From the NCBI GenBank assembly GCA_021787665.1, contig JAJYLN010000008.1:14739-78738 (forward strand): a stretch of DNA of 64,000 bases, written 5' to 3'. Made by a program: the position numbers and the translations under genes. The notes beneath the pieces were generated by a model. It saw nothing but the letters and a program-made list of their open reading frames with translations. It did not search any database and had not been told where the DNA came from. Position 1 is the first letter of the stretch. Each line of letters opens with the position of its first letter. This DNA comes from a bacterium. GTDB taxonomy: Bacteria; JAMCPX01. Of the stretch, positions 1 through 64,000 are shown piece after piece.

Positions 1-593
1 GCCTGACCGGCACGCTGTACGCCGCACTCGAGCCGGACGTCCAGGGTGTGGTGCTGTCCGGCGATGGCGGGGACCTGTCGCTGACCATCCTGTACAGGAA
101 GTATCCCATCGATATCCAGCAGACCATAGAGCTGCTGTTCGGCATACCGTTCACCGAGCCCATCACGACCTTCCACCCGCTCGTGGGGCTCGTCCAGCTC
201 CTCGTAGAGGTGACCGACCCGGTCAACTACGGACCTTATCTTATCAACCCGCAGGGAGGCAACGGGACGCCCAAGGACGTCATCCTGACCGAGGGCATGC
301 TCGATCAGGACACCCCGCCGGTGACCACCGAGGCGCTCGCGCTTGCAAGCGGCATACCACTCCTGTCGCCGGTCGCGCACCCTGTCGACGGATATTCGAT
401 CATCGGGCTCGGGACCTTTACCCCGCCGGTGAGCGGTGACGTCGTCGCATCGACCGGCACGCGGGTCACGGCAGGCCTCCTGCAATTCCCCTCGTACGAT
501 CACTACGTCATATTCACGGACACCACGGCGCAGGCAGACTACGCCGGTTTCCTGCAGTCGCTCGCGTACTCCGGGACCGCAACGATTCCCTGA
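1..593 (+). CDS. C-terminal part of a probable secreted alpha/beta hydrolase (5' end outside window)
   Basis: The frame is open from the first bases, so the gene starts upstream. The visible text begins L-T-G-T-L-Y-A-A-L-E-P-D-V and continues V-V-L-S-G-D-G-G. That pattern normally directly follows a G-x-S-x-G nucleophile elbow in alpha/beta hydrolases, so the catalytic serine should lie just outside the window. Near the C-terminus there is D-H-Y-V-I-F followed by A-Q-A-D-Y-A-G-F-L, where a catalytic histidine is plausible. No membrane segment is visible. The assignment rests on this short motif context and is moderate. Substrate cannot be inferred. A purine permease follows after 23 bases on the same strand with no obvious functional link. 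Confidence 0.55.
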   Translation, partial: LTGTLYAALEPDVQGVVLSGDGGDLSLTILYRKYPIDIQQTIELLFGIPFTEPITTFHPLVGLVQLLVEVTDPVNYGPYLINPQGGNGTPKDVILTEGMLDQDTPPVTTEALALASGIPLLSPVAHPVDGYSIIGLGTFTPPVSGDVVASTGTRVTAGLLQFPSYDHYVIFTDTTAQADYAGFLQSLAYSGTATIP

Positions 594-616
594 GGCATAG
601 TTGCCGGGACAGGGAC

Positions 617-1954
617 ATGATCGAGAGACTGTTCAAATTAAAAGAGCACGGCACGGACGTCAGGACAGAGCTGATAGCCGGCGTTACCACCTTTATGACC
701 ATGGCGTACATCCTGCTCGTAAACCCTGCCATACTTTCCGTGCCGGCTCCGCACGGCGCCGGCATGGATTTCCAGTCCGTGATGGCTGCGACTGCCCTGA
801 GCTCAGCAGGAGCGACCCTGCTCATGGCGCTGCTGGCGAACTACCCCATTGCGCTCGCGCCCGGCATGGGCATGAATGCGCTGTTCTCCTTCACCATCTG
901 CGGTGCGATGGGTGTAAGCTGGCAAATAGCGCTCGGCATCGTGTTCCTGTCGAGCGTCATTTTCGTGCTGCTGACCTTCTGGGGGGTCAGGGAGCTCGTG
1001 TTCAACGCGATACCGGACACGATAAAATATGCCACCGTAGCGGGGATCGGCCTGTTCATCGCATTCATAGGCCTTCGGGACGCCGGCATCGTTGTCCCGA
1101 GCCCGGCGACCCTGCTCGCGATAGGCGACGTCAGGTCCGTGCCCACGCTTATTGCCATTGCCGGGGTCGTCACCATTGCGGCTTTGAGGTCCATGCGCGT
1201 AAAAGGCTCCATCCTGATCGGGATTGCGGTGTCCGGTATCGTCGGATACTTCGTCGGTATCGTGCACTTCGATTTCTCCCATGGGTTCCTGACCCTCCCG
1301 CGTATCGCCGCGACGATAGGCAGGATGGACGTCACGGGCGCTTTCCGTTTACGGTACATCGGACCGATCTTCACGATCCTGTTCTTTTCCCTATTCGACG
1401 CGATAGGGACCCTGGTCGGCGTCGCAAAGCAGGCGGGACTCATGCAGGGCGGAGAGCTCCCCGGACTGAAGAAGGCACTGTTCGTGGACGCGATAGGCTC
1501 GAGCGCTGGGGCGCTGCTGGGCACATCGCCGGTCACGGCGTACATAGAGAGCGCTGCCGGTACGGCGGTGGGAGGTAGGACCGGCCTGACCAGCGTGTTC
1601 ACGGCGCTGCTTTTCCTTCTCGCGCTCTTCTTCACGCCAATTGCTGCCGGGCTGGGGCAGGGGTACGCGGTCCGGGGCGTGCTCCTCTATCCGGTCACGG
1701 CGCCGGCCCTGATCGTCGTCGGCAGCCTGATGATGGAGGTCGTTACGGACGTCCCATGGACAGAACCTTCGGAGGCTATCCCGGCATTCCTTACCATCAC
1801 TCTCATGCCCCTTACCTATAGTATATCGAACGGACTTGCGATCGGGTTCATCTCGTATCCGATCATCAAGCTGCTCAGCGGCAAGGGCAGGACCGTGCAC
1901 TGGCTGGTATACCTTATCGCGTTCTTCATCGTGCTGAGGTTCGTGTATCTGTGA
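617..1954 (+). CDS. NCS2-family purine (guanine/hypoxanthine) permease
   Basis: This is a 445-residue polytopic inner-membrane protein. The N-terminus reads T-E-L-I-A-G-V-T-T-F-M-T-M-A-Y-I-L, followed by V-N-P-A-I-L, the signature of the AzgA/PbuG branch of nucleobase permeases. Further family landmarks are A-P-G-M-G-M-N-A near residue 80 and the F-F-S-L-F-D-A-I-G-T-L-V-G stretch near residue 260, then G-T-S-P-V-T-A-Y-I-E-S-A-A-G. About twelve hydrophobic segments can be counted. Known members import guanine, hypoxanthine or adenine by proton symport. The length is usual for the family. A GGGACAGGGAC stretch precedes the ATG. No purine riboswitch is visible because only 23 bases separate it from the preceding gene. 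Confidence 0.88.
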   Translation: MIERLFKLKEHGTDVRTELIAGVTTFMTMAYILLVNPAILSVPAPHGAGMDFQSVMAATALSSAGATLLMALLANYPIALAPGMGMNALFSFTICGAMGVSWQIALGIVFLSSVIFVLLTFWGVRELVFNAIPDTIKYATVAGIGLFIAFIGLRDAGIVVPSPATLLAIGDVRSVPTLIAIAGVVTIAALRSMRVKGSILIGIAVSGIVGYFVGIVHFDFSHGFLTLPRIAATIGRMDVTGAFRLRYIGPIFTILFFSLFDAIGTLVGVAKQAGLMQGGELPGLKKALFVDAIGSSAGALLGTSPVTAYIESAAGTAVGGRTGLTSVFTALLFLLALFFTPIAAGLGQGYAVRGVLLYPVTAPALIVVGSLMMEVVTDVPWTEPSEAIPAFLTITLMPLTYSISNGLAIGFISYPIIKLLSGKGRTVHWLVYLIAFFIVLRFVYL

Positions 1955-2114
1955 GGGCTTAAAAGGCATAACCCTTCAGTCGGTGCCCGCCCGCTCCTAC
2001 ACGTGCCATGACGACAGTGAACGCCAGAAGATAATATTTGGAGAATAAGGAAAGACCCAGAGTCTGGGCTGCACTTTGCACGTCCGGCTATCTTTGTGGT
2101 TGCTCTTATTTTAC

Positions 2115-2143
2115 TTGACATCTCGATGGAGCAATGTTCAATT
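2115..2143 (+). promoter_or_regulatory. Candidate promoter of the IclR gene, placing +1 at the ATG
   Basis: TTGACA (2115-2120), then 17 bases, then a weak -10 TCAATT (2138-2143). The -35 starts 36 bases before the ATG at 2151, which has no Shine-Dalgarno sequence, so the transcript could be leaderless. A short inverted repeat (CCCAGA/TCTGGG around 2055-2070) lies upstream and could be an operator; this is only a suggestion. Confidence 0.4.
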
Positions 2144-2150
2144 GTACAGC

Positions 2151-3026
2151 ATGAAAGGTTATACTATTGAACAGAGGGCAGGCAGCACAGAGTTGGGGGC
2201 TGCCCCAAGTGCATATCGGTCCCTCGAAAAGGCACTCGATGTGCTGAGCCTTTTTAATACCTACTCTGTCCTCAAGGTAACCGAGATCAGCCGTCAGCTC
2301 GGGTATCCGAAGAGCACGGTATCCGGCCTGCTCAAGACCTTCAGCAAATACGAGCTCGTCGAGAAAGACAGCGACAGCAGCTTCAGGCTCGGCATAAGGG
2401 CCTTTGAGCTCGGGTTCAGGTATCTGAACGGCATGGAGATGCTTACCGTAGCAAGGCTGTGGGCCGAGAGGCTGTTGAAAGAGGAGGGTGAGGCGGTTCA
2501 CGTCGCCATTCGGAGGGGGTGGAATGTCTACATCATTCTCGATCTTCAGCCCCCGAACTCCTACATGACCATACTCCAGACCGGGATGAGCGTTCCTGCC
2601 CACTCGACGGCCCTCGGCAAGGTATTGCTGTCCGGCACCTCCGAGGAGCAGCTCAAGGCCTTTCTGCGGAGGCCCCTCGAGAAACTGACGGAGCATACCA
2701 TTACCCAGCCCGGGGTATTCCGGGAAGAGATCAAGCAGGTGCGAGACGCCGGCTACGCGATGGACAGGGAAGAGAGCCTTCGGGGGCTGCTGTGCATATC
2801 CGCGCCCATTCTTCAGAGGGACGGACGGATCATCGCGTCGATAGGCATTTCTTCCATGGAGCTTGCCGGCAGGGACGAGAGGATACAGGCGCTCGTCCGC
2901 AAGATAAAGGCCGTTGCAAGCAACATCTCTATGGACATCGGTTATCAGCCGGTCAGGGCCGGCGTGAGGATATCCGGCAGGCAGGGGACGGCTGTCCTGA
3001 CCGGGGGCGCCGGATTAAAGACATAA
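2151..3026 (+). CDS. IclR-family transcriptional regulator
   Basis: The N-terminal winged helix-turn-helix spans roughly residues 20-80 (A-Y-R-S-L-E-K-A-L-D-V-L, then V-T-E-I-S-R-Q-L-G-Y-P-K-S-T-V-S-G-L-L). It is followed by the IclR effector domain, with V-P-A-H-S-T-A-L-G-K-V-L-L and, near the end, I-S-A-P-I-L-Q-R-D-G-R-I-I-A-S-I-G-I. IclR proteins bind small organic acids or aromatic/acyl metabolites in this second domain and usually control the adjacent catabolic operon. The open frame extends upstream to 2076, but ATG 2151 fits the family length (291 residues) and the start of homology. The gene heads the dehydrogenase run and is probably its regulator; the ligand is unknown. Confidence 0.88.
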   Translation: MKGYTIEQRAGSTELGAAPSAYRSLEKALDVLSLFNTYSVLKVTEISRQLGYPKSTVSGLLKTFSKYELVEKDSDSSFRLGIRAFELGFRYLNGMEMLTVARLWAERLLKEEGEAVHVAIRRGWNVYIILDLQPPNSYMTILQTGMSVPAHSTALGKVLLSGTSEEQLKAFLRRPLEKLTEHTITQPGVFREEIKQVRDAGYAMDREESLRGLLCISAPILQRDGRIIASIGISSMELAGRDERIQALVRKIKAVASNISMDIGYQPVRAGVRISGRQGTAVLTGGAGLKT

Positions 3027-3057
3027 GCACAAGACCAAGAATCCAAAAGGAGGATGT

Positions 3058-3465
3058 ATGGCGTTTCCCTACGTGGATGACAAGCAGAAGGCAGACGAAT
3101 TTCTCTATGAGTTCTTTTTGAAGACAAAGACGGACCCGGAACTCTTCGAGGGCTGGAAGGGCCTCGGCATGCTCGTGGGCGTACAGATACCGGACCTTGG
3201 TCTCGGCTATACCCTTGACTGTACCTCCGGCACGGATGTCGTGATAACCAGGGGTTACCCGGATAAGCCCGGCGCTGCGCTCAAGCTCAATATCGGCGTG
3301 TTCCATGACCTGTGGATCGGGAAGCTGAATGTCGTCTGGGCGTTCTCGATGCGGAAGATAAAGACTGAGGGCAATATCGCGAGTATCATGAAGCTGACGT
3401 CGCTGATGCCCAAGGGCATCCAGATGTATAAGGACTATGTGAAGGGCAAGGGCATGCCCCTATGA
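3058..3465 (+). CDS. SCP-2 sterol-carrier-like lipid/acyl-CoA binding protein
   Basis: This 135-residue stand-alone protein has the SCP-2 pattern: alternating strands (I-P-D-L-G-L-G-Y-T-L-D-C-T, T-D-V-V-I-T-R-G), then A-L-K-L-N-I-G-V-F-H-D-L-W-I-G-K-L-N-V and a C-terminal helix ending M-P-K-G-I-Q-M-Y-K-D-Y. No catalytic residues are expected, because the fold provides a hydrophobic tunnel for lipids or fatty acyl-CoA. A strong AAGGAGG lies just before the ATG. It sits between the IclR gene and E1 alpha, and its last codons abut the E1 alpha ribosome-binding site, so it is co-transcribed with the complex. An acyl-CoA carrier role for the dehydrogenase substrate or product is inference. Confidence 0.8.
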   Translation: MAFPYVDDKQKADEFLYEFFLKTKTDPELFEGWKGLGMLVGVQIPDLGLGYTLDCTSGTDVVITRGYPDKPGAALKLNIGVFHDLWIGKLNVVWAFSMRKIKTEGNIASIMKLTSLMPKGIQMYKDYVKGKGMPL

Positions 3466-3479
3466 AGAAGGAGGTAACG

Positions 3480-4436
3480 ATGGACAAGGCATTTCTTCTC
3501 GGTCTTTACGAGACGATGTTCAGGATACGGACGTTCGAGGAAGAGGTCATGGTGCAGTTTATGGACGGCAACATACCGGGGTTCATACACCTTGCGTCCG
3601 GACAGGAAGCGGTCTCTGCCGGCGCATGTGCGGCTCTCCAAAAGGACGATTATATAGGATCAACACACCGGGGCCACGCCAACCTCATCGCGAAGGGTGG
3701 CAGGACCGACCGCATGATGGCGGAGCTCTTCGCCCGCGAGACCGGCTACTGCAAGGGCCGGGGCGGGTGTCTCCACATAACGGACATGCGTGTGGGCAGT
3801 CTCGGGGCCAACGGGATCGTTGGCGCAGGCATCGTCGTTGCGAACGGAGCTGCCCTGTCGTCGAAGATACTGAAGAACAAGAGGGTCACGCTGAGCTTTT
3901 TCGGGGACGGCGCTGCGAACCAGGGCAAGTTCCACGAGGCCCTGAATCTTGCCGCTGTGTGGGCGCTGCCCATCGTATTCATCTGCGAGAACAACCTGTA
4001 TGGCGAGGCCACCCCGCAGTCGGAGCACATGAAAATAAAGGACATAGCGGTCAGGGCGCAGGCCTACGGTATACCGGGGGCCTGCGTAGATGGCCAGGAC
4101 GTCCTCTCGGTTTACGATGAGGTCTCGAAGGCCGTGAAGGCCGCGAGAGAAGACAGAGGGCCGACGCTTATCGAGGCCAAGACCTACAGGTTCCATGGCC
4201 ACCACATCGGCGACCCGGAGACCTACCGGACAAAGGAAGAGGTCGATGAGTGGATGGAAAAGCGGGACCCGATCAAGCTCTTTAAGGCGAAGCTCCTGAA
4301 AGAATTCAAGGTCGCCGGTAGCGAGCTCGACCCGATAGAGGCGCGGATACTCAAGGAGATTAAGGACGCCGTTGCGTTCGCGAACCAGAGCGACAGGCCG
4401 GATCCCGGTACCTTGATGGAGAACGTGTACGCGTAA
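3480..4436 (+). CDS. 2-oxoacid/acetoin dehydrogenase E1 component, alpha subunit
   Basis: Thiamine-diphosphate-dependent E1 alpha, 318 residues. The TPP motif runs from G-D-G at residues 142-144 (F-F-G-D-G-A-A-N-Q-G) to N-N at 171-172. The active-site loop histidine region S-T-H-R-G-H is at 61-66, and G-G-C-L-H-I-T-D is at about 95-102. ATG 3480 is chosen because GAAGGAGG sits 5 bases upstream; the open frame from 3462 would overlap the preceding gene and consume that site. The sequence resembles acetoin/pyruvate dehydrogenase alpha chains more than branched-chain ones, judging by L-G-A-N-G-I-V-G-A-G. Decarboxylates a 2-oxoacid (or cleaves acetoin) and passes the acyl group to E2 lipoate. Substrate is unresolved. 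Confidence 0.88.
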   Translation: MDKAFLLGLYETMFRIRTFEEEVMVQFMDGNIPGFIHLASGQEAVSAGACAALQKDDYIGSTHRGHANLIAKGGRTDRMMAELFARETGYCKGRGGCLHITDMRVGSLGANGIVGAGIVVANGAALSSKILKNKRVTLSFFGDGAANQGKFHEALNLAAVWALPIVFICENNLYGEATPQSEHMKIKDIAVRAQAYGIPGACVDGQDVLSVYDEVSKAVKAAREDRGPTLIEAKTYRFHGHHIGDPETYRTKEEVDEWMEKRDPIKLFKAKLLKEFKVAGSELDPIEARILKEIKDAVAFANQSDRPDPGTLMENVYA

Positions 4437-4470
4437 GACCGGCCCGGCACCAGCAGAAGAGGAGGCACGT

Positions 4471-5448
4471 ATGACAGAGATGAAATTGATAACAGGCAAG
4501 GACGCGATACGGTCGGCGCTGATAGAAGAGATGCAGAGGGACCCGACCGTGTTCCTGCTCGGCGAAGACCTTGAGCAGGCTACCTTCGGCGTGACCGAGG
4601 GGCTCAGGGAGAAATTCGGTCCGGAACGTGTGCGGAATACCCCGATCAGCGAGAACGCCATCGTGGGCGCTGCTATCGGTGCGGCGCTGACCGGCACCAG
4701 GCCGGTCGCGGAGATCATGTTTGCCGACTTCCTCATGGATGCGATGGACCCGATCGTCAATACGATGGCGAAGGCACGGTTCATGACGGCTGGTCAGGCG
4801 AAGGTCCCGATGGTAATCAGGACGCCGTCCGGCGCCGGGCTCTCCGCGGCAGCGCAGCACTCCCAGAGCCCGGAGGCCCTATTCATGCACATCCCGGGCA
4901 TCAAGATAGCGGTTCCTTCCACGCCCTACGACATGAAGGGCCTGCTGAAGACCGCCATCCGCAGCGATGACCCGGTGCTGTTCTTCGAGCACAAGATGCT
5001 CTACTACGAGGGCGGCGAGGTGCCGGACAAAGACTATACGCTGCCGTTCGGCAGGGCGGATGTGAAGCGGCAGGGCAAAGACGTGACGATCGTGGCCGTG
5101 CTCGCCATGGTAAAGAAGGCGCTCATGGCAGCGGATATGCTCGCCGGCGATGGCATCGAGGTGGAGGTCATCGACCCCATGACGCTCAACCCGCTCGATA
5201 TGGCGACCATCATAAGCTCCGTCAGAAAGACCAAGAGGCTCATGACCGTGGAAGAGGGCGCACGCACCGGAGGAATCGGCGCGGAGATCGCCGCGCGGGT
5301 CGCGGAGGAGGCCCTCGACTATCTGGACACGCCCATCATGCGGCTCGGGGGCAAGGACACCCCCATACCATTCTCCCCGGTGCTCGAAGAGGTCATGTAT
5401 CCGACCGAGGATACCATCGCGAGCGCAGTAAAGCAGATGCTCGGATGA
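4471..5448 (+). CDS. 2-oxoacid/acetoin dehydrogenase E1 component, beta subunit
   Basis: 325 residues, the normal length for E1 beta. The N-terminal pyrimidine-binding part shows A-L-I-E-E-M-Q-R-D-P-T-V-F-L-L-G-E-D-L, then T-P-I-S-E-N-A-I-V-G-A-A-I-G-A-A-L-T-G with the catalytic Glu of T-P-I-S-E. The C-terminal transketolase domain contains V-I-D-P-M-T-L-N-P-L-D and V-E-E-G-A-R-T-G-G-I-G-A-E. It forms the alpha2beta2 heterotetramer with the preceding gene. A GAGGAGG lies upstream of the ATG, 34 bases after E1 alpha. The order alpha, beta, E2, E3 is the standard operon order for Gram-positive-type and acetoin dehydrogenase complexes. Confidence 0.88.
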   Translation: MTEMKLITGKDAIRSALIEEMQRDPTVFLLGEDLEQATFGVTEGLREKFGPERVRNTPISENAIVGAAIGAALTGTRPVAEIMFADFLMDAMDPIVNTMAKARFMTAGQAKVPMVIRTPSGAGLSAAAQHSQSPEALFMHIPGIKIAVPSTPYDMKGLLKTAIRSDDPVLFFEHKMLYYEGGEVPDKDYTLPFGRADVKRQGKDVTIVAVLAMVKKALMAADMLAGDGIEVEVIDPMTLNPLDMATIISSVRKTKRLMTVEEGARTGGIGAEIAARVAEEALDYLDTPIMRLGGKDTPIPFSPVLEEVMYPTEDTIASAVKQMLG

Positions 5449-5452
5449 CCGC

Positions 5453-6823
5453 ATGATCACCACTATTCTTATGCCCAAGCTCGGACTCGTCATGAAGAAG
5501 GGCAGGGTGATAACATGGTACAGGAGCGTGGGCGAGCAGGTGAAGGAAGGCGAGCCGCTCTTCCAGATCTCCACGGAAAAGGTCACCATAGATGTCGAGG
5601 CAAAGGCATCCGGCTACCTGCGGGCCATCTATGCAGTGCCGGGGGCTATCGTGCCGGTCTCCGGCATCATCGGTCTGATGGGTGACCGGGACGAGTCCTT
5701 ACCGGACATGAAGCCGCCGGTGTACGAGATGGACACCAAGGGCATCGAGAGCGCCGGCAGTGCAGGCCCTGCACGCCGTGAAGCTCAGTCGGCTGCCTCT
5801 GTGGAGGGTCCGGCACAAGCAGGAACATCCGGGGAGATAAAGGCAAGTCCGGCTGCGAAGAGGCTTGCAAAGGAAAAGGGCGTAGACCTCGCCGCGGTAA
5901 GGGGTACCGGGCCGGGGGGCAGGATCACGGAATCGGACGTCCTCCAGTATAAAACCGCGGGTACGGCCGCAGGGACAGGTTTTCAAACTGCCCCTACCGA
6001 TATACCGGCAACGCCCTATGCGCGCAAGCTCGCACAGGAGCGAGGCGTATCCATAGAGCAGGTGGCGCAGTCGGCCGGCGACAGGAAAATACACGCGCAG
6101 GACGTCATCGATGCAAGTGAGGGGGCAGCCAGCGGCGCGGCCTCCGCGGTATGGCCGCTCACCGATATGCGGCGGGCCGTTGCAGAGCGGATGAGCTACA
6201 GTGCGCACACGTCAGCACCGGTAACTCTCGGTATGGAGGTCGTGGCCGAGGAGCTGCTCAAGCTCAGGACCGCCCTGTCTGTCTCGTACCCGTCCGATAG
6301 GATCACGATCAACGACCTCATGGTCAAGCTGGTTGCCGCTGCACTCAGGAAACACCCCCTTGCGAATGCCTCGCTCGAGGAAGGCGGCATCAGGGTCTAC
6401 CGTGCGATCAACATTGGCATCGGCGTTGCAGTCGAGGGGGGCCTGCTCGTCCCGGCCGTCGCGGACGCCGACAAAAAGGGGATCGTCCAGATCTCGAGAG
6501 AGTCCCGGGACCTGATAGAGCGGGCAAAGACCGGCAGACTTACCCTCGATGAGCTCTCCCGGGGGACATTCACCGTGACGAACCTCGGCGCCTACGGCAT
6601 CGATATGTTTACGCCTATCATCAACCCTCCGCAGTCTGCAACGCTCGGGGTGGGAAGAATTGTCAGGAAACCGTGGGTCGTGGGCGAAGCGATCGCAGTC
6701 GTATCCACGATGGTCCTCAGCCTAACTTTCGACCACAGGGTCATCGACGGGGCGCCGGCTGCTCAGTGTCTCTCGACGATCAAGCAGTACATAGAGAACC
6801 CGTACATGGTGCTCGGGGCATAG
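5453..6823 (+). CDS. Dihydrolipoamide acyltransferase (E2) with two peripheral-subunit-binding-like segments
   Basis: 456-residue E2 core. An N-terminal lipoyl domain (about 1-80) carries the lipoylated lysine in S-T-E-K-V-T (K43). A flexible Ala/Gly-rich linker follows. A peripheral-subunit-binding domain spans about 130-166 (A-S-P-A-A-K-R-L-A-K ... G-T-G-P-G-G-R-I). A second, more degenerate copy is at 185-221 (T-P-Y-A-R-K-L-A-Q-E-R-G-V ... K-I-H-A-Q-D-V). The chloramphenicol-acetyltransferase-like catalytic domain has D-H-R-V-I-D-G with His 428 and Asp 432. The start lies 4 bases after E1 beta, so translation is probably coupled. Transfers the acyl group from lipoate to CoA. Confidence 0.9.
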   Translation: MITTILMPKLGLVMKKGRVITWYRSVGEQVKEGEPLFQISTEKVTIDVEAKASGYLRAIYAVPGAIVPVSGIIGLMGDRDESLPDMKPPVYEMDTKGIESAGSAGPARREAQSAASVEGPAQAGTSGEIKASPAAKRLAKEKGVDLAAVRGTGPGGRITESDVLQYKTAGTAAGTGFQTAPTDIPATPYARKLAQERGVSIEQVAQSAGDRKIHAQDVIDASEGAASGAASAVWPLTDMRRAVAERMSYSAHTSAPVTLGMEVVAEELLKLRTALSVSYPSDRITINDLMVKLVAAALRKHPLANASLEEGGIRVYRAINIGIGVAVEGGLLVPAVADADKKGIVQISRESRDLIERAKTGRLTLDELSRGTFTVTNLGAYGIDMFTPIINPPQSATLGVGRIVRKPWVVGEAIAVVSTMVLSLTFDHRVIDGAPAAQCLSTIKQYIENPYMVLGA

Positions 6824-6825
6824 GT

Positions 6826-8268
6826 ATGGACTACGACGTCTGCATCATCGGCGGCGGTCCGGCCGGCTATCTGGCGGGCATACGGGCAGCACAGCTCGGG
6901 GCGAAGACAGCCGTCATAGAGATGGACGAGCTCGGGGGCGTGTGCACGAACCGCGGGTGCATTCCGACCAAGGCGCTCCTCGAGGTGTCGGGACCGCTGC
7001 TGTTATCCGGGAAATGGGCAGACATGGGTCTCGGCGTGAAGTGCAGCCTGGACATCAAGCAGGCGATGGGAAGGATGCATGACGTGGTCGGATACGTCAG
7101 GGCCGGGATCCATGCGCTACTCGATGCTCATGGGGTCGCGATGATAAAAGGCAGGGCGCAGATCATCGACCGATATACCGTTGGCATCACCCTGCCTTCT
7201 TCCGGTCTTAGCGCGAGCGTGGACGAAGGAGTCAGGACGAAGTCGGTCCTTATCGCGACCGGCTCTGTTCCTTCCATGCCGGACATCCAGGGTGCCGGGC
7301 ATGACACGGTCCTGTCGAGCGATGGGCTCTTCATGATGTCGGAAGTGCCGGAGCGGGTGGCCATCGTAGGCGGTGGCGCCATCGGTATCGAGTATGCGAC
7401 CATCCTGAAGTCGTTCGGGACGAAGAGGGTCGTTCTTATCGAGTTCATGGACAGGCTGCTTCCCTTCATGGATCCGGCGATCGGTGCGTATGAGAGAGAT
7501 CTGATGGAGAGGCTCGGCATAGAGGTCATCCTGTCCCATAAGGCGACGAAGGCGTCCAAGTCCGGGAAGGGGATCCGGCTCGAGATCGTGCCCGCTTCCG
7601 GAAGCGCGCAATCAGGGATCGGTCCCCTCGATGTTGACAAGGTCTTTGCCGTTACCGGGAAGAAGCCCAACACAGCCGGACTCGGGCTAGACACGATCGG
7701 CGTATCGGCACCGAGGGGCTGGGTCGATGTCAACAGGGCGATGAGGACCAGCGTGGACAACGTCTACGCTGCCGGGGACGTCAACGGGATAAAGCTGCTT
7801 GCCCATGCTGCGTTTCACCAGGGCATGATCGCCGTGGAGAACATGCTCGGACAGGAGAAGCTCTTCGAGCCGGGCCTCGTGCCTTCGGTCGTGTATTCGA
7901 TACCGCCGGTTGCGCAGGTGGGTATGGACGAGGTCTCCGCGCGGAAGGCCGGCATGGACGTCAAGACAGGGGTGTTCGACCTTGCAAACAACCCGATGTC
8001 GCTCGTGCACGGGGATCCGTCCGGCTTCATAAAGGTGTTGTCCGATACGAGGTACGGACGGGTGCTCGGGGCCTCTATTGCCGGAGAATCGGCCTACGAG
8101 CTCATCTCGGTGTTTGCGCTGGGCATCGCCGGTGAGGTCACGCTCGATGAGCTGAGGAGGACCGTCTTCGCGCACCCGAGCCTCGCAGAAGGGATCGCAG
8201 AGTCGGCGTGGGCTGTGGACGGCCTGTCACAGCATACAATCAGTACAAAAAACGGAGTTCAAAAATGA
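6826..8268 (+). CDS. lpdA: Dihydrolipoyl dehydrogenase (E3)
   Basis: 480-residue FAD disulfide oxidoreductase. The FAD Rossmann motif I-I-G-G-G-P-A-G is at the N-terminus. The redox-active pair is C40/C45 in G-V-C-T-N-R-G-C-I-P-T-K. The NAD-binding motif V-A-I-V-G-G-G-A-I-G-I-E-Y lies mid-protein, and the C-terminal catalytic motif is F-A-H-P-S-L-A-E. ATG 6826 is chosen because the upstream frame (from 6673) lies inside E2; 2 bases separate it from the E2 stop. Reoxidises dihydrolipoate of E2 with NAD+. The C-terminal H-x-H-P of typical enzymes is reduced to A-H-P here; the essential His-Pro is kept. Confidence 0.92.
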   Translation: MDYDVCIIGGGPAGYLAGIRAAQLGAKTAVIEMDELGGVCTNRGCIPTKALLEVSGPLLLSGKWADMGLGVKCSLDIKQAMGRMHDVVGYVRAGIHALLDAHGVAMIKGRAQIIDRYTVGITLPSSGLSASVDEGVRTKSVLIATGSVPSMPDIQGAGHDTVLSSDGLFMMSEVPERVAIVGGGAIGIEYATILKSFGTKRVVLIEFMDRLLPFMDPAIGAYERDLMERLGIEVILSHKATKASKSGKGIRLEIVPASGSAQSGIGPLDVDKVFAVTGKKPNTAGLGLDTIGVSAPRGWVDVNRAMRTSVDNVYAAGDVNGIKLLAHAAFHQGMIAVENMLGQEKLFEPGLVPSVVYSIPPVAQVGMDEVSARKAGMDVKTGVFDLANNPMSLVHGDPSGFIKVLSDTRYGRVLGASIAGESAYELISVFALGIAGEVTLDELRRTVFAHPSLAEGIAESAWAVDGLSQHTISTKNGVQK

Positions 8269-8317
8269 AGGTTTTCTTCACAGGACGAATGATGATGGGG
8301 AATACCGTTTATTCTCT

Positions 8318-8971
8318 ATGAATAAACTTCGCGTTATAGATCTCAATACCATGGACTATCCTTCCGCGATGGAGTTCATGCGTACGACACGGGACGAGGT
8401 CGAGCGCGGTGAGGATGACACGCTCCTGCTCGTGGAGCACGGTACCGTCATCACGATCGGCGTGGACGGCGACGAGGCTGGTCTCGTGGACCGGGGGTAC
8501 ATCGACCGGCACGGCATCCCGGTCATCCGCACGGATCGTGGCGGTGAATCCGTCGTGCACAACGCCGGTCAGCTCGTCGCGTACCCGGTCATGAAGGTCC
8601 AGAAGGGGACGTTGGACATGGTGGGTGCTGTAACGGGCGCGATCATGGACGTCATTGCGGACTATAGTCTCAGGCCGGAGACGGGCAGCGAGCCGGGGGT
8701 ATGGGTCGCCGGGCAAAAGCTGGGCTTCGTCGGTATGAAGATAGAGCGCGGCGTCTCGCTCCACGGCGTCGCGATAAACGTGTCGAACGACCTCGGACCG
8801 TTCCGGGCGATCAAGACGTGCGGTATCGAAAACGAGAAAGTCACGAGCCTGACGCTTGCCACAAAGAAGCTCATTGCGGTGGATGACGTCAAGCGCAGGT
8901 TCGTCTCCAGGTTCTCGCGGAGGCTCGGCTACCTGCCGGACAGGTTTATCCTCAGAGAAGGCAACGGATAG
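8318..8971 (+). CDS. lipB: Octanoyl-[ACP]:protein N-octanoyltransferase
   Basis: 217 residues of the LipB fold. Family landmarks are D-R-G-G-E-S-V-V-H-N-A-G-Q-L-V (73-87), the lysine in V-A-G-Q-K-L-G (K134), H-G-V-A-I-N-V-S-N-D-L near 149-159, and the catalytic cysteine in K-T-C-G-I (C168). Moves octanoate from acyl carrier protein to the E2 lysine as the first step of de novo lipoylation. Located 49 bases after E3 and directly followed by lipA, so this run encodes both the lipoyl-bearing complex and its modification enzymes. The canonical R-G-G-x-x-T-x-H-G-P-G motif is altered (S-V-V-H-N-A-G), so some divergence in substrate handling is possible. Confidence 0.88.
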   Translation: MNKLRVIDLNTMDYPSAMEFMRTTRDEVERGEDDTLLLVEHGTVITIGVDGDEAGLVDRGYIDRHGIPVIRTDRGGESVVHNAGQLVAYPVMKVQKGTLDMVGAVTGAIMDVIADYSLRPETGSEPGVWVAGQKLGFVGMKIERGVSLHGVAINVSNDLGPFRAIKTCGIENEKVTSLTLATKKLIAVDDVKRRFVSRFSRRLGYLPDRFILREGNG

Positions 8972-8977
8972 GGTCCC

Positions 8978-9826
8978 ATGGTGCCGGACTGGATCAGGGT
9001 GAGTTACAACGAGGGTCGGGTGGGCCCGGTGGCGGATTACATCGGGCGGAACCGGGTGAACACGGTCTGCGAGGGCGCGCTATGCCCGAACAGGTGGACG
9101 TGCTATGCGGACAGGGAGCTGACCTTCATGATACTCGGGGAGCGGTGCACGAGGCGATGCGGCTTCTGCGGGGTCCAGAAGGGTACGCCCGGGAGCGTCG
9201 ATGAAGACGAGTGCCGGACGGTTCTCGAGGCCGCTGCATGGCTCGGCGCTGACTATGTCGTGCTGACCTCGGTTACCAGGGACGACCTTCCGGACGGCGG
9301 TGCCGGGCAGTTCGCCACGGTGATTCGGTCGCTCAGGGAAAGGGGCATCCAGGTCGAGGCGCTCGTCCCGGACTTCAATGGGGACGAGACGTTGATAGCC
9401 GCCGTGCTCGATGCATATCCGGACGTCGTGGCCCACAACATGGAGACGACTGCGGCCCTGTACCCGGCAATACGACCGATGTCGGACTACGCGGTGAGTC
9501 TCTCCGTGCTTTCGACGATAAAGCGGCTGCGCCGGGATTTACCCACGAAGTCCGGGTTTATGCTCGGGATCGGGGAGGACATGACAGAGGTAAGGGGACT
9601 CATGCAGGATATACGATCGACCGGCTGCGATATACTGACGATAGGCCAGTACCTCAAGCCGTCTCCAGAGAACGTAGAAGTCAGGGCGTACGTGCACCCT
9701 GAGGTCTTCGCGATGCTCGAAGAGTACGGGTATGCCCTCGGCTTCATCGCGGTCCAGTCCGGCCCTCTGGTGAGAAGCTCCTTTCGTGCACGAAAGATGT
9801 GGAAGCAGGTACGAGACAAGCGTTAG
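8978..9826 (+). CDS. lipA: Lipoyl synthase (radical SAM)
   Basis: 282 residues. The auxiliary [4Fe-4S] cluster motif C-x4-C-x5-C is seen as C31, C36 and C42 (T-V-C-E-G-A-L-C-P-N-R-W-T-C). The radical-SAM motif C-x3-C-x2-C is C57, C61 and C64 (R-C-T-R-R-C-G-F-C). The serine ligand of the auxiliary cluster is in the C-terminal V-R-S-S-F. Inserts two sulfur atoms into protein-bound octanoyl groups. ATG is 6 bases after the lipB stop. All functional residues are intact, so the organism should be able to lipoylate its E2 de novo. Confidence 0.94.
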   Translation: MVPDWIRVSYNEGRVGPVADYIGRNRVNTVCEGALCPNRWTCYADRELTFMILGERCTRRCGFCGVQKGTPGSVDEDECRTVLEAAAWLGADYVVLTSVTRDDLPDGGAGQFATVIRSLRERGIQVEALVPDFNGDETLIAAVLDAYPDVVAHNMETTAALYPAIRPMSDYAVSLSVLSTIKRLRRDLPTKSGFMLGIGEDMTEVRGLMQDIRSTGCDILTIGQYLKPSPENVEVRAYVHPEVFAMLEEYGYALGFIAVQSGPLVRSSFRARKMWKQVRDKR

Positions 9827-9845
9827 AAACCATAAAGGAGGATGT

Positions 9846-10292
9846 ATGGTAAAGAAGGATGTTTCAAAGACCTTTCTATGGCTCGAGGTCGTGGTGGGTG
9901 TGCTCACACTCGTTTACTGGGTACTGTTCTTCTTCGTGCCGGACAGCGTGCAGTCGTTTCCCCGGGAGCCGAGCTATATGATATTCGAAAAGAGCTTCGT
10001 TGCAGCGGACGTATGGATGACCATAGCGTACTTCCTCTCTGCGTACTATCTTTCGAAGAAGGACATCAAGGGGGCGCTGTGGGGCATCATTGCCGGAGGG
10101 ACGTTCGTGTATCTCGGGTGCATGGACTCGCTGTACAATCTGGAGAACGGCAAGTACGCCTTCATCTTTTCTTCCAACAGTAGCCAGGTGGGCATGGTGT
10201 TCGAGCTCATCATAAACCTCGCGAGCTTTATCTTCGGTGTGGTCACGATCGTGTATGTGTGGAACCTCGTTAAAGGAGAAGTGGAAAAATGA
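9846..10292 (+). CDS. Small four-helix membrane protein of unknown function
   Basis: 148 residues from ATG 9846, which has AAAGGAGG closely upstream; an in-frame extension to 9786 lies inside lipA and is not preferred. Four hydrophobic segments are visible: L-E-V-V-V-G-V-L-T-L-V-Y-W-V-L-F-F-F, then W-M-T-I-A-Y-F-L-S-A-Y-Y-L, then L-W-G-I-I-A-G-G-T-F-V-Y-L-G, then I-I-N-L-A-S-F-I-F-G-V-V-T-I-V-Y-V. No known signature is recognised. It overlaps the start of the next gene by four bases (ATGA), so the two are translationally coupled and probably act together. It could be a membrane partner for the acyltransferase downstream. Confidence 0.75.
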   Translation: MVKKDVSKTFLWLEVVVGVLTLVYWVLFFFVPDSVQSFPREPSYMIFEKSFVAADVWMTIAYFLSAYYLSKKDIKGALWGIIAGGTFVYLGCMDSLYNLENGKYAFIFSSNSSQVGMVFELIINLASFIFGVVTIVYVWNLVKGEVEK

Positions 10293-12031
10293 CGCCGAGC
10301 GATGTCATAACCCCCATAGAGTTTCTCTCACTGCCGGACGGAAGGATCAAGAGGGTAGGCAGGCTCAACCTCATAACCCTCAGCGGGAGCGCGTACGATA
10401 TGGGGCACCAACACGGGATCATAGCGAAGGAGCTCTATGTCCGGGGCCTGATTTTGTTCTTTGCGAGGTTCCTGAGAACACTGAAGCTCGGTTTGGAGGA
10501 CATGCTCGGATCGAAGTTCCTTCGCAGGCAGGCGGGCAAGCTGTTCGACCGGTACGTGGGGATACTCGCATCGAACATGGCCAGAAGGTACACGGGCTTC
10601 ATGCTGGACGAGATCAGGGGCTTCGCCGACGGCAGCGGGGAAACACATGCGCTCCTGGAGAAGCTTATGTCCATGCCGGACGTCCTGCAGATCCTGCTCG
10701 CCCGCGGGCTCTCGCACACCGTGGCAAACTCCATTGCTGCGCTGAACCCGGGCTGCACGAGCGTGGCCGTGTGGGGGGACGCAACGGCAGACCGGGGCTT
10801 TATCTATGGTCGTGACCTCGATTTCTTCGACGATCATTCCATGGACCGTAACCCGGCGATTATCCTGTACAAGCCCGACCACGGGATGAAGTACGCAACG
10901 TTCGGCTTTCTCGGCGTACCGGGGGGCGGTATCACCGGGATCAACGAGGCCGGCATTACGGTAGCACTCCATATTATGCTAAGCAGGGACGTGTCGAGCT
11001 ATGCAACCCCGATCATGAACATAGCGAACGAGATCATCGGGAACGCGGAGAGCACGGACGATGCGCTACGGATCGCACGCTCGTACCGATCCTCTTCCGG
11101 CTGGGGTATCGTGGTCACGGATGCCCGGCGCAGGGACGCGGTCGTGATAGAAACGTCGTCACGGCACGTCCAGCCGAGAAAGGGCTCTTCCACGTTCATC
11201 ATCAATACCAACCACTACAACACCGACCTCCTGAAGAGGAGGGAGTACGACTATAGCGTCTCGGCGACTGCCTCGACGATCGGGAGGTACAGGAGGGCCG
11301 AAGAGATACTACGGGAGAAGCACGGTAAGTTCACCGTGGACGACATGGTGTTGCTGCTGGGCGACCACCTTGAATATTACACCCGCCGGGAGCGGGCCCT
11401 GGGCAGCACCATAACGGCGGTGCACAACGTCAGCGCAGTCGTGATGCAGCCGGAGGAGATGAAGGTATGGATGTCCCACGGCGATGCACCCTCCAACAAT
11501 TCAGACTTCATCGGTGTCGATCTGGGGAGCTGGATGAAGGGAGACCTCCGGCTGATCGACGTGAAGAGGCCCACGCCGTACGCTGGTACCTACAGCTTCA
11601 CAGTGTTCAAAGAGCACTATGAGCAGGCGTACCAGAAATATTTCTACCACAACGACATACCCGGGGCGCTCGCGGAACTCGAGCAGCTCACGGAAAAGGA
11701 CGAGGCGGAGCCCATCTACTTCATGCTGAAAGGGCAGATGTACGTCAAGGTCCGCAGGTACAGCGATGCCATCGTGGCCTTCGACAAGGCGCTTGCCCTG
11801 CCGGACATACCGCACCGGACCGGCGTGAGCATGTTATGGAAGGCGAGGGTGCAGGACATCCTCGGGAAGCGGGACGATGCGCTGAGCCTTTACCGGAGCA
11901 TCGTGTCGATGGGGGGCATCGGCGCAAATCTCACGAAGGCAGCGCGGAAAGGCCTGGGGCGCCGGTACAGCGAGTCAAGGATTAAGAACCACGACGTCGA
12001 CTTTGTGTTCTCGGACAATACGGCGTACTGA
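10289..12031 (+). CDS. C45-type (acyl-CoA:6-APA acyltransferase/conjugated-amide hydrolase) Ntn protein with C-terminal TPR-like tail
   Basis: 580 residues. The first part (about 25-150) contains G-S-A-Y-D-M-G-H-Q-H-G, the start motif of the acyl-CoA:isopenicillin N acyltransferase-like (C45) family. The autoproteolytic nucleophile is expected at C156 in A-L-N-P-G-C-T-S-V-A-V-W-G. Next come F-I-Y-G-R-D-L-D-F and G-G-G-I-T-G-I-N-E-A-G-I-T-V-A-L, typical of the Ntn-hydrolase core. About residues 430-560 form TPR-like helices (A-L-A-E-L-E-Q-L and Y-S-D-A-I-V-A-F-D-K-A-L-A-L-P). Family members hydrolyse or transfer acyl groups on amides. Last gene of the dehydrogenase run. The real substrate is unknown; an acyl-amide or acyl-CoA link to the upstream complex is inference. 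Confidence 0.78.
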   Translation: MTPSDVITPIEFLSLPDGRIKRVGRLNLITLSGSAYDMGHQHGIIAKELYVRGLILFFARFLRTLKLGLEDMLGSKFLRRQAGKLFDRYVGILASNMARRYTGFMLDEIRGFADGSGETHALLEKLMSMPDVLQILLARGLSHTVANSIAALNPGCTSVAVWGDATADRGFIYGRDLDFFDDHSMDRNPAIILYKPDHGMKYATFGFLGVPGGGITGINEAGITVALHIMLSRDVSSYATPIMNIANEIIGNAESTDDALRIARSYRSSSGWGIVVTDARRRDAVVIETSSRHVQPRKGSSTFIINTNHYNTDLLKRREYDYSVSATASTIGRYRRAEEILREKHGKFTVDDMVLLLGDHLEYYTRRERALGSTITAVHNVSAVVMQPEEMKVWMSHGDAPSNNSDFIGVDLGSWMKGDLRLIDVKRPTPYAGTYSFTVFKEHYEQAYQKYFYHNDIPGALAELEQLTEKDEAEPIYFMLKGQMYVKVRRYSDAIVAFDKALALPDIPHRTGVSMLWKARVQDILGKRDDALSLYRSIVSMGGIGANLTKAARKGLGRRYSESRIKNHDVDFVFSDNTAY

Positions 12032-12073
12032 AGCGCCGCCAACCGAGCGGGCGGGCCAGATACTGAGCGGCAG

Positions 12074-12157
12074 CGGCCCCTGATAGGGCCGGAAAGGATT
12101 CAGCGAAGAAGCTGTGGGTACCCGGCAAGCACCCAGATTTCGGATATTGACGGGTAC
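12074..12157 (+). other. Structured non-coding segment upstream of serS
   Basis: Three hairpins can be drawn: CGGCCC/GGGCCG (12074-12079 with 12086-12091), CAGC/GCTG (12101-12104 with 12111-12114) and GTACCCG/CGGGTAC (12118-12124 with 12151-12157). CCCGGCAAG at 12121 and GGTGCTAAA at 12165 recall two conserved pieces of the SAM-I riboswitch, but the 5' half of that class is not recognisable. No T-box motif is present. The segment may be the 3' end of the preceding operon, a leader, or an independent small RNA. Confidence 0.35.
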
Positions 12158-12175
12158 GCGCAACGGTGCTAAAGC
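12147..12175 (+). promoter_or_regulatory. Candidate serS promoter, placing +1 at the ATG
   Basis: TTGACG (12147-12152), 17 bases, then TAAAGC (12170-12175, a weak -10). The -35 starts 35 bases before the serS ATG at 12182, which lacks a Shine-Dalgarno sequence. It overlaps the last hairpin strand of the structured segment. Confidence 0.35.
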
Positions 12176-12181
12176 AACAGC

Positions 12182-13465
12182 ATGCTTGACATACGATTGC
12201 TGAGAGAGGAAAGGAAGCTCATCGAGGACGCCCTTGCCAAACGGGGCATGAACGTATCGTTGAAGGCCTTCTACGAGAAGGACTCGAAGAGACTCGAGCT
12301 GCTCAGGCAGGCGGAGGAGCTCAAGCACCGGAGGAACCTCATCTCGAAAGACATCGGCGTCAGGAGGGCGAAGTCCGAGGACACGGCAGTGCTCCTGCAG
12401 GAGGTAAAGTCGATAGGTACCGAAATAGACGGCATCCACAGCTCCCTGGATGTACTCGAGAAAGAGCTGAACGACTTCGTCCTGACCATTCCCAATGTTC
12501 CCCATGCGTCGGTCGTGTACGGCAGGAGCAGCGACGAAAACCCGGTAGTGAAGACGTGGGGCACGAAAAAGGAGTTCTCCTTCACCCCGTACACCCATGA
12601 CGAGCTGGCAGCGATCCTCGGGATCATCGATTTCGACCGGGGCGCTAAGATCGCATCGTCCGGTTTTTCCGTTTCTATCGGTTCCGGCGCAGCACTCGAG
12701 CGGGCGCTGATCAATTTTTTTCTCGACATTCATACCAGGGAACAGGGCTATACCGAGCTCTATGTACCGTATGTCGTGAACGACGTGAGCATGACCGGCA
12801 CCGGTCAGCTCCCGAAGTTCAAGGAGGATCTCTTCAAGATAGAGGGCGAGGAACTCTACCTGATCCCGACGTCCGAGGTGCCGATCACGAACATCCATGC
12901 GAAGGAGATACTCGAGAAGCAGTTCCTACCGAGGTACTACACCGCATACTCGCCGTGCTTCAGGAAAGAGGCCGGCTCGTACGGGAAGGACACGAAGGGA
13001 CTGATACGACAACACCAGTTCAACAAGGTGGAGATCGTCAAGCTCGTGGAGCCGGGGTCGTCGTACGACGAGCTGGAGTCTCTGCTGATCGATGCCGAGG
13101 AGCTGTTGAAGAGGCTGGAGCTCCACTACAGAGTCGTAAGCCTCTGTTCCGGGGACCTTGGTTTCTCCGCAGCAAAGACCTACGACATCGAGGTTTGGCT
13201 GCCGGGCCAGAATGAGTACCGGGAGATATCGTCGTGCAGCAACTTCGAGGACTTCCAGGCACGGAGGGCAGGGATAAAGTACCGACCGGCAAAGGGAGGG
13301 AAGCCCGCGTACGTCCATACGCTCAATGGTTCCGGGCTCGCGGTGGGGAGAACGATCGTCGCCCTGCTTGAGAACTACCAGCAGGAAGACGAGAGCGTGG
13401 TTATTCCGGAAGCCTTGCGTCCCTACATGAACGGTGTTACTGTCTTGAAGCCCGCGAAAAAGTAA
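12182..13465 (+). CDS. serS: Seryl-tRNA synthetase
   Basis: 427 residues, standard length. The N-terminal tRNA-binding coiled coil spans about 1-110 ([13 protein letters not shown], then long charged helices). The class II catalytic core follows, with motif 2 around [14 protein letters not shown] and H-Q-F-N-K-V-E, and motif 3 at [15 protein letters not shown]. Charges tRNA-Ser (and tRNA-Sec if present). A tRNA-Ser(GCU) gene lies 149 bases downstream on the same strand. A perfect GAAGGAG/CTCCTTC inverted repeat directly follows the stop (13466-13481), without a T-tract. Confidence 0.95.
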
Positions 13466-13614
13466 GAAGGAGTTCTCCTTCCCTGCTGCAGACGGGCACA
13501 TAGCCGAAGGATGGGTCGGGGACAAGGAGAGTTATGAGATTGTACCTCGCTATTTCGTAACTCCCGTTATTTCTGGTAACCGAAGAAGGATGACGCAGCA
13601 GTTTGTTACGACTT

Positions 13615-13700
13615 GGAGAGGTGGCCGAGAGGCTGAAGGCAACCGCCTGCTAAGCGGTTTTCGTCGAAAGGCGAACGTGAGTTCGAATCTCACCCTCTCC
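13615..13700 (+). tRNA. tRNA-Ser(GCU)
   Basis: Complete cloverleaf. Acceptor GGAGAGG (13615-13621) pairs with CCTCTCC (13694-13700). The anticodon stem is ACCGC/GCGGT with loop CTGCTAA, giving anticodon GCT at 13649-13651. The long variable arm is characteristic of class II tRNA-Ser, and the T-loop is GTTCGAATC. CCA is not encoded. Reads AGC/AGU serine codons. Confidence 0.95.
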
Positions 13701-13732
13701 GTATTTCACAGGACTTTAAAAGTTACGGAAAC

Positions 13733-13999
13733 GATGTCAGGTCTTGACAGGTGAATCAAGGGCCTTCATGGTGGTTTCCCAGCTCTCCTTGATCGTGAGT
13801 TCGACAACGAATCCGCAGGTCGGGGGTTCAAATCCCCCCGGGTGCTTGTGATCTTTCAAGGCGCCGATTCATCGTCCATTGCTTCTGCTCATGACGTCAT
13901 ATACGGCTCGAGGATAGTTTATTCGTAACGGTCGTTCCCTATCGACAATCTATCGTAACGTCATTGCTGTGTCATGTCCAAATGTCAAGACCTGACATC
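13733..13999. repeat. 17-bp perfect inverted repeat pair bounding a 267-bp segment (REP/MITE-like)
   Basis: The arm at 13733-13749 (GATGTCAGGTCTTGACA) is exactly complementary to 13983-13999. Each arm is itself an imperfect TGTCA/TGACA palindrome. The enclosed segment carries a tRNA 3'-end fragment and a second inverted pair ATCAAGG/CCTTGAT, and has no coding potential. Such motifs occur as dispersed elements mobilised by REP-associated transposases in many Proteobacteria; that link is inference here. Confidence 0.6.
13807..13846 (+). repeat. tRNA 3'-end fragment, candidate attachment-site remnant (resembles tRNA-Arg(ACG))
   Basis: The sequence from the anticodon loop to the discriminator is tRNA-like: ACGAA, TCCGC, AGGTC, T-arm GGGGG/TTCAAAT/CCCCC (13822-13838), then acceptor strand CGGGTGC and T. 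No complementary 5' half (GCACCCG acceptor strand, D-arm) exists upstream, so it is not a functional tRNA. A 3' fragment starting in the anticodon loop is what tRNA-targeted integrases duplicate as an att site. Confidence 0.6.
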
Positions 14000-14049
14000 T
14001 TTCTTCTCTTATTAGGCGGTTATGTTTGACAGATCGGTAAAACGAGGTT

Positions 14050-14392
14050 AAGCAGACCCTACAGGGGATCGGTGTGACCGTGCATGAATATACACAGTGT
14101 GTAAAAGCAGGCAAGTGCACCAAGCCGGATAAGGGAAAAGGCTGTAACTGGGGAGTGCATGGCAATGGCAGGCAACGTGTGTAATTGGTGCAGCGATTGG
14201 TACGGTGCAAACTATTACAGCGGTTCTCCGGACCGAAACCCGCAGGGACCTGATAAACCGGACAGTGGGAGAGCCCGCGTTTTGGGCGGGGGATCCTATG
14301 AAGGTAATCGTGTGCAACTTCGTACATCGTACCGCGGTAGCTACATGCCGGCCGGCGGTGACGCCACCATTGGGTTCCGCTGCGTTCGTTAG
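14050..14392 (+). pseudogene. Collapsed formylglycine-generating-enzyme (FGE/SUMF1)-type sulfatase-modifying factor
   Basis: Two family pieces lie in different frames. Frame one (about 14074-14172) reads V-T-V-H-E-Y-T-Q-C-V-K-A-G-K-C-T and then C-N-W-G-V-H-G-N-G-R. This is the mid-protein FGE motif normally followed by H-P-V-N. Frame two (14159-14392) reads G-N-V-C-N-W-C-S-D-W-Y-G, R-N-P-Q-G-P, V-L-G-G-G-S-Y and ends I-G-F-R-C-V-R, the canonical C-terminus. The central part of the domain is deleted and the joint is out of frame. No start codon or RBS is convincing. A non-functional remnant of an accessory gene. Confidence 0.75.
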
Positions 14393-14420
14393 CATGTACT
14401 GAGGAACTCCCTCAGTTGGA

Positions 14421-15089
14421 TTACAGGGCTGGCTTTATGTTATCGGGTGAGTTGGACCGGGGTGAGTTTACCCTCGATGAGACCGGGTATGCTTCAAGTT
14501 CTTCGGAGGGAAAGGGTTTCAGAAGCGCTTTCAGTATGTCCCTGTCATGGACTTCGGAGTTTAGCCATGGTGCAAAATCAGCATGGTGAAGAATGACGGG
14601 CATCCTATTATGAATCTGCGCCATTAGCTCGTTTGCATCGGTTGTGACAATGGTGGAGGTACAGAGTCCCTCACCTTCAGGAGACTTCCAATAGTTATAG
14701 AGTCCTGTGAATGCCATAGGGACCCCGGACCTGAGACGTATATAATAAGGAATCTTCATCCCGGCCTGCCTCTGCCATTCATAATATCCATCAGCCACTA
14801 CAAGGCATCGGGTCTTGAAAAAGGCTTCCCTATAGGATGTAAGTGAATCTATGGTTTCTGCCCGCGCATTTATCATAGCATAACCTGTTTTGGTATCCTT
14901 TGCCCAGGACGGAAGGAATCCCCATCGACTTAATAGCAGCCTGCTCTTATTGCCCTCATAGACAACGATCGGGATGTTCTGGGCTGGAGCGACGTTGTAA
15001 TTCGGAGCGAAGTCGCAGGCGACATCCTCAACATCGAAGAGCTTGGCGATTATTTCTATTTCGGAGTGGCAGTCATACCTTCCGCACAT
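14421..15089 (-). CDS. SOS response-associated SRAP protein (YedK/HMCES type)
   Basis: 222 residues. The catalytic Cys2 follows the initiator Met (M-C-G-R-Y). The other SRAP residues are present: N74 in M-I-N-A-R-A-E, E104 in D-G-Y-Y-E-W, and H160 in I-H-N-R-M-P-V-I-L. SRAP proteins form a thiazolidine crosslink with abasic sites in single-stranded DNA and shield them. The gene is divergent from lexA, with a LexA-type operator 50 bases upstream of its start. The ATG has no Shine-Dalgarno sequence, but a -10-like TATTAT lies 6 bases upstream, so its mRNA may be leaderless. The codons look more AT-rich by eye than in the flanking core genes. Confidence 0.92.
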   Translation of the reverse strand: MCGRYDCHSEIEIIAKLFDVEDVACDFAPNYNVAPAQNIPIVVYEGNKSRLLLSRWGFLPSWAKDTKTGYAMINARAETIDSLTSYREAFFKTRCLVVADGYYEWQRQAGMKIPYYIRLRSGVPMAFTGLYNYWKSPEGEGLCTSTIVTTDANELMAQIHNRMPVILHHADFAPWLNSEVHDRDILKALLKPFPSEELEAYPVSSRVNSPRSNSPDNIKPAL

Positions 15090-15130
15090 GAAGGGATAAT
15101 ACCATAAGGGAAGGGTAAAGAATATACTTC

Positions 15131-15159
15131 TTGACAGCGAACGATCGTTCGCCTATATG
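15131..15159 (+). promoter_or_regulatory. lexA promoter with embedded LexA operator (SOS box)
   Basis: TTGACA (15131-15136), 17 bases, then TATATG (15154-15159). The spacer contains a perfect 16-bp palindrome at 15137-15152 with core CGAACGATCGTTCG. This matches the GAAC-N4-GTTC LexA box of Gram-positive-type LexA rather than the E. coli CTGT-N8-ACAG box. The predicted +1 coincides with ATG 15166. Confidence 0.85.
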
Positions 15160-15165
15160 ACGTCT

Positions 15166-15759
15166 ATGCCCAAAAGGACACCGAAAGAAGAGCTTCAGAA
15201 TCGCATCAAGGAGATAGAGCGATTCTACTATAAGAACGGCAGGATGCCGAGCTATGCGGAGATCGGGGATTTGCTCGGCTTTCGCTCAAAGGATTCCACA
15301 TTCAAACTCGTAGGAAAACTCGAAAAGCTCAAGGTCATCATCCGGGACAAGACCGGCAGACTCATTCCACGGTCTCTTGCCATGCCGGTGAAGGTGCTCG
15401 GTACAGTAGAGGCCGGGTTCCCAAGTCCTGCTGAGGAAGAGCTGATCGATACCCTATCGCTTGACGATCTATTGATTAAAAACCGGGAGGCTACCTTTCT
15501 TTTAAAGGTATCCGGCGATTCCATGAAGGACGCAGGCATCATGCCGGGGGATATGGTGATCGTGGATCGGGGAGTGGCCCCCAAGAGCGGACAGATCGTT
15601 ATTGCACAGATCGACGGTGCATGGACGATGAAGTATCTAGAAAAACGCGGAGATGCCTTTTACCTTGTTGCGGCGAACGAAAAATATAAGCCTATTCGGC
15701 CCAAGGATGAATTGAAAATTGCCGGTGTCGTTACGGCGGTAGTACGGAAATACCTGTAG
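15166..15759 (+). CDS. lexA: LexA repressor
   Basis: 197 residues from ATG 15166. The N-terminal winged-helix DNA-binding domain (1-65) shows P-S-Y-A-E-I-G-D-L-L-G-F-R-S. The self-cleavage bond is A83-G84 (V-E-A-G-F-P-S-P-A). The Ser/Lys dyad is S119 (S-G-D-S-M-K-D) and K156 (W-T-M-K-Y-L). The open frame begins at 15157, but that ATG overlaps the -10 box, whereas 15166 falls at the predicted transcription start. The operator in its own promoter predicts autorepression and also control of the divergent SRAP gene. It shares the transcript with the Y-family polymerase downstream; a UmuD-like helper role cannot be excluded, though the DNA-binding domain is intact. Confidence 0.9.
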   Translation: MPKRTPKEELQNRIKEIERFYYKNGRMPSYAEIGDLLGFRSKDSTFKLVGKLEKLKVIIRDKTGRLIPRSLAMPVKVLGTVEAGFPSPAEEELIDTLSLDDLLIKNREATFLLKVSGDSMKDAGIMPGDMVIVDRGVAPKSGQIVIAQIDGAWTMKYLEKRGDAFYLVAANEKYKPIRPKDELKIAGVVTAVVRKYL

Positions 15760-15793
15760 CCTTTTGCGAGATCATCACCGTGGAGGTATCTGC

Positions 15794-17107
15794 ATGGATA
15801 ATCGGCCCATGACCATTTCATCCTTTCCTCAGGCTATAATGCATATCGACGTGGACGCCTTTTTTGCGTCCTGTGAGCAGGCCATTCACCCCGAGCTTAA
15901 GGGCAAGCCTGTGATAACGGGGAAGGAGCGGGGCATCGTCGCTGCCGCAAGCTACGAAGCCAAAGCACGGGGTGTACAGCGGGGCATGCGCTTGTTTGAG
16001 GTTAGGAAGGTATGTCCGGATTGCATTGTCCTCCCTTCAGATTACGAGACCTACAGCCTATTTTCAGTCAGGATGTTTGAGATAGTGAGACGCTTTTCCC
16101 CTGATGTCGAAGAATACAGTATCGACGAAGCCTTTGTCGATTTGACAGGACTGCGAAGGAGCTTTCACGGTTCTTATGAATCAATTGCCGAGAAGATGCG
16201 CAAGACGATAGAGGCCGAGCTTGGAATCACGGTGTCCGCCGGGGTGAGCTTGAGCAAGGTGCTTGCAAAGATAGCGTCTCAGTACAACAAACCCAACGGA
16301 TTAACCGTGATACCAGGCAGAGAGATTCACCGGTATCTTGAAAAACTACCTGTGGAGAAGGTATGGGGGATTGGCCCGAATACTACGGCATTTCTCAAAA
16401 AGCACAGGATAGTCACGGCCCTTCAGTTCGTCAGACAAGAACAGGCCTGGGTAGACAGATACCTGTCCAAGCCCTATAGGGAAATATGGCATGAACTCAA
16501 CGGCAGAAGCGTTTATCCTGTAGTTGCAGAAGCAAAGGAGGGCTATCAGTCTATCAGTAAGGCGAAGACCTTTACCCCTGCCTCGGCGGATCAAGCGTTT
16601 GTCTTTGCCCAGCTATCGAAGAACCTTGAAAATGCCTGTATCAAGGCAAGAAGGTACCGGTTGGCGGCTACACGGCTTATTATCTTTTTAAGGAAACAGG
16701 ATTTCACAAGCAGGGGGGTAGAAATCAAGCTGAGCAAGCCGAGCGCCTACCCGATTGAGTTGTTTGAGCTTTTGAGAAGGGGGTTTGAGCAGTCCTTTGG
16801 ACCGGGCAAGCTTTACCGCCAGACTGGCGTTGTGCTTGCCGGGCTGGTCCCGGAGAGCAGGATACAGTACGACCTGTTTGAGGATACAACGAGGATAGAG
16901 AAGATGTCGAAGATATACGGGAGCCTTGACCAGATAGCACAGAGGTACGGGAAGTACACGATACAGCATGGCGCGAGTTTGCCCACGAGGCTTCAGACGC
17001 AGCATGAAGGTGAACGTGGCGATGTCCCTGTGAGAAAGACCTCATTGCTCAAAGGCGAGAACCTACGGCAGAGACTGGGCATGCCGATGCTGCATATTAA
17101 GATTTGA
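15794..17107 (+). CDS. Y-family translesion DNA polymerase (DinB/UmuC type)
   Basis: 437 residues from ATG 15794, which has TGGAGG 8 bases upstream. The palm motifs are intact: H-I-D-V-D-A-F-F-A-S-C-E at the N-terminus and Y-S-I-D-E-A-F near residue 105, giving the metal-binding acidic residues. Helix-hairpin-helix text follows (V-W-G-I-G-P-N-T-T-A-F-L), then the little-finger domain (S-I-S-K-A-K-T-F-T). Bypasses DNA lesions during SOS. It follows lexA by 34 bases and is probably on the SOS-controlled transcript. The C-terminal tail includes an 11-base word, GATGTCCCTGT (17021-17031), also found in the repeat-like insert of the cobyric acid synthase gene. Confidence 0.9.
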   Translation: MDNRPMTISSFPQAIMHIDVDAFFASCEQAIHPELKGKPVITGKERGIVAAASYEAKARGVQRGMRLFEVRKVCPDCIVLPSDYETYSLFSVRMFEIVRRFSPDVEEYSIDEAFVDLTGLRRSFHGSYESIAEKMRKTIEAELGITVSAGVSLSKVLAKIASQYNKPNGLTVIPGREIHRYLEKLPVEKVWGIGPNTTAFLKKHRIVTALQFVRQEQAWVDRYLSKPYREIWHELNGRSVYPVVAEAKEGYQSISKAKTFTPASADQAFVFAQLSKNLENACIKARRYRLAATRLIIFLRKQDFTSRGVEIKLSKPSAYPIELFELLRRGFEQSFGPGKLYRQTGVVLAGLVPESRIQYDLFEDTTRIEKMSKIYGSLDQIAQRYGKYTIQHGASLPTRLQTQHEGERGDVPVRKTSLLKGENLRQRLGMPMLHIKI

Positions 17108-17157
17108 AGGCGATTTATTGCCTGTAGATTAATAACCGATACGCAGTATGCGGCCCT

Positions 17158-18150
17158 TCAGGACTTCCCTTTCGTATTTTCAACGACCCATTCCCCGATC
17201 ACCTTTATCGCCTCTTCGTAGGGTACCCGTGTCTTCCAGCCGAGCTCGGTCTTTGCCCTGGTGGTATCCACGTCGAGGTCCCTGCCCAGTACCGCGACAG
17301 CGGCCCTCGTTGCCGGCGGCCTGACATTGAACGGCGCGTACAACCTCTCCGAGATACCCGCAGCTATCCATGCGAGTCTGAACGGCACGCTGAACAGGGG
17401 CCTTTTGCCGACGATCTTTCCGAGGTCTGTCAGATAGCGTGCCCAGGTGACGTCATAGTCGTCCCTAAAGAAATAGGTCCTGTTCTTTGCAACGTCACGT
17501 GTGCTGGCCAGGAGGATGCCGTCGACCAGGTTCTCCACGTAGACAAGGCTGGCGCTATACCGGCCGTGGTCGATAAGGGGCACGGCGGACCGCTTCAGCC
17601 TTTCCGCCACGTCCTTTACCCATATGCTTCCAGGGCCGATGACGTTCGACGGTCTGATTATCGTATAGATGAGGCTCTGTCGTCTGTGGTAGTCTTTTAC
17701 AATTTCCTCGGCTTCGAGCTTCGCGTCGCCGTACGGGATGCCGGTCTTGTATGCGGGGTCGTCTTCCTTCACGCCTTTGAGGTGCCTTCCCATACCGCAT
17801 GCACAGAACGAGCTGATGTATACGAGCCGGGACACCTTTCCAGCACATTCACGGATCAGGTTGTCCGTGGCCTCCACGATTGCCGCGTGGAACACCTTTT
17901 CGGGACCCCAATCGGTCACACGGCCGGCAAGGTGAAAGACCGTGTCAATGCTGTCTGCTATTCCCCGGATAGTGTCGGGCCTTGTCAGGTCCCCGGTCAC
18001 GATCTCTGCGCCTATGGCCGCGATGTGCCTGACGTCCTCTCCGGGAAATGCAAGGGCACGAATGGCATAGCCGTTTTCCGATAGTTTCCTGCACAGGAAC
18101 GAGCCGATAAAGCCCCCCGCGCCGGTTACCAATACCTTTTGCCTGTTCAT
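17158..18150 (-). CDS. NAD-dependent epimerase/dehydratase (extended SDR)
   Basis: 330 residues. The Rossmann motif T-G-A-G-G-F-I-G is at the N-terminus, the catalytic Tyr-x3-Lys is in I-P-Y-G-D-A-K-L-E, and the Ser/Thr-containing strand is V-Y-I-S-S-F. The family includes 3-beta-hydroxysteroid-dehydrogenase-like and nucleotide-sugar enzymes; substrate cannot be named. A paralogue at 52224-53231 shares the V-T-D-W-(G/A)-P stretch and overall layout. The start overlaps the stop of a small upstream reading frame as TAATG, so translation may be coupled. It converges with the polymerase gene. Confidence 0.85.
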   Translation of the reverse strand: MNRQKVLVTGAGGFIGSFLCRKLSENGYAIRALAFPGEDVRHIAAIGAEIVTGDLTRPDTIRGIADSIDTVFHLAGRVTDWGPEKVFHAAIVEATDNLIRECAGKVSRLVYISSFCACGMGRHLKGVKEDDPAYKTGIPYGDAKLEAEEIVKDYHRRQSLIYTIIRPSNVIGPGSIWVKDVAERLKRSAVPLIDHGRYSASLVYVENLVDGILLASTRDVAKNRTYFFRDDYDVTWARYLTDLGKIVGKRPLFSVPFRLAWIAAGISERLYAPFNVRPPATRAAVAVLGRDLDVDTTRAKTELGWKTRVPYEEAIKVIGEWVVENTKGKS

Positions 18151-18371
18151 TATTGCGGGCGGATTAATCGAACTTTAGTGCGCCGGGAGGGGGCGGCTTT
18201 TTCTGCTCCGTGATCCTTTCCCCGCTTTTGCTGCAAAAAGTGATCCTGTTCCTGACGTCGTTCAATGATAAGTGCCGGAAACTGCTCGAAAAGGCTGATC
18301 CTCAGGAGGACTGATCGTATCTCCTTTCTCCGGTTGGTCGAGTCATCGATTATCAATGTGCTTAACGACAT
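18150..18371 (-). CDS. Small ORF resembling the first third of a response-regulator receiver domain
   Basis: 74 residues from ATG 18371. The start reads L-S-T-L-I-I-D-D-S-T-N-R-R-K-E-I-R-S-V-L, which looks like strand 1, the acidic pair and helix 1 of a CheY-like receiver. After F-E-Q-F the text becomes charged and unrelated, so the phosphorylated Asp strand is missing. The stop shares a base with the epimerase start (TAATG), which argues for translation. It could be a leader-type coupled ORF, a truncated regulator, or a decayed gene. Confidence is low. Confidence 0.35.
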   Translation of the reverse strand: MSLSTLIIDDSTNRRKEIRSVLLRISLFEQFPALIIERRQEQDHFLQQKRGKDHGAEKAAPSRRTKVRLIRPQ

Positions 18372-18532
18372 CCACATGCCTTCCGGGCCTTCCATCGCAC
18401 GATAGAGACGTCCTGTCAAGGAATAGCCTCATACCGCTTCCTCTATTTCTACCGTGTAAACCGTGTTGTGGCAGGTGTCGCCAAGGTTCAGGAAAACAGG
18501 CCTTTGGCCGTCGCGACATACGTCGATTCAAT

Positions 18533-18585
18533 TTAACTGAAATTTACACCACGGTTATACGGCGTTTATACGCAAAAACTATAGT
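18533..18585 (+). promoter_or_regulatory. Pho-box-like array with -10 element (phosphate-starvation promoter)
   Basis: Four 7-bp repeats recur with an exact 11-bp period: TTAACTG (18533-18539), TTACACC (18544-18550), TTATACG (18555-18561) and TTATACG (18566-18572). A -10 TATAGT follows at 18580-18585, so the last repeats occupy the -35 region, the geometry of PhoB/PhoP-activated promoters. The downstream genes are a porin and PstS. The rest of 18372-18532 shows no gene. Confidence 0.75.
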
Positions 18586-18639
18586 GGCATCATGGAGAAG
18601 ATAGGAAAGGCAAAAAACAAAAAAAGGAGAGAGGAAAAA

Positions 18640-19812
18640 ATGAAAAAACGGATAAAGAGTATTTTCACGATTGGCGGTACAGCCGTCATGCTGGGATTGG
18701 CAGGAACTGCGTCGTATGGGTACCAGATCAATGACCATTTGAACGTCGGCGTAAAGGCCTACCTCAATGCGATGGAAGCGTCCGGGGACCACTTTGACGC
18801 ATCGAAGGTGGGGCAGGCACAGGCGGATACCAACAGCTCCAATGCGGACGGGGCAAGGCTGTCGAGGGCATACCTTGCTCTCGTTGGAAAAATAAACGAT
18901 GAGTTTTCCGGCAAGTTTGTCCTTGATGAGGCAATGACTGACCCGAGCGTATCGAACGGGAGGGGTAATGTATTCGTCAAATACCTCTATGGCATCTTTA
19001 CGCCGGTAAAGAACCTTGCCCTGCGGTTCGGTCTTTCGGAGACGCCGTGGATACCGTATGAAGAAGGGATATGGGGCTACCGGTTCGTTTCGGAGACAGG
19101 GCCGGATTACGAGGGGTTCATGCCTTCCAGCGATTTGGGGATAGCGGTCGTCGGCAGCCTCTTCCATAAGCTCATCGAATACCATGTTATGGGATCGAAC
19201 GGAGAGGGCTATCAGGCGACGCAGAACGGGAGGGGCTATGCAGCGGCGGCACGGATAGCATTGAACATCAAACCGATCATCTTTAATATATTCGGCATGG
19301 ACGAGAGTATGCACAACGGTGTGCCTGACTACAACCCGAAGCGCGCGATAGTCATGCTCACCTTTACGAACAGCCTGCTGACGCTGTCCGGCGACTGGAT
19401 GTGGGCAGACGACCATGTGACACCGGCGGATGCAGGTAAGGCGAAGTTCAACCACGGATACGGCTACGAGTTCTTCGGTTTCCTGCGTATACCAGGCGAA
19501 GAGAAATTGAGGGTATTTGCCAGATACCTTGACATGAAGCCGAATGGGAGCGACTCAAATCTCCCGGTAAGTGGTACGGTGGCACCGACCGCGAGCCTCG
19601 GTCCCTCGAACCTGTACTCGACTGAGCTGTACAAGTTTGTGGCTACTTCCGAGAACACCTGGGCGCTCGCCGGCATTAGCTACGACATCACAAAGCATGT
19701 AATCGCGGCTCTGGACTATAACCTGTTCACGATGCAGGGCTACGACCTGTCCAAGAACAAGGCGTCGTTCCGTGATAACGCCGTGGCACTGAATCTGAGG
19801 CTGGCGTTTTAA
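18640..19812 (+). CDS. Outer-membrane porin-like beta-barrel protein, probably phosphate-starvation induced
   Basis: 390 residues from ATG 18640, preceded by AAAGGAGAGAGG. The signal peptide is M-K-K-R-I-K-S-I-F-T-I then a hydrophobic core ending A-S-Y-G. The mature part is rich in amphipathic strands with aromatic girdles (L-N-V-G-V-K-A-Y-L-N, V-F-V-K-Y-L-Y-G-I-F, L-A-L-R-F-G-L-S-E-T-P-W). It ends in A-V-A-L-N-L-R-L-A-F with a terminal Phe, the outer-membrane assembly signal. Similar proteins are annotated as phosphate-selective or short-chain porins. Placement behind a Pho-box array and ahead of pstS supports anion or phosphate passage; this is inference. Confidence 0.75.
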   Translation: MKKRIKSIFTIGGTAVMLGLAGTASYGYQINDHLNVGVKAYLNAMEASGDHFDASKVGQAQADTNSSNADGARLSRAYLALVGKINDEFSGKFVLDEAMTDPSVSNGRGNVFVKYLYGIFTPVKNLALRFGLSETPWIPYEEGIWGYRFVSETGPDYEGFMPSSDLGIAVVGSLFHKLIEYHVMGSNGEGYQATQNGRGYAAAARIALNIKPIIFNIFGMDESMHNGVPDYNPKRAIVMLTFTNSLLTLSGDWMWADDHVTPADAGKAKFNHGYGYEFFGFLRIPGEEKLRVFARYLDMKPNGSDSNLPVSGTVAPTASLGPSNLYSTELYKFVATSENTWALAGISYDITKHVIAALDYNLFTMQGYDLSKNKASFRDNAVALNLRLAF

Positions 19813-19854
19813 ACCGGGTCTGCATAGCAACCTTATACGAGGAGGTATAAGAAT

Positions 19855-20952
19855 ATGAAAAGACTAGTGTTAAAGATGAAAAGCAGGCTGCTCTTGCTCA
19901 GAGCAGCGGTAAAGGTAGAACTCATGAGGGTGAAGCGTCTATGTGCAATGGTCCTGATCACAGCAGGGTTTGCGCTCGTTGCCGGTACCGCGTTTGCGGC
20001 TACGCCATTGAGCGGGGCCGGCTCGACCTTCGCTTACCCTTTCTATGCGAAATGGTTCTACGAGTATGAAAAGGTGACCGGGGTCAAGATCAACTATCAG
20101 GCGATAGGCAGCGGGGGCGGTATCCAGCAGTTATTCGCACGGATCGTCGATTTCGGAGCGAGCGACAAGCCGCTCGACAAAAAGACGATGCAGGAGCACG
20201 GCGTCATCCAGATGCCGGACGCAGCCGGTGGTATCGCGATCGCCTATAACATCCCCGGGGTCGGCAAGGGTCTGAAGTTTACACCCAAGCTCATAGCGGC
20301 TATATACCTTGGTAAAGTCACGAGCTGGAACGACCCGGCAATAAAGGCCGTGAACCCAGGGATCAATCTGCCTGCATTGCCCATCATCGTTGTCCACAGG
20401 TCCGACGGCAGCGGCACGACGTATATATTCACCCACTATCTGTCCAAGATCAGCAAAGAATGGGCCACGAAGGTTGGGGCTGATCTCTCGGTCAACTGGC
20501 CTGCACCGTCCAGCATCGGCGGTAAAGGCAACCCCGGCGTGGCAGGGGCCATCATGAAGATGCGGGGCGCCATTGGATATGTGGAACTTGCCTACGTGAT
20601 GCAGAACGCCATGACGTATGGGCCTGTTCAGAACAAGGCGGGTGTATTCGTATGGCCCACCATAGCATCGGCAAGGGCCGCTGCGGCGACCGTAAAGCAT
20701 GTTCCGTCCGATTTCAATGTGCTGTTCGTGGACCAGCCCGGCAGGGACTCATACCCAATCGCAGGGTTCACCTATCTCATCATTTACAAAAAGCAGCTCG
20801 ATCCGGTGAAGGGGAAAGAACTGCTGAATTTCATCACATGGGCCTATACAAAAGGACAGCCTATGCTCAAGGACCTCGATTACGTGCCTATACCTGAAAA
20901 TATCATTAAGAAGATAGACAGGCAGTTGAAAGAGGTAGAGATCAAGCCGTAA
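19855..20952 (+). CDS. pstS: Phosphate ABC transporter substrate-binding protein PstS
   Basis: 365 residues. Phosphate-binding landmarks are L-S-G-A-G-S-T-F-A-Y-P-F-Y after the signal peptide, I-G-S-G-G-G-I-Q-Q-L and V-H-R-S-D-G-S-G-T-T-Y. Delivers periplasmic phosphate to PstCA/PstB, which are not in this window. GAGGAGG precedes ATG 19855, giving an unusually long positively charged n-region before the hydrophobic core (V-L-I-T-A-G-F-A-L-V-A-G). Translation from ATG 19924 would give an ordinary signal peptide but has a weaker RBS. It lies 42 bases after the porin and should share its promoter. Confidence 0.92.
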   Translation: MKRLVLKMKSRLLLLRAAVKVELMRVKRLCAMVLITAGFALVAGTAFAATPLSGAGSTFAYPFYAKWFYEYEKVTGVKINYQAIGSGGGIQQLFARIVDFGASDKPLDKKTMQEHGVIQMPDAAGGIAIAYNIPGVGKGLKFTPKLIAAIYLGKVTSWNDPAIKAVNPGINLPALPIIVVHRSDGSGTTYIFTHYLSKISKEWATKVGADLSVNWPAPSSIGGKGNPGVAGAIMKMRGAIGYVELAYVMQNAMTYGPVQNKAGVFVWPTIASARAAAATVKHVPSDFNVLFVDQPGRDSYPIAGFTYLIIYKKQLDPVKGKELLNFITWAYTKGQPMLKDLDYVPIPENIIKKIDRQLKEVEIKP

Positions 20953-20982
20953 GGCGCACGTTCATACGGTAAGCAGCCCATC

Positions 20983-21014
20983 GGGGCCCGAAGAGTACTG
21001 AGGGCCCCTTTTTT
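20983..21014 (+). terminator. Rho-independent terminator after pstS
   Basis: GGGGCCC (20983-20989) pairs with GGGCCCC (21002-21008), followed directly by six T residues. It closes the porin-pstS transcript and insulates the cobalamin riboswitch transcript downstream. Confidence 0.9.
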
Positions 21015-21070
21015 ATCATTGTAAAATGGCCCCTAAATTTTCTCCTTTTGGATGAGAACATAAAATTAGC

Positions 21071-21098
21071 TTGACACACCCGACAAGAGGAGTAAATT
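21071..21098 (+). promoter_or_regulatory. Promoter for the cobalamin riboswitch transcript
   Basis: TTGACA (21071-21076), 16 bases, TAAATT (21093-21098). The predicted start at about 21105 coincides with the beginning of the riboswitch aptamer. Confidence 0.6.
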
Positions 21099-21102
21099 AC
21101 TC

Positions 21103-21250
21103 TTACTTTTCAGTGTCAGGGAATCCGGTGAGATACCGGAGCGGCCCCGCCACTGTAAGGGCGAGCGGCTCACACAGTCACTGTTCCGCGTGTCGCGGGA
21201 TGGGAAGGCATGAGCAAGCCATGACCCCAAGCCAGGAAACCTGCTGAAAA
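21103..21250 (+). ncRNA. Cobalamin (adenosylcobalamin-type) riboswitch
   Basis: The conserved core is clear: GGTGAGATACCGGAGCGG at about 21128, then CCCCGCCACTGTAAGGGCGA, and the B12 box AGCCAGGAAACCTGC ending at 21244. The downstream genes encode a TonB receptor, corrinoid amidation enzymes and BtuFCD. It should lower expression of this cluster when cobalamin is plentiful. Confidence 0.95.
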
Positions 21251-21291
21251 GAATTTACGAGACCTCTCTTCGTGGGAGAGACGAGGCAGGA

Positions 21292-23205
21292 TTGAGAAGG
21301 TACATTGACAAGCCCGTCCTTGAGAGAGGAGGGCTTTTTTTATGCGCCTTTCTCTTGGCAGGGCCAACATACGCCGTCGGAGCATCGTACGATGTTGCTC
21401 TGCAAATGAAAGAGGTCGTCGTTACCGGAGAACGGGTCCCATCCCGCTACGAACTGAGCCCTTCCTCTGAATCTGTCATCACCGCATCGACCATGGAAAA
21501 TGATGCGACGCTGCAGGATGCGCTGTCGCAGTCGTCGGATGTAACTATACCATCGTATGGCTGGATGGGCGCGCTCTCGGGCATATCCATCCGCGGTGCG
21601 GACACGAGCCAGTCCGAGATCTTGCTCGACGGTGTCCGCCTGAACAATGTCGAGCTGTCGGGGTTCGACCTCTCGACCTTCCCCCTGTCCGGCATCTCCT
21701 CCATAGATATCGCCCGGGGAGGTATGTCCAGCCTGTACGGAGAGTCCGCCATGGGCGGCGTCGTGAACATCCTGCCGGACGTGTTCCCCACAGCGGACAG
21801 CGTGGCAGTGAAGGCAATGGTGGGCAGTTTTCAGAGCTACCATGCCGATGCCACGGCAAAGGGCAGGGCCGGTGATTTCGGGTATCTTCTTTCCCCTGGG
21901 TACGAATCGTCGCAGGGCGATTACCCGTACACCGATGACAACGGCAACCAGCAGGTCCGGACCAACAACGATTATCATGGCATGTGGGTGCTTGCAGGGA
22001 TCGGGTTCAGCAGCGGCGGGAACAGGGTGTATGCCCTGACGCACCTGTATACCAGCACCAAGGGGGTGCCCGGGGCGCTCGGCATGCTTTCACCGCAGGC
22101 ACAGGAACATGATACCCACGGGATCTATATTATGAATTGCACGCATACCTCGGATACTGTGACCGTCAAGGCGGTTCTGAGCCACGTGAATGAGGATTCG
22201 TCCTATTTCGACAATGTTTATGTGCCCGAATCCAGTCCGTCGAAGTCCGATGACACGGACAACGAGGCCGGCGTTACGGTCAGCCTCCTCCGTATTCCCT
22301 ACAATACCATCAGTATCAACGGTGACGGGCTTTTGCAGCAGGCGGTATCCACGAATATCGGCCGGCACACCCGTACCACCGGAAGTATCGGCGTGGAAGA
22401 TATCGCACACCCGCTCGAGTGGCTTGTACTCGTTGGTGACGCGGCGTACCAGCATATCTCCGATATCGGAAGCGTTGTGACCTACGGCCTCGGTACCGCA
22501 GTCAAGCCCATCTCATGGATGGCTGTGAAGGCGCGCGTGTCGACGTCGTATCAGGCCCCGTCACTCGATGATCTTTACTGGCCCGATGCCGCCGGTGCGC
22601 AGGGCAACCCGGCCTTGCAATCCGAGACTAAAAACGGCTATGAAGCAGGACTGCTGCTGTCACCGCTGAGCAGTACGACCATCGAATTGAACGGGTTTTA
22701 CGACCGGTATCACAACCTCATCCAATGGTCGCCGTCGATAAACAATGTGTGGATGCCGCAGAACGTCTCCGGCGCGGTTATCCATGGCATCGAGCTCTCC
22801 CTGAAAACGTCACCCGTGGACTTTCTGACGCTCTCCGGGAACGTCGGCCTGCTGGACACACTCAACCTCTCGAACACGCCCCAGGGCGTCTACGAAAAAG
22901 GGTTGTTATACAGGCCGGACATCATCGAAAACACCTGCATAAAGATAGGCAGGGACAATAGGTATATAGCACTGAGTTTCGGATATACGGGACAGAGGTA
23001 CGCTACACCAACGAACAGCCAGGCGCTCCCCGGGTTTTATAACCTCAGCGCAACACTGAGCTACAGGATAGCATGGATAAGGCCCTTTATAACCTTCACG
23101 CAGTACCTCTCCGATACATTCGACACCCTGGAGAGCTACCAGTACCTGTCCGGCTATCCATTGCCGGGCAGGTATGTGTGGGGAGGGATAGAATTCAAAA
23201 TATAA
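21292..23205 (+). CDS. TonB-dependent cobalamin/corrinoid receptor, BtuB-like
   Basis: 637 residues if translation begins at TTG 21292. The signal peptide core is L-F-L-C-A-F-L-L-A-G, with cleavage expected near Y-A-V-G-A. A TonB-box-like E-V-V-V-T-G follows. The plug domain shows I-S-I-R-G-A-D-T-S-Q-S-E-I-L-L-D-G-V and Y-G-E-S-A-M-G-G-V-V-N-I-L. The rest is a 22-strand-type barrel ending in W-G-G-I-E-F-K-I. The start is uncertain: no ATG fits, and a GAGGCAGGA sits very close to the TTG. The riboswitch terminator hairpin lies inside the signal-peptide codons. Imports cobalamin or cobinamide across the outer membrane. Confidence 0.88.
   Translation: MRRYIDKPVLERGGLFLCAFLLAGPTYAVGASYDVALQMKEVVVTGERVPSRYELSPSSESVITASTMENDATLQDALSQSSDVTIPSYGWMGALSGISIRGADTSQSEILLDGVRLNNVELSGFDLSTFPLSGISSIDIARGGMSSLYGESAMGGVVNILPDVFPTADSVAVKAMVGSFQSYHADATAKGRAGDFGYLLSPGYESSQGDYPYTDDNGNQQVRTNNDYHGMWVLAGIGFSSGGNRVYALTHLYTSTKGVPGALGMLSPQAQEHDTHGIYIMNCTHTSDTVTVKAVLSHVNEDSSYFDNVYVPESSPSKSDDTDNEAGVTVSLLRIPYNTISINGDGLLQQAVSTNIGRHTRTTGSIGVEDIAHPLEWLVLVGDAAYQHISDIGSVVTYGLGTAVKPISWMAVKARVSTSYQAPSLDDLYWPDAAGAQGNPALQSETKNGYEAGLLLSPLSSTTIELNGFYDRYHNLIQWSPSINNVWMPQNVSGAVIHGIELSLKTSPVDFLTLSGNVGLLDTLNLSNTPQGVYEKGLLYRPDIIENTCIKIGRDNRYIALSFGYTGQRYATPTNSQALPGFYNLSATLSYRIAWIRPFITFTQYLSDTFDTLESYQYLSGYPLPGRYVWGGIEFKI
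21310..21341 (+). terminator. Riboswitch expression-platform terminator, inside the btuB-like start region
   Basis: AAGCCC (21310-21315) plus TCCT (21317-21320) pair with AGGA (21327-21330) plus GGGCTT (21331-21336), leaving one bulged G, followed by an uninterrupted run of seven T to 21341. Folding should be controlled by the upstream aptamer. Confidence 0.8.
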
Positions 23206-23208
23206 CAT

Positions 23209-23238
23209 CGTAGGGGCGGTTCGCGAACCGCCCCTACG
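23209..23238. repeat. 30-bp perfect palindrome of the GTAGGGGCG type
   Basis: Arms 23209-23223 and 23224-23238 are fully complementary (CGTAGGGGCGGTTCG). It follows the receptor stop by four bases. Similar GTAGGGGCG...CGCCCCTAC units are dispersed in several bacterial phyla; it may also act as an mRNA 3'-end stabiliser. Confidence 0.8.
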
Positions 23239-23311
23239 GGATTTCCGTTTACGAGGGAATGACACAAAAAAATGAGACAGATAGATACAAATTATAAAAA
23301 AGGAGAGAAAA

Positions 23312-24448
23312 ATGAAGAGATCGAACATGAAACAGGTTTTAGGGTTTGCACTCGTGGCGACACTGTTCGCGTTTGCCGGGTGCGGCAAGACAAGTTCGGG
23401 CAATGCTGCCCTCCCGCAGGCGCCCTACGTCATAGCGCTGTCCCAGCCGGCGGGCAGCGGTGTACCTGGCTCGCTGTATGCGCTGTCTCCGACGCAGGGT
23501 ACCGTCCAGAAGATGGACTTGAACGTGGGACTGATACCGAACAGCATGCTGCTCGACGGTGACAGTCTCTATGTCGTGAATGCGGGCGACGCTACGGTGT
23601 CCGTGATAACCATTACCGAGAGTACCTCGACTATCTACATAAGAAACAAGGGACTGATATCGTTTACAACGACGGGCTTTCCGGAATACATTACCGTGAC
23701 GACAGCGGCAGGCGTTGAGAAAGGCTATGTCTCGCTGAACGGAACGAACCAGGTCGCGGTCCTGAATATGACGAACGATACGGTGATGCGGTATGTCGAT
23801 ATAAAGCCCTACTCCAAGACGTGGGCCCCGGGGTTCGAGGCACACCCATGGGGCTTGGCTGCTGTTAATGGTAAGATCATGGTGGCGAACAACGGGGCTC
23901 AATATTTATCTACACCGCCATACGCCCAATATGCCTCGCCGGGCATGGTAAGCGTTATCACCCCCGCAACGGATGCCGTGTCCGAGGTGACCACGACAAC
24001 AGGTATCAATCTCCAGGCCGTCGAGCCCCTCACACAGACAGGCTTTGTCGTCATCTCGGCCGACGGCTACAACAGTACTATCAACGGGTATGCGGAGCTC
24101 TTTGATAACGGATTCAGAGAAACAGGGGCTGTACAATTGAGCGGCAGTGGCGCGGCCATTGCGATCAGCAGCAGCACGGGCATGGGCTATGTGGCGTCAG
24201 GAAGCATGGTCGGGTATGACGAGATCGATACCAATACCGGCACCTTTGTCACGACGACAGACCTGAGCAAGCAGGTTTCCGGACTGACCGGGTATAATTT
24301 GACGAGTATCAAGTTTGCGCCGGATGGAACGCTGTGGGCAACGGACTGGCAGGACAACATGGTGTTCGAGATTGATCCATCTTCGAATACGGTGATTCAG
24401 ACGTTCAAACTACCTGAGCCAGCACAGGATGTGGTATTTGTGTATTAA
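23312..24448 (+). CDS. Lipoprotein with YncE/beta-propeller-like repeats
   Basis: 378 residues. The signal peptide ends in a lipobox F-A-F-A-G-C-G, so the mature protein is anchored by a lipid-modified Cys. The body has repeating strands such as L-D-G-D-S-L-Y-V-V-N-A-G-D-A-T-V-S-V-I, V-A-V-L-N-M-T-N-D-T-V and G-K-I-M-V-A-N-N-G, typical of seven-bladed YVTN/YncE-like propellers. AAAGGAGAG precedes the ATG; a second ATG at 23327 is possible. It sits between the TonB receptor and cobyric acid synthase in the riboswitch-controlled run, so an accessory role in corrinoid capture is plausible but unproven. Confidence 0.75.
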   Translation: MKRSNMKQVLGFALVATLFAFAGCGKTSSGNAALPQAPYVIALSQPAGSGVPGSLYALSPTQGTVQKMDLNVGLIPNSMLLDGDSLYVVNAGDATVSVITITESTSTIYIRNKGLISFTTTGFPEYITVTTAAGVEKGYVSLNGTNQVAVLNMTNDTVMRYVDIKPYSKTWAPGFEAHPWGLAAVNGKIMVANNGAQYLSTPPYAQYASPGMVSVITPATDAVSEVTTTTGINLQAVEPLTQTGFVVISADGYNSTINGYAELFDNGFRETGAVQLSGSGAAIAISSSTGMGYVASGSMVGYDEIDTNTGTFVTTTDLSKQVSGLTGYNLTSIKFAPDGTLWATDWQDNMVFEIDPSSNTVIQTFKLPEPAQDVVFVY

Positions 24449-24520
24449 AAAATCCCCCGACCCAAGCTTCGCTCGGGTGCCCCTCTCCCTTTGTAAAAAG
24501 GGGAAAGAGGGGGATTTTGT
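24447..24520. repeat. Dispersed-type inverted repeat, AAAATCCCCC ... GGGGGATTTT
   Basis: The arm AAAAATCCCCC after the lipoprotein stop matches GGGGGATTTT at about 24508-24518 in inverted orientation, and CCCCTCTCCCTTT/AAAGGGG-like segments pair inside. Such elements are common intergenic repeats in GC-rich genomes. It may also act as an attenuator between the lipoprotein and cobyric acid synthase genes. Confidence 0.65.
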
Positions 24521-24604
24521 GGATTGTAGAAATGGAGGAGTGTCCAAAGAAAAAGTGTGTTATTGCATTTTTCGGATGAGTGCATACGAGCATGGGTGTC
24601 GCAC

Positions 24605-26170
24605 ATGGCATGTAAGACGCTGATGGTACAGGGCACGGGCTCGGGTGTCGGCAAGAGCACGGTGGTTGCGGGCCTGTGCAGGGTATTCAGGGACATGGGT
24701 GTCCGGGTGGCTCCGTTCAAGGCGCAGAACATAGCATTGAACTCTTCCATCACGATCGACGGAGGTGAAATTGCCAGGGCACAGGCGCTCCAGGCCCTGG
24801 CATCTGGCATAGAGCCCTCCGTGGACATGAACCCGGTCCTGATCAAGCCCTCGGACAAAAATACAGCACAGGTCATCGTGCACGGAAAAGTATGTGCGGA
24901 TGTAAGAGCCGGCACATACCATAGACTGAAAAAGACGCTTGCATCCGACATAAAAGAATCATTCGACAGGCTTTGCATGCAATACGATCTCATCGTCCTG
25001 GAAGGCGCAGGCAGTGCAGCGGAGATCAACCTCGCGAAAGACGAGCAGGTCAATATGTTCATGGCACGGTACGCGGGCGCGCCGGTCCTGCTCGTAGCAG
25101 ACATAGACAGAGGCGGCGTGTTTGCGTCTTTCTACGGCACGGTCAAGCTGCTCGGCAGGGACAGCAGGTACATCAAGGGACTGATCATAAACGGGTTCAG
25201 AGGGAACATGGACATGTTCGGGCCCGGTCTCGATATGATCCGGGGGAAGACCGGAAAGCCCGTTGTCGGCGTGATACCATATATCAACGACATCGGACTG
25301 CCGGAAGAGGACGGATGGCTGATGTCCCGGCAGGGGAATGCAGCAGGTGATAGAGGGAATAATGCGGGGACGTCGCGCCAACGTCGGGATGTCCCTGTAG
25401 TAACTATCGTTGTCGTCAAGCTGCAGTACATCTCGAACTTCACGGACTTCGACCCTCTTTCCTGTGAGCAGGACGTTGACCTTGTGTTCTCCGGCAGCCC
25501 CGCGGTCATCAGGCAGGCCGATATGGTGATCGTCCCAGGCTCGAAGAACACCATGGACGACCTCTCGTTTTTGCGCAGCACAGGCATGGAGCATGCGATA
25601 CGGGACGCCCACGCAAAAGGCACAGAGATAATCGGTATATGCGGGGGCTACCAGATGCTGGGCAAAAGGCTTTGTAATCCATACAAGACCGAAGGCGCGA
25701 TCAAGCGGGCGAACGGTATCGGGCTGCTGGACATAGAGACGACCTTCCAGAGACATAAGATCACGTGTCAGGTCGAGGCTGAACTGGTTGGAGGAAACGG
25801 ATGGCTGAAAGCCGGAAGGTTAAAAGGTTTGCATGCCTATGAGATCCATATGGGCGAGAGCAGGGGAGATATAGGACTGTTCAGGATAAACCGGCTTACC
25901 GCAGATACAGAGGGCCGCGTAAAGATACAGCAGACGCTCATGGACGGGTCCATGAACGGTAATTGCTGGGGCACATATATGCACGGCATCTTCGAGAACG
26001 ACCGTTTCAGGCGATACCTGCTCGACCGTGTCAGGGACAAAAAAGGGCTGGGGCCGCTGCATCGTAGGTCGAGCTATGCCCGGGCAAGAGAGGGCGCCAT
26101 CGACAGACTCGCGAAGGTCATACGAGTGAGCCTCGACATGGATTTTATAAAAAGGACCGTTGGACTATGA
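24605..26170 (+). CDS. cobQ: Cobyric acid synthase
   Basis: 521 residues from ATG 24605. The P-loop-like ATP-binding N-terminal domain reads M-V-Q-G-T-G-S-G-V-G-K-S-T-V, then P-F-K-A-Q-N-I-A-L-N-S and V-L-E-G-A-G-S-A-A-E-I-N-L. The class I glutaminase domain has its nucleophile Cys in I-I-G-I-C-G-G-Y-Q-M-L-G and M-H-G-I-F-E-N near the end. Amidates cobyrinic acid a,c-diamide at b, d, e and g. The open frame extends to 24557 but homology begins at 24605. The linker between domains (about 25335-25400) carries a low-complexity insert containing an inverted repeat. Overlaps the next gene by four bases (ATGA). Confidence 0.92.
   Translation: MACKTLMVQGTGSGVGKSTVVAGLCRVFRDMGVRVAPFKAQNIALNSSITIDGGEIARAQALQALASGIEPSVDMNPVLIKPSDKNTAQVIVHGKVCADVRAGTYHRLKKTLASDIKESFDRLCMQYDLIVLEGAGSAAEINLAKDEQVNMFMARYAGAPVLLVADIDRGGVFASFYGTVKLLGRDSRYIKGLIINGFRGNMDMFGPGLDMIRGKTGKPVVGVIPYINDIGLPEEDGWLMSRQGNAAGDRGNNAGTSRQRRDVPVVTIVVVKLQYISNFTDFDPLSCEQDVDLVFSGSPAVIRQADMVIVPGSKNTMDDLSFLRSTGMEHAIRDAHAKGTEIIGICGGYQMLGKRLCNPYKTEGAIKRANGIGLLDIETTFQRHKITCQVEAELVGGNGWLKAGRLKGLHAYEIHMGESRGDIGLFRINRLTADTEGRVKIQQTLMDGSMNGNCWGTYMHGIFENDRFRRYLLDRVRDKKGLGPLHRRSSYARAREGAIDRLAKVIRVSLDMDFIKRTVGL
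25367..25395. repeat. Short inverted repeat inside the cobQ linker
   Basis: GGGACGTC (25367-25374) pairs with GATGTCCC (25388-25395) with one G-U. It lies in a stretch encoding R-G-N-N-A-G-T-S-R-Q-R-R-D-V-P, which ordinary cobyric acid synthases lack, so it looks like an in-frame repeat insertion. Confidence 0.45.
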
Positions 26171-27618
26171 CTAAAAAGACCCGCCCGGTGCTGAAGGGAG
26201 TCGTTATAGCCGGAACACACAGCGGGTGCGGAAAGACGACCGTAACGCTGGGGATTCTCAGCGCATTAAAAAAGAAAGGCCTGAGGGCCCAGCCGTTCAA
26301 GGCAGGCCCGGATTTTATAGATGCGGGCCTGCACGCCTCTGTTACGGGCTTGTCCTCGAGGAACCTTGACGTATGGATGTGCGGCGAGGAAGGGGTAAGG
26401 CAATGCTTTTATAAATATGCTTCGGATGCCGATATCTCGGTTGTGGAAGGCGTCATGGGCATGTATGACGGTTCTTATAGTACAGCCGCACTTGCCGGAT
26501 TATTGCAGGTACCGGTGGTCCTCGTTGTCGATGCTTATGGCATGGCCGAGAGCGCAGGGGCCGTGGTGGAAGGGTTTGCCGAGCATAGAAAAACAAACAC
26601 GTTTGCAGGCGTAATCTTCAACCGCGTATCATCCAAAAGGCATTTTGACATGCTGAAACGCGCGATCAGGAAGGTACCCGTCCTGGGTTATCTCCCCTAT
26701 GACAGGGATTTTGAAATCAAGGAGCGGCACCTCGGACTGATGACTGCACAGGAGAGCCATCTGTCGCAACGAGACATCGATAGGCTTGGGAAAACGGTCC
26801 TTGAGCACATCGATGTGAAGGACATAATAGACCGGTCCGTCGTAGGGGCAGGGCCGCGGGGGCGTCATTCTGCAGGAGTCCGGCCATCGGCGGGACGACT
26901 GAAGAACCTCAAGGATGTAGATTCTTCGCCTTCGGCTCAGAATGACAGGATAAAAACAGGTCCTTCGCCGAACATCCGCATTGCCCTTGCGTATGACAGG
27001 GCATTTTGTTTTTACTATGAAGATAATCTTGATGCATTGAGAGACGCCGGCGCTGAGATCATCAAATTCAGCCCCCTGCAGGACAAACGCCTGCCTGAAG
27101 CGGATGTCCTGTACCTCGGCGGAGGGTATCCCGAGGTTCATGCCCAGGCATTGTCAGAGAACCGACCGATGATGGAATCAGTCAGGAGATGGGTCGGCGC
27201 AAACAGACCGATATATGCGGAGTGCGGAGGCATGATGTACCTGTCAAAAGGGATACACGGCTTTGACAGCAGGTTTTACCGTATGGCAGGCGTGATGCCC
27301 TTTGAAACCGTGATGGACAGGTCGAATCTGTATTTGGGCTACCGGGAAATAGTCCTGAAGGAAGATTGCATCATAGGAAAGAAAGGAGACCGTCTCAGGG
27401 GGCAGGAGTTCCACTATTCGCACCTCAGGACCGTATCGCCGGACAGATCATTGAAAACGTGCTATAAACTGGGGAGGCGGAACCGCGAAGAAGGCTATCG
27501 TGTACAACGTGTTCTTGCAAGCTATATACATATACATTTTTGCTCCAACCCGGACATTGCGGGTCACTTTATAAATTTCGTAAGGCAGGGGGACATAGAA
27601 TGCTCAGGGGATGTATAG
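26167..27618 (+). CDS. cobB: Cobyrinate (hydrogenobyrinate) a,c-diamide synthase
   Basis: 483 residues. The ATP-binding domain starts V-I-A-G-T-H-S-G-C-G-K-T-T-V, then K-A-G-P-D-F-I-D and V-V-E-G-V-M-G-M-Y-D-G. The glutaminase domain contains the nucleophile in Y-A-E-C-G-G-M-M-Y-L and G-Q-E-F-H-Y-S-H. Equivalent to CbiA in anaerobic-pathway organisms. Its start overlaps cobQ and its end overlaps the binding-protein gene by 19 bases, so the genes are tightly coupled. The inter-domain linker at about 26840-26960 is lengthened by a repeat-derived segment (H-S-A-G-V-R-P-S-A-G-R-L-K-N-L). Confidence 0.9.
   Translation: MTKKTRPVLKGVVIAGTHSGCGKTTVTLGILSALKKKGLRAQPFKAGPDFIDAGLHASVTGLSSRNLDVWMCGEEGVRQCFYKYASDADISVVEGVMGMYDGSYSTAALAGLLQVPVVLVVDAYGMAESAGAVVEGFAEHRKTNTFAGVIFNRVSSKRHFDMLKRAIRKVPVLGYLPYDRDFEIKERHLGLMTAQESHLSQRDIDRLGKTVLEHIDVKDIIDRSVVGAGPRGRHSAGVRPSAGRLKNLKDVDSSPSAQNDRIKTGPSPNIRIALAYDRAFCFYYEDNLDALRDAGAEIIKFSPLQDKRLPEADVLYLGGGYPEVHAQALSENRPMMESVRRWVGANRPIYAECGGMMYLSKGIHGFDSRFYRMAGVMPFETVMDRSNLYLGYREIVLKEDCIIGKKGDRLRGQEFHYSHLRTVSPDRSLKTCYKLGRRNREEGYRVQRVLASYIHIHFCSNPDIAGHFINFVRQGDIECSGDV
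26864..26946. repeat. Dispersed-type repeat inserted in frame in cobB
   Basis: The inverted 9-mers GTCATTCTG (26864-26872) and CAGAATGAC (26938-26946) bound a segment whose right half, GATTCTTCGCC then TTCGGCTCAG, has the look of a widespread intergenic repeat family. It adds about 30 residues to the linker without breaking the frame. Confidence 0.6.
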
Positions 27619-28496
27619 CTTTTGCATTATGTATGGTCGCAGGTCACCTGTATGCGCTGACCCTGCATCACCGGGACTCTACAGCCATCACCGTGCATGA
27701 CGATACGGGAAGGCTCGTGTCCATCCGCCTTCCCGCAAGGCGCATCGTCACGCTTGCCCCGTCGAATACCATGATCGTCACGGCGCTTGGTATGACAGCT
27801 ACCATCGTCGGTGCAAGCAGTACCGACGATGACCCCTTGCCGGCAGCGGTGAAAAGGGTAGGGTCTGTCAACCCGTCCATAGAGGATATCGTCTCTCTGC
27901 GGCCCTCGCTGGTGATGGGGATATACGGCGAGGAAGGGCTCTGCGACAGGCTCGAGCGGCTCCGTATTTCCTGTATGATACTGTCACCCCACGATATCCG
28001 CGGGGTGATGCACGACATAGAGCTTGTCGGTCGGGTTTTATCGGCAGGCACCGCGGCTTCGGCCGTCGTGAAAGGCATGGAGAAGAGACTGCATTGGGTG
28101 AGCTCGAAGCTGAAGCATTGCAGGACAAGGCCGCTTGTCTATTTCGAGATCGATGCATCCGACCCATCGAGACCGTTCTCCGCAGGCAGGGGCAGCTTTA
28201 TCGACAGCCTGATAGTCATGTCTCATGCGGTGAATATAGCGCACGATGTCAGAACGATGTGGCCGCAGCTCTCATCGGAATATATCTTAGCGCGAGATCC
28301 GGACGTCATCATTCTGTCGGACGGCCTCCCTGTGCGTGCTTTGCGGAAGCGGCCCGGGTGGTCCCGGATAAAGGCGGTCAGGAACGGCAGGGTCTACTCC
28401 ATACGCAATGACCTTGTCTCAAGGCCGGGGCCGGAAATTGTCGATGCATTTATCCGGATAGCAGAGGACATCCACCCCGAGGTGTTCGACCGATGA
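27600..28496 (+). CDS. Periplasmic cobalamin-binding protein, BtuF-like
   Basis: 298 residues from ATG 27600, with an AAGGCAGGGGG ribosome-binding site inside the end of cobB. A short signal peptide (C-I-A-F-A-L-C-M-V-A-G) is followed by class III binding-protein motifs: I-R-L-P-A-R-R-I-V-T-L-A-P-S-N-T, V-G-S-V-N-P-S-I-E-D-I-V-S-L-R-P-S-L-V and R-D-P-D-V-I-I-L-S. Such proteins carry vitamin B12 or siderophores to FecCD-type permeases. The riboswitch and cob genes upstream indicate corrinoid as ligand. Overlaps the permease gene by four bases. Confidence 0.88.
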   Translation: MLRGCIAFALCMVAGHLYALTLHHRDSTAITVHDDTGRLVSIRLPARRIVTLAPSNTMIVTALGMTATIVGASSTDDDPLPAAVKRVGSVNPSIEDIVSLRPSLVMGIYGEEGLCDRLERLRISCMILSPHDIRGVMHDIELVGRVLSAGTAASAVVKGMEKRLHWVSSKLKHCRTRPLVYFEIDASDPSRPFSAGRGSFIDSLIVMSHAVNIAHDVRTMWPQLSSEYILARDPDVIILSDGLPVRALRKRPGWSRIKAVRNGRVYSIRNDLVSRPGPEIVDAFIRIAEDIHPEVFDR

Positions 28497-29494
28497 AACG
28501 GGGGCCGGGCTATCTCTTGTGGACAGGGCTCACGCTGTGCCTGTTCGCGGCGTTTCTGTTCACTATCGCCATAGGCCCGGTGAACATACCCCTTTGGGAC
28601 GTGGTACATGTATTCCTGTCTTCATCGAGGAGCGTGGACAGCACTATCGTTCTCTCCCTCCGGCTGCCCGTTGCCGTAGCCTGCGTCATCGTCGGTGCAG
28701 GACTTGGGGTGAGCGGGGCACTATTCCAGGCAGTTCTCCGCAACCCGCTCGCAGACCCCTATATCCTCGGCGTCTCTGCCGGCGCTGCTCTCGGTGCCGC
28801 GGTCGCACAGGCGGGTATGCCGGGCAGCGTCTCCGTGTCCGCCTCGGCGTTTGTAGGCGCTGTGTGCGCCATGGCGATCGTGTATCTGCTCTCCCGAATG
28901 TCCGGCAGGACTACGCCGCTTTACCTGATACTCGCCGGCGTCGCGGTCAGCGCGCTGCTCGGCTCCGTGCTGTCGTTTGTCATCCTGATGAGCGGTTCGA
29001 TGCAGGCAAAGATCTACTCTATCATGCTGTGGCTCATGGGCGGTGTAAAGGAGGCCGGGTGGGGCGAGCTCGGCTTCCTGGGTGTTACGTTCCTCGTACT
29101 TTTCGGACTTGCGGTCCTGATGTCCAGGTACCTCGACATACTTTCCCTCGGGGACGAGAAGGCATCGAGCCTCGGTGTCCCTGTGGAGAGGACCAGGGTC
29201 CTGGCGATGACCATCGCTGCTCTGCTCGCGGGCGTCGCGGTATACCTGAGCGGACTCGTTGGGTTCGTGGGGCTTGTTGTGCCGCATATAACGAGGCTCG
29301 TCATCGGGCCCTCGCACAGGAGGCTCATCATGGTGAGTGCCCTCGTGGGTGCCCTCTTTCTGCTGGTGTCCGACCTTATTGCAAGGACCGTGCTGGGACC
29401 GGTCGAGGTGCCGGTCGGCATCATCACCTCCCTCATCGGCGCACCATTCTTTCTCTATCTGCTGCTGCGGACCTACAGGGGGTACCGGTTCTGA
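28493..29494 (+). CDS. FecCD-type ABC transporter permease, BtuC-like
   Basis: 333 residues with about ten membrane helices. The conserved start of the FecCD family appears as L-S-L-R-L-P-V-A-V-A-C-V-I-V-G-A-G-L-G-V-S-G-A-L-F-Q, followed by N-P-L-A-D-P-Y-I-L-G-V-S-A-G-A-A-L-G. The C-terminal L-V-G-F-V-G-L-V-V-P-H-I-T-R contains the coupling helix. Forms the homodimeric channel for the BtuF-like protein. ATGA overlap with the gene before, and a one-base TGATG overlap with the ATPase gene after. Confidence 0.92.
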   Translation: MKRGPGYLLWTGLTLCLFAAFLFTIAIGPVNIPLWDVVHVFLSSSRSVDSTIVLSLRLPVAVACVIVGAGLGVSGALFQAVLRNPLADPYILGVSAGAALGAAVAQAGMPGSVSVSASAFVGAVCAMAIVYLLSRMSGRTTPLYLILAGVAVSALLGSVLSFVILMSGSMQAKIYSIMLWLMGGVKEAGWGELGFLGVTFLVLFGLAVLMSRYLDILSLGDEKASSLGVPVERTRVLAMTIAALLAGVAVYLSGLVGFVGLVVPHITRLVIGPSHRRLIMVSALVGALFLLVSDLIARTVLGPVEVPVGIITSLIGAPFFLYLLLRTYRGYRF

Positions 29495-30243
29495 TGTTCT
29501 TCTCTCTGAACGATGTCTCGTTCACCCGGAACAGTACGTTCAAGATGAAGGACGTGACCTTCGGGATCGAAAGGGGAGAGATGCTGGGGATCATAGGGCC
29601 CAACGGCTCCGGCAAGACGACGCTGCTCAAGATCATGGCCGGAATACTCAGGCCCCACCGGGGCAGTATTATGGTGAACGGGAGTAATATGCATACCCTG
29701 AAGCACAGGGACCTTGCCCGGATACGGGCATATGTGCCGGAGGGAATCGACCTGCCGTTCGACTACGACGTCTATGATATCGTGGCGCTGGGCCGGCACC
29801 CCTACGCCGGCATGCTCTCCGGACTTGACGGAAAAGACAGGGCGGCCATCGATAGCGCGTTCGAGCTCACCGATACGCGCGGGCTCCTGCACAGAAAATT
29901 TTTTGCGCTGTCCATGGGCGAGAAGCAGAGGGTCATGCTTGCGATGGCCATCGCGCAGGGGCCTGAGCTTCTGCTGCTCGACGAGCCCATCTCGCATCTC
30001 GACATCGGCCACCAGCTCGCGTTCGTCCGTACACTGAAGCAACTCAACAGGGGAGGGATGACGATCGTCTCTGCCCTGCACGAACTCCCCATCGCACAGG
30101 AGACCTTCGGGAGGTTGTGTCTCATGGACAGCGGGAGGATCGTCAGGGCCTGCCCGGCCGGCGACAAAGGGCTGCTGGAAGACATCAAAGGGGTGTTCGG
30201 AGTAAACGATGAGCGGTTCATCGTATGTCCGTCGCAAGAGTGA
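29494..30243 (+). CDS. ABC transporter ATP-binding protein, BtuD-like
   Basis: 249 residues from ATG 29494, which overlaps the permease stop as TGATG. Walker A is G-P-N-G-S-G-K-T-T. The signature motif is L-S-M-G-E-K-Q-R-V, an S-M-G-E variant of the usual S-G-G-E. Walker B is L-L-L-L-D-E-P, followed by S-H-L-D and the switch His in S-A-L-H-E. Energises corrinoid uptake with the BtuC-like permease. Last gene of the cobalamin run; it converges on the MFS gene 20 bases later. Confidence 0.92.
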   Translation: MFFSLNDVSFTRNSTFKMKDVTFGIERGEMLGIIGPNGSGKTTLLKIMAGILRPHRGSIMVNGSNMHTLKHRDLARIRAYVPEGIDLPFDYDVYDIVALGRHPYAGMLSGLDGKDRAAIDSAFELTDTRGLLHRKFFALSMGEKQRVMLAMAIAQGPELLLLDEPISHLDIGHQLAFVRTLKQLNRGGMTIVSALHELPIAQETFGRLCLMDSGRIVRACPAGDKGLLEDIKGVFGVNDERFIVCPSQE

Positions 30244-30263
30244 ATTTCGCCCGAGGCGCAGGC

Positions 30264-31436
30264 TTACAGCACGATCAGCATCCCGATGGCTGCTACGGCG
30301 CCCATGAGGCCGCCGAAATAGAAAGTGTACTGAGGCCCCACGGCGTCCCAGATCAGGCCGGCCAGCAGGGAGGCCGGGAACAGGCCGATGCCTACGAGCG
30401 TCGCGTGCAGGCCTATGAGGGTCGCCTTCAGATCGCCGGGCGCGATGTCGGTGACGAGCGCCTTTTCCACGCCCTCGGTAAACGCTGTTGAGAGGCCGTA
30501 TACGGAGAACAGGGCCCACAGTGCAGAGCTGGAGCCCGCCAGGCCGAAGCCGAAGTAGACGATCGCGTAGATAGCGTAGCCTGCGACGATGAGGGCCTTT
30601 CTGCCGATCTTGTCCGACAACCGTCCGGCAGGCCATGAGAAGACATCGTAAACGACATTGTAGACGAGGTACATCAGGAGCACGCCTTCCACCGAAAAGC
30701 CCAGGTCCTTCGCCCGTATCAGCAGGAATTGGTTCGAGGAGTTTCCGAGGGCAAAGAGGAGGGTCACGATGAGGAATGCCTTCAGCTTCCGGTCGAGCCT
30801 CGACCACTTCAGCGAGAGTGTACGCGCCAGAGGCTTGCCGGTGCCCGTCTCCTTCACGAGAAAAAGGATCGCTATGCCCGCAGCGGCAGGGGCCAGGCTC
30901 AGCAGAATGATGTACCTGAACGCCGGGAGATAGGACCGCAGGTTCTGTGCGGTGTGCAGGCCTCTGTTGAGGTTGAGGTGCCTCATGATGACGATCGCCA
31001 GAATCACGCCGATGGTAGCGCCGAGCGTGTCCATGGCCCTGTGCAGCCCGAAGGAAGCTCCCCGCTGCTCGGCGTTGCTCGACTCCGCTATAAGAGCGTC
31101 CCGGGGAGCAGTCCGTATGCCCTTCCCGAGCCGGTCGAGCGTCCTGCCTGCAAACACGAATATCCAGCCGCCAGCCGCCCACATGAAGAATTTACCGGCC
31201 GTAGAAAATGAATAGCCGAGTATGGCGAGCGGCTTTCGCCTCCGTATCTTGTCTGACCAGGCCCCGGAGAACACCTTGACGAGGCTAGCGGTGCTCTCCG
31301 CGATGCCTTCGATCATGCCGATGAGCGCCGGCCCCGCGCCAAGCGCGATCAGATAGAGCGAGATGATCGGATAGATCATCTCGCTCGAGATGTCCGTGAA
31401 CAGAGAGGTCAGACCTGCGATGATAATGTTCCACAT
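30264..31436 (-). CDS. Major facilitator superfamily transporter
   Basis: 390 residues with about twelve membrane helices. The start reads L-T-S-L-F-T-D-I-S-S-E-M-I-Y-P-I-I, a pattern of a drug/metabolite MFS subgroup. The loop 2-3 motif is G-A-W-S-D-K-I-R-R-R-K-P-L, and a second copy follows at G-R-L-S-D-K-I-G-R-K-A-L-I after the midpoint. The segment D-R-L-G-K-G-I-R-T-A-P-R-D-A-L is typical of this subgroup. Substrate unknown. It stands alone, converging with the BtuD-like gene. A TTGCAT/TACATA pair upstream of the start is a possible promoter. Confidence 0.85.
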   Translation of the reverse strand: MWNIIIAGLTSLFTDISSEMIYPIISLYLIALGAGPALIGMIEGIAESTASLVKVFSGAWSDKIRRRKPLAILGYSFSTAGKFFMWAAGGWIFVFAGRTLDRLGKGIRTAPRDALIAESSNAEQRGASFGLHRAMDTLGATIGVILAIVIMRHLNLNRGLHTAQNLRSYLPAFRYIILLSLAPAAAGIAILFLVKETGTGKPLARTLSLKWSRLDRKLKAFLIVTLLFALGNSSNQFLLIRAKDLGFSVEGVLLMYLVYNVVYDVFSWPAGRLSDKIGRKALIVAGYAIYAIVYFGFGLAGSSSALWALFSVYGLSTAFTEGVEKALVTDIAPGDLKATLIGLHATLVGIGLFPASLLAGLIWDAVGPQYTFYFGGLMGAVAAIGMLIVL

Positions 31437-31623
31437 CGTCCTGACTATGTAGCAACCGAAGCGGCAGAATGCAATAACAATCAGGGCGATGGAGGGCCGG
31501 CCGTTTTATGACAGACGATGATTTACAAGCTGTCTGCAAGCCGTCAACATGCTCCCTTCTTGCCTTCAACAAGCGCGGTTGTTATATTGTCCGACAATCT
31601 GGTTTGAGAAAAAAGGAGCACGT

Positions 31624-32394
31624 ATGTATCTAATCTCGAAGCTTTTCACCGCATGGTTTCTTCCGCCGGGCCTGGCCATTACGGTACTGGTTTTGTGGGC
31701 GCTGGCGCTTATGAGAAAGAAGCAGGCCGGGACAGGAATCCTCATGTTGTTGTTCGCTGCCTGCCTCTATGCGGCATGCATTAGTCCGGTGTCCGACAGA
31801 CTGATACTGCCGCTCGAAAACGCCTTTCCACGGCTCAATGTCAAAGACGTGACGCCCCACGATGTCTATGTCGTGCTCGGGGGCGGGATACACGACAATG
31901 CGCCCGACCTCGAGGGTAGGGGCTCGCCCAAGGGCGACTCTCTGGAGCGGCTCGTGTACGCCTTCAGGCTATACCGAATCCAGCCCTTGTCCATCATCGT
32001 GAGCAGCGGCAAAGGCTTCGGTTGCCAGAGGCCGGAGGCACCGGTGATGCAGCGCTATCTCGTGCAGATGGGTGTACCCGAAAAGGACGTTTTCATGGAC
32101 ACGAGGAGCAGGAATACCTACGAAAATGCGCTGGCGGTAAAGATGATGTGCGAAAAGATAGTGTGCAAGCAAATCATACTCATCACCTCGGCGTACCATA
32201 TGAAGAGGGCCGTCTTCGCGTTCAGACACGCCGGCCTGACGGACGTCGTGCCCGCGCCGACGGACTACAAGACGGACAGGACATGCTACGGACCCATGAA
32301 CTATATGCCGGGCATGGGGGCCCTGTCCAACACCTATCGGGCATTACACGAGTACATCGGCATGCTCTATTACAGGGTCCTTACGCGACTATAA
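31624..32394 (+). CDS. DUF218 (YdcF/SanA/ElyC-like) membrane protein
   Basis: 256 residues from ATG 31624, preceded by AAAAAAGGAG; the longer frame from 31549 has no support. Two N-terminal membrane segments (F-L-P-P-G-L-A-I-T-V-L-V-L-W and I-L-M-L-L-F-A-A-C-L-Y-A-A-C) are followed by the DUF218 domain: D-V-Y-V-V-L-G-G-G, S-I-I-V-S-S-G-K-G, then D-T-R-S-R-N-T-Y-E-N-A and I-L-I-T-S-A-Y-H-M-K-R-A. The ElyC branch, which has this two-helix layout, is linked to envelope and peptidoglycan integrity. The biochemical activity is unknown. Confidence 0.85.
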   Translation: MYLISKLFTAWFLPPGLAITVLVLWALALMRKKQAGTGILMLLFAACLYAACISPVSDRLILPLENAFPRLNVKDVTPHDVYVVLGGGIHDNAPDLEGRGSPKGDSLERLVYAFRLYRIQPLSIIVSSGKGFGCQRPEAPVMQRYLVQMGVPEKDVFMDTRSRNTYENALAVKMMCEKIVCKQIILITSAYHMKRAVFAFRHAGLTDVVPAPTDYKTDRTCYGPMNYMPGMGALSNTYRALHEYIGMLYYRVLTRL

Positions 32395-32437
32395 GGTACC
32401 GAGCAAGGGGGACGAGCGAAAGTGTTCAAACCTTGGC

Positions 32438-33901
32438 TTACCTGCCCCTGTTCACCGCCCAGACCGCAAAGTTTGCTGCGGTGCCGGTGTATTCCTGCGG
32501 GAGAGAGACCAGGGGATTGGCAAGACCCGGCTTCCTCGTGACCGTGTCGCGAAGGCGGTCTGCGTGGACGCCATGCGAGCTCAGTACAGCAGTGAACTCT
32601 TCTTTCGCCCGCTGCCGTGCCTCGTAGAGTTTCATCTGTACCCTGCTCTTGACATTGATCTCCGCGTCACCCGATGTTTCTATGGAAAGGAAAATACTGT
32701 CCGGCAGGTCACTGGTCACCTTTGACTGAACACCGTCACTGAGGGTACTCGGCATACATCCGAACGGCTTAACGGAAACGACCATGTGTGCCTTCCGGTC
32801 CTTGAATGCCATGATGTGCTTGCCGACCTCGAGGTGCCCTTCGCCGCCGGTGATGTGCACGTCGAAGTACGGATTCGCATACTGCGCAAGCCGGTGCTGG
32901 GACGGTAATTTGTGTATCCATGAACCCAGCGCCCTCCGGTATGTATTGAAGTAAAACAGGAAAAGCCTCCTCAGCATGTAGATACCAAGCATCCTCCCTG
33001 CGGATTTCATGGGCCGGATCCTCAGTCGCTCCTTCTCTTCGAGCATACTGCTCCACAGCAGGTAATCGATCCACGTTGACACGGGCTCCAGCTTGACCTC
33101 GGCACCTTCGGATTCGAGCCATCGCGCAAGCCGGTAATTTCCATCCCCTTCCGTGGTCTGCGCCCAGAACTCACCGATGATCTGTACCAAAGGCCTGACC
33201 TGGAGATAATTGACCCTGATAGCTGAAAGCCTGCTGTGCAACTCTTTCAAATGGGCGATAATCGGAGAACCGGTCCGCAGTGCACCGGAGAGTTTCTCGC
33301 GGTACTGCGCTATCACCCCGTCGGTCTCTCCTTTGCTTTCCTCGTAGGGACGTATCCGGTAGCCGGCCTCGTTCAGCATATCGCCCAGGACCAAGGATTT
33401 TATCAGCGCAGCATAAAATTCCTTATTCATATCCAGACCACCGCCGGAGGTCTCCCCGAACTGGTCTGACTGTTCGAAGGTCAGAATTCTGAAGTTGTCA
33501 AAGCCGGCATTCTGGAGCGACTTCCGGTACTCTGCTTCATACATGCCGAACCTGCACGGTCCGCACGCTGCAGCAGTCAGGAAAACGAACTTCTTTTCGA
33601 TGTCCTTGATGCCCCGCTCTTTCAGCCCGTTCAGATAGCGAATCAGGTTACCCACGGTGTAATACGTGGGATTGCACTGTCCCCGGTTGCCGTATTCTTT
33701 CCCGGTCTGCAATGCCCGGTTGTCGGGCACAGGCAGATAATCCGCACGGTATCCGAGGCCCTCGATGGCGCCCTTGAGCAGGTGCTCATGGTTCAGCGTA
33801 AGACCGCCGAACAGGATGGTTGTCGAACCGATCTCCTCCCTGGTCATCGGGAGCTCAACCGGTTTTTTATAATGCCGTATGTCCGGTGTTATCGTATTCA
33901 T
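32438..33901 (-). CDS. 2-hydroxyacyl-CoA dehydratase (HgdB-like) related iron-sulfur protein
   Basis: 487 residues. The region R-G-Q-C-N-P-T-Y-Y-T-V-G-N and, further on, A-A-A-C-G-P-C-R-F-G-M-Y-E-A-E-Y supply cysteines of the kind that bind the cluster in the dehydratase D-component family. G-G-E-G-H-L-E-V-G-K and S-V-K-P-F-G-C-M-P-S-T follow. The start overlaps the activase stop by four bases (33898-33901), so the two are translationally coupled and must be made together. Family knowledge: such proteins receive a low-potential electron from an ATP-driven activator. They resemble the double-cubane-cluster proteins as much as true dehydratases, and no separate alpha/beta dehydratase subunits are seen here, so substrate is unknown. 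Confidence 0.8.
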   Translation of the reverse strand: MNTITPDIRHYKKPVELPMTREEIGSTTILFGGLTLNHEHLLKGAIEGLGYRADYLPVPDNRALQTGKEYGNRGQCNPTYYTVGNLIRYLNGLKERGIKDIEKKFVFLTAAACGPCRFGMYEAEYRKSLQNAGFDNFRILTFEQSDQFGETSGGGLDMNKEFYAALIKSLVLGDMLNEAGYRIRPYEESKGETDGVIAQYREKLSGALRTGSPIIAHLKELHSRLSAIRVNYLQVRPLVQIIGEFWAQTTEGDGNYRLARWLESEGAEVKLEPVSTWIDYLLWSSMLEEKERLRIRPMKSAGRMLGIYMLRRLFLFYFNTYRRALGSWIHKLPSQHRLAQYANPYFDVHITGGEGHLEVGKHIMAFKDRKAHMVVSVKPFGCMPSTLSDGVQSKVTSDLPDSIFLSIETSGDAEINVKSRVQMKLYEARQRAKEEFTAVLSSHGVHADRLRDTVTRKPGLANPLVSLPQEYTGTAANFAVWAVNRGR

Positions 33902-36900
33902 AGATTCACCTCATGTATGGGTTCTGCACCCCTGTGCCATGACAGGGGCTGTACATCCGCTTCCTCTTCTGTTGTCCTGAGTTGCTCTGTGTACTGCTTG
34001 AGAAAGTAATCGATTGTTTCTATCCGTATTTTTATGGAACCTGCAGGCTTGTTCTCGTCGATATCGTGAAACGTGAAGTACGGTGTGTTCGATGCCCGGA
34101 GAATGGATTCGATCGTGCTGTAGATGGGAGCATCGTTTCCGCACCTGAAATTCGACAGATCGACTGCCACAAGATTTCTGTGCCGGGCCGTATACTTTGC
34201 CGCCCACAGCTTTTTATTGGTATTCTCGCTGTACGAGTTTTTCCATACATCGGAGATGCTCATGGGATCATCGAGCTCCCCTGCATCGAGCTCCCTGCCG
34301 AACAACCGGTGCAGGGTTTCAGGATCGATTGGCAGCGCATCGGCAGTGAAGACCGGGTAGCCCCGCTTCTGCAGCTCGGAGAGTATGTCGTGATTGATGC
34401 CGGGATCCGCATGATAGGGCCTGCCGAGGACAACGATCCCGACCCTGCCTTCCTGCTCAAGCCCGCGGATCACGTCGCGTGCCGCGTCCCGCAGGGCCGT
34501 GTAAAATTCCTGCAGTGCGCGCTCTCCCGATTCGATGGCACGTGCGTTTTCCCGTCTGCTCACGCCGAAGTGCTCATGGAAAAACGCGTACAACTGCGAC
34601 CGCAGGAGTTCAGGTTCTGCCATATTCAGGACAGGATTGAAATACCGTATACCGTGCTGCTCGAACACATTATCCTGCTTGGTAAACGCTGCCTTGATGA
34701 CCTCGGGTGTTATCGTGGCGGTCGGGCATGCGTGGCTGTTCACGGTGTTGACGAGTTCTGTCTTGAGGGTGAGCATAATGGGATAGAATATGATGCCGAC
34801 TTGCTTCTTATAGATCAGGTTATGAACGTGTGCGAGTGCGGCCTTGCTCGGAAAGCACTGGTCGATGGATCCCCTTCTCGTGCCTTCCTTGTACATGGCC
34901 TCGTCGGTCACATCCGAATAAACAATGTTCCTGCCGGGCACGCCGATAGCCCTGAGGTACCCGGTAAAAAAAGGCGCTGTGTTGTACATATTGAGCGTAC
35001 GGGGTATGCCGATCCGGGTCTGTTCCCTCATGCGCCGATGGGCAGAACCGTCCAGCTTCCCGAGGACGCCTGCAGACAAGGACGGCGATGGTGCGCTGTC
35101 CTGTCCTGATCCGTACAGATCCGTGTCGAATGCCTGCCGGAGCTGGATTTTTGCCAAGTTTGGATTGGCTTTCTTGATCTTGTCAATCTGTGCCTTTGCC
35201 GTCCGTACTTCATCGATGTTGTCTGCCATGCCTTTTTCACACGAAGCGACGATAAATCTGCTCTTCTCCCCGCCGCTGCGCTGCATATCGATAAAAATCC
35301 TGAGACACTTGTTCTTGCAGTAGGTACAGCGCGTGGTCTGGTCCTGCGTTATCGTATAGGCCAGGTTGCGCACACCCCCTATGCCGATAAAGCGCGAGGG
35401 CCGCTGCCCCAGCAAGCTGATCGATTCCATGGCTGCACCGATGGCTCCGCTCTCGCCGGTATACCGGTGGACCGTGATATTTGCGTCCGGGACACGCGCC
35501 TTGATAAAATCACGCTGGGCCTTGACTACTGCCTTGTTGTTGTGGGTGCCGCCCTGCAGAACGAAGTTTTTACCGAACTTGCCGATGTTCGATTCCTGCA
35601 CAACATACAGCCAGATGTTCTTCGGCAGAACATCGGCAAGGCCTGCCATGATCTCCTCCCGGGTAAACCCCTGCTGCTGGAAGTTGACGATGTCCGCCTC
35701 AAGGAACACTGCACACCCATAGTTGAACACCGGCGCGCGTGCTGCCGTGAATGCTGCGTCGGCATATTCGTGGATTGCGTAGCCGAACCTGTTTGCCGTA
35801 TTCTGGAGGAAATATCCGTTGCCGGCAGAGCACTGCGTGTTGAGCCTGAAATCCTTCACCCTCCCGTTGTCGAGGAAGATGATCTTAATGTCCTGGCCAC
35901 CCACATCGCAAATCACGTCCACGTCCTTGTAGAAGAACAGTGCAGACTTCGTGTGTGCAACGGTCTCCACGATGGCAATGTCCGCGCCTATCGCCTCTTT
36001 GATGATGTCCTTTGCATAGCCTGTGGTGCCGGCGCCAAGGACCTGAAGGGTACTGCCCTTTGCTGCTACGGCATCATTGAGGCTCATGATGATCTGTTTT
36101 GTATCGTCGATCGGATTGCCGCGCGAGAGCAGGTACGCCCGCTCGATGACTTCGCCCGCTTCCGTAATGAGTACGCCCTTGGTCGTTGTAGAGCCCCCGT
36201 CGATGCCGAGATATGCCCTGACGGTTGTACCGCGGACATGGTCTGACATTGGCTGCGGGTTATGTTGATGCAGAGACATGTCCGTCGCATCCGGTGCTGT
36301 GCGTGTAAGAGAGTCAGGTGTCGTCCGTAGTGCCTGCAGGTGCTGACGCAGAAGGCCGCTCCCTTTGAACAGGCTCTCATGGTTATCCTCGAGTCCGTAG
36401 AGGATACTGCCGATGGCTGCAAAGAACTGGGCGTTGTCCGGTACCCTGATATGTACTGCAGGATCGCCGTCCACGGCGATGCCCCGCTGCTCCCAGAGCA
36501 TGGGAATGTTGTGCTGCCAGGCCTGTTTCAGACCCGGCAAAAAGGTATTCGGACCACCCAGCAGGAGCACATCGGGACTCAGAACATTGCCCCTGGTCAG
36601 GACACTGAGGTTCTGCTGGACGATCGCATCGAACAGCGATGCCATGAGTTCTTCCGGCGGAACGCCCTGTTTCTGCAGGCTGTTGATGTCCATTTCCGCG
36701 AACACGCCGCACCTGCCTGCAACCTGGTGTAGTTTGGTGCCCGTATACCTGAGTTGAGAAAGATAGTTCTGCGTTATATTGAGCTTACCGGAGATCCTGT
36801 CGATGACCGTCCCGGTGCCGCCCGCGCACTTGTCGTTCATGGTCGTGAATCGCCGCTTTTTTCCGGTCGACGGGTCTACAGACCAGAGTATTGCCTTGGC

Positions 36901-37254
36901 ATCCTGTCCGCCGATCTCGATGACGCTGTTGATGTCCGGGAACTGCTGTTCGATCACCAGAGTGATTGCATTGACTTCCTGCACGTATCTGCAGCCGAGG
37001 ATCGAAGCTATCGTACCGCCGCCGCTGCCGGTCACGAAGAGATTCAGGCCCGAACTGCCGAACCTTTCCTCGATACCGGAAAGGAACTCAATCACGGTCT
37101 CTATCTGCCGTGCTTCGTGTCTTTGATACGAGCTGTACTGTATTGATTGTGTGCCATCGACAACAACGCCCTTGACTGTCGTCGACCCGACATCAAGTCC
37201 TATGGAGAGTCTGTCCCCGGCCCGGGACCGTATGCTATCTTTCGGACAGTCCAT
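33898..37254 (-). CDS. Giant double-ASKHA acyl-CoA dehydratase activase (BadF/HgdC type) with C-terminal DUF2229
   Basis: 1118 residues from ATG 37254. The first ASKHA/activase module (about 15-290) has I-G-L-D-V-G-S-T-T-V-K-G, I-E-I-G-G-Q-D-A-K and cluster cysteines in N-D-K-C-A-G-G-T-G and A-G-R-C-G-V-F-A. The second module (about 340-610) repeats this: L-G-I-D-G-G-S-T-T-T-K-G, D-V-G-G-Q-D-I-K, N-T-Q-C-S-A-G-N-G and N-Y-G-C-A-V-F. A C-T-Y-C-K-N-K-C cluster motif follows. The DUF2229 region (I-G-I-P-R-T-L-N-M-Y ... D-Q-C-F-P-S-K) and V-L-G-R-P-Y-H-A-D-P-G-I-N lie at the C-terminal end. The fused architecture predicts an ATP-driven electron injector built from one chain. It overlaps the tetR 3' end. 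Confidence 0.88.
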   Translation of the reverse strand: MDCPKDSIRSRAGDRLSIGLDVGSTTVKGVVVDGTQSIQYSSYQRHEARQIETVIEFLSGIEERFGSSGLNLFVTGSGGGTIASILGCRYVQEVNAITLVIEQQFPDINSVIEIGGQDAKAILWSVDPSTGKKRRFTTMNDKCAGGTGTVIDRISGKLNITQNYLSQLRYTGTKLHQVAGRCGVFAEMDINSLQKQGVPPEELMASLFDAIVQQNLSVLTRGNVLSPDVLLLGGPNTFLPGLKQAWQHNIPMLWEQRGIAVDGDPAVHIRVPDNAQFFAAIGSILYGLEDNHESLFKGSGLLRQHLQALRTTPDSLTRTAPDATDMSLHQHNPQPMSDHVRGTTVRAYLGIDGGSTTTKGVLITEAGEVIERAYLLSRGNPIDDTKQIIMSLNDAVAAKGSTLQVLGAGTTGYAKDIIKEAIGADIAIVETVAHTKSALFFYKDVDVICDVGGQDIKIIFLDNGRVKDFRLNTQCSAGNGYFLQNTANRFGYAIHEYADAAFTAARAPVFNYGCAVFLEADIVNFQQQGFTREEIMAGLADVLPKNIWLYVVQESNIGKFGKNFVLQGGTHNNKAVVKAQRDFIKARVPDANITVHRYTGESGAIGAAMESISLLGQRPSRFIGIGGVRNLAYTITQDQTTRCTYCKNKCLRIFIDMQRSGGEKSRFIVASCEKGMADNIDEVRTAKAQIDKIKKANPNLAKIQLRQAFDTDLYGSGQDSAPSPSLSAGVLGKLDGSAHRRMREQTRIGIPRTLNMYNTAPFFTGYLRAIGVPGRNIVYSDVTDEAMYKEGTRRGSIDQCFPSKAALAHVHNLIYKKQVGIIFYPIMLTLKTELVNTVNSHACPTATITPEVIKAAFTKQDNVFEQHGIRYFNPVLNMAEPELLRSQLYAFFHEHFGVSRRENARAIESGERALQEFYTALRDAARDVIRGLEQEGRVGIVVLGRPYHADPGINHDILSELQKRGYPVFTADALPIDPETLHRLFGRELDAGELDDPMSISDVWKNSYSENTNKKLWAAKYTARHRNLVAVDLSNFRCGNDAPIYSTIESILRASNTPYFTFHDIDENKPAGSIKIRIETIDYFLKQYTEQLRTTEEEADVQPLSWHRGAEPIHEVNL

Positions 37255-37822
37255 GCAGCACAAATCCTGTCAGCTCGTTGATAAGGGTATCGATCTGCGG
37301 GAGGTTGTTGTCCGGGCGTGTGATCTTGTCCACGATGTCCTTTACTCCCCCCAGGATAAATACAGCGATGAGCCTGAAATCGCACCGCTCCACGATGCCC
37401 ATTTGTGTACCGAGCGCCAGCGCGCCTTCGATGAGCGCGGTGATCTTGGCGTAGAAGTTGTCGATCTTCTGGTCCGTGATGCTGTCGAGTCCGGGTGCGT
37501 GCCTGAATAGTATCCGTGCGAGTTCCGGATCGTCCGCCGCGAGCTGGAAGACCCTCTTCAGGTTGTCCGCTATCTGCTCCATCGGAGGCTTCTGGTCATT
37601 GCCTACGACGACCCTCTTGACGGACGTATTGATCTCATCGAGAAGTTGATCGAACAGGGCATCGAACACATCGCGCTTTTCCTTGAAATAGAGGTAGAAG
37701 GTGCCCCGTGCGATATTTGCCCGTTTTATTATATCGGTTATGCTTGTCTCATGATAGCCCTTTATAGCGAACATCTCTTTTGCAGAGCTCAGGATCGATA
37801 GCTTCCTCTGTTCAGGTAACAT
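37235..37822 (-). CDS. TetR-family transcriptional regulator
   Basis: 195 residues from ATG 37822, which has AAGGAGAGGGG upstream; the frame open to 37885 runs through the operator and is rejected. The N-terminal helix-turn-helix reads A-K-E-M-F-A-I-K-G-Y-H-E-T-S-I-T-D-I, then A-N-I-A-R-G-T-F-Y-L-Y-F-K. The C-terminal ligand domain is unassigned. A perfect 24-bp palindrome overlaps its promoter, so autoregulation is expected. The activase start codon lies inside its last codons, so the activase and dehydratase-like genes share its control. Confidence 0.9.
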   Translation of the reverse strand: MLPEQRKLSILSSAKEMFAIKGYHETSITDIIKRANIARGTFYLYFKEKRDVFDALFDQLLDEINTSVKRVVVGNDQKPPMEQIADNLKRVFQLAADDPELARILFRHAPGLDSITDQKIDNFYAKITALIEGALALGTQMGIVERCDFRLIAVFILGGVKDIVDKITRPDNNLPQIDTLINELTGFVLHGLSER

Positions 37823-37837
37823 TGCCCCTCTCCTTAC

Positions 37838-37885
37838 ATTAGACTGACATGTCAGTCTAATATAAGGGAGACTTTCTGGTGTCAA
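37838..37885 (-). promoter_or_regulatory. tetR promoter with 24-bp palindromic operator
   Basis: On the minus strand TTGACA (37885-37880), 17 bases, TATTAG (37862-37857). Positions 37838-37861 form a perfect palindrome centred on GACATGTC with arms ATTAGACTGACA/TGTCAGTCTAAT. The operator overlaps the -10, so bound repressor would block transcription. Confidence 0.85.
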
Positions 37886-38019
37886 GGATTATTTTATAGG
37901 GCCTTCAGGTAGAGACCGCGTTACAGGTATGTCCTCGCAAAAATTAAAGCTGAACCTGCTTGGCAAGCGGCCGGTCGATAATGACGGGATGTCGGACGGA
38001 CCAGGTCGCATTCACGCCT

Positions 38020-38679
38020 TTATAGTAGAGAGGCGGGCAGCTCTGAGAGGGGGCAATCGTCACAGCGCGGCTGTGTCCGACAATGCCTTTTTGCAAGCTC
38101 CACGATAAGCGCATGATATTCATTAAATACCATGACATCGTGCTCAAGGTTGTCCATGAAGATCTGCTGCAGCGAGTCGTACGTCATACGTTCGTCCGCA
38201 AGCCCATGTCTGCTGAGTACGCGGTAGGTGTAGCTGTCTACAACGAATACCGGCTTGCAGCACGCGTACAGCAGAATGCTGTCCGCTGTCTCCCTGCCGA
38301 TGCCCTTTATGGACAATAGTTCATCCCGAAGCTCCGCGGTGTTTTTTTCTCCCATCGCATCGATACTGCCCTTATAGCGGTCCATCAGGTATTCTACCAC
38401 GGCCTTCAGTCTTTTCGCCTTCTGATTGTAGAAGCCGGAAGGTCTGATAAGTCGTGCAACCTCGGCCACGGCCAGGCTATGCAGCCTGTCCGTGGAAAGC
38501 ACGCCGGCGGCCTTGAGATTGGCAATCGCTTTTTCGACGTTCGTCCATGCGGTGTTCTGGGTGAGGACCGCCCCTACGATGACCTCGAAGGGGGAATCGG
38601 CCGGCCACCAGTGTCTTTTACCGAACCTCTCAAACAGGAGTGCGTAGATATGCTCGAGCTGTGCTGATGTATGAGACAA
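38020..38679 (-). CDS. HhH-GPD DNA glycosylase, endonuclease III-related
   Basis: 219 residues. The HhH-GPD core shows L-T-Q-N-T-A-W-T-N-V near residue 40, the hairpin L-L-S-I-K-G-I-G-R-E-T-A-D-S-I-L (121-136) and the catalytic Asp in F-V-V-D-S-Y-T-Y-R-V (D148). The lysine that gives endonuclease III its AP-lyase activity (G-V-G-R-K-T-A) is Glu130 here, so the enzyme should be a monofunctional glycosylase. The C-terminal cluster motif is incomplete: C200, C206 and C209 are present but position 215 is Pro. The start is 4 bases after the PBP stop, so it is co-transcribed with mrcA. Confidence 0.85.
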   Translation of the reverse strand: MSHTSAQLEHIYALLFERFGKRHWWPADSPFEVIVGAVLTQNTAWTNVEKAIANLKAAGVLSTDRLHSLAVAEVARLIRPSGFYNQKAKRLKAVVEYLMDRYKGSIDAMGEKNTAELRDELLSIKGIGRETADSILLYACCKPVFVVDSYTYRVLSRHGLADERMTYDSLQQIFMDNLEHDVMVFNEYHALIVELAKRHCRTQPRCDDCPLSELPASLL

Positions 38680-38682
38680 GGC

Positions 38683-41277
38683 TTACTGCTCGAACCTGAA
38701 GAACTCATTGCCGTGCTGGGCGTTGACCTGCGTCGCAGTCTGTGTCGGCTGTGTGCCCGCGACAAATGCCTCGAACTTTGCGTTGGGGGTGTTCGCTGTC
38801 GCCAGATAGCCTGTTTTGGGATCAATCCTTGCGAAGACGATGTTGGGGGGTATGGGGAAATCGCTGTCCGGGTAGGGCACAACGGCTTTTTTCATGAAGT
38901 TGAGCCATATCGGGGCTGCAGCATTCCCTCCTACCTCCCCGATGCCCAGGCTCCTGTTGTTGTCGAAGCCGACCCATACCCCGGTGGTAAGGTCCGGGGT
39001 AAACCCGATGAACCACGCGTCCCTGTTGTCTTCGGTAGTACCCGTCTTTCCGGCGGCCGGCCTTCCGAGCGCGCTTGCCCTCCATCCGGTACCATGCTTC
39101 ACCACATTCCTCAGCATGCTTATCATCACATAGGCAGTTGCAGGATCCACGACGCGCACCGTTGCGCCCGTCATGGTCGAGCCCGCCGTCTGCTGTAAAG
39201 CCGCCTGAACTGCGCCGGGGCCTGTAAAGGTCGCCGACGAGGTAGTAAAGTCGATCGCATGCGGTGCCACGGTGTCGTTTTCAAGCACCGTTCCGTTTCT
39301 GTCCACGACCGATCGTATGTAGTACGAGGGTATCCACGTTCCGTAGTTCGGGAAGACATTATACGCGGTGATAAGGTCGATAAGGCTTATGGAAGAGGAC
39401 CCCAGGGCGAGGGTAAGATCGGGTGTCAGAGGCTCCGTTATGCCAAACTTCCTCGCGAACTTTATGGCGTATCTCACACCGATGGCATTGAGCAGTCGTA
39501 TGGAGGGGTTGTTCTTCGAATGGGTTATCGCGTCCTCAAGCGTGACCGGCCCGGTAAAGATCTTATCGTAGTTTCGTGGCTTCCATACCGTGGGCATGGT
39601 GGGTACGGTACCGGTCTCGGTCGTACCGGTGGTGGTGTCCGTATATTGGTAAACAACCGGGGTGTCGAGGATGATAGAGGCCGGGGTATAGCCTTTCTCG
39701 AGAGCGGCCGTGTAGTAGAGAGGCTTAAAAGCGGAACCAGGCTGGCGCTGGGCCTGGACCGCATGGTTGTACTGAGACTGTCCGAAATCGTAGCCCCCGA
39801 CAAGGGCCATTATTCCTCCGGTATGGGCGTCGAGCGCAACGAGCGCGCCCTGGACATGCGGATGAGGCTCGAGGGAGAATTCGGAAACGCTCCTGCCCTT
39901 TTTGATCAGCTTGACGAGGACGACGTCCCCGGTCCCGAGCACCTTGTGCGGGTCGGTAACGGGCGGGTACCATTTGGACGGGTCGAAGGGGTGTGCCCAG
40001 CTCATGTTCGCGATCGTTATGACCCCGCTTTCGCCTCCGACGTCGATCGTGACGCCCCTGTTTGCCGGCAGAAAGCCTGTGACGACCGCGTGATAAAGCC
40101 GATCCGGGAGGACGGTATACTGCACCGGGATAGCACTGCTATCGGACATCGACGGGGTGAGCATGTAGTAGTCAGGGTACACCGCAAGCTCGCTCTGCTT
40201 TATCTGGTCCTCGTAGCTTTGCATATCCTTTTCATTTTTCAGGGTGGCCTCCGGACCCGTGTACCCTTGTTTTCTGGCTATAGTTTCGAGTCCTGACCTG
40301 ACTGCCTTTCTCGCGTACCGCTGCATCGCAGGATCGATGGTCGTAGAGATCCTCAATCCCTGCTCGAGCACGGTGTCCTCGCCGTACTTCGCGGAGAGTT
40401 GCTCCTTCAGCATCTCCAGAAAATACGGGGCGATGTTGTGGATCTGATACGGGCTGTTAAGATACACTTTCAGGGGCTGCTCGTATGCAAGCTCTGCCTG
40501 TACCTTCGTAATATAACCCTGGTCCGCCATCCTGCCGAGGACATACTTCTGCCTTGCTTTCGTTCTTTGGGGCGACGTGACCGGGGAATACAGGTTCGGC
40601 GCGCGCGGAAGTCCCCCGAGAAGGGCCGCTTCCGCAAGGGAAAGGTCTTTTGCCTGCTTCCCGAAGTACATCTCGCTTGCACACTCCACCCCGTAGCACC
40701 CGTCGCCGAGGTATATCTGGTTGAGGTATATGTTCAGGATCTCGTTCTTGGAAAGGTGCCGCTCAAGCTGTGTGGCAAGGATGAACTCCCTCAGCTTTCG
40801 TGTGACGGTCTTCTGGGGTGTCAACAGGAGCGTCTTCACGAGCTGCTGAGTTATCGTGCTCCCCCCCTGGACGATCTGTCCGGCGAGGAGGTCTTTGATG
40901 GCTGCCCTGAAGATGGCCTCGTAGTCGACCCCCCCGTGCTGATAGAATGTTGCATCCTCTGCGGCAATGAATGCCTCCGGGACGTACTTCGACATCTGAT
41001 CGAGCGCTATCGGTATCCTCCTCTGAAGGAAAAACTGGCCAATGACCGAGCCATCGTTGCCATACACGTTCGTTATGACGGACGGTCGGTAGTCGGTAAT
41101 CGTGTTTATCTGCGGAATATCGGAGGTAATGTAGACATACACCCCGGCTAGTACCACGATCCCGAGAGCTATCACGCCGATGCCAAGCCAGAGCAGCCTT
41201 ATGCGTCTGGAAGGCTGCCTCGTATTTTTCCGGACCTGTCCCTGCTGTTTATCGCTGCTGTCTGTCTCTTCTGCCAT
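38683..41277 (-). CDS. mrcA: Penicillin-binding protein 1A (bifunctional class A PBP)
   Basis: 864 residues. A basic cytoplasmic tail is followed by one membrane anchor (I-G-V-I-A-L-G-I-V-V-L-A-G-V-Y-V). The GT51 glycosyltransferase domain has A-A-E-D-A-T-F-Y-Q-H-G-G-V-D and G-G-S-T-I-T-Q-Q-L-V-K. The transpeptidase domain has the active-site S-x2-K in R-Q-P-G-S-A-F-K-P, then H-S-K-N-N and A-G-K-T-G-T-T. An OB-like insertion lies between the two domains. Polymerises and crosslinks peptidoglycan at the outer face of the inner membrane. Middle gene of a three-gene minus-strand unit. Confidence 0.94.
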   Translation of the reverse strand: MAEETDSSDKQQGQVRKNTRQPSRRIRLLWLGIGVIALGIVVLAGVYVYITSDIPQINTITDYRPSVITNVYGNDGSVIGQFFLQRRIPIALDQMSKYVPEAFIAAEDATFYQHGGVDYEAIFRAAIKDLLAGQIVQGGSTITQQLVKTLLLTPQKTVTRKLREFILATQLERHLSKNEILNIYLNQIYLGDGCYGVECASEMYFGKQAKDLSLAEAALLGGLPRAPNLYSPVTSPQRTKARQKYVLGRMADQGYITKVQAELAYEQPLKVYLNSPYQIHNIAPYFLEMLKEQLSAKYGEDTVLEQGLRISTTIDPAMQRYARKAVRSGLETIARKQGYTGPEATLKNEKDMQSYEDQIKQSELAVYPDYYMLTPSMSDSSAIPVQYTVLPDRLYHAVVTGFLPANRGVTIDVGGESGVITIANMSWAHPFDPSKWYPPVTDPHKVLGTGDVVLVKLIKKGRSVSEFSLEPHPHVQGALVALDAHTGGIMALVGGYDFGQSQYNHAVQAQRQPGSAFKPLYYTAALEKGYTPASIILDTPVVYQYTDTTTGTTETGTVPTMPTVWKPRNYDKIFTGPVTLEDAITHSKNNPSIRLLNAIGVRYAIKFARKFGITEPLTPDLTLALGSSSISLIDLITAYNVFPNYGTWIPSYYIRSVVDRNGTVLENDTVAPHAIDFTTSSATFTGPGAVQAALQQTAGSTMTGATVRVVDPATAYVMISMLRNVVKHGTGWRASALGRPAAGKTGTTEDNRDAWFIGFTPDLTTGVWVGFDNNRSLGIGEVGGNAAAPIWLNFMKKAVVPYPDSDFPIPPNIVFARIDPKTGYLATANTPNAKFEAFVAGTQPTQTATQVNAQHGNEFFRFEQ

Positions 41278-41300
41278 GTTCGTATGACTTCAATCCCGGG

Positions 41301-41786
41301 CTACCTTGCCGTCACCTTCTTGATCTGTCTGATGTCTTCGATCCGTGCAAGCGATGACAGCTTGGCCCTCACATATCCGTAGGTCGTCCTGCCGTAGCAG
41401 AACAAGGAGCCGTCGACCATAAGGGTCACCACGCTGCCATTCTTGAGGAAGACGGACGCGTTTAACGGCTCGCCTTCGAGCTTGTTCAGGAGCTTGGCCG
41501 GGACATGCGATGTGTCAGACAGACTCGTAAAGCTTATCGAGGCGATATTGTCGAACGGTATCATGTTCAGGGTCATGCCATTGTAGCCCCATACATAGTT
41601 CTTGCCGTCGATGCTGCCGTGTTCGACCGCTGTTGTGACGCCGAGCTGGTCCATGATGGTAAAGCCCATGTTTGTGGTAGTCTTTGGGATATAGCCAGCC
41701 TGTCCCTGCAGCAGGCCCATTGCGCAGACCGCGCGCGCCAGCAGCACCAGGGAAAGCACCGATATTGAAACACATAGTCTTTTCAT
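41301..41786 (-). CDS. Small exported protein of unknown function
   Basis: 161 residues from ATG 41786. A signal peptide (K-R-L-C-V-S-I-S-V-L-S-L-V-L-L-A-R-A-V-C-A) is followed by a mature part with many short strands (G-K-N-Y-V-W-G-Y-N-G-M-T-L-N-M-I-P-F-D-N-I). The segment N-A-S-V-F-L-K-N-G-S-V-V-T-L-M-V-D-G-S reads like a beta-sandwich or LSM-like roll in which a protein responds to Asn/Gly-rich turns. No family is recognised. First gene of the unit with PBP1a, 23 bases apart, which hints at an envelope role. Confidence 0.7.
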   Translation of the reverse strand: MKRLCVSISVLSLVLLARAVCAMGLLQGQAGYIPKTTTNMGFTIMDQLGVTTAVEHGSIDGKNYVWGYNGMTLNMIPFDNIASISFTSLSDTSHVPAKLLNKLEGEPLNASVFLKNGSVVTLMVDGSLFCYGRTTYGYVRAKLSSLARIEDIRQIKKVTAR

Positions 41787-41908
41787 CTCAACAGCACCTC
41801 TTTTATCCCAGGTTAGGAGCACATCAGCCACACAAGCGCATAAGCCATCATCCGAGTCATGGCCCGCTCTCCCGCGGCACGATGCACTTGATAATACTAC
41901 ATAGAGGT

Positions 41909-41936
41909 ATTATATAATGCTATGTCATAATTGCAA
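41909..41936 (-). promoter_or_regulatory. Promoter of the 41301-41786 / mrcA / glycosylase unit
   Basis: On the minus strand TTGCAA (41936-41931), 16 bases, then a consensus TATAAT (41914-41909). The -10 lies between inverted hexamers ACATAG and CTATGT, a possible regulator site. Confidence 0.7.
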
Positions 41937-41975
41937 GCGAATTGTTTGCTGCCGCGCGAAAAAGAGAGTACGTTG

Positions 41976-42002
41976 TTGACTTTTTTGTTAATTCGGTGTA
42001 AT
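41976..42002 (+). promoter_or_regulatory. carD promoter candidate
   Basis: TTGACT (41976-41981), 15 bases, TGTAAT (41997-42002). The predicted leader of about 60 bases carries the AAGGAGG before carD. The divergent unit's promoter lies about 60 bases to the left. Confidence 0.55.
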
Positions 42003-42067
42003 CTACAAAACGTTTATCCCGTCAGAGGAAAAACGGTCTTCTCGCGGGCTAAACAAGGAGGCTTAAT

Positions 42068-42550
42068 ATGTTTAAAGTAGGAGACATAGCTGTTTACCCC
42101 GCTCACGGGGTGGGGAAAATAGTCGCCATTGAGATAAAAGAGGTCGGGGGAGCGAAATATACATTCTACGTGATGAATATACTTGAAAACAATATGAAGG
42201 TCATGGTACCCACCAATAACGCGAACGCAGTTGGTCTGAGGCGGGTGATATCGCACGATATGGTACCCAAGATATTCGATATCTTCAAAGAGAAGAGGAT
42301 CACGGTCGACAGTCAGACATGGAACAGGAGATTCAGGGAATATACGGAAAAGATAAAGACGGGATCGGTGTTCGAGATAGCGGAGGTGCTGAAGGATCTG
42401 TCGTTGCTCAAGACCCAGAAAGAGCTCTCCTTCGGCGAGAGGAAGCTGCTCGATACCGCACGGAACCTTCTGTTGAAGGAACTGGTCGTCGTAACGGGCA
42501 AAGAAGAAGAGGTCCTTGAAAAGGAAATAAACAGTATTTTTGGCAAATGA
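42068..42550 (+). CDS. CarD-family RNA polymerase-binding regulator
   Basis: 160 residues, the normal CarD/CdnL length. The N-terminal RNA-polymerase-interacting Tudor-like domain starts F-K-V-G-D-I-A-V-Y-P-A-H-G-V-G-K-I and includes Y-V-M-N-I-L-E-N-N-M-K-V-M-V-P. The helical C-terminal domain holds V-L-K-D-L-S-L-L-K-T-Q-K-E-L-S-F-G-E-R-K-L-L-D. CarD proteins stabilise open promoter complexes at rRNA and housekeeping promoters. It has a strong AAGGAGG and its own promoter. The downstream order PIN-TRAM, ispD, ispF, cysS is a familiar cluster in several phyla. Confidence 0.93.
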   Translation: MFKVGDIAVYPAHGVGKIVAIEIKEVGGAKYTFYVMNILENNMKVMVPTNNANAVGLRRVISHDMVPKIFDIFKEKRITVDSQTWNRRFREYTEKIKTGSVFEIAEVLKDLSLLKTQKELSFGERKLLDTARNLLLKELVVVTGKEEEVLEKEINSIFGK

Positions 42551-42604
42551 TCTTATTATTCCTAAATAAGGATCTATATTTTATTATGGAAAGGATGGCT
42601 GATA

Positions 42605-43624
42605 ATGGGATTAATCTTACTGAGAGTGGTTGTCCTGATATTGTCAGGACTGGGTGGGTTCGTCATAACCCTTCGCTTGCTCAACCAGCCAGAGCTTGCT
42701 CTGGCTGGGGCTGCGGTAGGAGTGGCGCTTGGCTTTCTGGTCATAGTATTTGAAAGGATAATACGGAAACAGCACATTAAGGCCATCATGGGCGGCTCGA
42801 TAGGGCTGCTCGTGGGACTGGCTGCGAGCAATCTGCTGACCTACGGTGTACTGCGTGACCTGCTCAATGAGCCGTATGTGAGCATCACGATCTACCTCCT
42901 GCTGAACGTACTCCTCGGTTATAGCGGACTCATCATCGGCGCACAGAAGGGGGCCGCGTTCGATCCGAGCGAGCTCAAGGCGGGAGCCACCATGGCGAAT
43001 ACCATAGCGAGTTACAAGCTGCTCGATACATCGGTCATCATAGATGGAAGGATTGCTGATGTTTGTGAAACGGGCTTTATTGAAGGCGTGTTCCTCATCC
43101 CCCAGTTCGTCCTCCAGGAACTCCAGTACATCGCCGATTCCGCGGACCCGCTCAAAAGAACGAGGGGAAGACGTGGCCTCGATATCCTCAAACGAATGCA
43201 GAAGATGACGGACATCGAGGTGCGGGTAACCGAGCAGGACTTTCCAAAGATAAAGAGCGTCGATGCAAAGCTCGTCGCGCTGGGCAAGAAACTGAACGCG
43301 AAGGTGATAACCAACGACTTCAACCTCAACAAGGTCGCTGAGCTCCAGGGGGTCACGGTGCTTAACTTGAACCAGCTCTCAAACGCCCTCAAGCCAGTCG
43401 TCATACCGGGCGAGTTCATGAAGCTCAAGGTCATCAAAGAAGGGACCGAGTCCAATCAGGGTGTCGCGTATCTGGACGATGGGACCATGGTGGTGGTCGA
43501 CAACGGCAAGAGACTCATCGGGAGGACGATCGATACGGTGGTCACGAGCGTGCTCCAAACGACGGCGGGAAGAATGATATTCGCAAAGCCCAAGGAAGAC
43601 AACGGGGGGGCACAGCATCAGTAG
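42605..43624 (+). CDS. PIN/TRAM-domain membrane protein (YacL-like)
   Basis: 339 residues. Four N-terminal membrane helices (about 1-110) are followed by the PIN nuclease-like domain, with acidic residues in L-L-D-T-S-V-I-I-D-G-R-I-A-D-V and V-I-T-N-D-F-N-L-N-K-V-A. A C-terminal TRAM RNA-binding domain begins near P-G-E-F-M-K-L-K-V-I-K-E-G and runs to V-D-N-G-K-R-L-I-G-R. The family is often found beside carD and ispD and is proposed to act on RNA at the membrane; its substrate is not known. Confidence 0.9.
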   Translation: MGLILLRVVVLILSGLGGFVITLRLLNQPELALAGAAVGVALGFLVIVFERIIRKQHIKAIMGGSIGLLVGLAASNLLTYGVLRDLLNEPYVSITIYLLLNVLLGYSGLIIGAQKGAAFDPSELKAGATMANTIASYKLLDTSVIIDGRIADVCETGFIEGVFLIPQFVLQELQYIADSADPLKRTRGRRGLDILKRMQKMTDIEVRVTEQDFPKIKSVDAKLVALGKKLNAKVITNDFNLNKVAELQGVTVLNLNQLSNALKPVVIPGEFMKLKVIKEGTESNQGVAYLDDGTMVVVDNGKRLIGRTIDTVVTSVLQTTAGRMIFAKPKEDNGGAQHQ

Positions 43625-43625
43625 C

Positions 43626-44306
43626 GTGCGCATAACAGCCATAGTCCCCGCCGCCGGCATGGGGATACGGCTCGGGTCGGCAGTACCGAAACAGTTCATG
43701 GAATTAGAGGGTAAGCCGGTATTGATCTACAGCCTCGAGGTGCTCAATCAGGTCGAGGACATCAGCGATATCATAGTCTCCGGATCGGCTTCCGGCGTCT
43801 CAGTAATAAAGAAACTCCTCCGCACCTTCTCCATCGGCAAGGTGCTCGATGTCGTCGAGGGAGGAAAGGAGCGCATGCAGTCCGTCCGGAACGCATTCGA
43901 TACCATCCGCACGACCGATTACGTGCTCATCCACGACGCCGCAAGGCCCTTCGTAACGAGGGCGGTCGTGGAAGGAGTGATACGAGCGGGCATCGCACAC
44001 GACGCTGCCATAAGCGCGATACCGGTCAACGATACGGTGAAGTTCGTGGACGCCGGCGGGACCATCGTCAGGAATGTCGACCGCCGTGGCCTGTGGCTTG
44101 CACAGACTCCACAGGTATTCAGGCACAGTCTCCTTGCCCGGGCGTACGAGCTGTACGACAGGCAACCTGCAGAAGTGACGGATGAGTCCGGCATGGTCGA
44201 GCTCATGGGCGTGCCCGTGAAAGCGGTAGCAGGGAGTCTGCTCAACATCAAGATCACGAACGACGATGACCTCGCACTCGCGCGGCTCATCGCGAGGACG
44301 GCATGA
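43626..44306 (+). CDS. ispD: 2-C-methyl-D-erythritol 4-phosphate cytidylyltransferase
   Basis: 226 residues. The nucleotidyltransferase motif is A-I-V-P-A-A-G-M-G-I-R-L-G with the family K in V-P-K-Q-F. Other landmarks are L-I-H-D-A-A-R-P-F-V and A-Q-T-P-Q-V-F-R, then D-E-S-G-M-V-E. The start is GTG 43626, one base after the preceding stop; no ATG fits. Third step of the MEP isoprenoid pathway. Overlaps ispF by four bases. Confidence 0.94.
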   Translation: MRITAIVPAAGMGIRLGSAVPKQFMELEGKPVLIYSLEVLNQVEDISDIIVSGSASGVSVIKKLLRTFSIGKVLDVVEGGKERMQSVRNAFDTIRTTDYVLIHDAARPFVTRAVVEGVIRAGIAHDAAISAIPVNDTVKFVDAGGTIVRNVDRRGLWLAQTPQVFRHSLLARAYELYDRQPAEVTDESGMVELMGVPVKAVAGSLLNIKITNDDDLALARLIARTA

Positions 44307-44776
44307 ACAGGATAGGCATGGGCTACGATATCCATAGGCTCGTGGAGGGGCGCAGGCTTATCATCGGCGGCGTCGACATACCGTACGGGAAGGGGCTGAT
44401 CGGGCACTCGGACGCGGACGTTCTTCTGCACGCCATCAGCGATGCCATACTCGGGGCACTCTCGCGGGGAGACATCGGTACACATTTCCCGCCGGGCGAT
44501 GACGCGTACAAGGACATCCCGAGCGCATCGATACTCAGGAAGGCCATTGGCCTTGCAAAGGGGGGCGGCTACAACGTCCTGAATATAGACAGCGTCGTCG
44601 TGGCCAGCGGGCCGAAGCTATCGGCCTACTACGGCCGCATCATCGACTCGGTAGCGGGCATTGCAGGTATCAACCCCTCCCTGGTAGGCATCAAGGCGAA
44701 GACGAACGACGGCTTCGACGCACCCGGCAGAGGAGAGGCAATTGCCGCGTATGCCATAGTCCTGCTTGGAACGTAG
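44303..44776 (+). CDS. ispF: 2-C-methyl-D-erythritol 2,4-cyclodiphosphate synthase
   Basis: 157 residues, typical length. Metal-binding motif G-Y-D-I-H-R-L at the N-terminus, then G-H-S-D-A-D-V-L-L-H-A-I-S-D-A-I-L-G-A, F-P-P-G-D-D and the C-terminal K-T-N-D-G-F-D. Forms the cyclic diphosphate in the MEP pathway. The ATGA overlap with ispD and close spacing to cysS make one unit. Confidence 0.95.
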   Translation: MNRIGMGYDIHRLVEGRRLIIGGVDIPYGKGLIGHSDADVLLHAISDAILGALSRGDIGTHFPPGDDAYKDIPSASILRKAIGLAKGGGYNVLNIDSVVVASGPKLSAYYGRIIDSVAGIAGINPSLVGIKAKTNDGFDAPGRGEAIAAYAIVLLGT

Positions 44777-44777
44777 C

Positions 44778-46238
44778 ATGCCGCTCAGGATATACGACAC
44801 TTTTACCAGGAGCAAGCAGGAATTCAGGCCGATACGGGGGAACCATGTCGGCATGTACGTTTGCGGTATAACGGTGTACGACCTCTGCCATATAGGTCAC
44901 GCGAGGTCTGCGATCGTCTTCGACACGATCTACCGGTACCTGCAGGCAAAGAGCTATGACGTCACATTCGTAAAGAACTTTACGGACATAGATGATAAGA
45001 TCATCAATAGGGCCAATCGGGAGGGACTGACGGCGGGCCAGGTAGCGGAACGGTATATCGAAGAGTACTACAGGGATATGGACAGGCTCGGGCTGAGAAA
45101 GCCCACCCACGAGCCGAGGGCGACTCTGCACATAGGCGGTATCATAGATCTCGTGCAGGAACTCATCCGGAAGGGCCACGCTTATGAGGTAAGCGGCGAC
45201 GTGTACTATGCGGTGAGGAGCTTTCAGGGCTACGGCAAGCTCTCCGGCAAGGACATCGAGGAGCTCGAGGCCGGGGCGCGCGTCGAGCCGGGGGAGGCCA
45301 AGAGAGACCCCCTCGATTTTGCGCTGTGGAAAAAGAGCAAGCCGGGCGAGCCCTCATGGGAGAGCCCCTGGGGCAGGGGCAGGCCGGGCTGGCACATAGA
45401 ATGCTCCGCGATGAGTACGCATTTTCTCGGCGAGAGCTTCGATTTGCACGGAGGAGGGATGGACCTGATCTTCCCGCACCACGAGAACGAGATAGCCCAG
45501 TCCGAAGGCGCCACCGGTAAGCGATTCGTTTCGTATTGGCTCCACAACGGGTTCGTGCAGACGAACAAAGAGAAGATGTCGAAGTCGCTCGGCAATTTTT
45601 TTACGATACGGGAGATCCTTGAGCGGTTTGAGCCGCAGGCGCTGAGGCTGTTCGCACTCATGCACCACTATCGGAACCCCGTCGACTTCTCCGAGCAGTC
45701 GCTCAGAGAGGCCGAAAAAGCGCTCTACCGCGGATACGCGAGCCTGAGACTCCTCAGGGGCCTCCCTGCAACCGGGAAACCGCTGTTGTTGCCGGAAAGG
45801 CTCGAGGCCCTCTCCGACCGCATCGACGAGCTCAACAACGGCTTCTTCGAGGCAATGGACGATGACTTCAATACCGCGGGTGCCCTGTCGTGCCTGTTTG
45901 ATCTGATGAGGCTCATCAATACGCACTTCAAGGACGCCACGGCCGGGCCGGAAACCGGTGTAGTCAAAGGGATCGACGCCTTCGTCAGGAAAGCAGCAGA
46001 CATACTCGGCGTGTTCGACAGCGATCCGTCGGCCTTTCTGTCATCGAGACGGGAAAAAAGGCTCGCCGGGCTCGGCCTGACCAAGGGTGCTGTAGAGGAA
46101 ATGCTCGAGAGAAGGGCGCTCCTCAGGAAGGAACGGGCCTTCAAAGATGCGGACGCGATACGGGCAGAGCTGCTCAGGCAGGGCATATCGATTATGGACA
46201 CGCCCGGGGGCACCGTCTGGGACATCGCGGACGAGTGA
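44778..46238 (+). CDS. cysS: Cysteinyl-tRNA synthetase
   Basis: 486 residues from ATG 44778, one base after the ispF stop; a TTG extension to 44766 is not needed. The class I HIGH motif is H-I-G-H-A-R-S and the KMSKS motif is K-M-S-K-S-L-G-N. The zinc ligand Cys is in Y-V-C-G-I-T-V-Y, with W-H-I-E-C-S-A-M-S and F-P-H-H-E-N-E-I-A-Q-S supplying the others. All catalytic features are intact. Confidence 0.96.
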   Translation: MPLRIYDTFTRSKQEFRPIRGNHVGMYVCGITVYDLCHIGHARSAIVFDTIYRYLQAKSYDVTFVKNFTDIDDKIINRANREGLTAGQVAERYIEEYYRDMDRLGLRKPTHEPRATLHIGGIIDLVQELIRKGHAYEVSGDVYYAVRSFQGYGKLSGKDIEELEAGARVEPGEAKRDPLDFALWKKSKPGEPSWESPWGRGRPGWHIECSAMSTHFLGESFDLHGGGMDLIFPHHENEIAQSEGATGKRFVSYWLHNGFVQTNKEKMSKSLGNFFTIREILERFEPQALRLFALMHHYRNPVDFSEQSLREAEKALYRGYASLRLLRGLPATGKPLLLPERLEALSDRIDELNNGFFEAMDDDFNTAGALSCLFDLMRLINTHFKDATAGPETGVVKGIDAFVRKAADILGVFDSDPSAFLSSRREKRLAGLGLTKGAVEEMLERRALLRKERAFKDADAIRAELLRQGISIMDTPGGTVWDIADE

Positions 46239-46392
46239 ACTCCCGGCCTGAACGGGTACGTATAAAAATTACCGGCTTCAAAGTTTCCGAAGCCTTCCGG
46301 GATCATGTGTTTGAGTAACAACAGAATAAGAGTTGAGCAAAATCCGTAGGAACGATGTAAACCCCTCTCATCCTTATCAAAGCTGATCTGGT

Positions 46393-47076
46393 TTACCGGT
46401 CTGCCCGGGGCCTGACCATGAACTTTTCGGCGGAGCGCCTTGCCTGCTCAAGCTCGTCTGCCTGCAGTGGCAGGGGCACGCAATCCAGGTTCAGGGACGA
46501 CCGCAGTCCCTCGAGCAGCGCGGCGATGAGCTGCCCGTGCGGCACGTGGTGAAACGGCATGACCGAGCCCTGCTGCAGAAGGAAGCCCTTCGCCCTCCTC
46601 TGTGCGCCCCCGATGATTTTTCTTCCGTTGAAGGACAGCTCGTAACTCAACGTCCCTGCAAAGCACAGGGGATCCCGGCGATGCGCATGGTCCCTTCCAT
46701 ATTCCAGCGCTATGCCGAGCAGTCCGAATCCGCGCCGGAGACCCTCCGTTATCGAGCGATAGCTTTCCATCAGTGAGCCGCCGGCCGGCAGGTACGACTC
46801 GGGCATGATGACACTGTAGCAGAGGTCTCCGTCGTGCAGGACCGCTCCGCCGCCGGTGGGACGCTTTATGATCTCGAGGCCGCTATCACTCAGCACGTCC
46901 GGGAGCTCGTCGATCTTTTGGTTCATACCGATGGATATGCACGCAGTATTGAAGGTAAAGAACCTCAGCGTGCCGTCCCGGCCAGTCTCGGGCATACGGT
47001 CAAAGAGCAACTGGTCTATGGACATGTTCAGGGGCGGCGCGTAGCGAGTTAATCCAAGGTATCTTATCGTGCTCAT
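46393..47076 (-). CDS. Octanoyl/lipoate transferase of the LplA/LipM family
   Basis: 227 residues from ATG 47076 (TAGGATTGATT upstream). The biotin/lipoyl ligase fold shows I-K-R-P-T-G-G-G-A-V-L-H, then C-F-A-G-T-L-S-Y-E-L and G-R-K-I-I-G-G-A-Q-R-R-A-K-G-F-L-L-Q-Q-G-S. The lysine in G-R-K-I-I-G and the nearby Cys match the arrangement of LipM-type octanoyltransferases, in which that cysteine carries the acyl intermediate. Alternatively a lipoate-protein ligase for scavenged lipoate. A second route besides lipA/lipB at 8318-9826. It lies downstream of accC on the same strand. Confidence 0.8.
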   Translation of the reverse strand: MSTIRYLGLTRYAPPLNMSIDQLLFDRMPETGRDGTLRFFTFNTACISIGMNQKIDELPDVLSDSGLEIIKRPTGGGAVLHDGDLCYSVIMPESYLPAGGSLMESYRSITEGLRRGFGLLGIALEYGRDHAHRRDPLCFAGTLSYELSFNGRKIIGGAQRRAKGFLLQQGSVMPFHHVPHGQLIAALLEGLRSSLNLDCVPLPLQADELEQARRSAEKFMVRPRADR

Positions 47077-47119
47077 AATCAATCCTACGATAAAAATCAT
47101 AGGATTAAAAAGGTTACGT

Positions 47120-48454
47120 CTAAATGAACTTGTCTATGAACCGTGTCGTGATATTGCCGAGCAGGAAGTCCTTGCTCGCGAGTATCTTCTTGTGCAGGGG
47201 TATGTTTGTCTTGATGCCCTCGATCACGAACTCATCGAGTGCCCTTTGCATCCTCCGTATGGACCTGTCGCGGTCGTCCGCCCATACGATGAGCTTGGCC
47301 ACGAGCGAGTCGTAATACGGTGGGACGTCATAGCCCGGATACGCATGACCATCGACCCTTACCCATGGTCCGCCCGGCTGGAGGTACGTCGTGATCTTCC
47401 CGGCAGACGGAACAAGGGTCTGCGGGTCCTCAGCGTTTATCCTGCACTCTATTGCATGCCCCTTGACCCTGATATCCCTCTGCGACATCGTCATCTTCTC
47501 GCCGCCCGCTATCCTGATCTGCTCGGCCACGATGTCGAGGCCGGTCACCAGTTCGGTCACCGGGTGCTCGACCTGCAGTCTGGTGTTCATCTCCATAAAA
47601 TAGAACTTCCCTTTCTCGTCGAGGAGGAATTCTATGGTACCCGGACCCCGGTAGCCGATGTGCCGCGCTATCCTGACGGCGGTATCGTTCATCCTGTTCC
47701 TCAGCTTGTCGTCGACCGCGACCGAGGGGGCCTCCTCGATGAACTTCTGGTGTCTCCGCTGGATCGAGCATTCCCTCTCTCCCAGTGCAACCACACCGCC
47801 GTTCCCGTCTCCGATGATCTGGATCTCTATGTGGCGTACGAACTCGAAATACTTCTCGATATACAACGAGGCGTTGCCGAAAGCAGACTTCGCCTCGGAC
47901 CGTGCGATCTTGATGATGTTCGGTATCTGGTCTTCGTCATAGATGATCTTCATGCCCCTTCCGCCACCGCCCTCTGCGGCCTTCACGATGAGGGGTAACC
48001 CGATGTCCTTTGCCGTCCGTATGGCGTGCTGTTCGTCCTCTATCTCCTGGAATGTGCCCGGGAGGACCTGGATACCGAGCCCGTCCACATACTCCCTTGC
48101 CTTGAGCTTGTTCCCCATGAGCTCTATGTCCTGGGGCTTGGGGCCTATGAATTTCAGGCCGGCCTGCTCGCAAACCTCGGCAAACCCCGGGTCCTCGGAC
48201 AGGAAGCCGTAGCCCGGATGAATGGCGTCAGCCCCTTTTATCTGGGCCGCGCTGATAAGGGCCGGCGCATTGAGGTAGCTGCTTTTGCTCTGTGCCGGGC
48301 CTATGCATACCTTCTCGTCGGCCAGTCTGGTATGCATCGCAGCCTCGTCTGCCGTGGAGTAGACCGCGACCGACCGTATGCCGAGCTCTCTGAGCGCCCG
48401 TATAATCCGTATCGCTATTTCGCCCCTGTTCGCTACCAGCACCTTCGAGAACAT
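47120..48454 (-). CDS. accC: Acetyl-CoA carboxylase, biotin carboxylase subunit
   Basis: 444 residues. N-terminal V-L-V-A-N-R-G-E-I-A-I-R-I-I-R-A and H-P-G-Y-G-F-L-S-E, the ATP-grasp glycine loop G-G-G-G-R-G-M-K-I, F-M-E-M-N-T-R-L-Q-V-E-H-P-V-T-E and the C-terminal domain are complete. Carboxylates biotin on AccB in fatty acid synthesis. Follows accB by 14 bases, with GGAGTGAAGC before the ATG. Carboxyltransferase genes (accA/accD) are not in the window. Confidence 0.95.
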   Translation of the reverse strand: MFSKVLVANRGEIAIRIIRALRELGIRSVAVYSTADEAAMHTRLADEKVCIGPAQSKSSYLNAPALISAAQIKGADAIHPGYGFLSEDPGFAEVCEQAGLKFIGPKPQDIELMGNKLKAREYVDGLGIQVLPGTFQEIEDEQHAIRTAKDIGLPLIVKAAEGGGGRGMKIIYDEDQIPNIIKIARSEAKSAFGNASLYIEKYFEFVRHIEIQIIGDGNGGVVALGERECSIQRRHQKFIEEAPSVAVDDKLRNRMNDTAVRIARHIGYRGPGTIEFLLDEKGKFYFMEMNTRLQVEHPVTELVTGLDIVAEQIRIAGGEKMTMSQRDIRVKGHAIECRINAEDPQTLVPSAGKITTYLQPGGPWVRVDGHAYPGYDVPPYYDSLVAKLIVWADDRDRSIRRMQRALDEFVIEGIKTNIPLHKKILASKDFLLGNITTRFIDKFI

Positions 48455-48468
48455 GCTTCACTCCTCCC

Positions 48469-48918
48469 TTAGCCAGCGGGATCGATAATGAAAAGGGGCT
48501 CACCGAACTCCACCGGATCTCCGTCTTTCTTGAGGACCTGTTTGATCGTGCCGTCCGCATCCGCCTCTATCGTGTTCATAAGCTTCATCGCCTCGACGAT
48601 GCCTATGGTCTGTCCCTTTTTGACTCGTGTACCGATATCCACGAATGGCTTCTCGCTCGGAGAGGGAGCGCAATAGAAGGTGCCGACAAACGGCGAATTG
48701 ACGCTTACCATGCCGCTCTCGGCGGCGATCTCCGCCGCCACGGCTTCCTGCTTCGCATCTGCCGGCTCCGCAGACCTGGCCTTCTGTTCGTGTCGCACGG
48801 CGCCCGTCGCAGACCTCGTTATACGTATCTTCTCGTCACCGCTGCTGTACTCTATTTCGACTATGTCTTTTCCCTCGATAAGTTCGATGAGCTCTTTTAT
48901 ATCGTCTATCTTCATCAT
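48469..48918 (-). CDS. accB: Acetyl-CoA carboxylase biotin carboxyl carrier protein
   Basis: 149 residues. An N-terminal docking helix (D-I-K-E-L-I-E-L-I-E) and an Ala-rich linker are followed by the biotinyl domain with E-A-M-K-L-M-N, where the Lys is biotinylated, and the thumb region P-S-E-K-P-F-V-D-I-G. Overlaps the peptidase gene before it by four bases. An efp gene, often found between pepP and accB, is absent here. Confidence 0.95.
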   Translation of the reverse strand: MMKIDDIKELIELIEGKDIVEIEYSSGDEKIRITRSATGAVRHEQKARSAEPADAKQEAVAAEIAAESGMVSVNSPFVGTFYCAPSPSEKPFVDIGTRVKKGQTIGIVEAMKLMNTIEADADGTIKQVLKKDGDPVEFGEPLFIIDPAG

Positions 48919-49982
48919 ACCTCCAGATTTATGATAGGGACGTTCCTCTTTGTCAGAACCTCCTTATCACTGACCGAGAGATACACCATGCTCTCGATCC
49001 TTACCCCTCCCCAGTCTGGTATGTAAACGCCCGGCTCTATGGTAAATACCATGCCGCTTTTCAGGACATCTTTCGAGCTATAGTTTATGGATGGAGATTC
49101 ATGGACATCCAGGCCGACCCCGTGTCCGAGCGCATGACCGAAATACCTGCCGTAGCCTTTTTTGTCAAGGGAATCCCTTGCCACCTTGTCCAGCGTGGAC
49201 GCATGCACCCCCGGCCTTGCAGCGTCTATTGCCCTGTCGTGTGCCTCCAGAACCGCGCGGTATACTTTCTCCGCATCGGTGTCCCATCTTTTCATAAAGA
49301 AGGTGTGCGTTTCGTCGGAGTGATACCCCCGGTACAGCGCCCCGAAATCGCACAGCATCAGCCTCTTATCCCGCAGCGAGACGTCGTTCGAGGGGATCGC
49401 GTGTGCGTAGGCCGCTCTCTCGTCCAACGCCACGACCGTATCGAACGATACTCCGTCCGCCCCTGCACGTACCATTTCGAGGTCGAGCCGCGCCGCGACC
49501 TGTTTCTCCGTCATGTCAGCAGTAAGGCCTCTGAGCAGGGCGCTCAACGCGCCGGCGCTCGACTCAGCGGCCTTCCTGATACAGTCTATCTCGTACCTTT
49601 CCTTGACGGCGCGAAGCTTCAGCAGGTGGTCGTCCAGGAGATGAAACCGCTGTCTGCCGATGCCCGAAGCTATGAGCATGAAGTCCCTGTACGAGATCCC
49701 CGTGCCATCGATACCTATAGATCTGAACCTCCTGATGAAGCTGTTCAGCTCCGCTGCCGGCCGCTTCGCCTCGATGATCTCGATGTCCTTAATGTTCTGT
49801 CGAGCATAGATACCGAACCTCGGATCAACGAAGAGTCTCATGCCCGAGTCGCTCAACACAAGGTATCCTTCCTCATACTCATACCCGGCGAAGTAGAACT
49901 TATTGGCCTTTGAAGCTATGACCGCAGCATCGAGGTTCAACTCGGACAGGAGCCTCACGAAGCCTTTCAACGCCTGTTTCAT
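48915..49982 (-). CDS. M24 metallopeptidase (Xaa-Pro aminopeptidase/dipeptidase)
   Basis: 355 residues. A creatinase-like N-terminal domain (1-125) precedes the pita-bread fold. Metal ligands are visible in L-C-D-F-G-A-L-Y, Y-H-S-D-E-T-H-T-F, G-H-A-L-G-H-G-V-G-L-D-V-H-E, I-E-P-G-V-Y-I-P and R-I-E-S-M-V. Cleaves X-Pro bonds in the cytoplasm. ATGA overlap with accB puts it at the head of the pepP-accB-accC unit. Confidence 0.92.
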   Translation of the reverse strand: MKQALKGFVRLLSELNLDAAVIASKANKFYFAGYEYEEGYLVLSDSGMRLFVDPRFGIYARQNIKDIEIIEAKRPAAELNSFIRRFRSIGIDGTGISYRDFMLIASGIGRQRFHLLDDHLLKLRAVKERYEIDCIRKAAESSAGALSALLRGLTADMTEKQVAARLDLEMVRAGADGVSFDTVVALDERAAYAHAIPSNDVSLRDKRLMLCDFGALYRGYHSDETHTFFMKRWDTDAEKVYRAVLEAHDRAIDAARPGVHASTLDKVARDSLDKKGYGRYFGHALGHGVGLDVHESPSINYSSKDVLKSGMVFTIEPGVYIPDWGGVRIESMVYLSVSDKEVLTKRNVPIINLEV

Positions 49983-50075
49983 ATATTCGCCCGCTCTCTT
50001 TGCCGCTTTTCGGGGCCACCGCTCTTCTGCTCGCCCGCCCGGAGGACGCGCGAGGGGAGGGCATGCGAAGGTGGA

Positions 50076-50435
50076 TCAGAATTCCTTCGACAGGCCCAGG
50101 ATGTTCTTGCGGATCAGAAACCTTCCTTTGCCTATACCGGCGCTGTTTTTTATGGCAAGCATGATGAAGTAGTCCTGATTGATGTTCCGGACAATCAAGG
50201 TGGTGTCACGGTACTCGACGACGATCTGCTCAGGACCTTCAAACCCAAGGTTCTGCGACGCGTCCGCGATGCTCCTGATGAGGGCCGTGTACTCCACACC
50301 GACGTTCTGAAAGTCCAACGTCTCGTCTTCTTTTATGTACTCCTCGACAACGATACCGTCCATCCCCATGATGAGTCCGCCTCTGCTGTCCTTCGTGTTG
50401 TCCACTATCTGCTGTAAGATTTCCAGAAATGCCAT
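50076..50435 (-). CDS. Roadblock/LC7-domain protein
   Basis: 119 residues covering one roadblock/LC7 domain: L-Q-Q-I-V-D-N-T-K-D-S-R-G-G-L-I-M-G-M-D-G-I-V-V, then Y-T-A-L-I-R-S-I-A-D-A-S, and D-Y-F-I-M-L-A-I near the end. In bacteria such proteins partner with small GTPases (MglA-type) or act as dimerising scaffolds. The ATG directly abuts the stop of the TPR gene with no gap, so they are coupled. No GTPase gene is in the window. Confidence 0.85.
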   Translation of the reverse strand: MAFLEILQQIVDNTKDSRGGLIMGMDGIVVEEYIKEDETLDFQNVGVEYTALIRSIADASQNLGFEGPEQIVVEYRDTTLIVRNINQDYFIMLAIKNSAGIGKGRFLIRKNILGLSKEF

Positions 50436-52061
50436 TTATCCTCCTTTTTTTATTTTATCCAGCCAGGAATTCAATCTCTTCATATTCTCTTTTACCGAAT
50501 CCGCCTCCTCCGCTCTGAACGGCTTCGGCTCGTGTTCCCTCAATGCAGCGATTTTTTCTCTCTCGATCTCCGCACCTTGTTCCTCCGGCTGCTTTGATTC
50601 CATGAGCTTCTTCACCTTAATAAATTTTGTGCGGATAATGGAGCTTTCCGGGCTCTTTACCAGGATCTTCTTGTAGATCTCATAGGCCTTGTCGAAATGG
50701 CCCTGCTTGACATAGAGGTCTGCCATGGTGATCGTCTGGATGTCCTCAGGCTCCGTCCCTGCAGGCTGCTCAGCTTTTTCTTCCCCGGGCTGCGGTGAGC
50801 CGGCCGCCTCTTCAACGGAGAGACCCGGCCGGACCTCTCCGGCACCCATAGCTGCAGGCGCAGCCTCCTGGAGGGCAGGACCACCTTCTGTGACTCCTGC
50901 CCCTTCGATGATGGGTGTCGCCCCAGCTCCCTGAGTTTGCCCATCAGCCTTGAGATCGGGCTCCTGCTCAGGCCCCTGAGTGACCTCGCTGCCCTGGCCC
51001 CCGGCATCCTGTAGTCGCTGTCCCTCGTCCGGCGGTACCGCTCCTTCTGCCGGGGCTGCAGGCGCTGCCTGAGGCTGTGTCGGGGCCTCATCCTGTCGGG
51101 GGAGTCCGGACAGGTCAGTAAAGACCGCCTCTATCTCGTCTGCCCTTGCTTCTTCTCTCATGTCCGCATGGCCGTCCGGCAGCACATGATCCGTCTCAGC
51201 GGGCCGGGCAGTCGCTTCCCCGACTGTACCTGTAGATATGTTTTCCGGTGCTTCCGAAGGTGCTTCTGGCGGTATCTCAGGGGCGACCTCGGCCTGCTCC
51301 GGAGCAGGCACATTCCCGGCAACAGCCGGAGGTATATCGTGCTCGGCCGCGCGATCGGTTTCTATCGATGCAGTCGCCATGCCCGTAGCCGGTGTAGGCG
51401 CTTCTTCCTTTATTTCCGGAGCGGACTGCTGCTGGTCCGCCGGCCCCTGTGTGGACGATACGGACTGCTGTACCTCAACCATCTCGGTCTTCTCGGACAC
51501 CGCGGGAGGCGCGGCCTGTACCGTTTCGGGTGCTGAAGGCCCGGCAGGAATAGGCGGTGATACCGGCGGTGTGCGTTCCTGCTTCGGTGCTGTCTGGCCC
51601 TCCAGCCCCGCAGGGGGATTGGTCAGCTCTTTGAGCTGCGCCGCGGCTTCCTTGTCATTCGGCGACAGGTACGTGACCGTCTTCAATTCTTTGATTGCGG
51701 TCGCGGAGTCCGATTTTTTTATAGAGATATCCGCGATAAGCTTATGCGCGATGATATTGTCCGGCGTAACCTTTATGACCCGCTGCAGCTCATCGATCGC
51801 CTTCTCGAAGTCTCCCCGGTCATAGTATGCCCTGCCGAGGGCTGCCCTGCCGCTGATATAGTTCGGGTTGTGCTTCAGTCCCTCGCTGGCGACCGCTATA
51901 GCTTCGTCAAGCAGGCCGCCTTTCCTGTATGCCTCACTCAATGCCGCAAATACCGGTGATCGGGGGTCCTTACGCAGCATTTGAACATATTTCTCTATCT
52001 CCGGCGTTACAGCGAACCTGCTCTCCTTCTTTTCCTGAGGAGGCTGACGCTTTTCATCCAT
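50436..52061 (-). CDS. TPR protein with long Pro/Ala/Glu-rich linker
   Basis: 541 residues. The N-terminal TPR array spans about 20-160 (S-P-V-F-A-A-L-S-E-A-Y-R-K-G-G-L-L-D-E-A-I, G-R-A-A-L-G-R-A-Y-Y-D-R-G-D-F-E-K-A-I). A low-complexity linker of roughly 250 residues (about 165-425) follows, rich in Pro, Ala, Glu and Gln, probably disordered. A last TPR (about 440-480: A-D-L-Y-V-K-Q-G-H-F-D-K-A-Y-E-I-Y) and a charged C-terminal helix end the protein. Cytoplasmic, with no signal peptide. The start lacks a Shine-Dalgarno sequence but fits a leaderless promoter. Probably a scaffold for the roadblock protein. Confidence 0.85.
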   Translation of the reverse strand: MDEKRQPPQEKKESRFAVTPEIEKYVQMLRKDPRSPVFAALSEAYRKGGLLDEAIAVASEGLKHNPNYISGRAALGRAYYDRGDFEKAIDELQRVIKVTPDNIIAHKLIADISIKKSDSATAIKELKTVTYLSPNDKEAAAQLKELTNPPAGLEGQTAPKQERTPPVSPPIPAGPSAPETVQAAPPAVSEKTEMVEVQQSVSSTQGPADQQQSAPEIKEEAPTPATGMATASIETDRAAEHDIPPAVAGNVPAPEQAEVAPEIPPEAPSEAPENISTGTVGEATARPAETDHVLPDGHADMREEARADEIEAVFTDLSGLPRQDEAPTQPQAAPAAPAEGAVPPDEGQRLQDAGGQGSEVTQGPEQEPDLKADGQTQGAGATPIIEGAGVTEGGPALQEAAPAAMGAGEVRPGLSVEEAAGSPQPGEEKAEQPAGTEPEDIQTITMADLYVKQGHFDKAYEIYKKILVKSPESSIIRTKFIKVKKLMESKQPEEQGAEIEREKIAALREHEPKPFRAEEADSVKENMKRLNSWLDKIKKGG

Positions 52062-52066
52062 AAGCT

Positions 52067-52096
52067 ATTAAAATCACAAGCCCGTCCGGGTGTCAA
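52067..52096 (-). promoter_or_regulatory. Promoter of the TPR-roadblock unit, placing +1 at the ATG
   Basis: On the minus strand TTGACA (52096-52091), 18 bases, TTTAAT (52072-52067), then five bases to ATG 52061. The -35 begins exactly 35 bases before the start codon. No other gene lies in 52062-52223. Confidence 0.65.
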
Positions 52097-52223
52097 CCTT
52101 TCGATAGAGCAGATTATTGCGGGCAGGTATCCCAACTACGGTCGCAAAACGACGCAACAAAAGGGAGAAAGCATTCGGCAAAATGGTTTTTCACCGGTGC
52201 AAGATCAACGGTGGCATAGGCGC

Positions 52224-53231
52224 TTATTTTTGTTTTAGTGCCTCCAGGTCGAGCGTCTTCAGCCAATCCATGGTCTTCGCAAACCCCATTTTGAAAGAGA
52301 CCTTCGGCTTCCATCCGAGCTCCCGCCCGGCCCTTTCTATGGAGAACCTGAGCCTGGACCCGAGGTTCTTAACCGTGTACGTCGTCAGCAAGGGCCTCGC
52401 TGTTATGCCGAGCATCTTCCACAGGGACTCCATGGCAATTGCCGCAGCGTAGGCGGCGAAATAAGGAATGCGGGTGTTCACCTGTTTAACGCCGAGTGTC
52501 TCCGCTATCCCCTTGCAGAAGTCTTGCAGCGTGACTGATTCTCCGTCATGCACGAGATAGCCGTTTCCCACGGCCCTCGGGTCCTCCGCGATCAGAAGCA
52601 GAAGATCCACGAGGTTCTCTATGTACGTCGGCCACACAAGCACGTCCTTGCGCCAGAACATGAGCTCGCGTTTCACAATGGCGTCCGCGAGCAGGGGAAC
52701 GAAGGTCTTGTCCCCGGCGCCGTATGCCCAGCAGGGATAAACCATCGTTACCGGGAGCTTGTGCTGTCGGTGATAGCTCCACGCTATCTTCTCCGCCTGG
52801 ATCTTCGCGTCCGGATACGGCTCGTGCCAGGGCCTGAGCGGAAAGCTCTCGTCTATGACCTTGCTCTCGTCCGTGCCGAAGACATCGTTTGTGCTTATAT
52901 CGACGAGCCTCTGTATTCCGACCTCGACGCTGGCCTTGCAGACGTTCTCAACACCCCCTATGGTCACTTCCCGGAACAGCCGCCACGGTGCCCAATCCGT
53001 GACGACAGCTGCGCAATTAAAGACGATGTCCATGCCGGATACGGCAGCCTTCACCTCGTCATAGTTCCTGATGTCTCCGTGGTATACCTCGACACCCTTT
53101 TTCTCCAGTCCGGCCTCTTCCGGGTCGCCGGGAAGCACGAATGCCCGTACGCTGTTTCCCTTACGGAGGATTTCCTGTACAAGGTTGCTGCCGATGAACC
53201 CGGTCGCGCCTGTTACGAGTACCTTCTTCAT
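52224..53231 (-). CDS. NAD-dependent epimerase/dehydratase (extended SDR), second copy
   Basis: 335 residues from ATG 53231, with AAGGAGG 8 bases upstream. Rossmann motif T-G-A-T-G-F-I-G at the N-terminus, D-I-S-T-N-D-V-F-G in the Ser/Thr strand, and Y-P-D-A-K as the catalytic Tyr/Lys. C-terminal text L-G-W-K-P-K-V-S-F-K is typical of 3-beta-HSD-like SDRs. It is a paralogue of 17158-18150. Substrate unknown: nucleotide sugar, flavonoid-like or hopanoid/steroid-like compounds are all possible. Divergent from the exported protein at 53372. Confidence 0.85.
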   Translation of the reverse strand: MKKVLVTGATGFIGSNLVQEILRKGNSVRAFVLPGDPEEAGLEKKGVEVYHGDIRNYDEVKAAVSGMDIVFNCAAVVTDWAPWRLFREVTIGGVENVCKASVEVGIQRLVDISTNDVFGTDESKVIDESFPLRPWHEPYPDAKIQAEKIAWSYHRQHKLPVTMVYPCWAYGAGDKTFVPLLADAIVKRELMFWRKDVLVWPTYIENLVDLLLLIAEDPRAVGNGYLVHDGESVTLQDFCKGIAETLGVKQVNTRIPYFAAYAAAIAMESLWKMLGITARPLLTTYTVKNLGSRLRFSIERAGRELGWKPKVSFKMGFAKTMDWLKTLDLEALKQK

Positions 53232-53371
53232 ACAAGCCTCCTTACCTCGAATGCCTTCATGTCCGATAGATACCATACTACGAACGAGAACGGCAAGGGA
53301 TAAGAACCGATTATGTTTGCTGCCGGGGACCGTCTATGCTAAAAAAATCTACTATACTCACGGAGGATGTA

Positions 53372-54790
53372 ATGAGAAAAGCTGTACGGATGTCTGTGTT
53401 GGTAGGCCTGTTGCTTACCTTTACTGTCTCCGCCTTTGCGAAGGCAGGACCTGTGTTCGACAGAAGGTTCGACCCAGTCGTTGTCCCGGGCTCTGACCTT
53501 GCGCCCTTTATCGGCCACACGATAGCCGACCTCAGGCTGTACAAGGTGGAGTCCCATAATCGTTTGCAGATGGTCCGGGCTATCCCTTTTCAAATCGACG
53601 AGCGGGACAAATACGGAGACTGGCACTTCGATTTCGACAAGCACGGTACATACGTTCCCTACAAGAGGCATTCACTCGCGTCGCAGGATGAATTGGTATT
53701 CATGTCGAAGGACGCCGGGGCGAGGCTCGTCGGGAACGGCGCAGCCTTCGATCGCGGCCTTGCTGTAAACGGCCGGGCAGGCCAGAAGGTGAGTACACCG
53801 GTGGTGGCAGGGATTGTCGAAATAAAGCTCACAGACCCGCTCAATGATGCGCATGCGTACGTCTATCTTGCATACTTCAAGAGTGATCCGCCTGCCCTGT
53901 CTCCGGTACGGTACGTGCGGTACGATCCGGCAGCAGACAGGATCTATGGCACGCTATACGATATGGGGTTTTCCAAAAAGGCACCCGTGTCCTACGACTA
54001 CTATGTTATACCGAAGTCGGCGGGCGGCGAGGGAATCAATATCTTCGACAGGTTCAAGATGCGGCTCGATATAAGCACCTTCCTGTTCAGCATGCATAGA
54101 GACGAGGATGACTTCAAGTCAAGGCTGGTCGGTTACATCCAGGGACCGGTCAGGGTCATACGGAGGGTCGCAAACTCGATGGACGTCGTGTGGGGCATCC
54201 AGTCATCGTCCGTGCTCTCGGATAGCATGTATTACTATGACTATTTCCAGTTTCCCACGATCGTCAACATCCCGATAGACATGCGCAAGCTCTACGTGAT
54301 AAAAAAGGCGAAGCTCATAACGACGACCGATTTCAACCACAACGCGATAGGCATGTTCTTCTATAACTCGAACAATCTGAAAGGCATCGAGATCACCGGA
54401 AGGATGAGCAAAGCACAGGAAGACCTCAACAGATCTCCGTACGACTGGGCCGTCGTGGCCGGGCCGCAGGGAGCATGGATGAATAGGGTCGTGATGGGCA
54501 AGGACGTGCCTTTCACGAAGGACCTTTACTACGTCGACGACCGGACTAAGCTTGATCCGCCGGAAAACGAGCCCGGGCAGATAGGAAGCACCGGGTATGA
54601 CTTCGGCAATCTGTTGAAGGCCAACAAGGGCACATACACCTTTACATCGTACATCTATGTACCCATCGGGTATAGGCCCGGCGACGAGCGGCCGTGGCTC
54701 AATATCATCGACCACCCGATCACGTATATCGTCTCTTACGACCACAAGCAGGTCGTACCCGTGAAGTTCGTGCCGGAGAAGAAAAAATAA
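53372..54790 (+). CDS. Exported protein of unknown function (472 aa)
   Basis: Start ATG 53372, with CGGAGG 7 bases upstream; the frame open from 53336 is not supported. The signal peptide is R-K-A-V-R-M-S-V-L-V-G-L-L-L-T-F-T-V-S-A-F-A-K-A. The mature part has many aromatic-rich strands (D-W-H-F-D-F-D-K-H-G, A-Y-V-Y-L-A-Y-F-K) and a Y-Y-Y-D-Y-F-Q-F-P region, suggesting a beta-sandwich or barrel-like periplasmic or surface protein. It ends E-K-K-K. No family is recognised. It is adjacent to two more exported proteins on the other strand. Confidence 0.78.
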   Translation: MRKAVRMSVLVGLLLTFTVSAFAKAGPVFDRRFDPVVVPGSDLAPFIGHTIADLRLYKVESHNRLQMVRAIPFQIDERDKYGDWHFDFDKHGTYVPYKRHSLASQDELVFMSKDAGARLVGNGAAFDRGLAVNGRAGQKVSTPVVAGIVEIKLTDPLNDAHAYVYLAYFKSDPPALSPVRYVRYDPAADRIYGTLYDMGFSKKAPVSYDYYVIPKSAGGEGINIFDRFKMRLDISTFLFSMHRDEDDFKSRLVGYIQGPVRVIRRVANSMDVVWGIQSSSVLSDSMYYYDYFQFPTIVNIPIDMRKLYVIKKAKLITTTDFNHNAIGMFFYNSNNLKGIEITGRMSKAQEDLNRSPYDWAVVAGPQGAWMNRVVMGKDVPFTKDLYYVDDRTKLDPPENEPGQIGSTGYDFGNLLKANKGTYTFTSYIYVPIGYRPGDERPWLNIIDHPITYIVSYDHKQVVPVKFVPEKKK

Positions 54791-54793
54791 GGG

Positions 54794-55366
54794 CTACAAC
54801 ACTACCATCAGATCCACAACATTCGATTCCACGCCGTTGACCGAGACGGATGCCCTGTACTCACCGGGGGCGAGGCCTCTCGGCAGGGTAAGCACTGCCA
54901 TGTTCCCGTTTCCATCGGCCTTTGTGTACCACGTGTCATAAGGTATGGCTGCATGGTGCTCAGCAGACTTTGGCGCGAGGGTTACGCTGACCTCGGATCC
55001 CGGTGCCGGCGGTGTGGCAAGGTTTACGTTGAGCCCCAGCCTGTCCCCGGGGCGGACATAAAAGGAATCTATCCGTATCGTCGTCGTGTGCCTTCTCTTG
55101 TCCCTTCTCCACTCTATTCTTCTCCCTCGCCTGCCGGTGTATATTGCGCCGGTGCTGAAATCGACCGCCAGCGCTATTGCCCCCGGAATGAAACCAGGAA
55201 TAAACCACAGTATATCCATGACCAGCGTTTCCCCGTCGATCTCACCCGGCCGGTTGCCCCTGCGCCACGGATAGAGAATATAGCCGCAATCGACGGACGT
55301 GACCGCCATCAACACCAGAACTGCCACCGTCATAAAACGGGACCCGATAAACCTTTTCATCATCAC
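54794..55366 (-). CDS. Small envelope protein with YxYPxRRG-type N-terminus
   Basis: 190 residues. A hydrophobic N-terminus ends in S-V-D-C-G-Y-I-L-Y-P-W-R-R-G-N, with a Cys suitable for lipidation though the lipobox is imperfect. A second hydrophobic stretch (W-F-I-P-G-F-I-P-G-A-I-A-L-A-V-D-F-S-T-G-A-I-Y) follows. This N-terminal block resembles a recurring bacterial lipoprotein pattern. The C-terminal half reads like an Ig-like beta-sandwich (A-P-G-E-Y-R-A-S-V-S-V-N-G-V-E-S-N-V-V-D). Its stop is 3 bases from that of the convergent neighbour. Confidence 0.65.
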   Translation of the reverse strand: MMMKRFIGSRFMTVAVLVLMAVTSVDCGYILYPWRRGNRPGEIDGETLVMDILWFIPGFIPGAIALAVDFSTGAIYTGRRGRRIEWRRDKRRHTTTIRIDSFYVRPGDRLGLNVNLATPPAPGSEVSVTLAPKSAEHHAAIPYDTWYTKADGNGNMAVLTLPRGLAPGEYRASVSVNGVESNVVDLMVVL

Positions 55367-55490
55367 TCCTTGTCCGACTTTCTCAGCCGCTTTCCCAACG
55401 GCGCGTTTGTGTACTCCCCTTAAAAAGACTTATTGATTTAAATTAGACCTATAAAGCAATCTCTCAAAATATTCAACGGCTGGCTCGATC

Positions 55491-57206
55491 CTATGGTACG
55501 CAGCGGAAGGCCTGGGACGGGGTAAGATAGTTTACCCCCTGGGCCTCGAGGGGCTTCAGGGCACTGACAAGCCCATCCATGGAGTTCGTCCATGACGAGG
55601 CCATAAGAAAGACGACTGCCGGCCACGTGGATGAAGGCCGGGCAAGGATATCGGTCAGCCGCGAAGCCAGAACAGAAGGGGTGTCCGCGTAGTTATTGAT
55701 CGGCAGGAGCACCGGTATACCCTGCGGTGTACGAAAATAACCGGTCGGCATATCGGAGTACCCCACAAGGAAGCCGGCCGGCTGTCCGTCTCCGGTAAGG
55801 TTTGCCCTGACGTCGTTCCAAATCGCTGAGCCGGGGCTGTCCAGGGCTATGTCCAGCGTCCAGAAGGTGTCCAGCCCGAGCTCGTCCATCCTCTCGAAGC
55901 TCTTCGAGAGAAAGAAGGTCCGGTCCGCATAGTAAGACGGGTCCGCATAGCCGATGCCGAGCATACCGACGATCTCGTCATCCGGGGAAGCAGTCGAAAA
56001 GTAATAGCCGGCGATGGCAGGGGCGAGCGACCTGAGCGCAAGGGACAGGCTCCAGCCCATGGGCATCTGGCCCCTGAGGCCGGAGCCCCAGTATGACGAC
56101 CAGATAAACCTGTTCACGGGCATGGCCAGGTTGTCGCCGTCAGAAATGGCGACGGTCACATTGAGTCTGTGACGGCTGCACGGGTTCGTCGTGGCCGTTA
56201 CGGGCGCAGAACGGACCGGCCCCGGTGGTACGACTGCTACATGGAAGGAGAGATTCGGGGTCGTGTCCGTAGGGATCAGGAACTTCGATGCTTCCGAGAG
56301 GGTCATAACAGCCGTAAACTCTTCAAGGCCGTTCACGGACATGTAGCCGTATACCGGCAGGTTGGGAGGCATAGCGGAAAGGATGTGTACCACCGTGTCC
56401 CAGTCATTAAGCGAGGGCCTCGAGTAGACCGTGAGAATGCCCTGCTGAATCAGGAAGTCCCTCAGCCTGTACTCCTCAGGGTTGAGGACCGCTATGCCCG
56501 GATGCCTCATGGTGGGATAATACTTTTCGAAAAGGTCGGTATAACAGTCAGACGTGTCGGCCCATTTCCCTAGCAGCGACTCCTTCATCTTGATGCCGAG
56601 GGAATCGAGCAGCACCTGGTCGCCCTGGAAGGCCACGAGTACGCCGTCCCGGCCAGCGATAGTGGTCCCTGCATTGATGGTCCACGGTTCTGTCTCGGAG
56701 ACAAGGACATAACCATTCACCGAGGACGCAAAGATGCGCAGCGCGTCCTTGATGCTGCCCTCCCAGACCACGTCGACGCCGTACGCCTTCTCGTAGTAGT
56801 TCAGCCAGAACATCTCCGAGGCCTGCTCGTTGTCCTCTTCCCACGGCCGGTTCTGTCCGGTATCGTTGTCGATAAGATAGATCCTGGCTGCATGGCGATT
56901 TACGACTCCCTGGAGGCTTGCCGCGAGTACCTTGCGCTCGTACGGCTCGCCGGTGAGATCAATGACGTAGATATGCCTGGCGAGTCGGGGACGCTCGGAC
57001 AGGTAGAGTTTATCGAACCCGGAAAGGCCTTCCGGCTGTACGGGCAGACAGCCCAGCAGCTTACGCAGGTCGCCGGCCATCTGTCCGCTGCATACACCGA
57101 CTGCTGCGCCGGCCGGGGTGACATTTCCGTGTCCGCTGCAACCGCTGACCATGATGGACAGGGCAATCGTTCCCATGCAGATAAGATTAGCTCCCCTCAT
57201 TCTCAT
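55491..57206 (-). CDS. Lipoprotein with GxGYxYP-type (putative glycoside hydrolase) domain
   Basis: About 571 residues from ATG 57206 (GTG 57209 and ATG 57200 are alternatives). A signal peptide ending M-V-S-G-C-S gives a lipid anchor. The text L-Q-G-V-V-N-R-H-A-A-R-I-Y-L-I near residue 90, V-A-I-S-D-G-D-N-L-A, and G-I-G-Y-A-D-P near residue 425 fit the GxGYxYP family of predicted carbohydrate-active proteins. The fit is by motif only: the last motif residues are A-D-P rather than x-Y-P. No catalytic pair can be named with confidence. Confidence 0.6.
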   Translation of the reverse strand: MRMRGANLICMGTIALSIMVSGCSGHGNVTPAGAAVGVCSGQMAGDLRKLLGCLPVQPEGLSGFDKLYLSERPRLARHIYVIDLTGEPYERKVLAASLQGVVNRHAARIYLIDNDTGQNRPWEEDNEQASEMFWLNYYEKAYGVDVVWEGSIKDALRIFASSVNGYVLVSETEPWTINAGTTIAGRDGVLVAFQGDQVLLDSLGIKMKESLLGKWADTSDCYTDLFEKYYPTMRHPGIAVLNPEEYRLRDFLIQQGILTVYSRPSLNDWDTVVHILSAMPPNLPVYGYMSVNGLEEFTAVMTLSEASKFLIPTDTTPNLSFHVAVVPPGPVRSAPVTATTNPCSRHRLNVTVAISDGDNLAMPVNRFIWSSYWGSGLRGQMPMGWSLSLALRSLAPAIAGYYFSTASPDDEIVGMLGIGYADPSYYADRTFFLSKSFERMDELGLDTFWTLDIALDSPGSAIWNDVRANLTGDGQPAGFLVGYSDMPTGYFRTPQGIPVLLPINNYADTPSVLASRLTDILARPSSTWPAVVFLMASSWTNSMDGLVSALKPLEAQGVNYLTPSQAFRCVP

Positions 57207-57449
57207 CACGCCTGTATGAATTTCTAAAATTCACCCTCTCTTCATTTCTTCCAGTCGGACCTGGCGGTCCCCTGACGGCCGTGTCCCTTATCGGTATACA
57301 GTCGCACGTATATCGTCAACCTGTGATAGTGTCAACCTGCTGAGGCAGGGCGCTGCCCTTGACAGTGGACATTGGGCAGTCGATAACATAAAATCATTAC
57401 GCCTTGTGACATCACCGGTTCCTGCAATGTTTGCAGCGCCGAAAATGAT

Positions 57450-57479
57450 TTGGCTTTCCGTGTCGCGATCGTGTATACT
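57450..57479 (+). promoter_or_regulatory. Promoter of the twin flavoprotein genes, placing +1 at the ATG
   Basis: TTGGCT (57450-57455), 18 bases, TATACT (57474-57479), seven bases to ATG 57487. No Shine-Dalgarno sequence. A second TTGACA at 57359 with a poorly spaced TAACAT may be another promoter. Confidence 0.55.
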
Positions 57480-57486
57480 TGCAGCA

Positions 57487-58821
57487 ATGGGCTATCTCAG
57501 GCTTCATGACGGAGATACGGTGGCGGTCCTCGGGGGCGGCCCTGCGGGTAGCTTCTTTGCCACACACCTGCAGCATCTCTCCAGAAAGCACGGCATCGGG
57601 CTGAAGGTGGTCATCATAGAGCGCAAATCCTTCGCAACCCATGGTCCGGTGGGGTGCAACATGTGTGCAGGCGTGCTCGGCGGCAACATCGTCAACATGA
57701 TCTCCGGACTCGATATAGCGCTGGACAGCAGGGTCATTCGACAGAACGTGGAGGGGTTCAGGATCAACCTGAATGGTATCGGGTCGTTGATCGAGAGGCC
57801 AGGGGCAAAGGTCTACACGGTCTTCAGGGGTATCGGCCCCCGGCCGGAGTCGTCCTCGGAGGGGTTCATGGGCTTCGACTCGTTCCTGCTCGAGGAGGCA
57901 AAAAAGGCAGGCGTCGTGGTCCTCATTGCCACGGTGACCGACATCGTCTTGCCCCAAAACCCGGCAAGGGATCTGTGTATCGTGCGTTACCGTAACGAGG
58001 GGAATGTCCCGGGCGAGATGAGGGCCGCGCTCATTGTCGGTGCGTTCGGAGTGAACTCCGCGCTTAGCGCCAAGTTCGGCTTCGGTTACCGGGGACCCGG
58101 GTACTGGCACACGTGCCAGGCCGAGCTCATGGCCGATACAGAGAGTGAGATTACAAGGTACATCAGTGTCTTCTCGAGGAGCCGCTCGAAGTTTTTGTTT
58201 ACGGCTATCACGCCCAAGGGTAGATACGTTACGGTAAGTGGCATCGGCAGGCACGTCAGGTTCTCTGAACTGATCGAGGAACTGAAGGTCCTTCGTCTCG
58301 ACCCGGTAATCAGGACCGGGCTGACGTCCGTATGTCACTGTCACCCCAGGCTGCCGGTAACGGCCGCGGTCAGGCCGTTTCACACGAGGGTGGTCATGGT
58401 CGGAGATGCATGCGTATCGAGGTACATGAAGAACGGCATAGAGTCCGCGTTCATCACCTCGCGGTATGCGGCAGAGACCGCGTTACTGCTCGGTATCGAT
58501 GAGGCAGCGTTCCGGGACGCCTATTACCCGGGGTACGCAGCGCAGTTCGTCAGCGACAACAGGTACGGGAGGGCCCTGTTCTTCCTCCACCGGGTGAATG
58601 CCTCCAGCAGGCGGCTCAGCAGCGCGATCATCTTCGCTATCGACGGCGAGAGGGGCCTGACACGGGACAGGCAGTGGATGTCCGGTATCGTATGGCACAT
58701 GTTCATCGGCGACCGGCCTTATCGGCTGATCCTGAAAGACCTGCTGTTCGTGACCGGGATCATGGGGCTGCTCCTGCGGATCATCGGCATAAAAAAGCGG
58801 CCGAAAGGGTATCAGATATGA
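57487..58821 (+). CDS. FAD-dependent oxidoreductase, geranylgeranyl-reductase-like (copy 1)
   Basis: 444 residues from ATG 57487. FAD motif V-A-V-L-G-G-G-P-A-G-S-F-F at about 14-26, then V-I-I-E-R-K. A cysteine-rich stretch V-G-C-N-M-C-A-G-V-L (about 57-66) sits where geranylgeranyl reductases have P-x-x-C-G-G. The second FAD motif is V-V-M-V-G-D-A-C-V-S. A hydrophobic C-terminal stretch (L-L-F-V-T-G-I-M-G-L-L-L-R-I-I-G) could lie on the membrane. Family knowledge: these flavoenzymes reduce isoprenoid chains of lipids or quinones. ATGA overlap with a paralogue downstream. Confidence 0.8.
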   Translation: MGYLRLHDGDTVAVLGGGPAGSFFATHLQHLSRKHGIGLKVVIIERKSFATHGPVGCNMCAGVLGGNIVNMISGLDIALDSRVIRQNVEGFRINLNGIGSLIERPGAKVYTVFRGIGPRPESSSEGFMGFDSFLLEEAKKAGVVVLIATVTDIVLPQNPARDLCIVRYRNEGNVPGEMRAALIVGAFGVNSALSAKFGFGYRGPGYWHTCQAELMADTESEITRYISVFSRSRSKFLFTAITPKGRYVTVSGIGRHVRFSELIEELKVLRLDPVIRTGLTSVCHCHPRLPVTAAVRPFHTRVVMVGDACVSRYMKNGIESAFITSRYAAETALLLGIDEAAFRDAYYPGYAAQFVSDNRYGRALFFLHRVNASSRRLSSAIIFAIDGERGLTRDRQWMSGIVWHMFIGDRPYRLILKDLLFVTGIMGLLLRIIGIKKRPKGYQI

Positions 58822-60089
58822 GGGGCGACGGTCTGAAGGTCGTGTCCGGCTCGTGCATAGCGGTCATCGGGGGCGGCCCTGCCGGCTGTGCGAGTGCCAT
58901 AAAGCTGATCAAAGAGGCAGGGAAAAAGGGCATACGCATCAAGGTGATCATCTTCGAGGGTAAGGACTTCGAGCGTCATTACAACCAATGTGTGGGCGTG
59001 CTCTCGCAGCCCATCACGCGACTCTTCGAGGAAGGGCTCGAGATGCCGTTCCCGGGTCATCTCATAAAACGGGAGATCGCCGGCTATGTCCTGCACCGCC
59101 CCGGCTCGACCCTGGAGCTCTCCGGAGAAAGTGGCACCTACGCCACCAGAAGGATACTGTTCGACAGGTTCATGCTCCAGTCAGCACAGGACCTGGGCGC
59201 TGAGGTGATAAGATCCAGGGTGACCGGCCTCGAATTCAATGGTGACAGCGTCCACATCTATACGGAAGACAAGTTCCTGAAGGCCGACGCAGTGGTCGGC
59301 GCGTTCGGCATAGATGACGGTATTGCAGATGCGCTCGAGCAGGCGTCCGCCCACACCTTCATTTATCGAAGACCGCCCAAGGTGCTCGATACCATCGTGG
59401 CTAAGGTCCACATCGATCTGCAGGTCCTGCAGGAGCGCTTCGGGAACAGGATCCACGCCTTTATACCTCTCGAGCTCAGGAGGATAGAGTTCGGTGCCAT
59501 AACCCCCAAGGGGGACCATATCATTATGAACATCGCCGGCAGAGGACTGACATCAGGCGACATGGATGGCTTCATCGCCTACCCGCCGGTTGCCGGGCTT
59601 GTTCATGACCTCGACCTCAGTGGACTCGACTACTTCAAGGGCAGATACCCGATACGGCCTGCCAGCGGGATCTGCGGGGACAGGTTCGCCGCCGTAGGGG
59701 ACGCGACCGGCCTGATAAGGCCATACAAGGGGAAAGGGATCAACGTCGCGCTGGAGACCGGCACCAAGGCAGCGGAAACGATGATCGGCAAGGGGCTGTC
59801 AGCGGCCGCACTCTCGGCGTATCCGGCATCGTTCCATCACCTGTACGCGGACTTCCTTTACGGTAACATCTTCAGGTCGCTCGTAACGGTATCGATCAGG
59901 ACGGGCTTTGTGGACAGGGTGCTTAACAGGGCGAAAGACGACCCGAACCTGAAGGATGTGCTCTTCAAAGTCGTGTCCGGAGAAGGTACATACCGCGACG
60001 TCGTCCGGAAGCTCTCGAGGCCGGAGGAGCTCACGGCCCTCGGTCTGGGGTTTCTACGAAATCTGCCGGTGGCCCTGATCCGGAGGTAA
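58818..60089 (+). CDS. FAD-dependent oxidoreductase, geranylgeranyl-reductase-like (copy 2)
   Basis: 423 residues from ATG 58818 (the frame open to 58674 lies in the previous gene). FAD motif I-A-V-I-G-G-G-P-A-G-C-A-S near residue 15, V-I-I-F-E-G-K, then N-Q-C-V-G-V-L-S-Q-P, matching the position of the C-x2-C-A-G-V-L of copy 1 but with one cysteine. F-A-A-V-G-D-A-T-G-L-I-R-P-Y-K-G-K-G-I-N is a full second FAD motif, better conserved than in copy 1. Both proteins share domain order; they probably form a heteromeric reductase or act in sequence. The convergent neighbour is an acyl-CoA synthetase. Confidence 0.82.
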   Translation: MRGDGLKVVSGSCIAVIGGGPAGCASAIKLIKEAGKKGIRIKVIIFEGKDFERHYNQCVGVLSQPITRLFEEGLEMPFPGHLIKREIAGYVLHRPGSTLELSGESGTYATRRILFDRFMLQSAQDLGAEVIRSRVTGLEFNGDSVHIYTEDKFLKADAVVGAFGIDDGIADALEQASAHTFIYRRPPKVLDTIVAKVHIDLQVLQERFGNRIHAFIPLELRRIEFGAITPKGDHIIMNIAGRGLTSGDMDGFIAYPPVAGLVHDLDLSGLDYFKGRYPIRPASGICGDRFAAVGDATGLIRPYKGKGINVALETGTKAAETMIGKGLSAAALSAYPASFHHLYADFLYGNIFRSLVTVSIRTGFVDRVLNRAKDDPNLKDVLFKVVSGEGTYRDVVRKLSRPEELTALGLGFLRNLPVALIRR

Positions 60090-60141
60090 GACCCTGAAAC
60101 CAGAAAAGATTTGATGAAGGAACATAGGTGCCCGTCCCCGG

Positions 60142-61941
60142 TTAATCTTCTTTGCTGTACATGCCCTCGATCGCAGCAGCGTATTTATCGTTGACGACCT
60201 TTCGCTTTACCTTCAGGGTGGGGGTCAGCTCGTCAGTCTCCTGGGAGAAGTCTCTGTCCAGAATGATGAATCTTTTGATCGTCTCGTACTGAGCGAGGTC
60301 GTTGTTTACCTTTGACACGAACCGGGACACCGATTCCTTTACTGCTCCGTCCTGCGTCAGCTCCTGGATGCCGGTCTTGTTTATCCCGTGCTCTTTTGCA
60401 AACTTCAGAAGGTTCTCGGGGTTCAGGGTCAGGAGCGCGGTCAGGAACGGCCTTTTGTCGCCGATAACTACGGCCTGACTGATCAATGGATTTGATTTCA
60501 GCATATTCTCTATGTTCGAGGGAGATATGTTCTTGCCTCCGGAAGTTATGATGAGGTCCTTCTTCCTGTCCGTGACCTTCAGATGTCCGTCTTTATCGAT
60601 CTCGCCGATGTCACCGGAATAGAGCCATCCGTCTTTCAGACTCTCACGCGTGGCTTCCCTGTCCTTGAAGTAGCCCATAAACACATTGTCTCCCTTGACC
60701 AGTATCTCGCCGTCCGGTGCTATTTTTATCCGGACTCCGGGGACAGCCGGGCCTGTCGTGTCGAATTTTACGTGTCCGTGCTCATGGATGGAGGTTGGGC
60801 CCGTGACCTCTGTCTGTCCGTACACGACCGACAGAGGTATGTTGATCGAATAAAAGAATTTGATGATTTCCGGCGGTACTGGTGCACCGCCCGTGAAGAG
60901 GAGTCTGCCCCTTGAAAACCCGAGCTCATGCTTGAGCTTAGAGTATACGAGGCGGTCTGCTATCTTTCTTTTAAGCTTCAGTAAGGCCGACGGCGGGGTG
61001 TTGGTTTCGATGGAATGTACCCATTGGTTTCCCGTGTTGAGCGCGAAATCCAGTACCTTTTTCTTAAAGCCTGTTGCATGAGAGACCGCGGTTTTGATGC
61101 CTGCGTAAAACTTCTCCATCACCCTCGGTACTGCGAACATCGTATGAGGCTGTATGATCTTCATGTCTGCTGACAGCTTGTCGAGGCTTTCGGGTATCCC
61201 GACAGAGCCATCCGTATAGATCGATAAAAAGAATATGCCGATACGCTCGGCTATGTGCGAGAGAGGTAAATAGCTCATATACATGTCCGTGTCGAAGGAA
61301 GTGTTCGCTTTTGTCAATGCCTCGCACGTCCATACGATATTGCGGTGGGAGATCATCGCGCCCTTGGGCGGGCCTGTGGTACCCGACGTGTAGACGATGG
61401 TGGCCAGGTCTTCCGGCTTAATGCCCTGCGTCCGTTTTTCTACGGCGTCCTGCTGTTCCGTCCTTGCTTCTTTCCCGAGCTTTTCAAGCATGTCGAAGGT
61501 CATGACCAGCGGATCATCCACAAGGTCCCCGGATTCCCAAAGGAGGATCTTTTTTAAGGCCGGGAGCCCGGCCCTGACAGAGAGTACCTTGTCGAGCTGG
61601 GCTTTGTTCTCGACGAATATGAAGGACGATTCGCTGTGCTGCGCGATGTATTCGACCTGTTTCGGCGTGTTTGTATGGTAGACCGGAACTGAAACGCCGT
61701 GGTTGCCGAGCACGGCGAGGTCCGAATAAAACCATGCCGGCCTGTTCGAGCCGATTATGCCCGCCCGGTCACCGGGCATGAAGCCGAGCGCGAGGAGCCC
61801 GTAGGATGCGTTGCTGACATGCTCCCGGTAATCCTTCCATAAGATGTGCTGCCATTGACCCTTTTTATTCCAGGTTATGGCGAGCTTTTCCGGATGCTGT
61901 TTTGACCTCTGATAGAACAGTGCGACTATCGATTGTTCCAT
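60142..61941 (-). CDS. Long-chain acyl-CoA synthetase (AMP-forming, FadD type)
   Basis: 599 residues. ATP/AMP motif Y-T-S-G-T-T-G-P-P-K-G-A-M (about 188-200). The A5-type motif Y-G-Q-T-E-V-T-G-P follows, then Y-S-G-D-I-G-E-I-D-K-D-G-H and D-R-K-K-D-L-I-I-T-S-G-G-K-N. The N-terminal layout fits eukaryote-like long-chain ligases. Activates fatty acids to CoA esters at the inner membrane. AAGGGG precedes the ATG. It is the last core gene before the insertion-sequence debris. Confidence 0.92.
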   Translation of the reverse strand: MEQSIVALFYQRSKQHPEKLAITWNKKGQWQHILWKDYREHVSNASYGLLALGFMPGDRAGIIGSNRPAWFYSDLAVLGNHGVSVPVYHTNTPKQVEYIAQHSESSFIFVENKAQLDKVLSVRAGLPALKKILLWESGDLVDDPLVMTFDMLEKLGKEARTEQQDAVEKRTQGIKPEDLATIVYTSGTTGPPKGAMISHRNIVWTCEALTKANTSFDTDMYMSYLPLSHIAERIGIFFLSIYTDGSVGIPESLDKLSADMKIIQPHTMFAVPRVMEKFYAGIKTAVSHATGFKKKVLDFALNTGNQWVHSIETNTPPSALLKLKRKIADRLVYSKLKHELGFSRGRLLFTGGAPVPPEIIKFFYSINIPLSVVYGQTEVTGPTSIHEHGHVKFDTTGPAVPGVRIKIAPDGEILVKGDNVFMGYFKDREATRESLKDGWLYSGDIGEIDKDGHLKVTDRKKDLIITSGGKNISPSNIENMLKSNPLISQAVVIGDKRPFLTALLTLNPENLLKFAKEHGINKTGIQELTQDGAVKESVSRFVSKVNNDLAQYETIKRFIILDRDFSQETDELTPTLKVKRKVVNDKYAAAIEGMYSKED

Positions 61942-62119
61942 GGCACACCCCTTCTTTATACATACTACATTTCATGGCCAGATGTCCACAGGATCAACTG
62001 TCTCATATGGAACCAGCATAGCCTTAAAAATTCGTAAGGCATTTCCATGGAGTATCGATTTGAGGGCTTCTACTACCACCTTCCATCCTTTCCCGTTGCG
62101 GTGATTACTAAAGCTTGTA

Positions 62120-62262
62120 TCCTTCGGGTGAATATTTCGTATGCCCGATGTGTTCCGTCATCTCCGTTGATAACGTCTTCTCCATGAGCCGCTTCGTCAA
62201 ATGCTTGATTACACCGTTCGGGCTGATGCTGTCCTCAGGTGGCTTACACCCTTTTCACCATT
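62120..62262 (-). pseudogene. IS256-family transposase N-terminal fragment
   Basis: The minus-strand frame reads S-P-N-G-V-I-K-H-L-T-K-R-L-M-E-K-T-L-S, then M-T-E-H-I-G-H-T-K-Y-S-P-E-G-Y-K-L, a close match to the start of IS256/mutator transposases, and ends in stops. A G-N-H-R-N-G-K in another frame continues the homology briefly. It lies downstream of the catalytic-domain fragment, so the order is reversed relative to an intact gene. The remaining 61942-62119 holds no recognised gene. Confidence 0.6.
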
Positions 62263-62724
62263 CGTCCTTAATAACCCTGTTATCTTCAGCCGATGCACCG
62301 TCAGGATCTCTTCTATTGCTTCTTGCAGCGAGTCAGCAGCAGATTCATTGATCCCTCCCAGCCAGCGCTTCATATCCTCAAGCATCCCCCGTGCATCTTC
62401 ATAGCTGTTTTGTTCGATCGCTGTCATAAACCTCCGGTGTGCTTCTGCCCGGTATTTCTTCGGTACGTGTTTCTGGATGTTGCGGTCCTTATGGATCACA
62501 CACCGCTGGTGTAATACCTTGTTTCCAAATCGATCCCGCAGCGCCTTGATGATCCCAGAGCCTCCATCCGTTATCCAGATAATCCCTTTAGTCAGGGTCA
62601 GTCCCCGATTCTGTATATCAGACAGCAACGCTTCGCATACCTCGTGATCCTCGCTCGCTCCTTCCCAAAATCCAAGCACGTGCTTGATTCCCTGGATGTC
62701 TATCCCCAAAGTTATAACGGGCAT
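62263..62724 (-). pseudogene. IS256-family transposase catalytic-core fragment
   Basis: About 154 residues: I-T-L-G-I-D-I-Q-G-I-K-H-V-L-G-F-W-E-G, L-T-K-G-I-I-W-I-T-D-G-G-S-G-I, V-L-H-Q-R-C-V-I-H-K-D-R-N-I-Q and M-L-E-D-M-K-R-W-L-G-G. These fit the middle of mutator-type DDE transposases. The N-terminal part is replaced at about 62724 by antisense IS1380-type sequence, and homology stops at L-L-R-T near 62263, so it is truncated on both sides. Confidence 0.75.
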
Positions 62725-63561
62725 TTTGGCATCAAGTGTTATCACCCATTGTTTGTATTCAATCAGCATGGGGATTGCCTCAAAGGGAAGCTGAGGCCTG
62801 GGAATGTGCACAGTGCGGATGGCTGGAGAGGATTCTTGGAGCCTGTAGTACGGCATTATTGTGAGAAAGATATAATGGTCAAGATACGCGGCGATGCAGC
62901 CTTTGCGATACCGGAGTTATTCGAGCTATGTGAAGAACTGGGGATAGGCTATGCCATACGGATAAAAGAGAACAACAAATTACGGGAGAAGATAAGAGCG
63001 TACGCAACGAGACCCGTGGGGAGACCGGGAAGGAAACCGATAGTAAAATATCTCAGTTTTCAATATCGTGCTGCGTCATGGAGCAAGGAACGGAGGCTCG
63101 TGGCAAAGATAGAACATCATCAAGGGGAGTTGTTTCCGAGGATAGGGTATATCGTCACCAATCTGAGATATGACAACCGGAGAGTGGTGAAATTCTATAA
63201 TAAGCGTGGCACGTGTGAACAATGGATAAAAGAAGGGAAATATGCTTTGAACTGGACACGACTGAGCTGTCAGGGATTCGAGGAAAACGAAGCGAGGTTA
63301 AAACTGTTCATCATGGCATATAACTTTGGGAATATTTTCCGGACACTGGTGTTACCGGAGGGGATACAAGATTGGACATTGCGGACGATACAGGTAAAGC
63401 TGATCAAGATAGGAGGCAGGCTCATACGACATGCCCGGTATTATTACATGCTCCTGGCGGACGTACATATCAAGGAATGGATATGGCGAGGGATCATGAG
63501 GAAGATAAGCCCTGATAACCACTTCCACATCTTGTCCGATAATTCGTTCACCTTGTTCTGA
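62719..63561 (+). pseudogene. IS1380-family transposase, C-terminal two thirds
   Basis: About 280 residues of strong family text: Y-N-G-H-F-G-I-K-C-Y-H-P-L-F-V-F-N-Q, L-R-P-G-N-V-H-S-A-D-G-W, R-G-D-A-A-F-A-I-P-E with the second catalytic Asp, and R-G-T-C-E-Q-W-I-K-E-G-K with the Glu. The first catalytic Asp, just before Y-N-G-H-F, is missing because the sequence is joined there to the IS256 fragment. The open frame runs upstream to 62644 through antisense IS256 DNA, giving a chimeric ORF. Confidence 0.85.
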
Positions 63562-63930
63562 CTGTCTATCTTTTTGAATAGCCTCGTCAGCGTGCTCCCA
63601 GCAGCGGGCAGATAGAGCACGCCAAACAGTACCGTCATTATCTGTCTACTCCCAAGGGTACATACTATGTGAAAACCTGCTCCCACCCGCATAGATCATC
63701 AACAGGTAGACAAGTATCTTGGCGTATATCCCCCTGCTATTCGGTGATATTTCCTGTACCGCTATGGCCTGCTCAATACATTCCCTGAACTTGATTTTCT
63801 CAAAAAATAAGGCGAGTAAACTGAACCCTCCGTATGCCGTCATTTCCTTGCCGGTGAACCTGATCTTTACCTTGTTAATGTCCTCTTCGGGGATGGTTGA
63901 AATCCCTCGCCTTTAGGCGAAGAGAAGAAT
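63516..63930 (-). pseudogene. IS1380-family transposase, N-terminal third, inverted and frameshifted
   Basis: On the minus strand, frame A (63843-63658) reads M-T-A-Y-G-G-F-S-L-L-A-L-F-F-E-K, then I-Y-A-G-G-S-R-F-S-H-S-M-Y. Frame B continues L-G-S-R-Q-I-M-T-V-L-F-G-V, then S-T-L-T-R-L-F-K-K-I-D to about 63516. Together they match the N-terminus of IS1380 transposases. A one-base shift at about 63656, near CCCTTGGGAG, separates them. No start codon lies upstream of 63843. Confidence 0.7.
63907..63920 (+). repeat. IS200/IS605-type left-end hairpin
   Basis: TCGCCT and AGGCGA flank a TT loop, preceded by AATCCC. This is typical of the subterminal hairpins of IS605-family elements. It lies 26 bases before the tnpA start. 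Confidence 0.5.
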
Positions 63931-63946
63931 GTGCTAATGTGGTTGC

Positions 63947-64000
63947 ATGCGACAATATCGTACAGGGACGCACACGAAATACGATATCAAGGTACATCTG
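63947..64000 (+). CDS. tnpA: IS200/IS605-family Y1 transposase TnpA, first 18 codons (runs off window)
   Basis: From ATG 63947 the frame reads M-R-Q-Y-R-T-G-T-H-T-K-Y-D-I-K-V-H-L and is open to the window end. It fits the conserved start of IS200-type transposases (Y-R-x-G-x-H-x-x-Y-D-I-K-x-H-L). The HUH motif and catalytic Tyr would lie beyond the window. Confidence 0.7.
   Translation, partial: MRQYRTGTHTKYDIKVHL

What the first reader, a model, noticed from the sequence alone, without database searches (positions are those of the whole stretch)
32438..37885. TetR-controlled giant activase and dehydratase-like pair: candidate uncharacterised ATP-driven reductase
One chain carries two ASKHA activase modules, each with its own cluster cysteines, plus a C-x2-C-x3-C motif and DUF2229. 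Its partner has cysteines suited to a second cluster, but no separate alpha/beta dehydratase subunits or CoA-transferase accompany it. With a perfect 24-bp operator and a TetR regulator, it looks like a substrate-induced two-component electron-injection system, comparable to but distinct from the double-cubane-cluster proteins.
Basis: partly seen in the sequence, partly recalled or inferred. Interest (0 to 1): 0.68.

Follow-up and report, generated by a model that had tools for sequence, protein, structure and literature searches.

The report
TetR-controlled ether-lipid (PlsA/PlsR-type) reductase operon
The two big genes are a divergent version of the known bacterial enzyme pair that reduces the ester bonds of membrane lipids to ether bonds, and they sit under a dedicated repressor whose DNA site recurs, in other bacterial phyla, in front of the same enzyme and of other likely ether-lipid genes.

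Summary
In detail: tetR, a 1121-aa protein with two activase domains plus DUF2229, and a 487-aa partner form one operon behind a perfect 24-bp palindrome. The 'uncharacterised reductase' reading is only partly right. The pair has the Act1-Act2-Red1 + Red2 architecture of plasmalogen synthase PlsA/PlsR and glycerol ester reductase Ger, with all eleven cluster cysteines of the giant and three in the partner shared with named PlsA-type proteins. Both Red domains fold like 2-hydroxyacyl-CoA dehydratase/benzoyl-CoA reductase/DCCP subunits, so the 'missing' alpha and beta subunits are present. It belongs to a deep third clade (29-32% identity to PlsA in the A part), found in many phyla including aerobes, with no member I know to have been tested. 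Its operator GACTGAC-RY-GTCAGTC is invariant across the window's phylum. In 188 Myxococcota genomes, 35 of 36 exact sites (about 1 expected) precede clade genes, fused PlsA/Ger-type genes, or a FAR/HAD/NAD-epimerase/acyl-ligase operon resembling the elb ether-lipid operon. Best explanation: ATP-driven reduction of glycerolipid ester to (vinyl or alkyl) ether, switched by a lipid-linked TetR. Product and ligand are unproven.

The parts
37832..37867 (.). TetR operator: 36-bp near-palindrome (94% complementary) with a perfect 24-bp core at 37838-37861
   Evidence: core invariant in G003, G004, G005; single site in the genome
37857..37885 (-). Putative sigma-70-type promoter: TTGACA at 37885-37880, TATTAG at 37862-37857 (17-bp spacer), -10 overlapped by the operator
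   Evidence: sequence; TTGACA invariant in relatives; promoter activity inferred
37235..37822 (-). TetR-family regulator, 195 aa from ATG 37822
   Evidence: Pfam TetR_N, TetR_C_24 weak; best NCBIfam resemblance FadR, far below cut-off; start supported
33898..37263 (-). Giant A subunit (Act1-Act2-linker cluster motif-Red1), PlsA-like; likely start ATG 37254; overlaps the tetR end
36553..37203 (-). Activase module 1 (C146, C185)
   Evidence: PF01869 match (converted to window coordinates); Cys conservation
35425..36210 (-). Activase module 2 (C478, C517)
35239..35328 (-). C-x2-C-x3-C-x21-C motif (C646, C649, C653, C675), probable extra [4Fe-4S] site
   Evidence: 100% conserved in clade A and in PlsA-type proteins; cluster inferred
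33949..35406 (-). Red1: dehydratase-type reductase domain with DUF2229 (34336-35016); C803, C846, C1041
   Evidence: AF2 pLDDT 88; Z 10-13.7 to benzoyl-CoA reductase, hydroxyisocaproyl-CoA dehydratase and DCCP chains, next unrelated 6.9
32438..33901 (-). Partner R subunit (Red2), PlsR-like, 487 aa; C76, C116, C382 shared with PlsR-type sequences, C113 clade-specific; ATG overlaps the giant's stop by 4 bp
   Evidence: AF2 pLDDT 85; Z 7-8.8 to the same enzyme family

Best explanation
A two-subunit, ATP-dependent glycerolipid ester reductase of the PlsA/PlsR-Ger superfamily under a dedicated TetR repressor. The two fused activase modules form an intramolecular 'archerase' that hydrolyses ATP and fires low-potential electrons from one shared [4Fe-4S] cluster. 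Electrons pass, possibly through the linker cluster, to the Red1/Red2 heterodimer, which reduces a fatty-acyl ester of a phospholipid and eliminates water, giving a vinyl ether or, after further reduction, an alkyl ether. TetR binds the palindrome over the -10 box and represses its own operon until an unknown signal releases it, most plausibly an acyl-CoA-like or other lipid ligand, or redox state. Shown here: operon, operator, architecture, conserved cysteines, folds, clade, shared regulon. Inferred: cluster types, electron path, substrate, product, ligand, direction of regulation.
For: Homologues of the partner are mostly the C-terminal third of a ~1430-aa fusion whose N-terminal part is the giant. 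Adjacent split pairs also occur in Fusobacterium, as reported for C. perfringens plsA-plsR (PMC12838417). All cluster cysteines are shared with named PlsA-type proteins. Red1 and Red2 both fold as dehydratase/BCR/DCCP subunits. Family distribution fits: DUF2229 is in Thermotoga and Lactococcus but not E. coli or B. subtilis. A tetR upstream of pls is reported in E. faecalis (PMC9702350). Shared regulon: 36 exact operators in 188 Myxococcota genomes, reversed-pattern control 0 in all genomes listed, 35 of them in front of clade A genes, fused PlsA/Ger-type genes (L284, L309), or HAD-FAR-NAD-epimerase-PSTR / ECH-ACP-acyl-ligase genes that resemble the elb ether-lipid operon described in PMC9131029. 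No CoA-transferase or other enzyme gene recurs beside the pair.
Against: Identity to named PlsA-type proteins is only 29-32% (A part) and 20-22% (R part). The clade is separated by a long stem of 1.04 changes per site and no member known to me has been tested. It occurs in aerobes (Nannocystis, Polyangium, Bacillus chungangensis, Paenibacillus), odd for an oxygen-labile chemistry. The lipid-gene regulon was seen in Myxococcota; in the window's own genome the operator is single. Lipids of this phylum are unknown.
Confidence: 0.78

Rival explanations
1. Clade A reduces an acyl thioester or ester in a lipid-related pathway other than membrane ether lipids (fatty aldehyde or alcohol supply, wax or hydrocarbon precursors), and shares the regulon for that reason.
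For: Co-regulated genes include fatty acyl reductases, acyl ligases, an enoyl-CoA hydratase-like protein and an ACP.
Against: The same operator precedes fused PlsA/Ger-type genes, and every cluster cysteine is kept as in PlsA.
Confidence: 0.12
2. An atypical DCCP- or benzoyl-CoA-reductase-like enzyme that reduces a small or aromatic substrate, induced by it through TetR.
For: Fold similarity of Red1 and Red2 to DCCP and BCR chains; TetR regulators often sense small molecules.
Against: No HGD-D Pfam or DCCP NCBIfam match; closest families by sequence are PlsA-type; regulon is lipid-related; no aromatic or CoA-transferase genes recur nearby.
Confidence: 0.06
3. An ordinary 2-hydroxyacyl-CoA dehydratase with fused activator.
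For: Public annotation of relatives as '2-hydroxyacyl-CoA dehydratase' or 'acyl-CoA dehydratase activase'.
Against: The genome has a separate activase + two HGD-D proteins that fit that role; neither Red domain matches HGD-D.
Confidence: 0.04

Closest known systems
PlsA/PlsR plasmalogen synthase (Clostridium perfringens; fused PlsA in Enterococcus, Lactococcus, Listeria)
   Same: Act1-Act2-Red1 + Red2 order; split in two adjacent genes as in C. perfringens; all cluster cysteines except C113; a tetR beside pls in facultative anaerobes
   Different: Separate clade, 29-32% / 20-22% identity to named PlsA-type proteins; extra near-invariant Cys in Red2 (C-G-P-C); different operator; also in aerobes
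Ger, glycerol ester reductase (Thermotoga maritima, Desulfatibacillum alkenivorans)
   Same: Two activase domains, PlsA homologue; an ester-to-alkyl-ether step is a likely product type here
   Different: The validated Ger sequences could not be fetched, so clade placement relative to them is untested; the D. alkenivorans Ger is one 159-kDa chain
DCCP/DCCP-R double-cubane-cluster protein
   Same: Archerase-driven electron injection; same Red-domain fold
   Different: Separate small activase homodimer and single reductase; no sequence-family match
Benzoyl-CoA reductase (Bzd/Mbd) and 2-hydroxyisocaproyl-CoA dehydratase
   Same: Two dehydratase-fold subunits plus ASKHA activase
   Different: CoA thioester substrates, separate subunits, different sequence families
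elb ether-lipid operon of Myxococcus xanthus
   Same: A HAD, FAR, NAD-epimerase, acyl-ligase, ACP gene set like it is under the same operator in Myxococcota
   Different: No activase or Fe-S reductase in elb; only the gene content was compared, not sequences

Membership tests
PlsA/PlsR-Ger superfamily | Two activase modules, DUF2229/Red1 and Red2 in one chain or two adjacent genes | tested here: met
PlsA/PlsR-Ger superfamily | Conserved cluster cysteines in all four domains | tested here: met
   Eleven in the giant and C76/C116 of the partner 100% in 69 clade A and 31 other rows; C382 100% in the others and invariant in the partner alignment A4
PlsA plasmalogen synthase proper | Falls inside the clade of named PlsA-type proteins (Listeria, Fusobacterium, Collinsella) | tested here: not met
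   Clade A is one side of a branch with SH-aLRT 100, next to but outside the PlsA clade
PlsA plasmalogen synthase proper | Makes vinyl ethers | not testable with these tools
   needs expression and lipid analysis
Ger glycerol ester reductase | Two PF01869 domains ('BB') | tested here: inconclusive
   Met, but PlsA-type proteins of Listeria, Fusobacterium, Collinsella also show two, so it does not discriminate
Ger glycerol ester reductase | Groups with T. maritima or D. alkenivorans Ger | not tested
2-hydroxyacyl-CoA dehydratase | HGD-D (PF06050) subunits | tested here: not met
   No PF06050 match in giant or partner, while the genome's other set matches strongly
DCCP | NCBIfam double_cubane model NF040772 | tested here: not met
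   no match
Dehydratase/BCR/DCCP fold superfamily | Red-domain fold | tested here: met
   Red1 Z 10-13.7, Red2 Z 7-8.8, well above unrelated rows
TetR autoregulatory operon | Palindromic operator over the promoter, conserved with the gene pair | tested here: met
   binding itself not tested

The most novel reading that the evidence does not exclude
Clade A is a third functional class of glycerolipid ester reductase, used by facultative and even aerobic bacteria of many phyla, and governed by one conserved TetR-operator module (GACTGAC-RY-GTCAGTC) that in Myxococcota also controls an elb-like ether-lipid operon: a cross-phylum ether-lipid regulon that, as far as I could find, has not been described.
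Probability: 0.5. Interest if true: 0.7.

Novelty: new variant of a known kind. Interest (0 to 1): 0.5.

Why it matters
Which bacteria make ether lipids and branched tetraethers, and with which enzymes, is an open question behind widely used palaeotemperature proxies; published work says PlsA and Ger cannot yet be told apart by sequence. A well-marked third clade in Acidobacteriota, Myxococcota, Planctomycetota and others, with a diagnostic operator, gives testable candidates, a regulatory handle, and a way to find co-regulated lipid genes in uncultured phyla.

Tried and rejected
Phmmer of the partner against the PDB gave only noise; its fold was placed by AlphaFold2 instead. Neighbour clustering around 80 named loci found no conserved enzyme besides TetR; other recurring clusters were shadow ORFs or two-component-like and other generic genes. 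The 'two activase domains = Ger' rule was tested and does not discriminate here. A tetraether synthase (NF045702) search of the own genome gave only weak radical-SAM matches under the cut-off. NAD_binding_4 matches in the own genome are ordinary SDR-like hits and were not pursued. One Myxococcota operator (L286) has no credible target. Operators upstream of Listeria and Collinsella pls are palindromic but different. Jackson 2021 and Sahonero-Canavesi 2022 were not in the library. Laying the whole genome in the Python box was not available. Extra sites with one mismatch (G119, G127) were not interpreted.

Full report
Observation. The window holds, on the minus strand, a tetR gene, a 1121-aa protein and a 487-aa protein in one tight operon. 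tetR ends inside the start region of the giant, and the partner's ATG overlaps the giant's stop by four bases. Pfam finds two BcrAD_BadFG stretches and DUF2229 in the giant and nothing in the partner. The palindrome ATTAGACTGACATGTCAGTCTAAT is exact.

What the proteins are. The partner looked family-less, but in 25 of 60 sampled genomes it has homologues, mostly as the C-terminal third of a single ~1430-aa protein whose N-terminal part is the giant. That architecture is the plasmalogen synthase PlsA. In C. perfringens it is split into plsA and plsR; in enterococci and lactococci it is one chain with two activation and two reduction domains, and expression in E. coli is enough to make plasmalogens (PMC12838417; PMC9702350). 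A close homologue, Ger of Thermotoga and Desulfatibacillum, makes saturated alkyl ethers on heterologous expression (PMC11150832, PMC13274423). A named split pair in Fusobacterium animalis and a fused one in Listeria were fetched for comparison.

Cysteines and folds. In an alignment of 69 pairs of the window's kind and 31 others, C146, C185, C478, C517, C646, C649, C653, C675, C803, C846 and C1041 of the giant and C76 and C116 of the partner are in every row. C382 is in every one of the 31 others and is invariant in the 29-row partner alignment; many clade rows in the larger alignment have a gap there. Only C113 of the partner is peculiar to this clade (97%). AlphaFold2 models of the partner (pLDDT 85) and of residues 620-1105 of the giant (pLDDT 88) match 2-hydroxyisocaproyl-CoA dehydratase, benzoyl-CoA reductase and DCCP chains: best rows Z 7-8.8 and 10-13.7, against 5.4 and 6.9 for the first unrelated rows. 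From the known structure of HgdC-type activators, the two fused activase modules most likely share one [4Fe-4S] cluster (established knowledge, not tested here).

Clade. A tree of 66 proteins (LG+G4, quick search, SH-aLRT only) puts the window's pair in a group of 35 on one side of a fully supported branch with a long stem, next to but outside the PlsA group with Listeria, Fusobacterium, Collinsella and Haliovirga, and apart from a third large group of mostly fused proteins. I call it clade A. Identity to named PlsA-type proteins is 29-32% in the A part and 20-22% in the R part. Named members come from Acidobacteriota, Ignavibacteriota, Planctomycetota, Myxococcota (Nannocystis pusilla, Polyangium), Paenibacillus, Bacillus chungangensis, Nitrospirota, Thermovibrio and others. 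Gene order varies, and the two are fused in some Chloroflexota. The window's own phylum holds only nine genomes of one family; eight have the giant, in whole or part, and the ninth (G006) has the partner at a contig edge. Aerobic Solibacter usitatus makes mono- and diethers and carries PlsAR homologues proposed for that step (PMC10087280), so such enzymes in aerobes are not without precedent.

Regulation. TetR is the one gene that clearly recurs beside clade A pairs in several phyla. The operator core is unchanged in G003, G004 and G005 while the flanks have drifted, and it is the only such site in the genome. ACTGAC-N2(or N6)-GTCAGT lies just before tetR or the giant in loci of Nitrospirota, Thermovibrio, Myxococcota and Pseudomonadota-labelled MAGs, including several with no tetR adjacent; I saw no exact hit elsewhere in the 1.83 Mb scanned. 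I then scanned 188 Myxococcota genomes for GACTGAC-RY-GTCAGTC: 36 exact sites in 26 genomes, none for the reversed control pattern, about one expected by chance in roughly 1 Gb.

Regulon. Of these 36 sites, 35 have a nearby target of a few kinds, counted by me: the clade A giant (18, one of them known), its partner alone (2), a fused PlsA/Ger-type gene of the other large group (2: L284, L309), an operon HAD - FAR-like reductase (NAD_binding_4 + Sterile) - NAD-epimerase - PS_pyruv_trans-like protein (9), an enoyl-CoA-hydratase-like gene followed by an AMP-binding ligase (3), or the PS_pyruv_trans-like gene (1). Three genomes (G123, G142, G200) have sites at the pair and at both lipid gene sets. 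In G157 the lipid genes form one run that includes an acyl carrier protein with the DSL motif. This content resembles the elb operon, which in M. xanthus makes ether lipids: HAD (ElbB), FAR1-like + acyl-CoA synthetase + ACP + acyltransferase (ElbD), NAD-epimerases (ElbA, ElbE) (PMC9131029). The comparison is of gene content only. It is the strongest functional evidence here, and it is from Myxococcota, not from the window's organism.

Mechanism. Shown: operon, operator, domain order, conserved cysteines, folds, clade, regulon. Inferred: ATP-driven electron firing from the Act1-Act2 cluster through the reductase domains to a glycerolipid acyl ester, with loss of water; repression by TetR over the -10 box; relief by a lipid-type or redox signal. 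Alkyl versus vinyl ether cannot be decided: the published 'two activation domains' hint is met also by PlsA-type proteins, and the literature says sequence alone does not decide (PMC13274423).

Verdict. A member of a known superfamily in a divergent, untested clade, with a newly seen cross-phylum operator; not an unrecognised kind of reductase.

Noticed in passing
L104:10381-13464 (G000 contig C15, about 265380-268463): A separate, ordinary-looking activase (256 aa) plus two HGD-D proteins (398 and 365 aa) resembling hydroxyisocaproyl-CoA dehydratase or benzoyl-CoA reductase subunits, below equivalog cut-offs.
   Followed up: partly
L284 and L309 (Myxococcota genomes G279, G253): The same operator lies directly before fused PlsA/Ger-type genes of a different clade; G253 carries both kinds under it.
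   Followed up: yes
L316:1046-10340: Single run HAD-FAR-NAD-epimerase-PS_pyruv_trans-AMP ligase-ECH-ACP-AMP ligase behind one operator: an elb-like operon with separate genes for most ElbD domains.
   Followed up: partly
L191: A MAG contig titled Klebsiella pneumoniae whose clade A genes group with Myxococcota; the label is probably wrong.
   Followed up: no
L070 / L071 (G018): In this single-contig 1.5-Mb genome the two subunit genes are unlinked, about 560 kb apart, with no tetR found beside them.
   Followed up: no
L117, within the 300 bases upstream of 3989: Perfect palindrome GAGTGAGTACTCACTC upstream of the Listeria pls gene, a likely operator of another regulator; Collinsella (L120) has AATACAACAGTCTGTTGTATT.
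   Followed up: no
G000 genome: 36 radical-SAM matches in a 2.25-Mb genome, one weakly like tetraether synthase (C33:11311-11847, 56.7 bits, cut-off 450).
   Followed up: no
window 24557-27615: Two consecutive CobB/CobQ-type amidotransferase proteins near a TonB receptor (21292-23202): looks like a cobalamin-related gene set.
   Followed up: no
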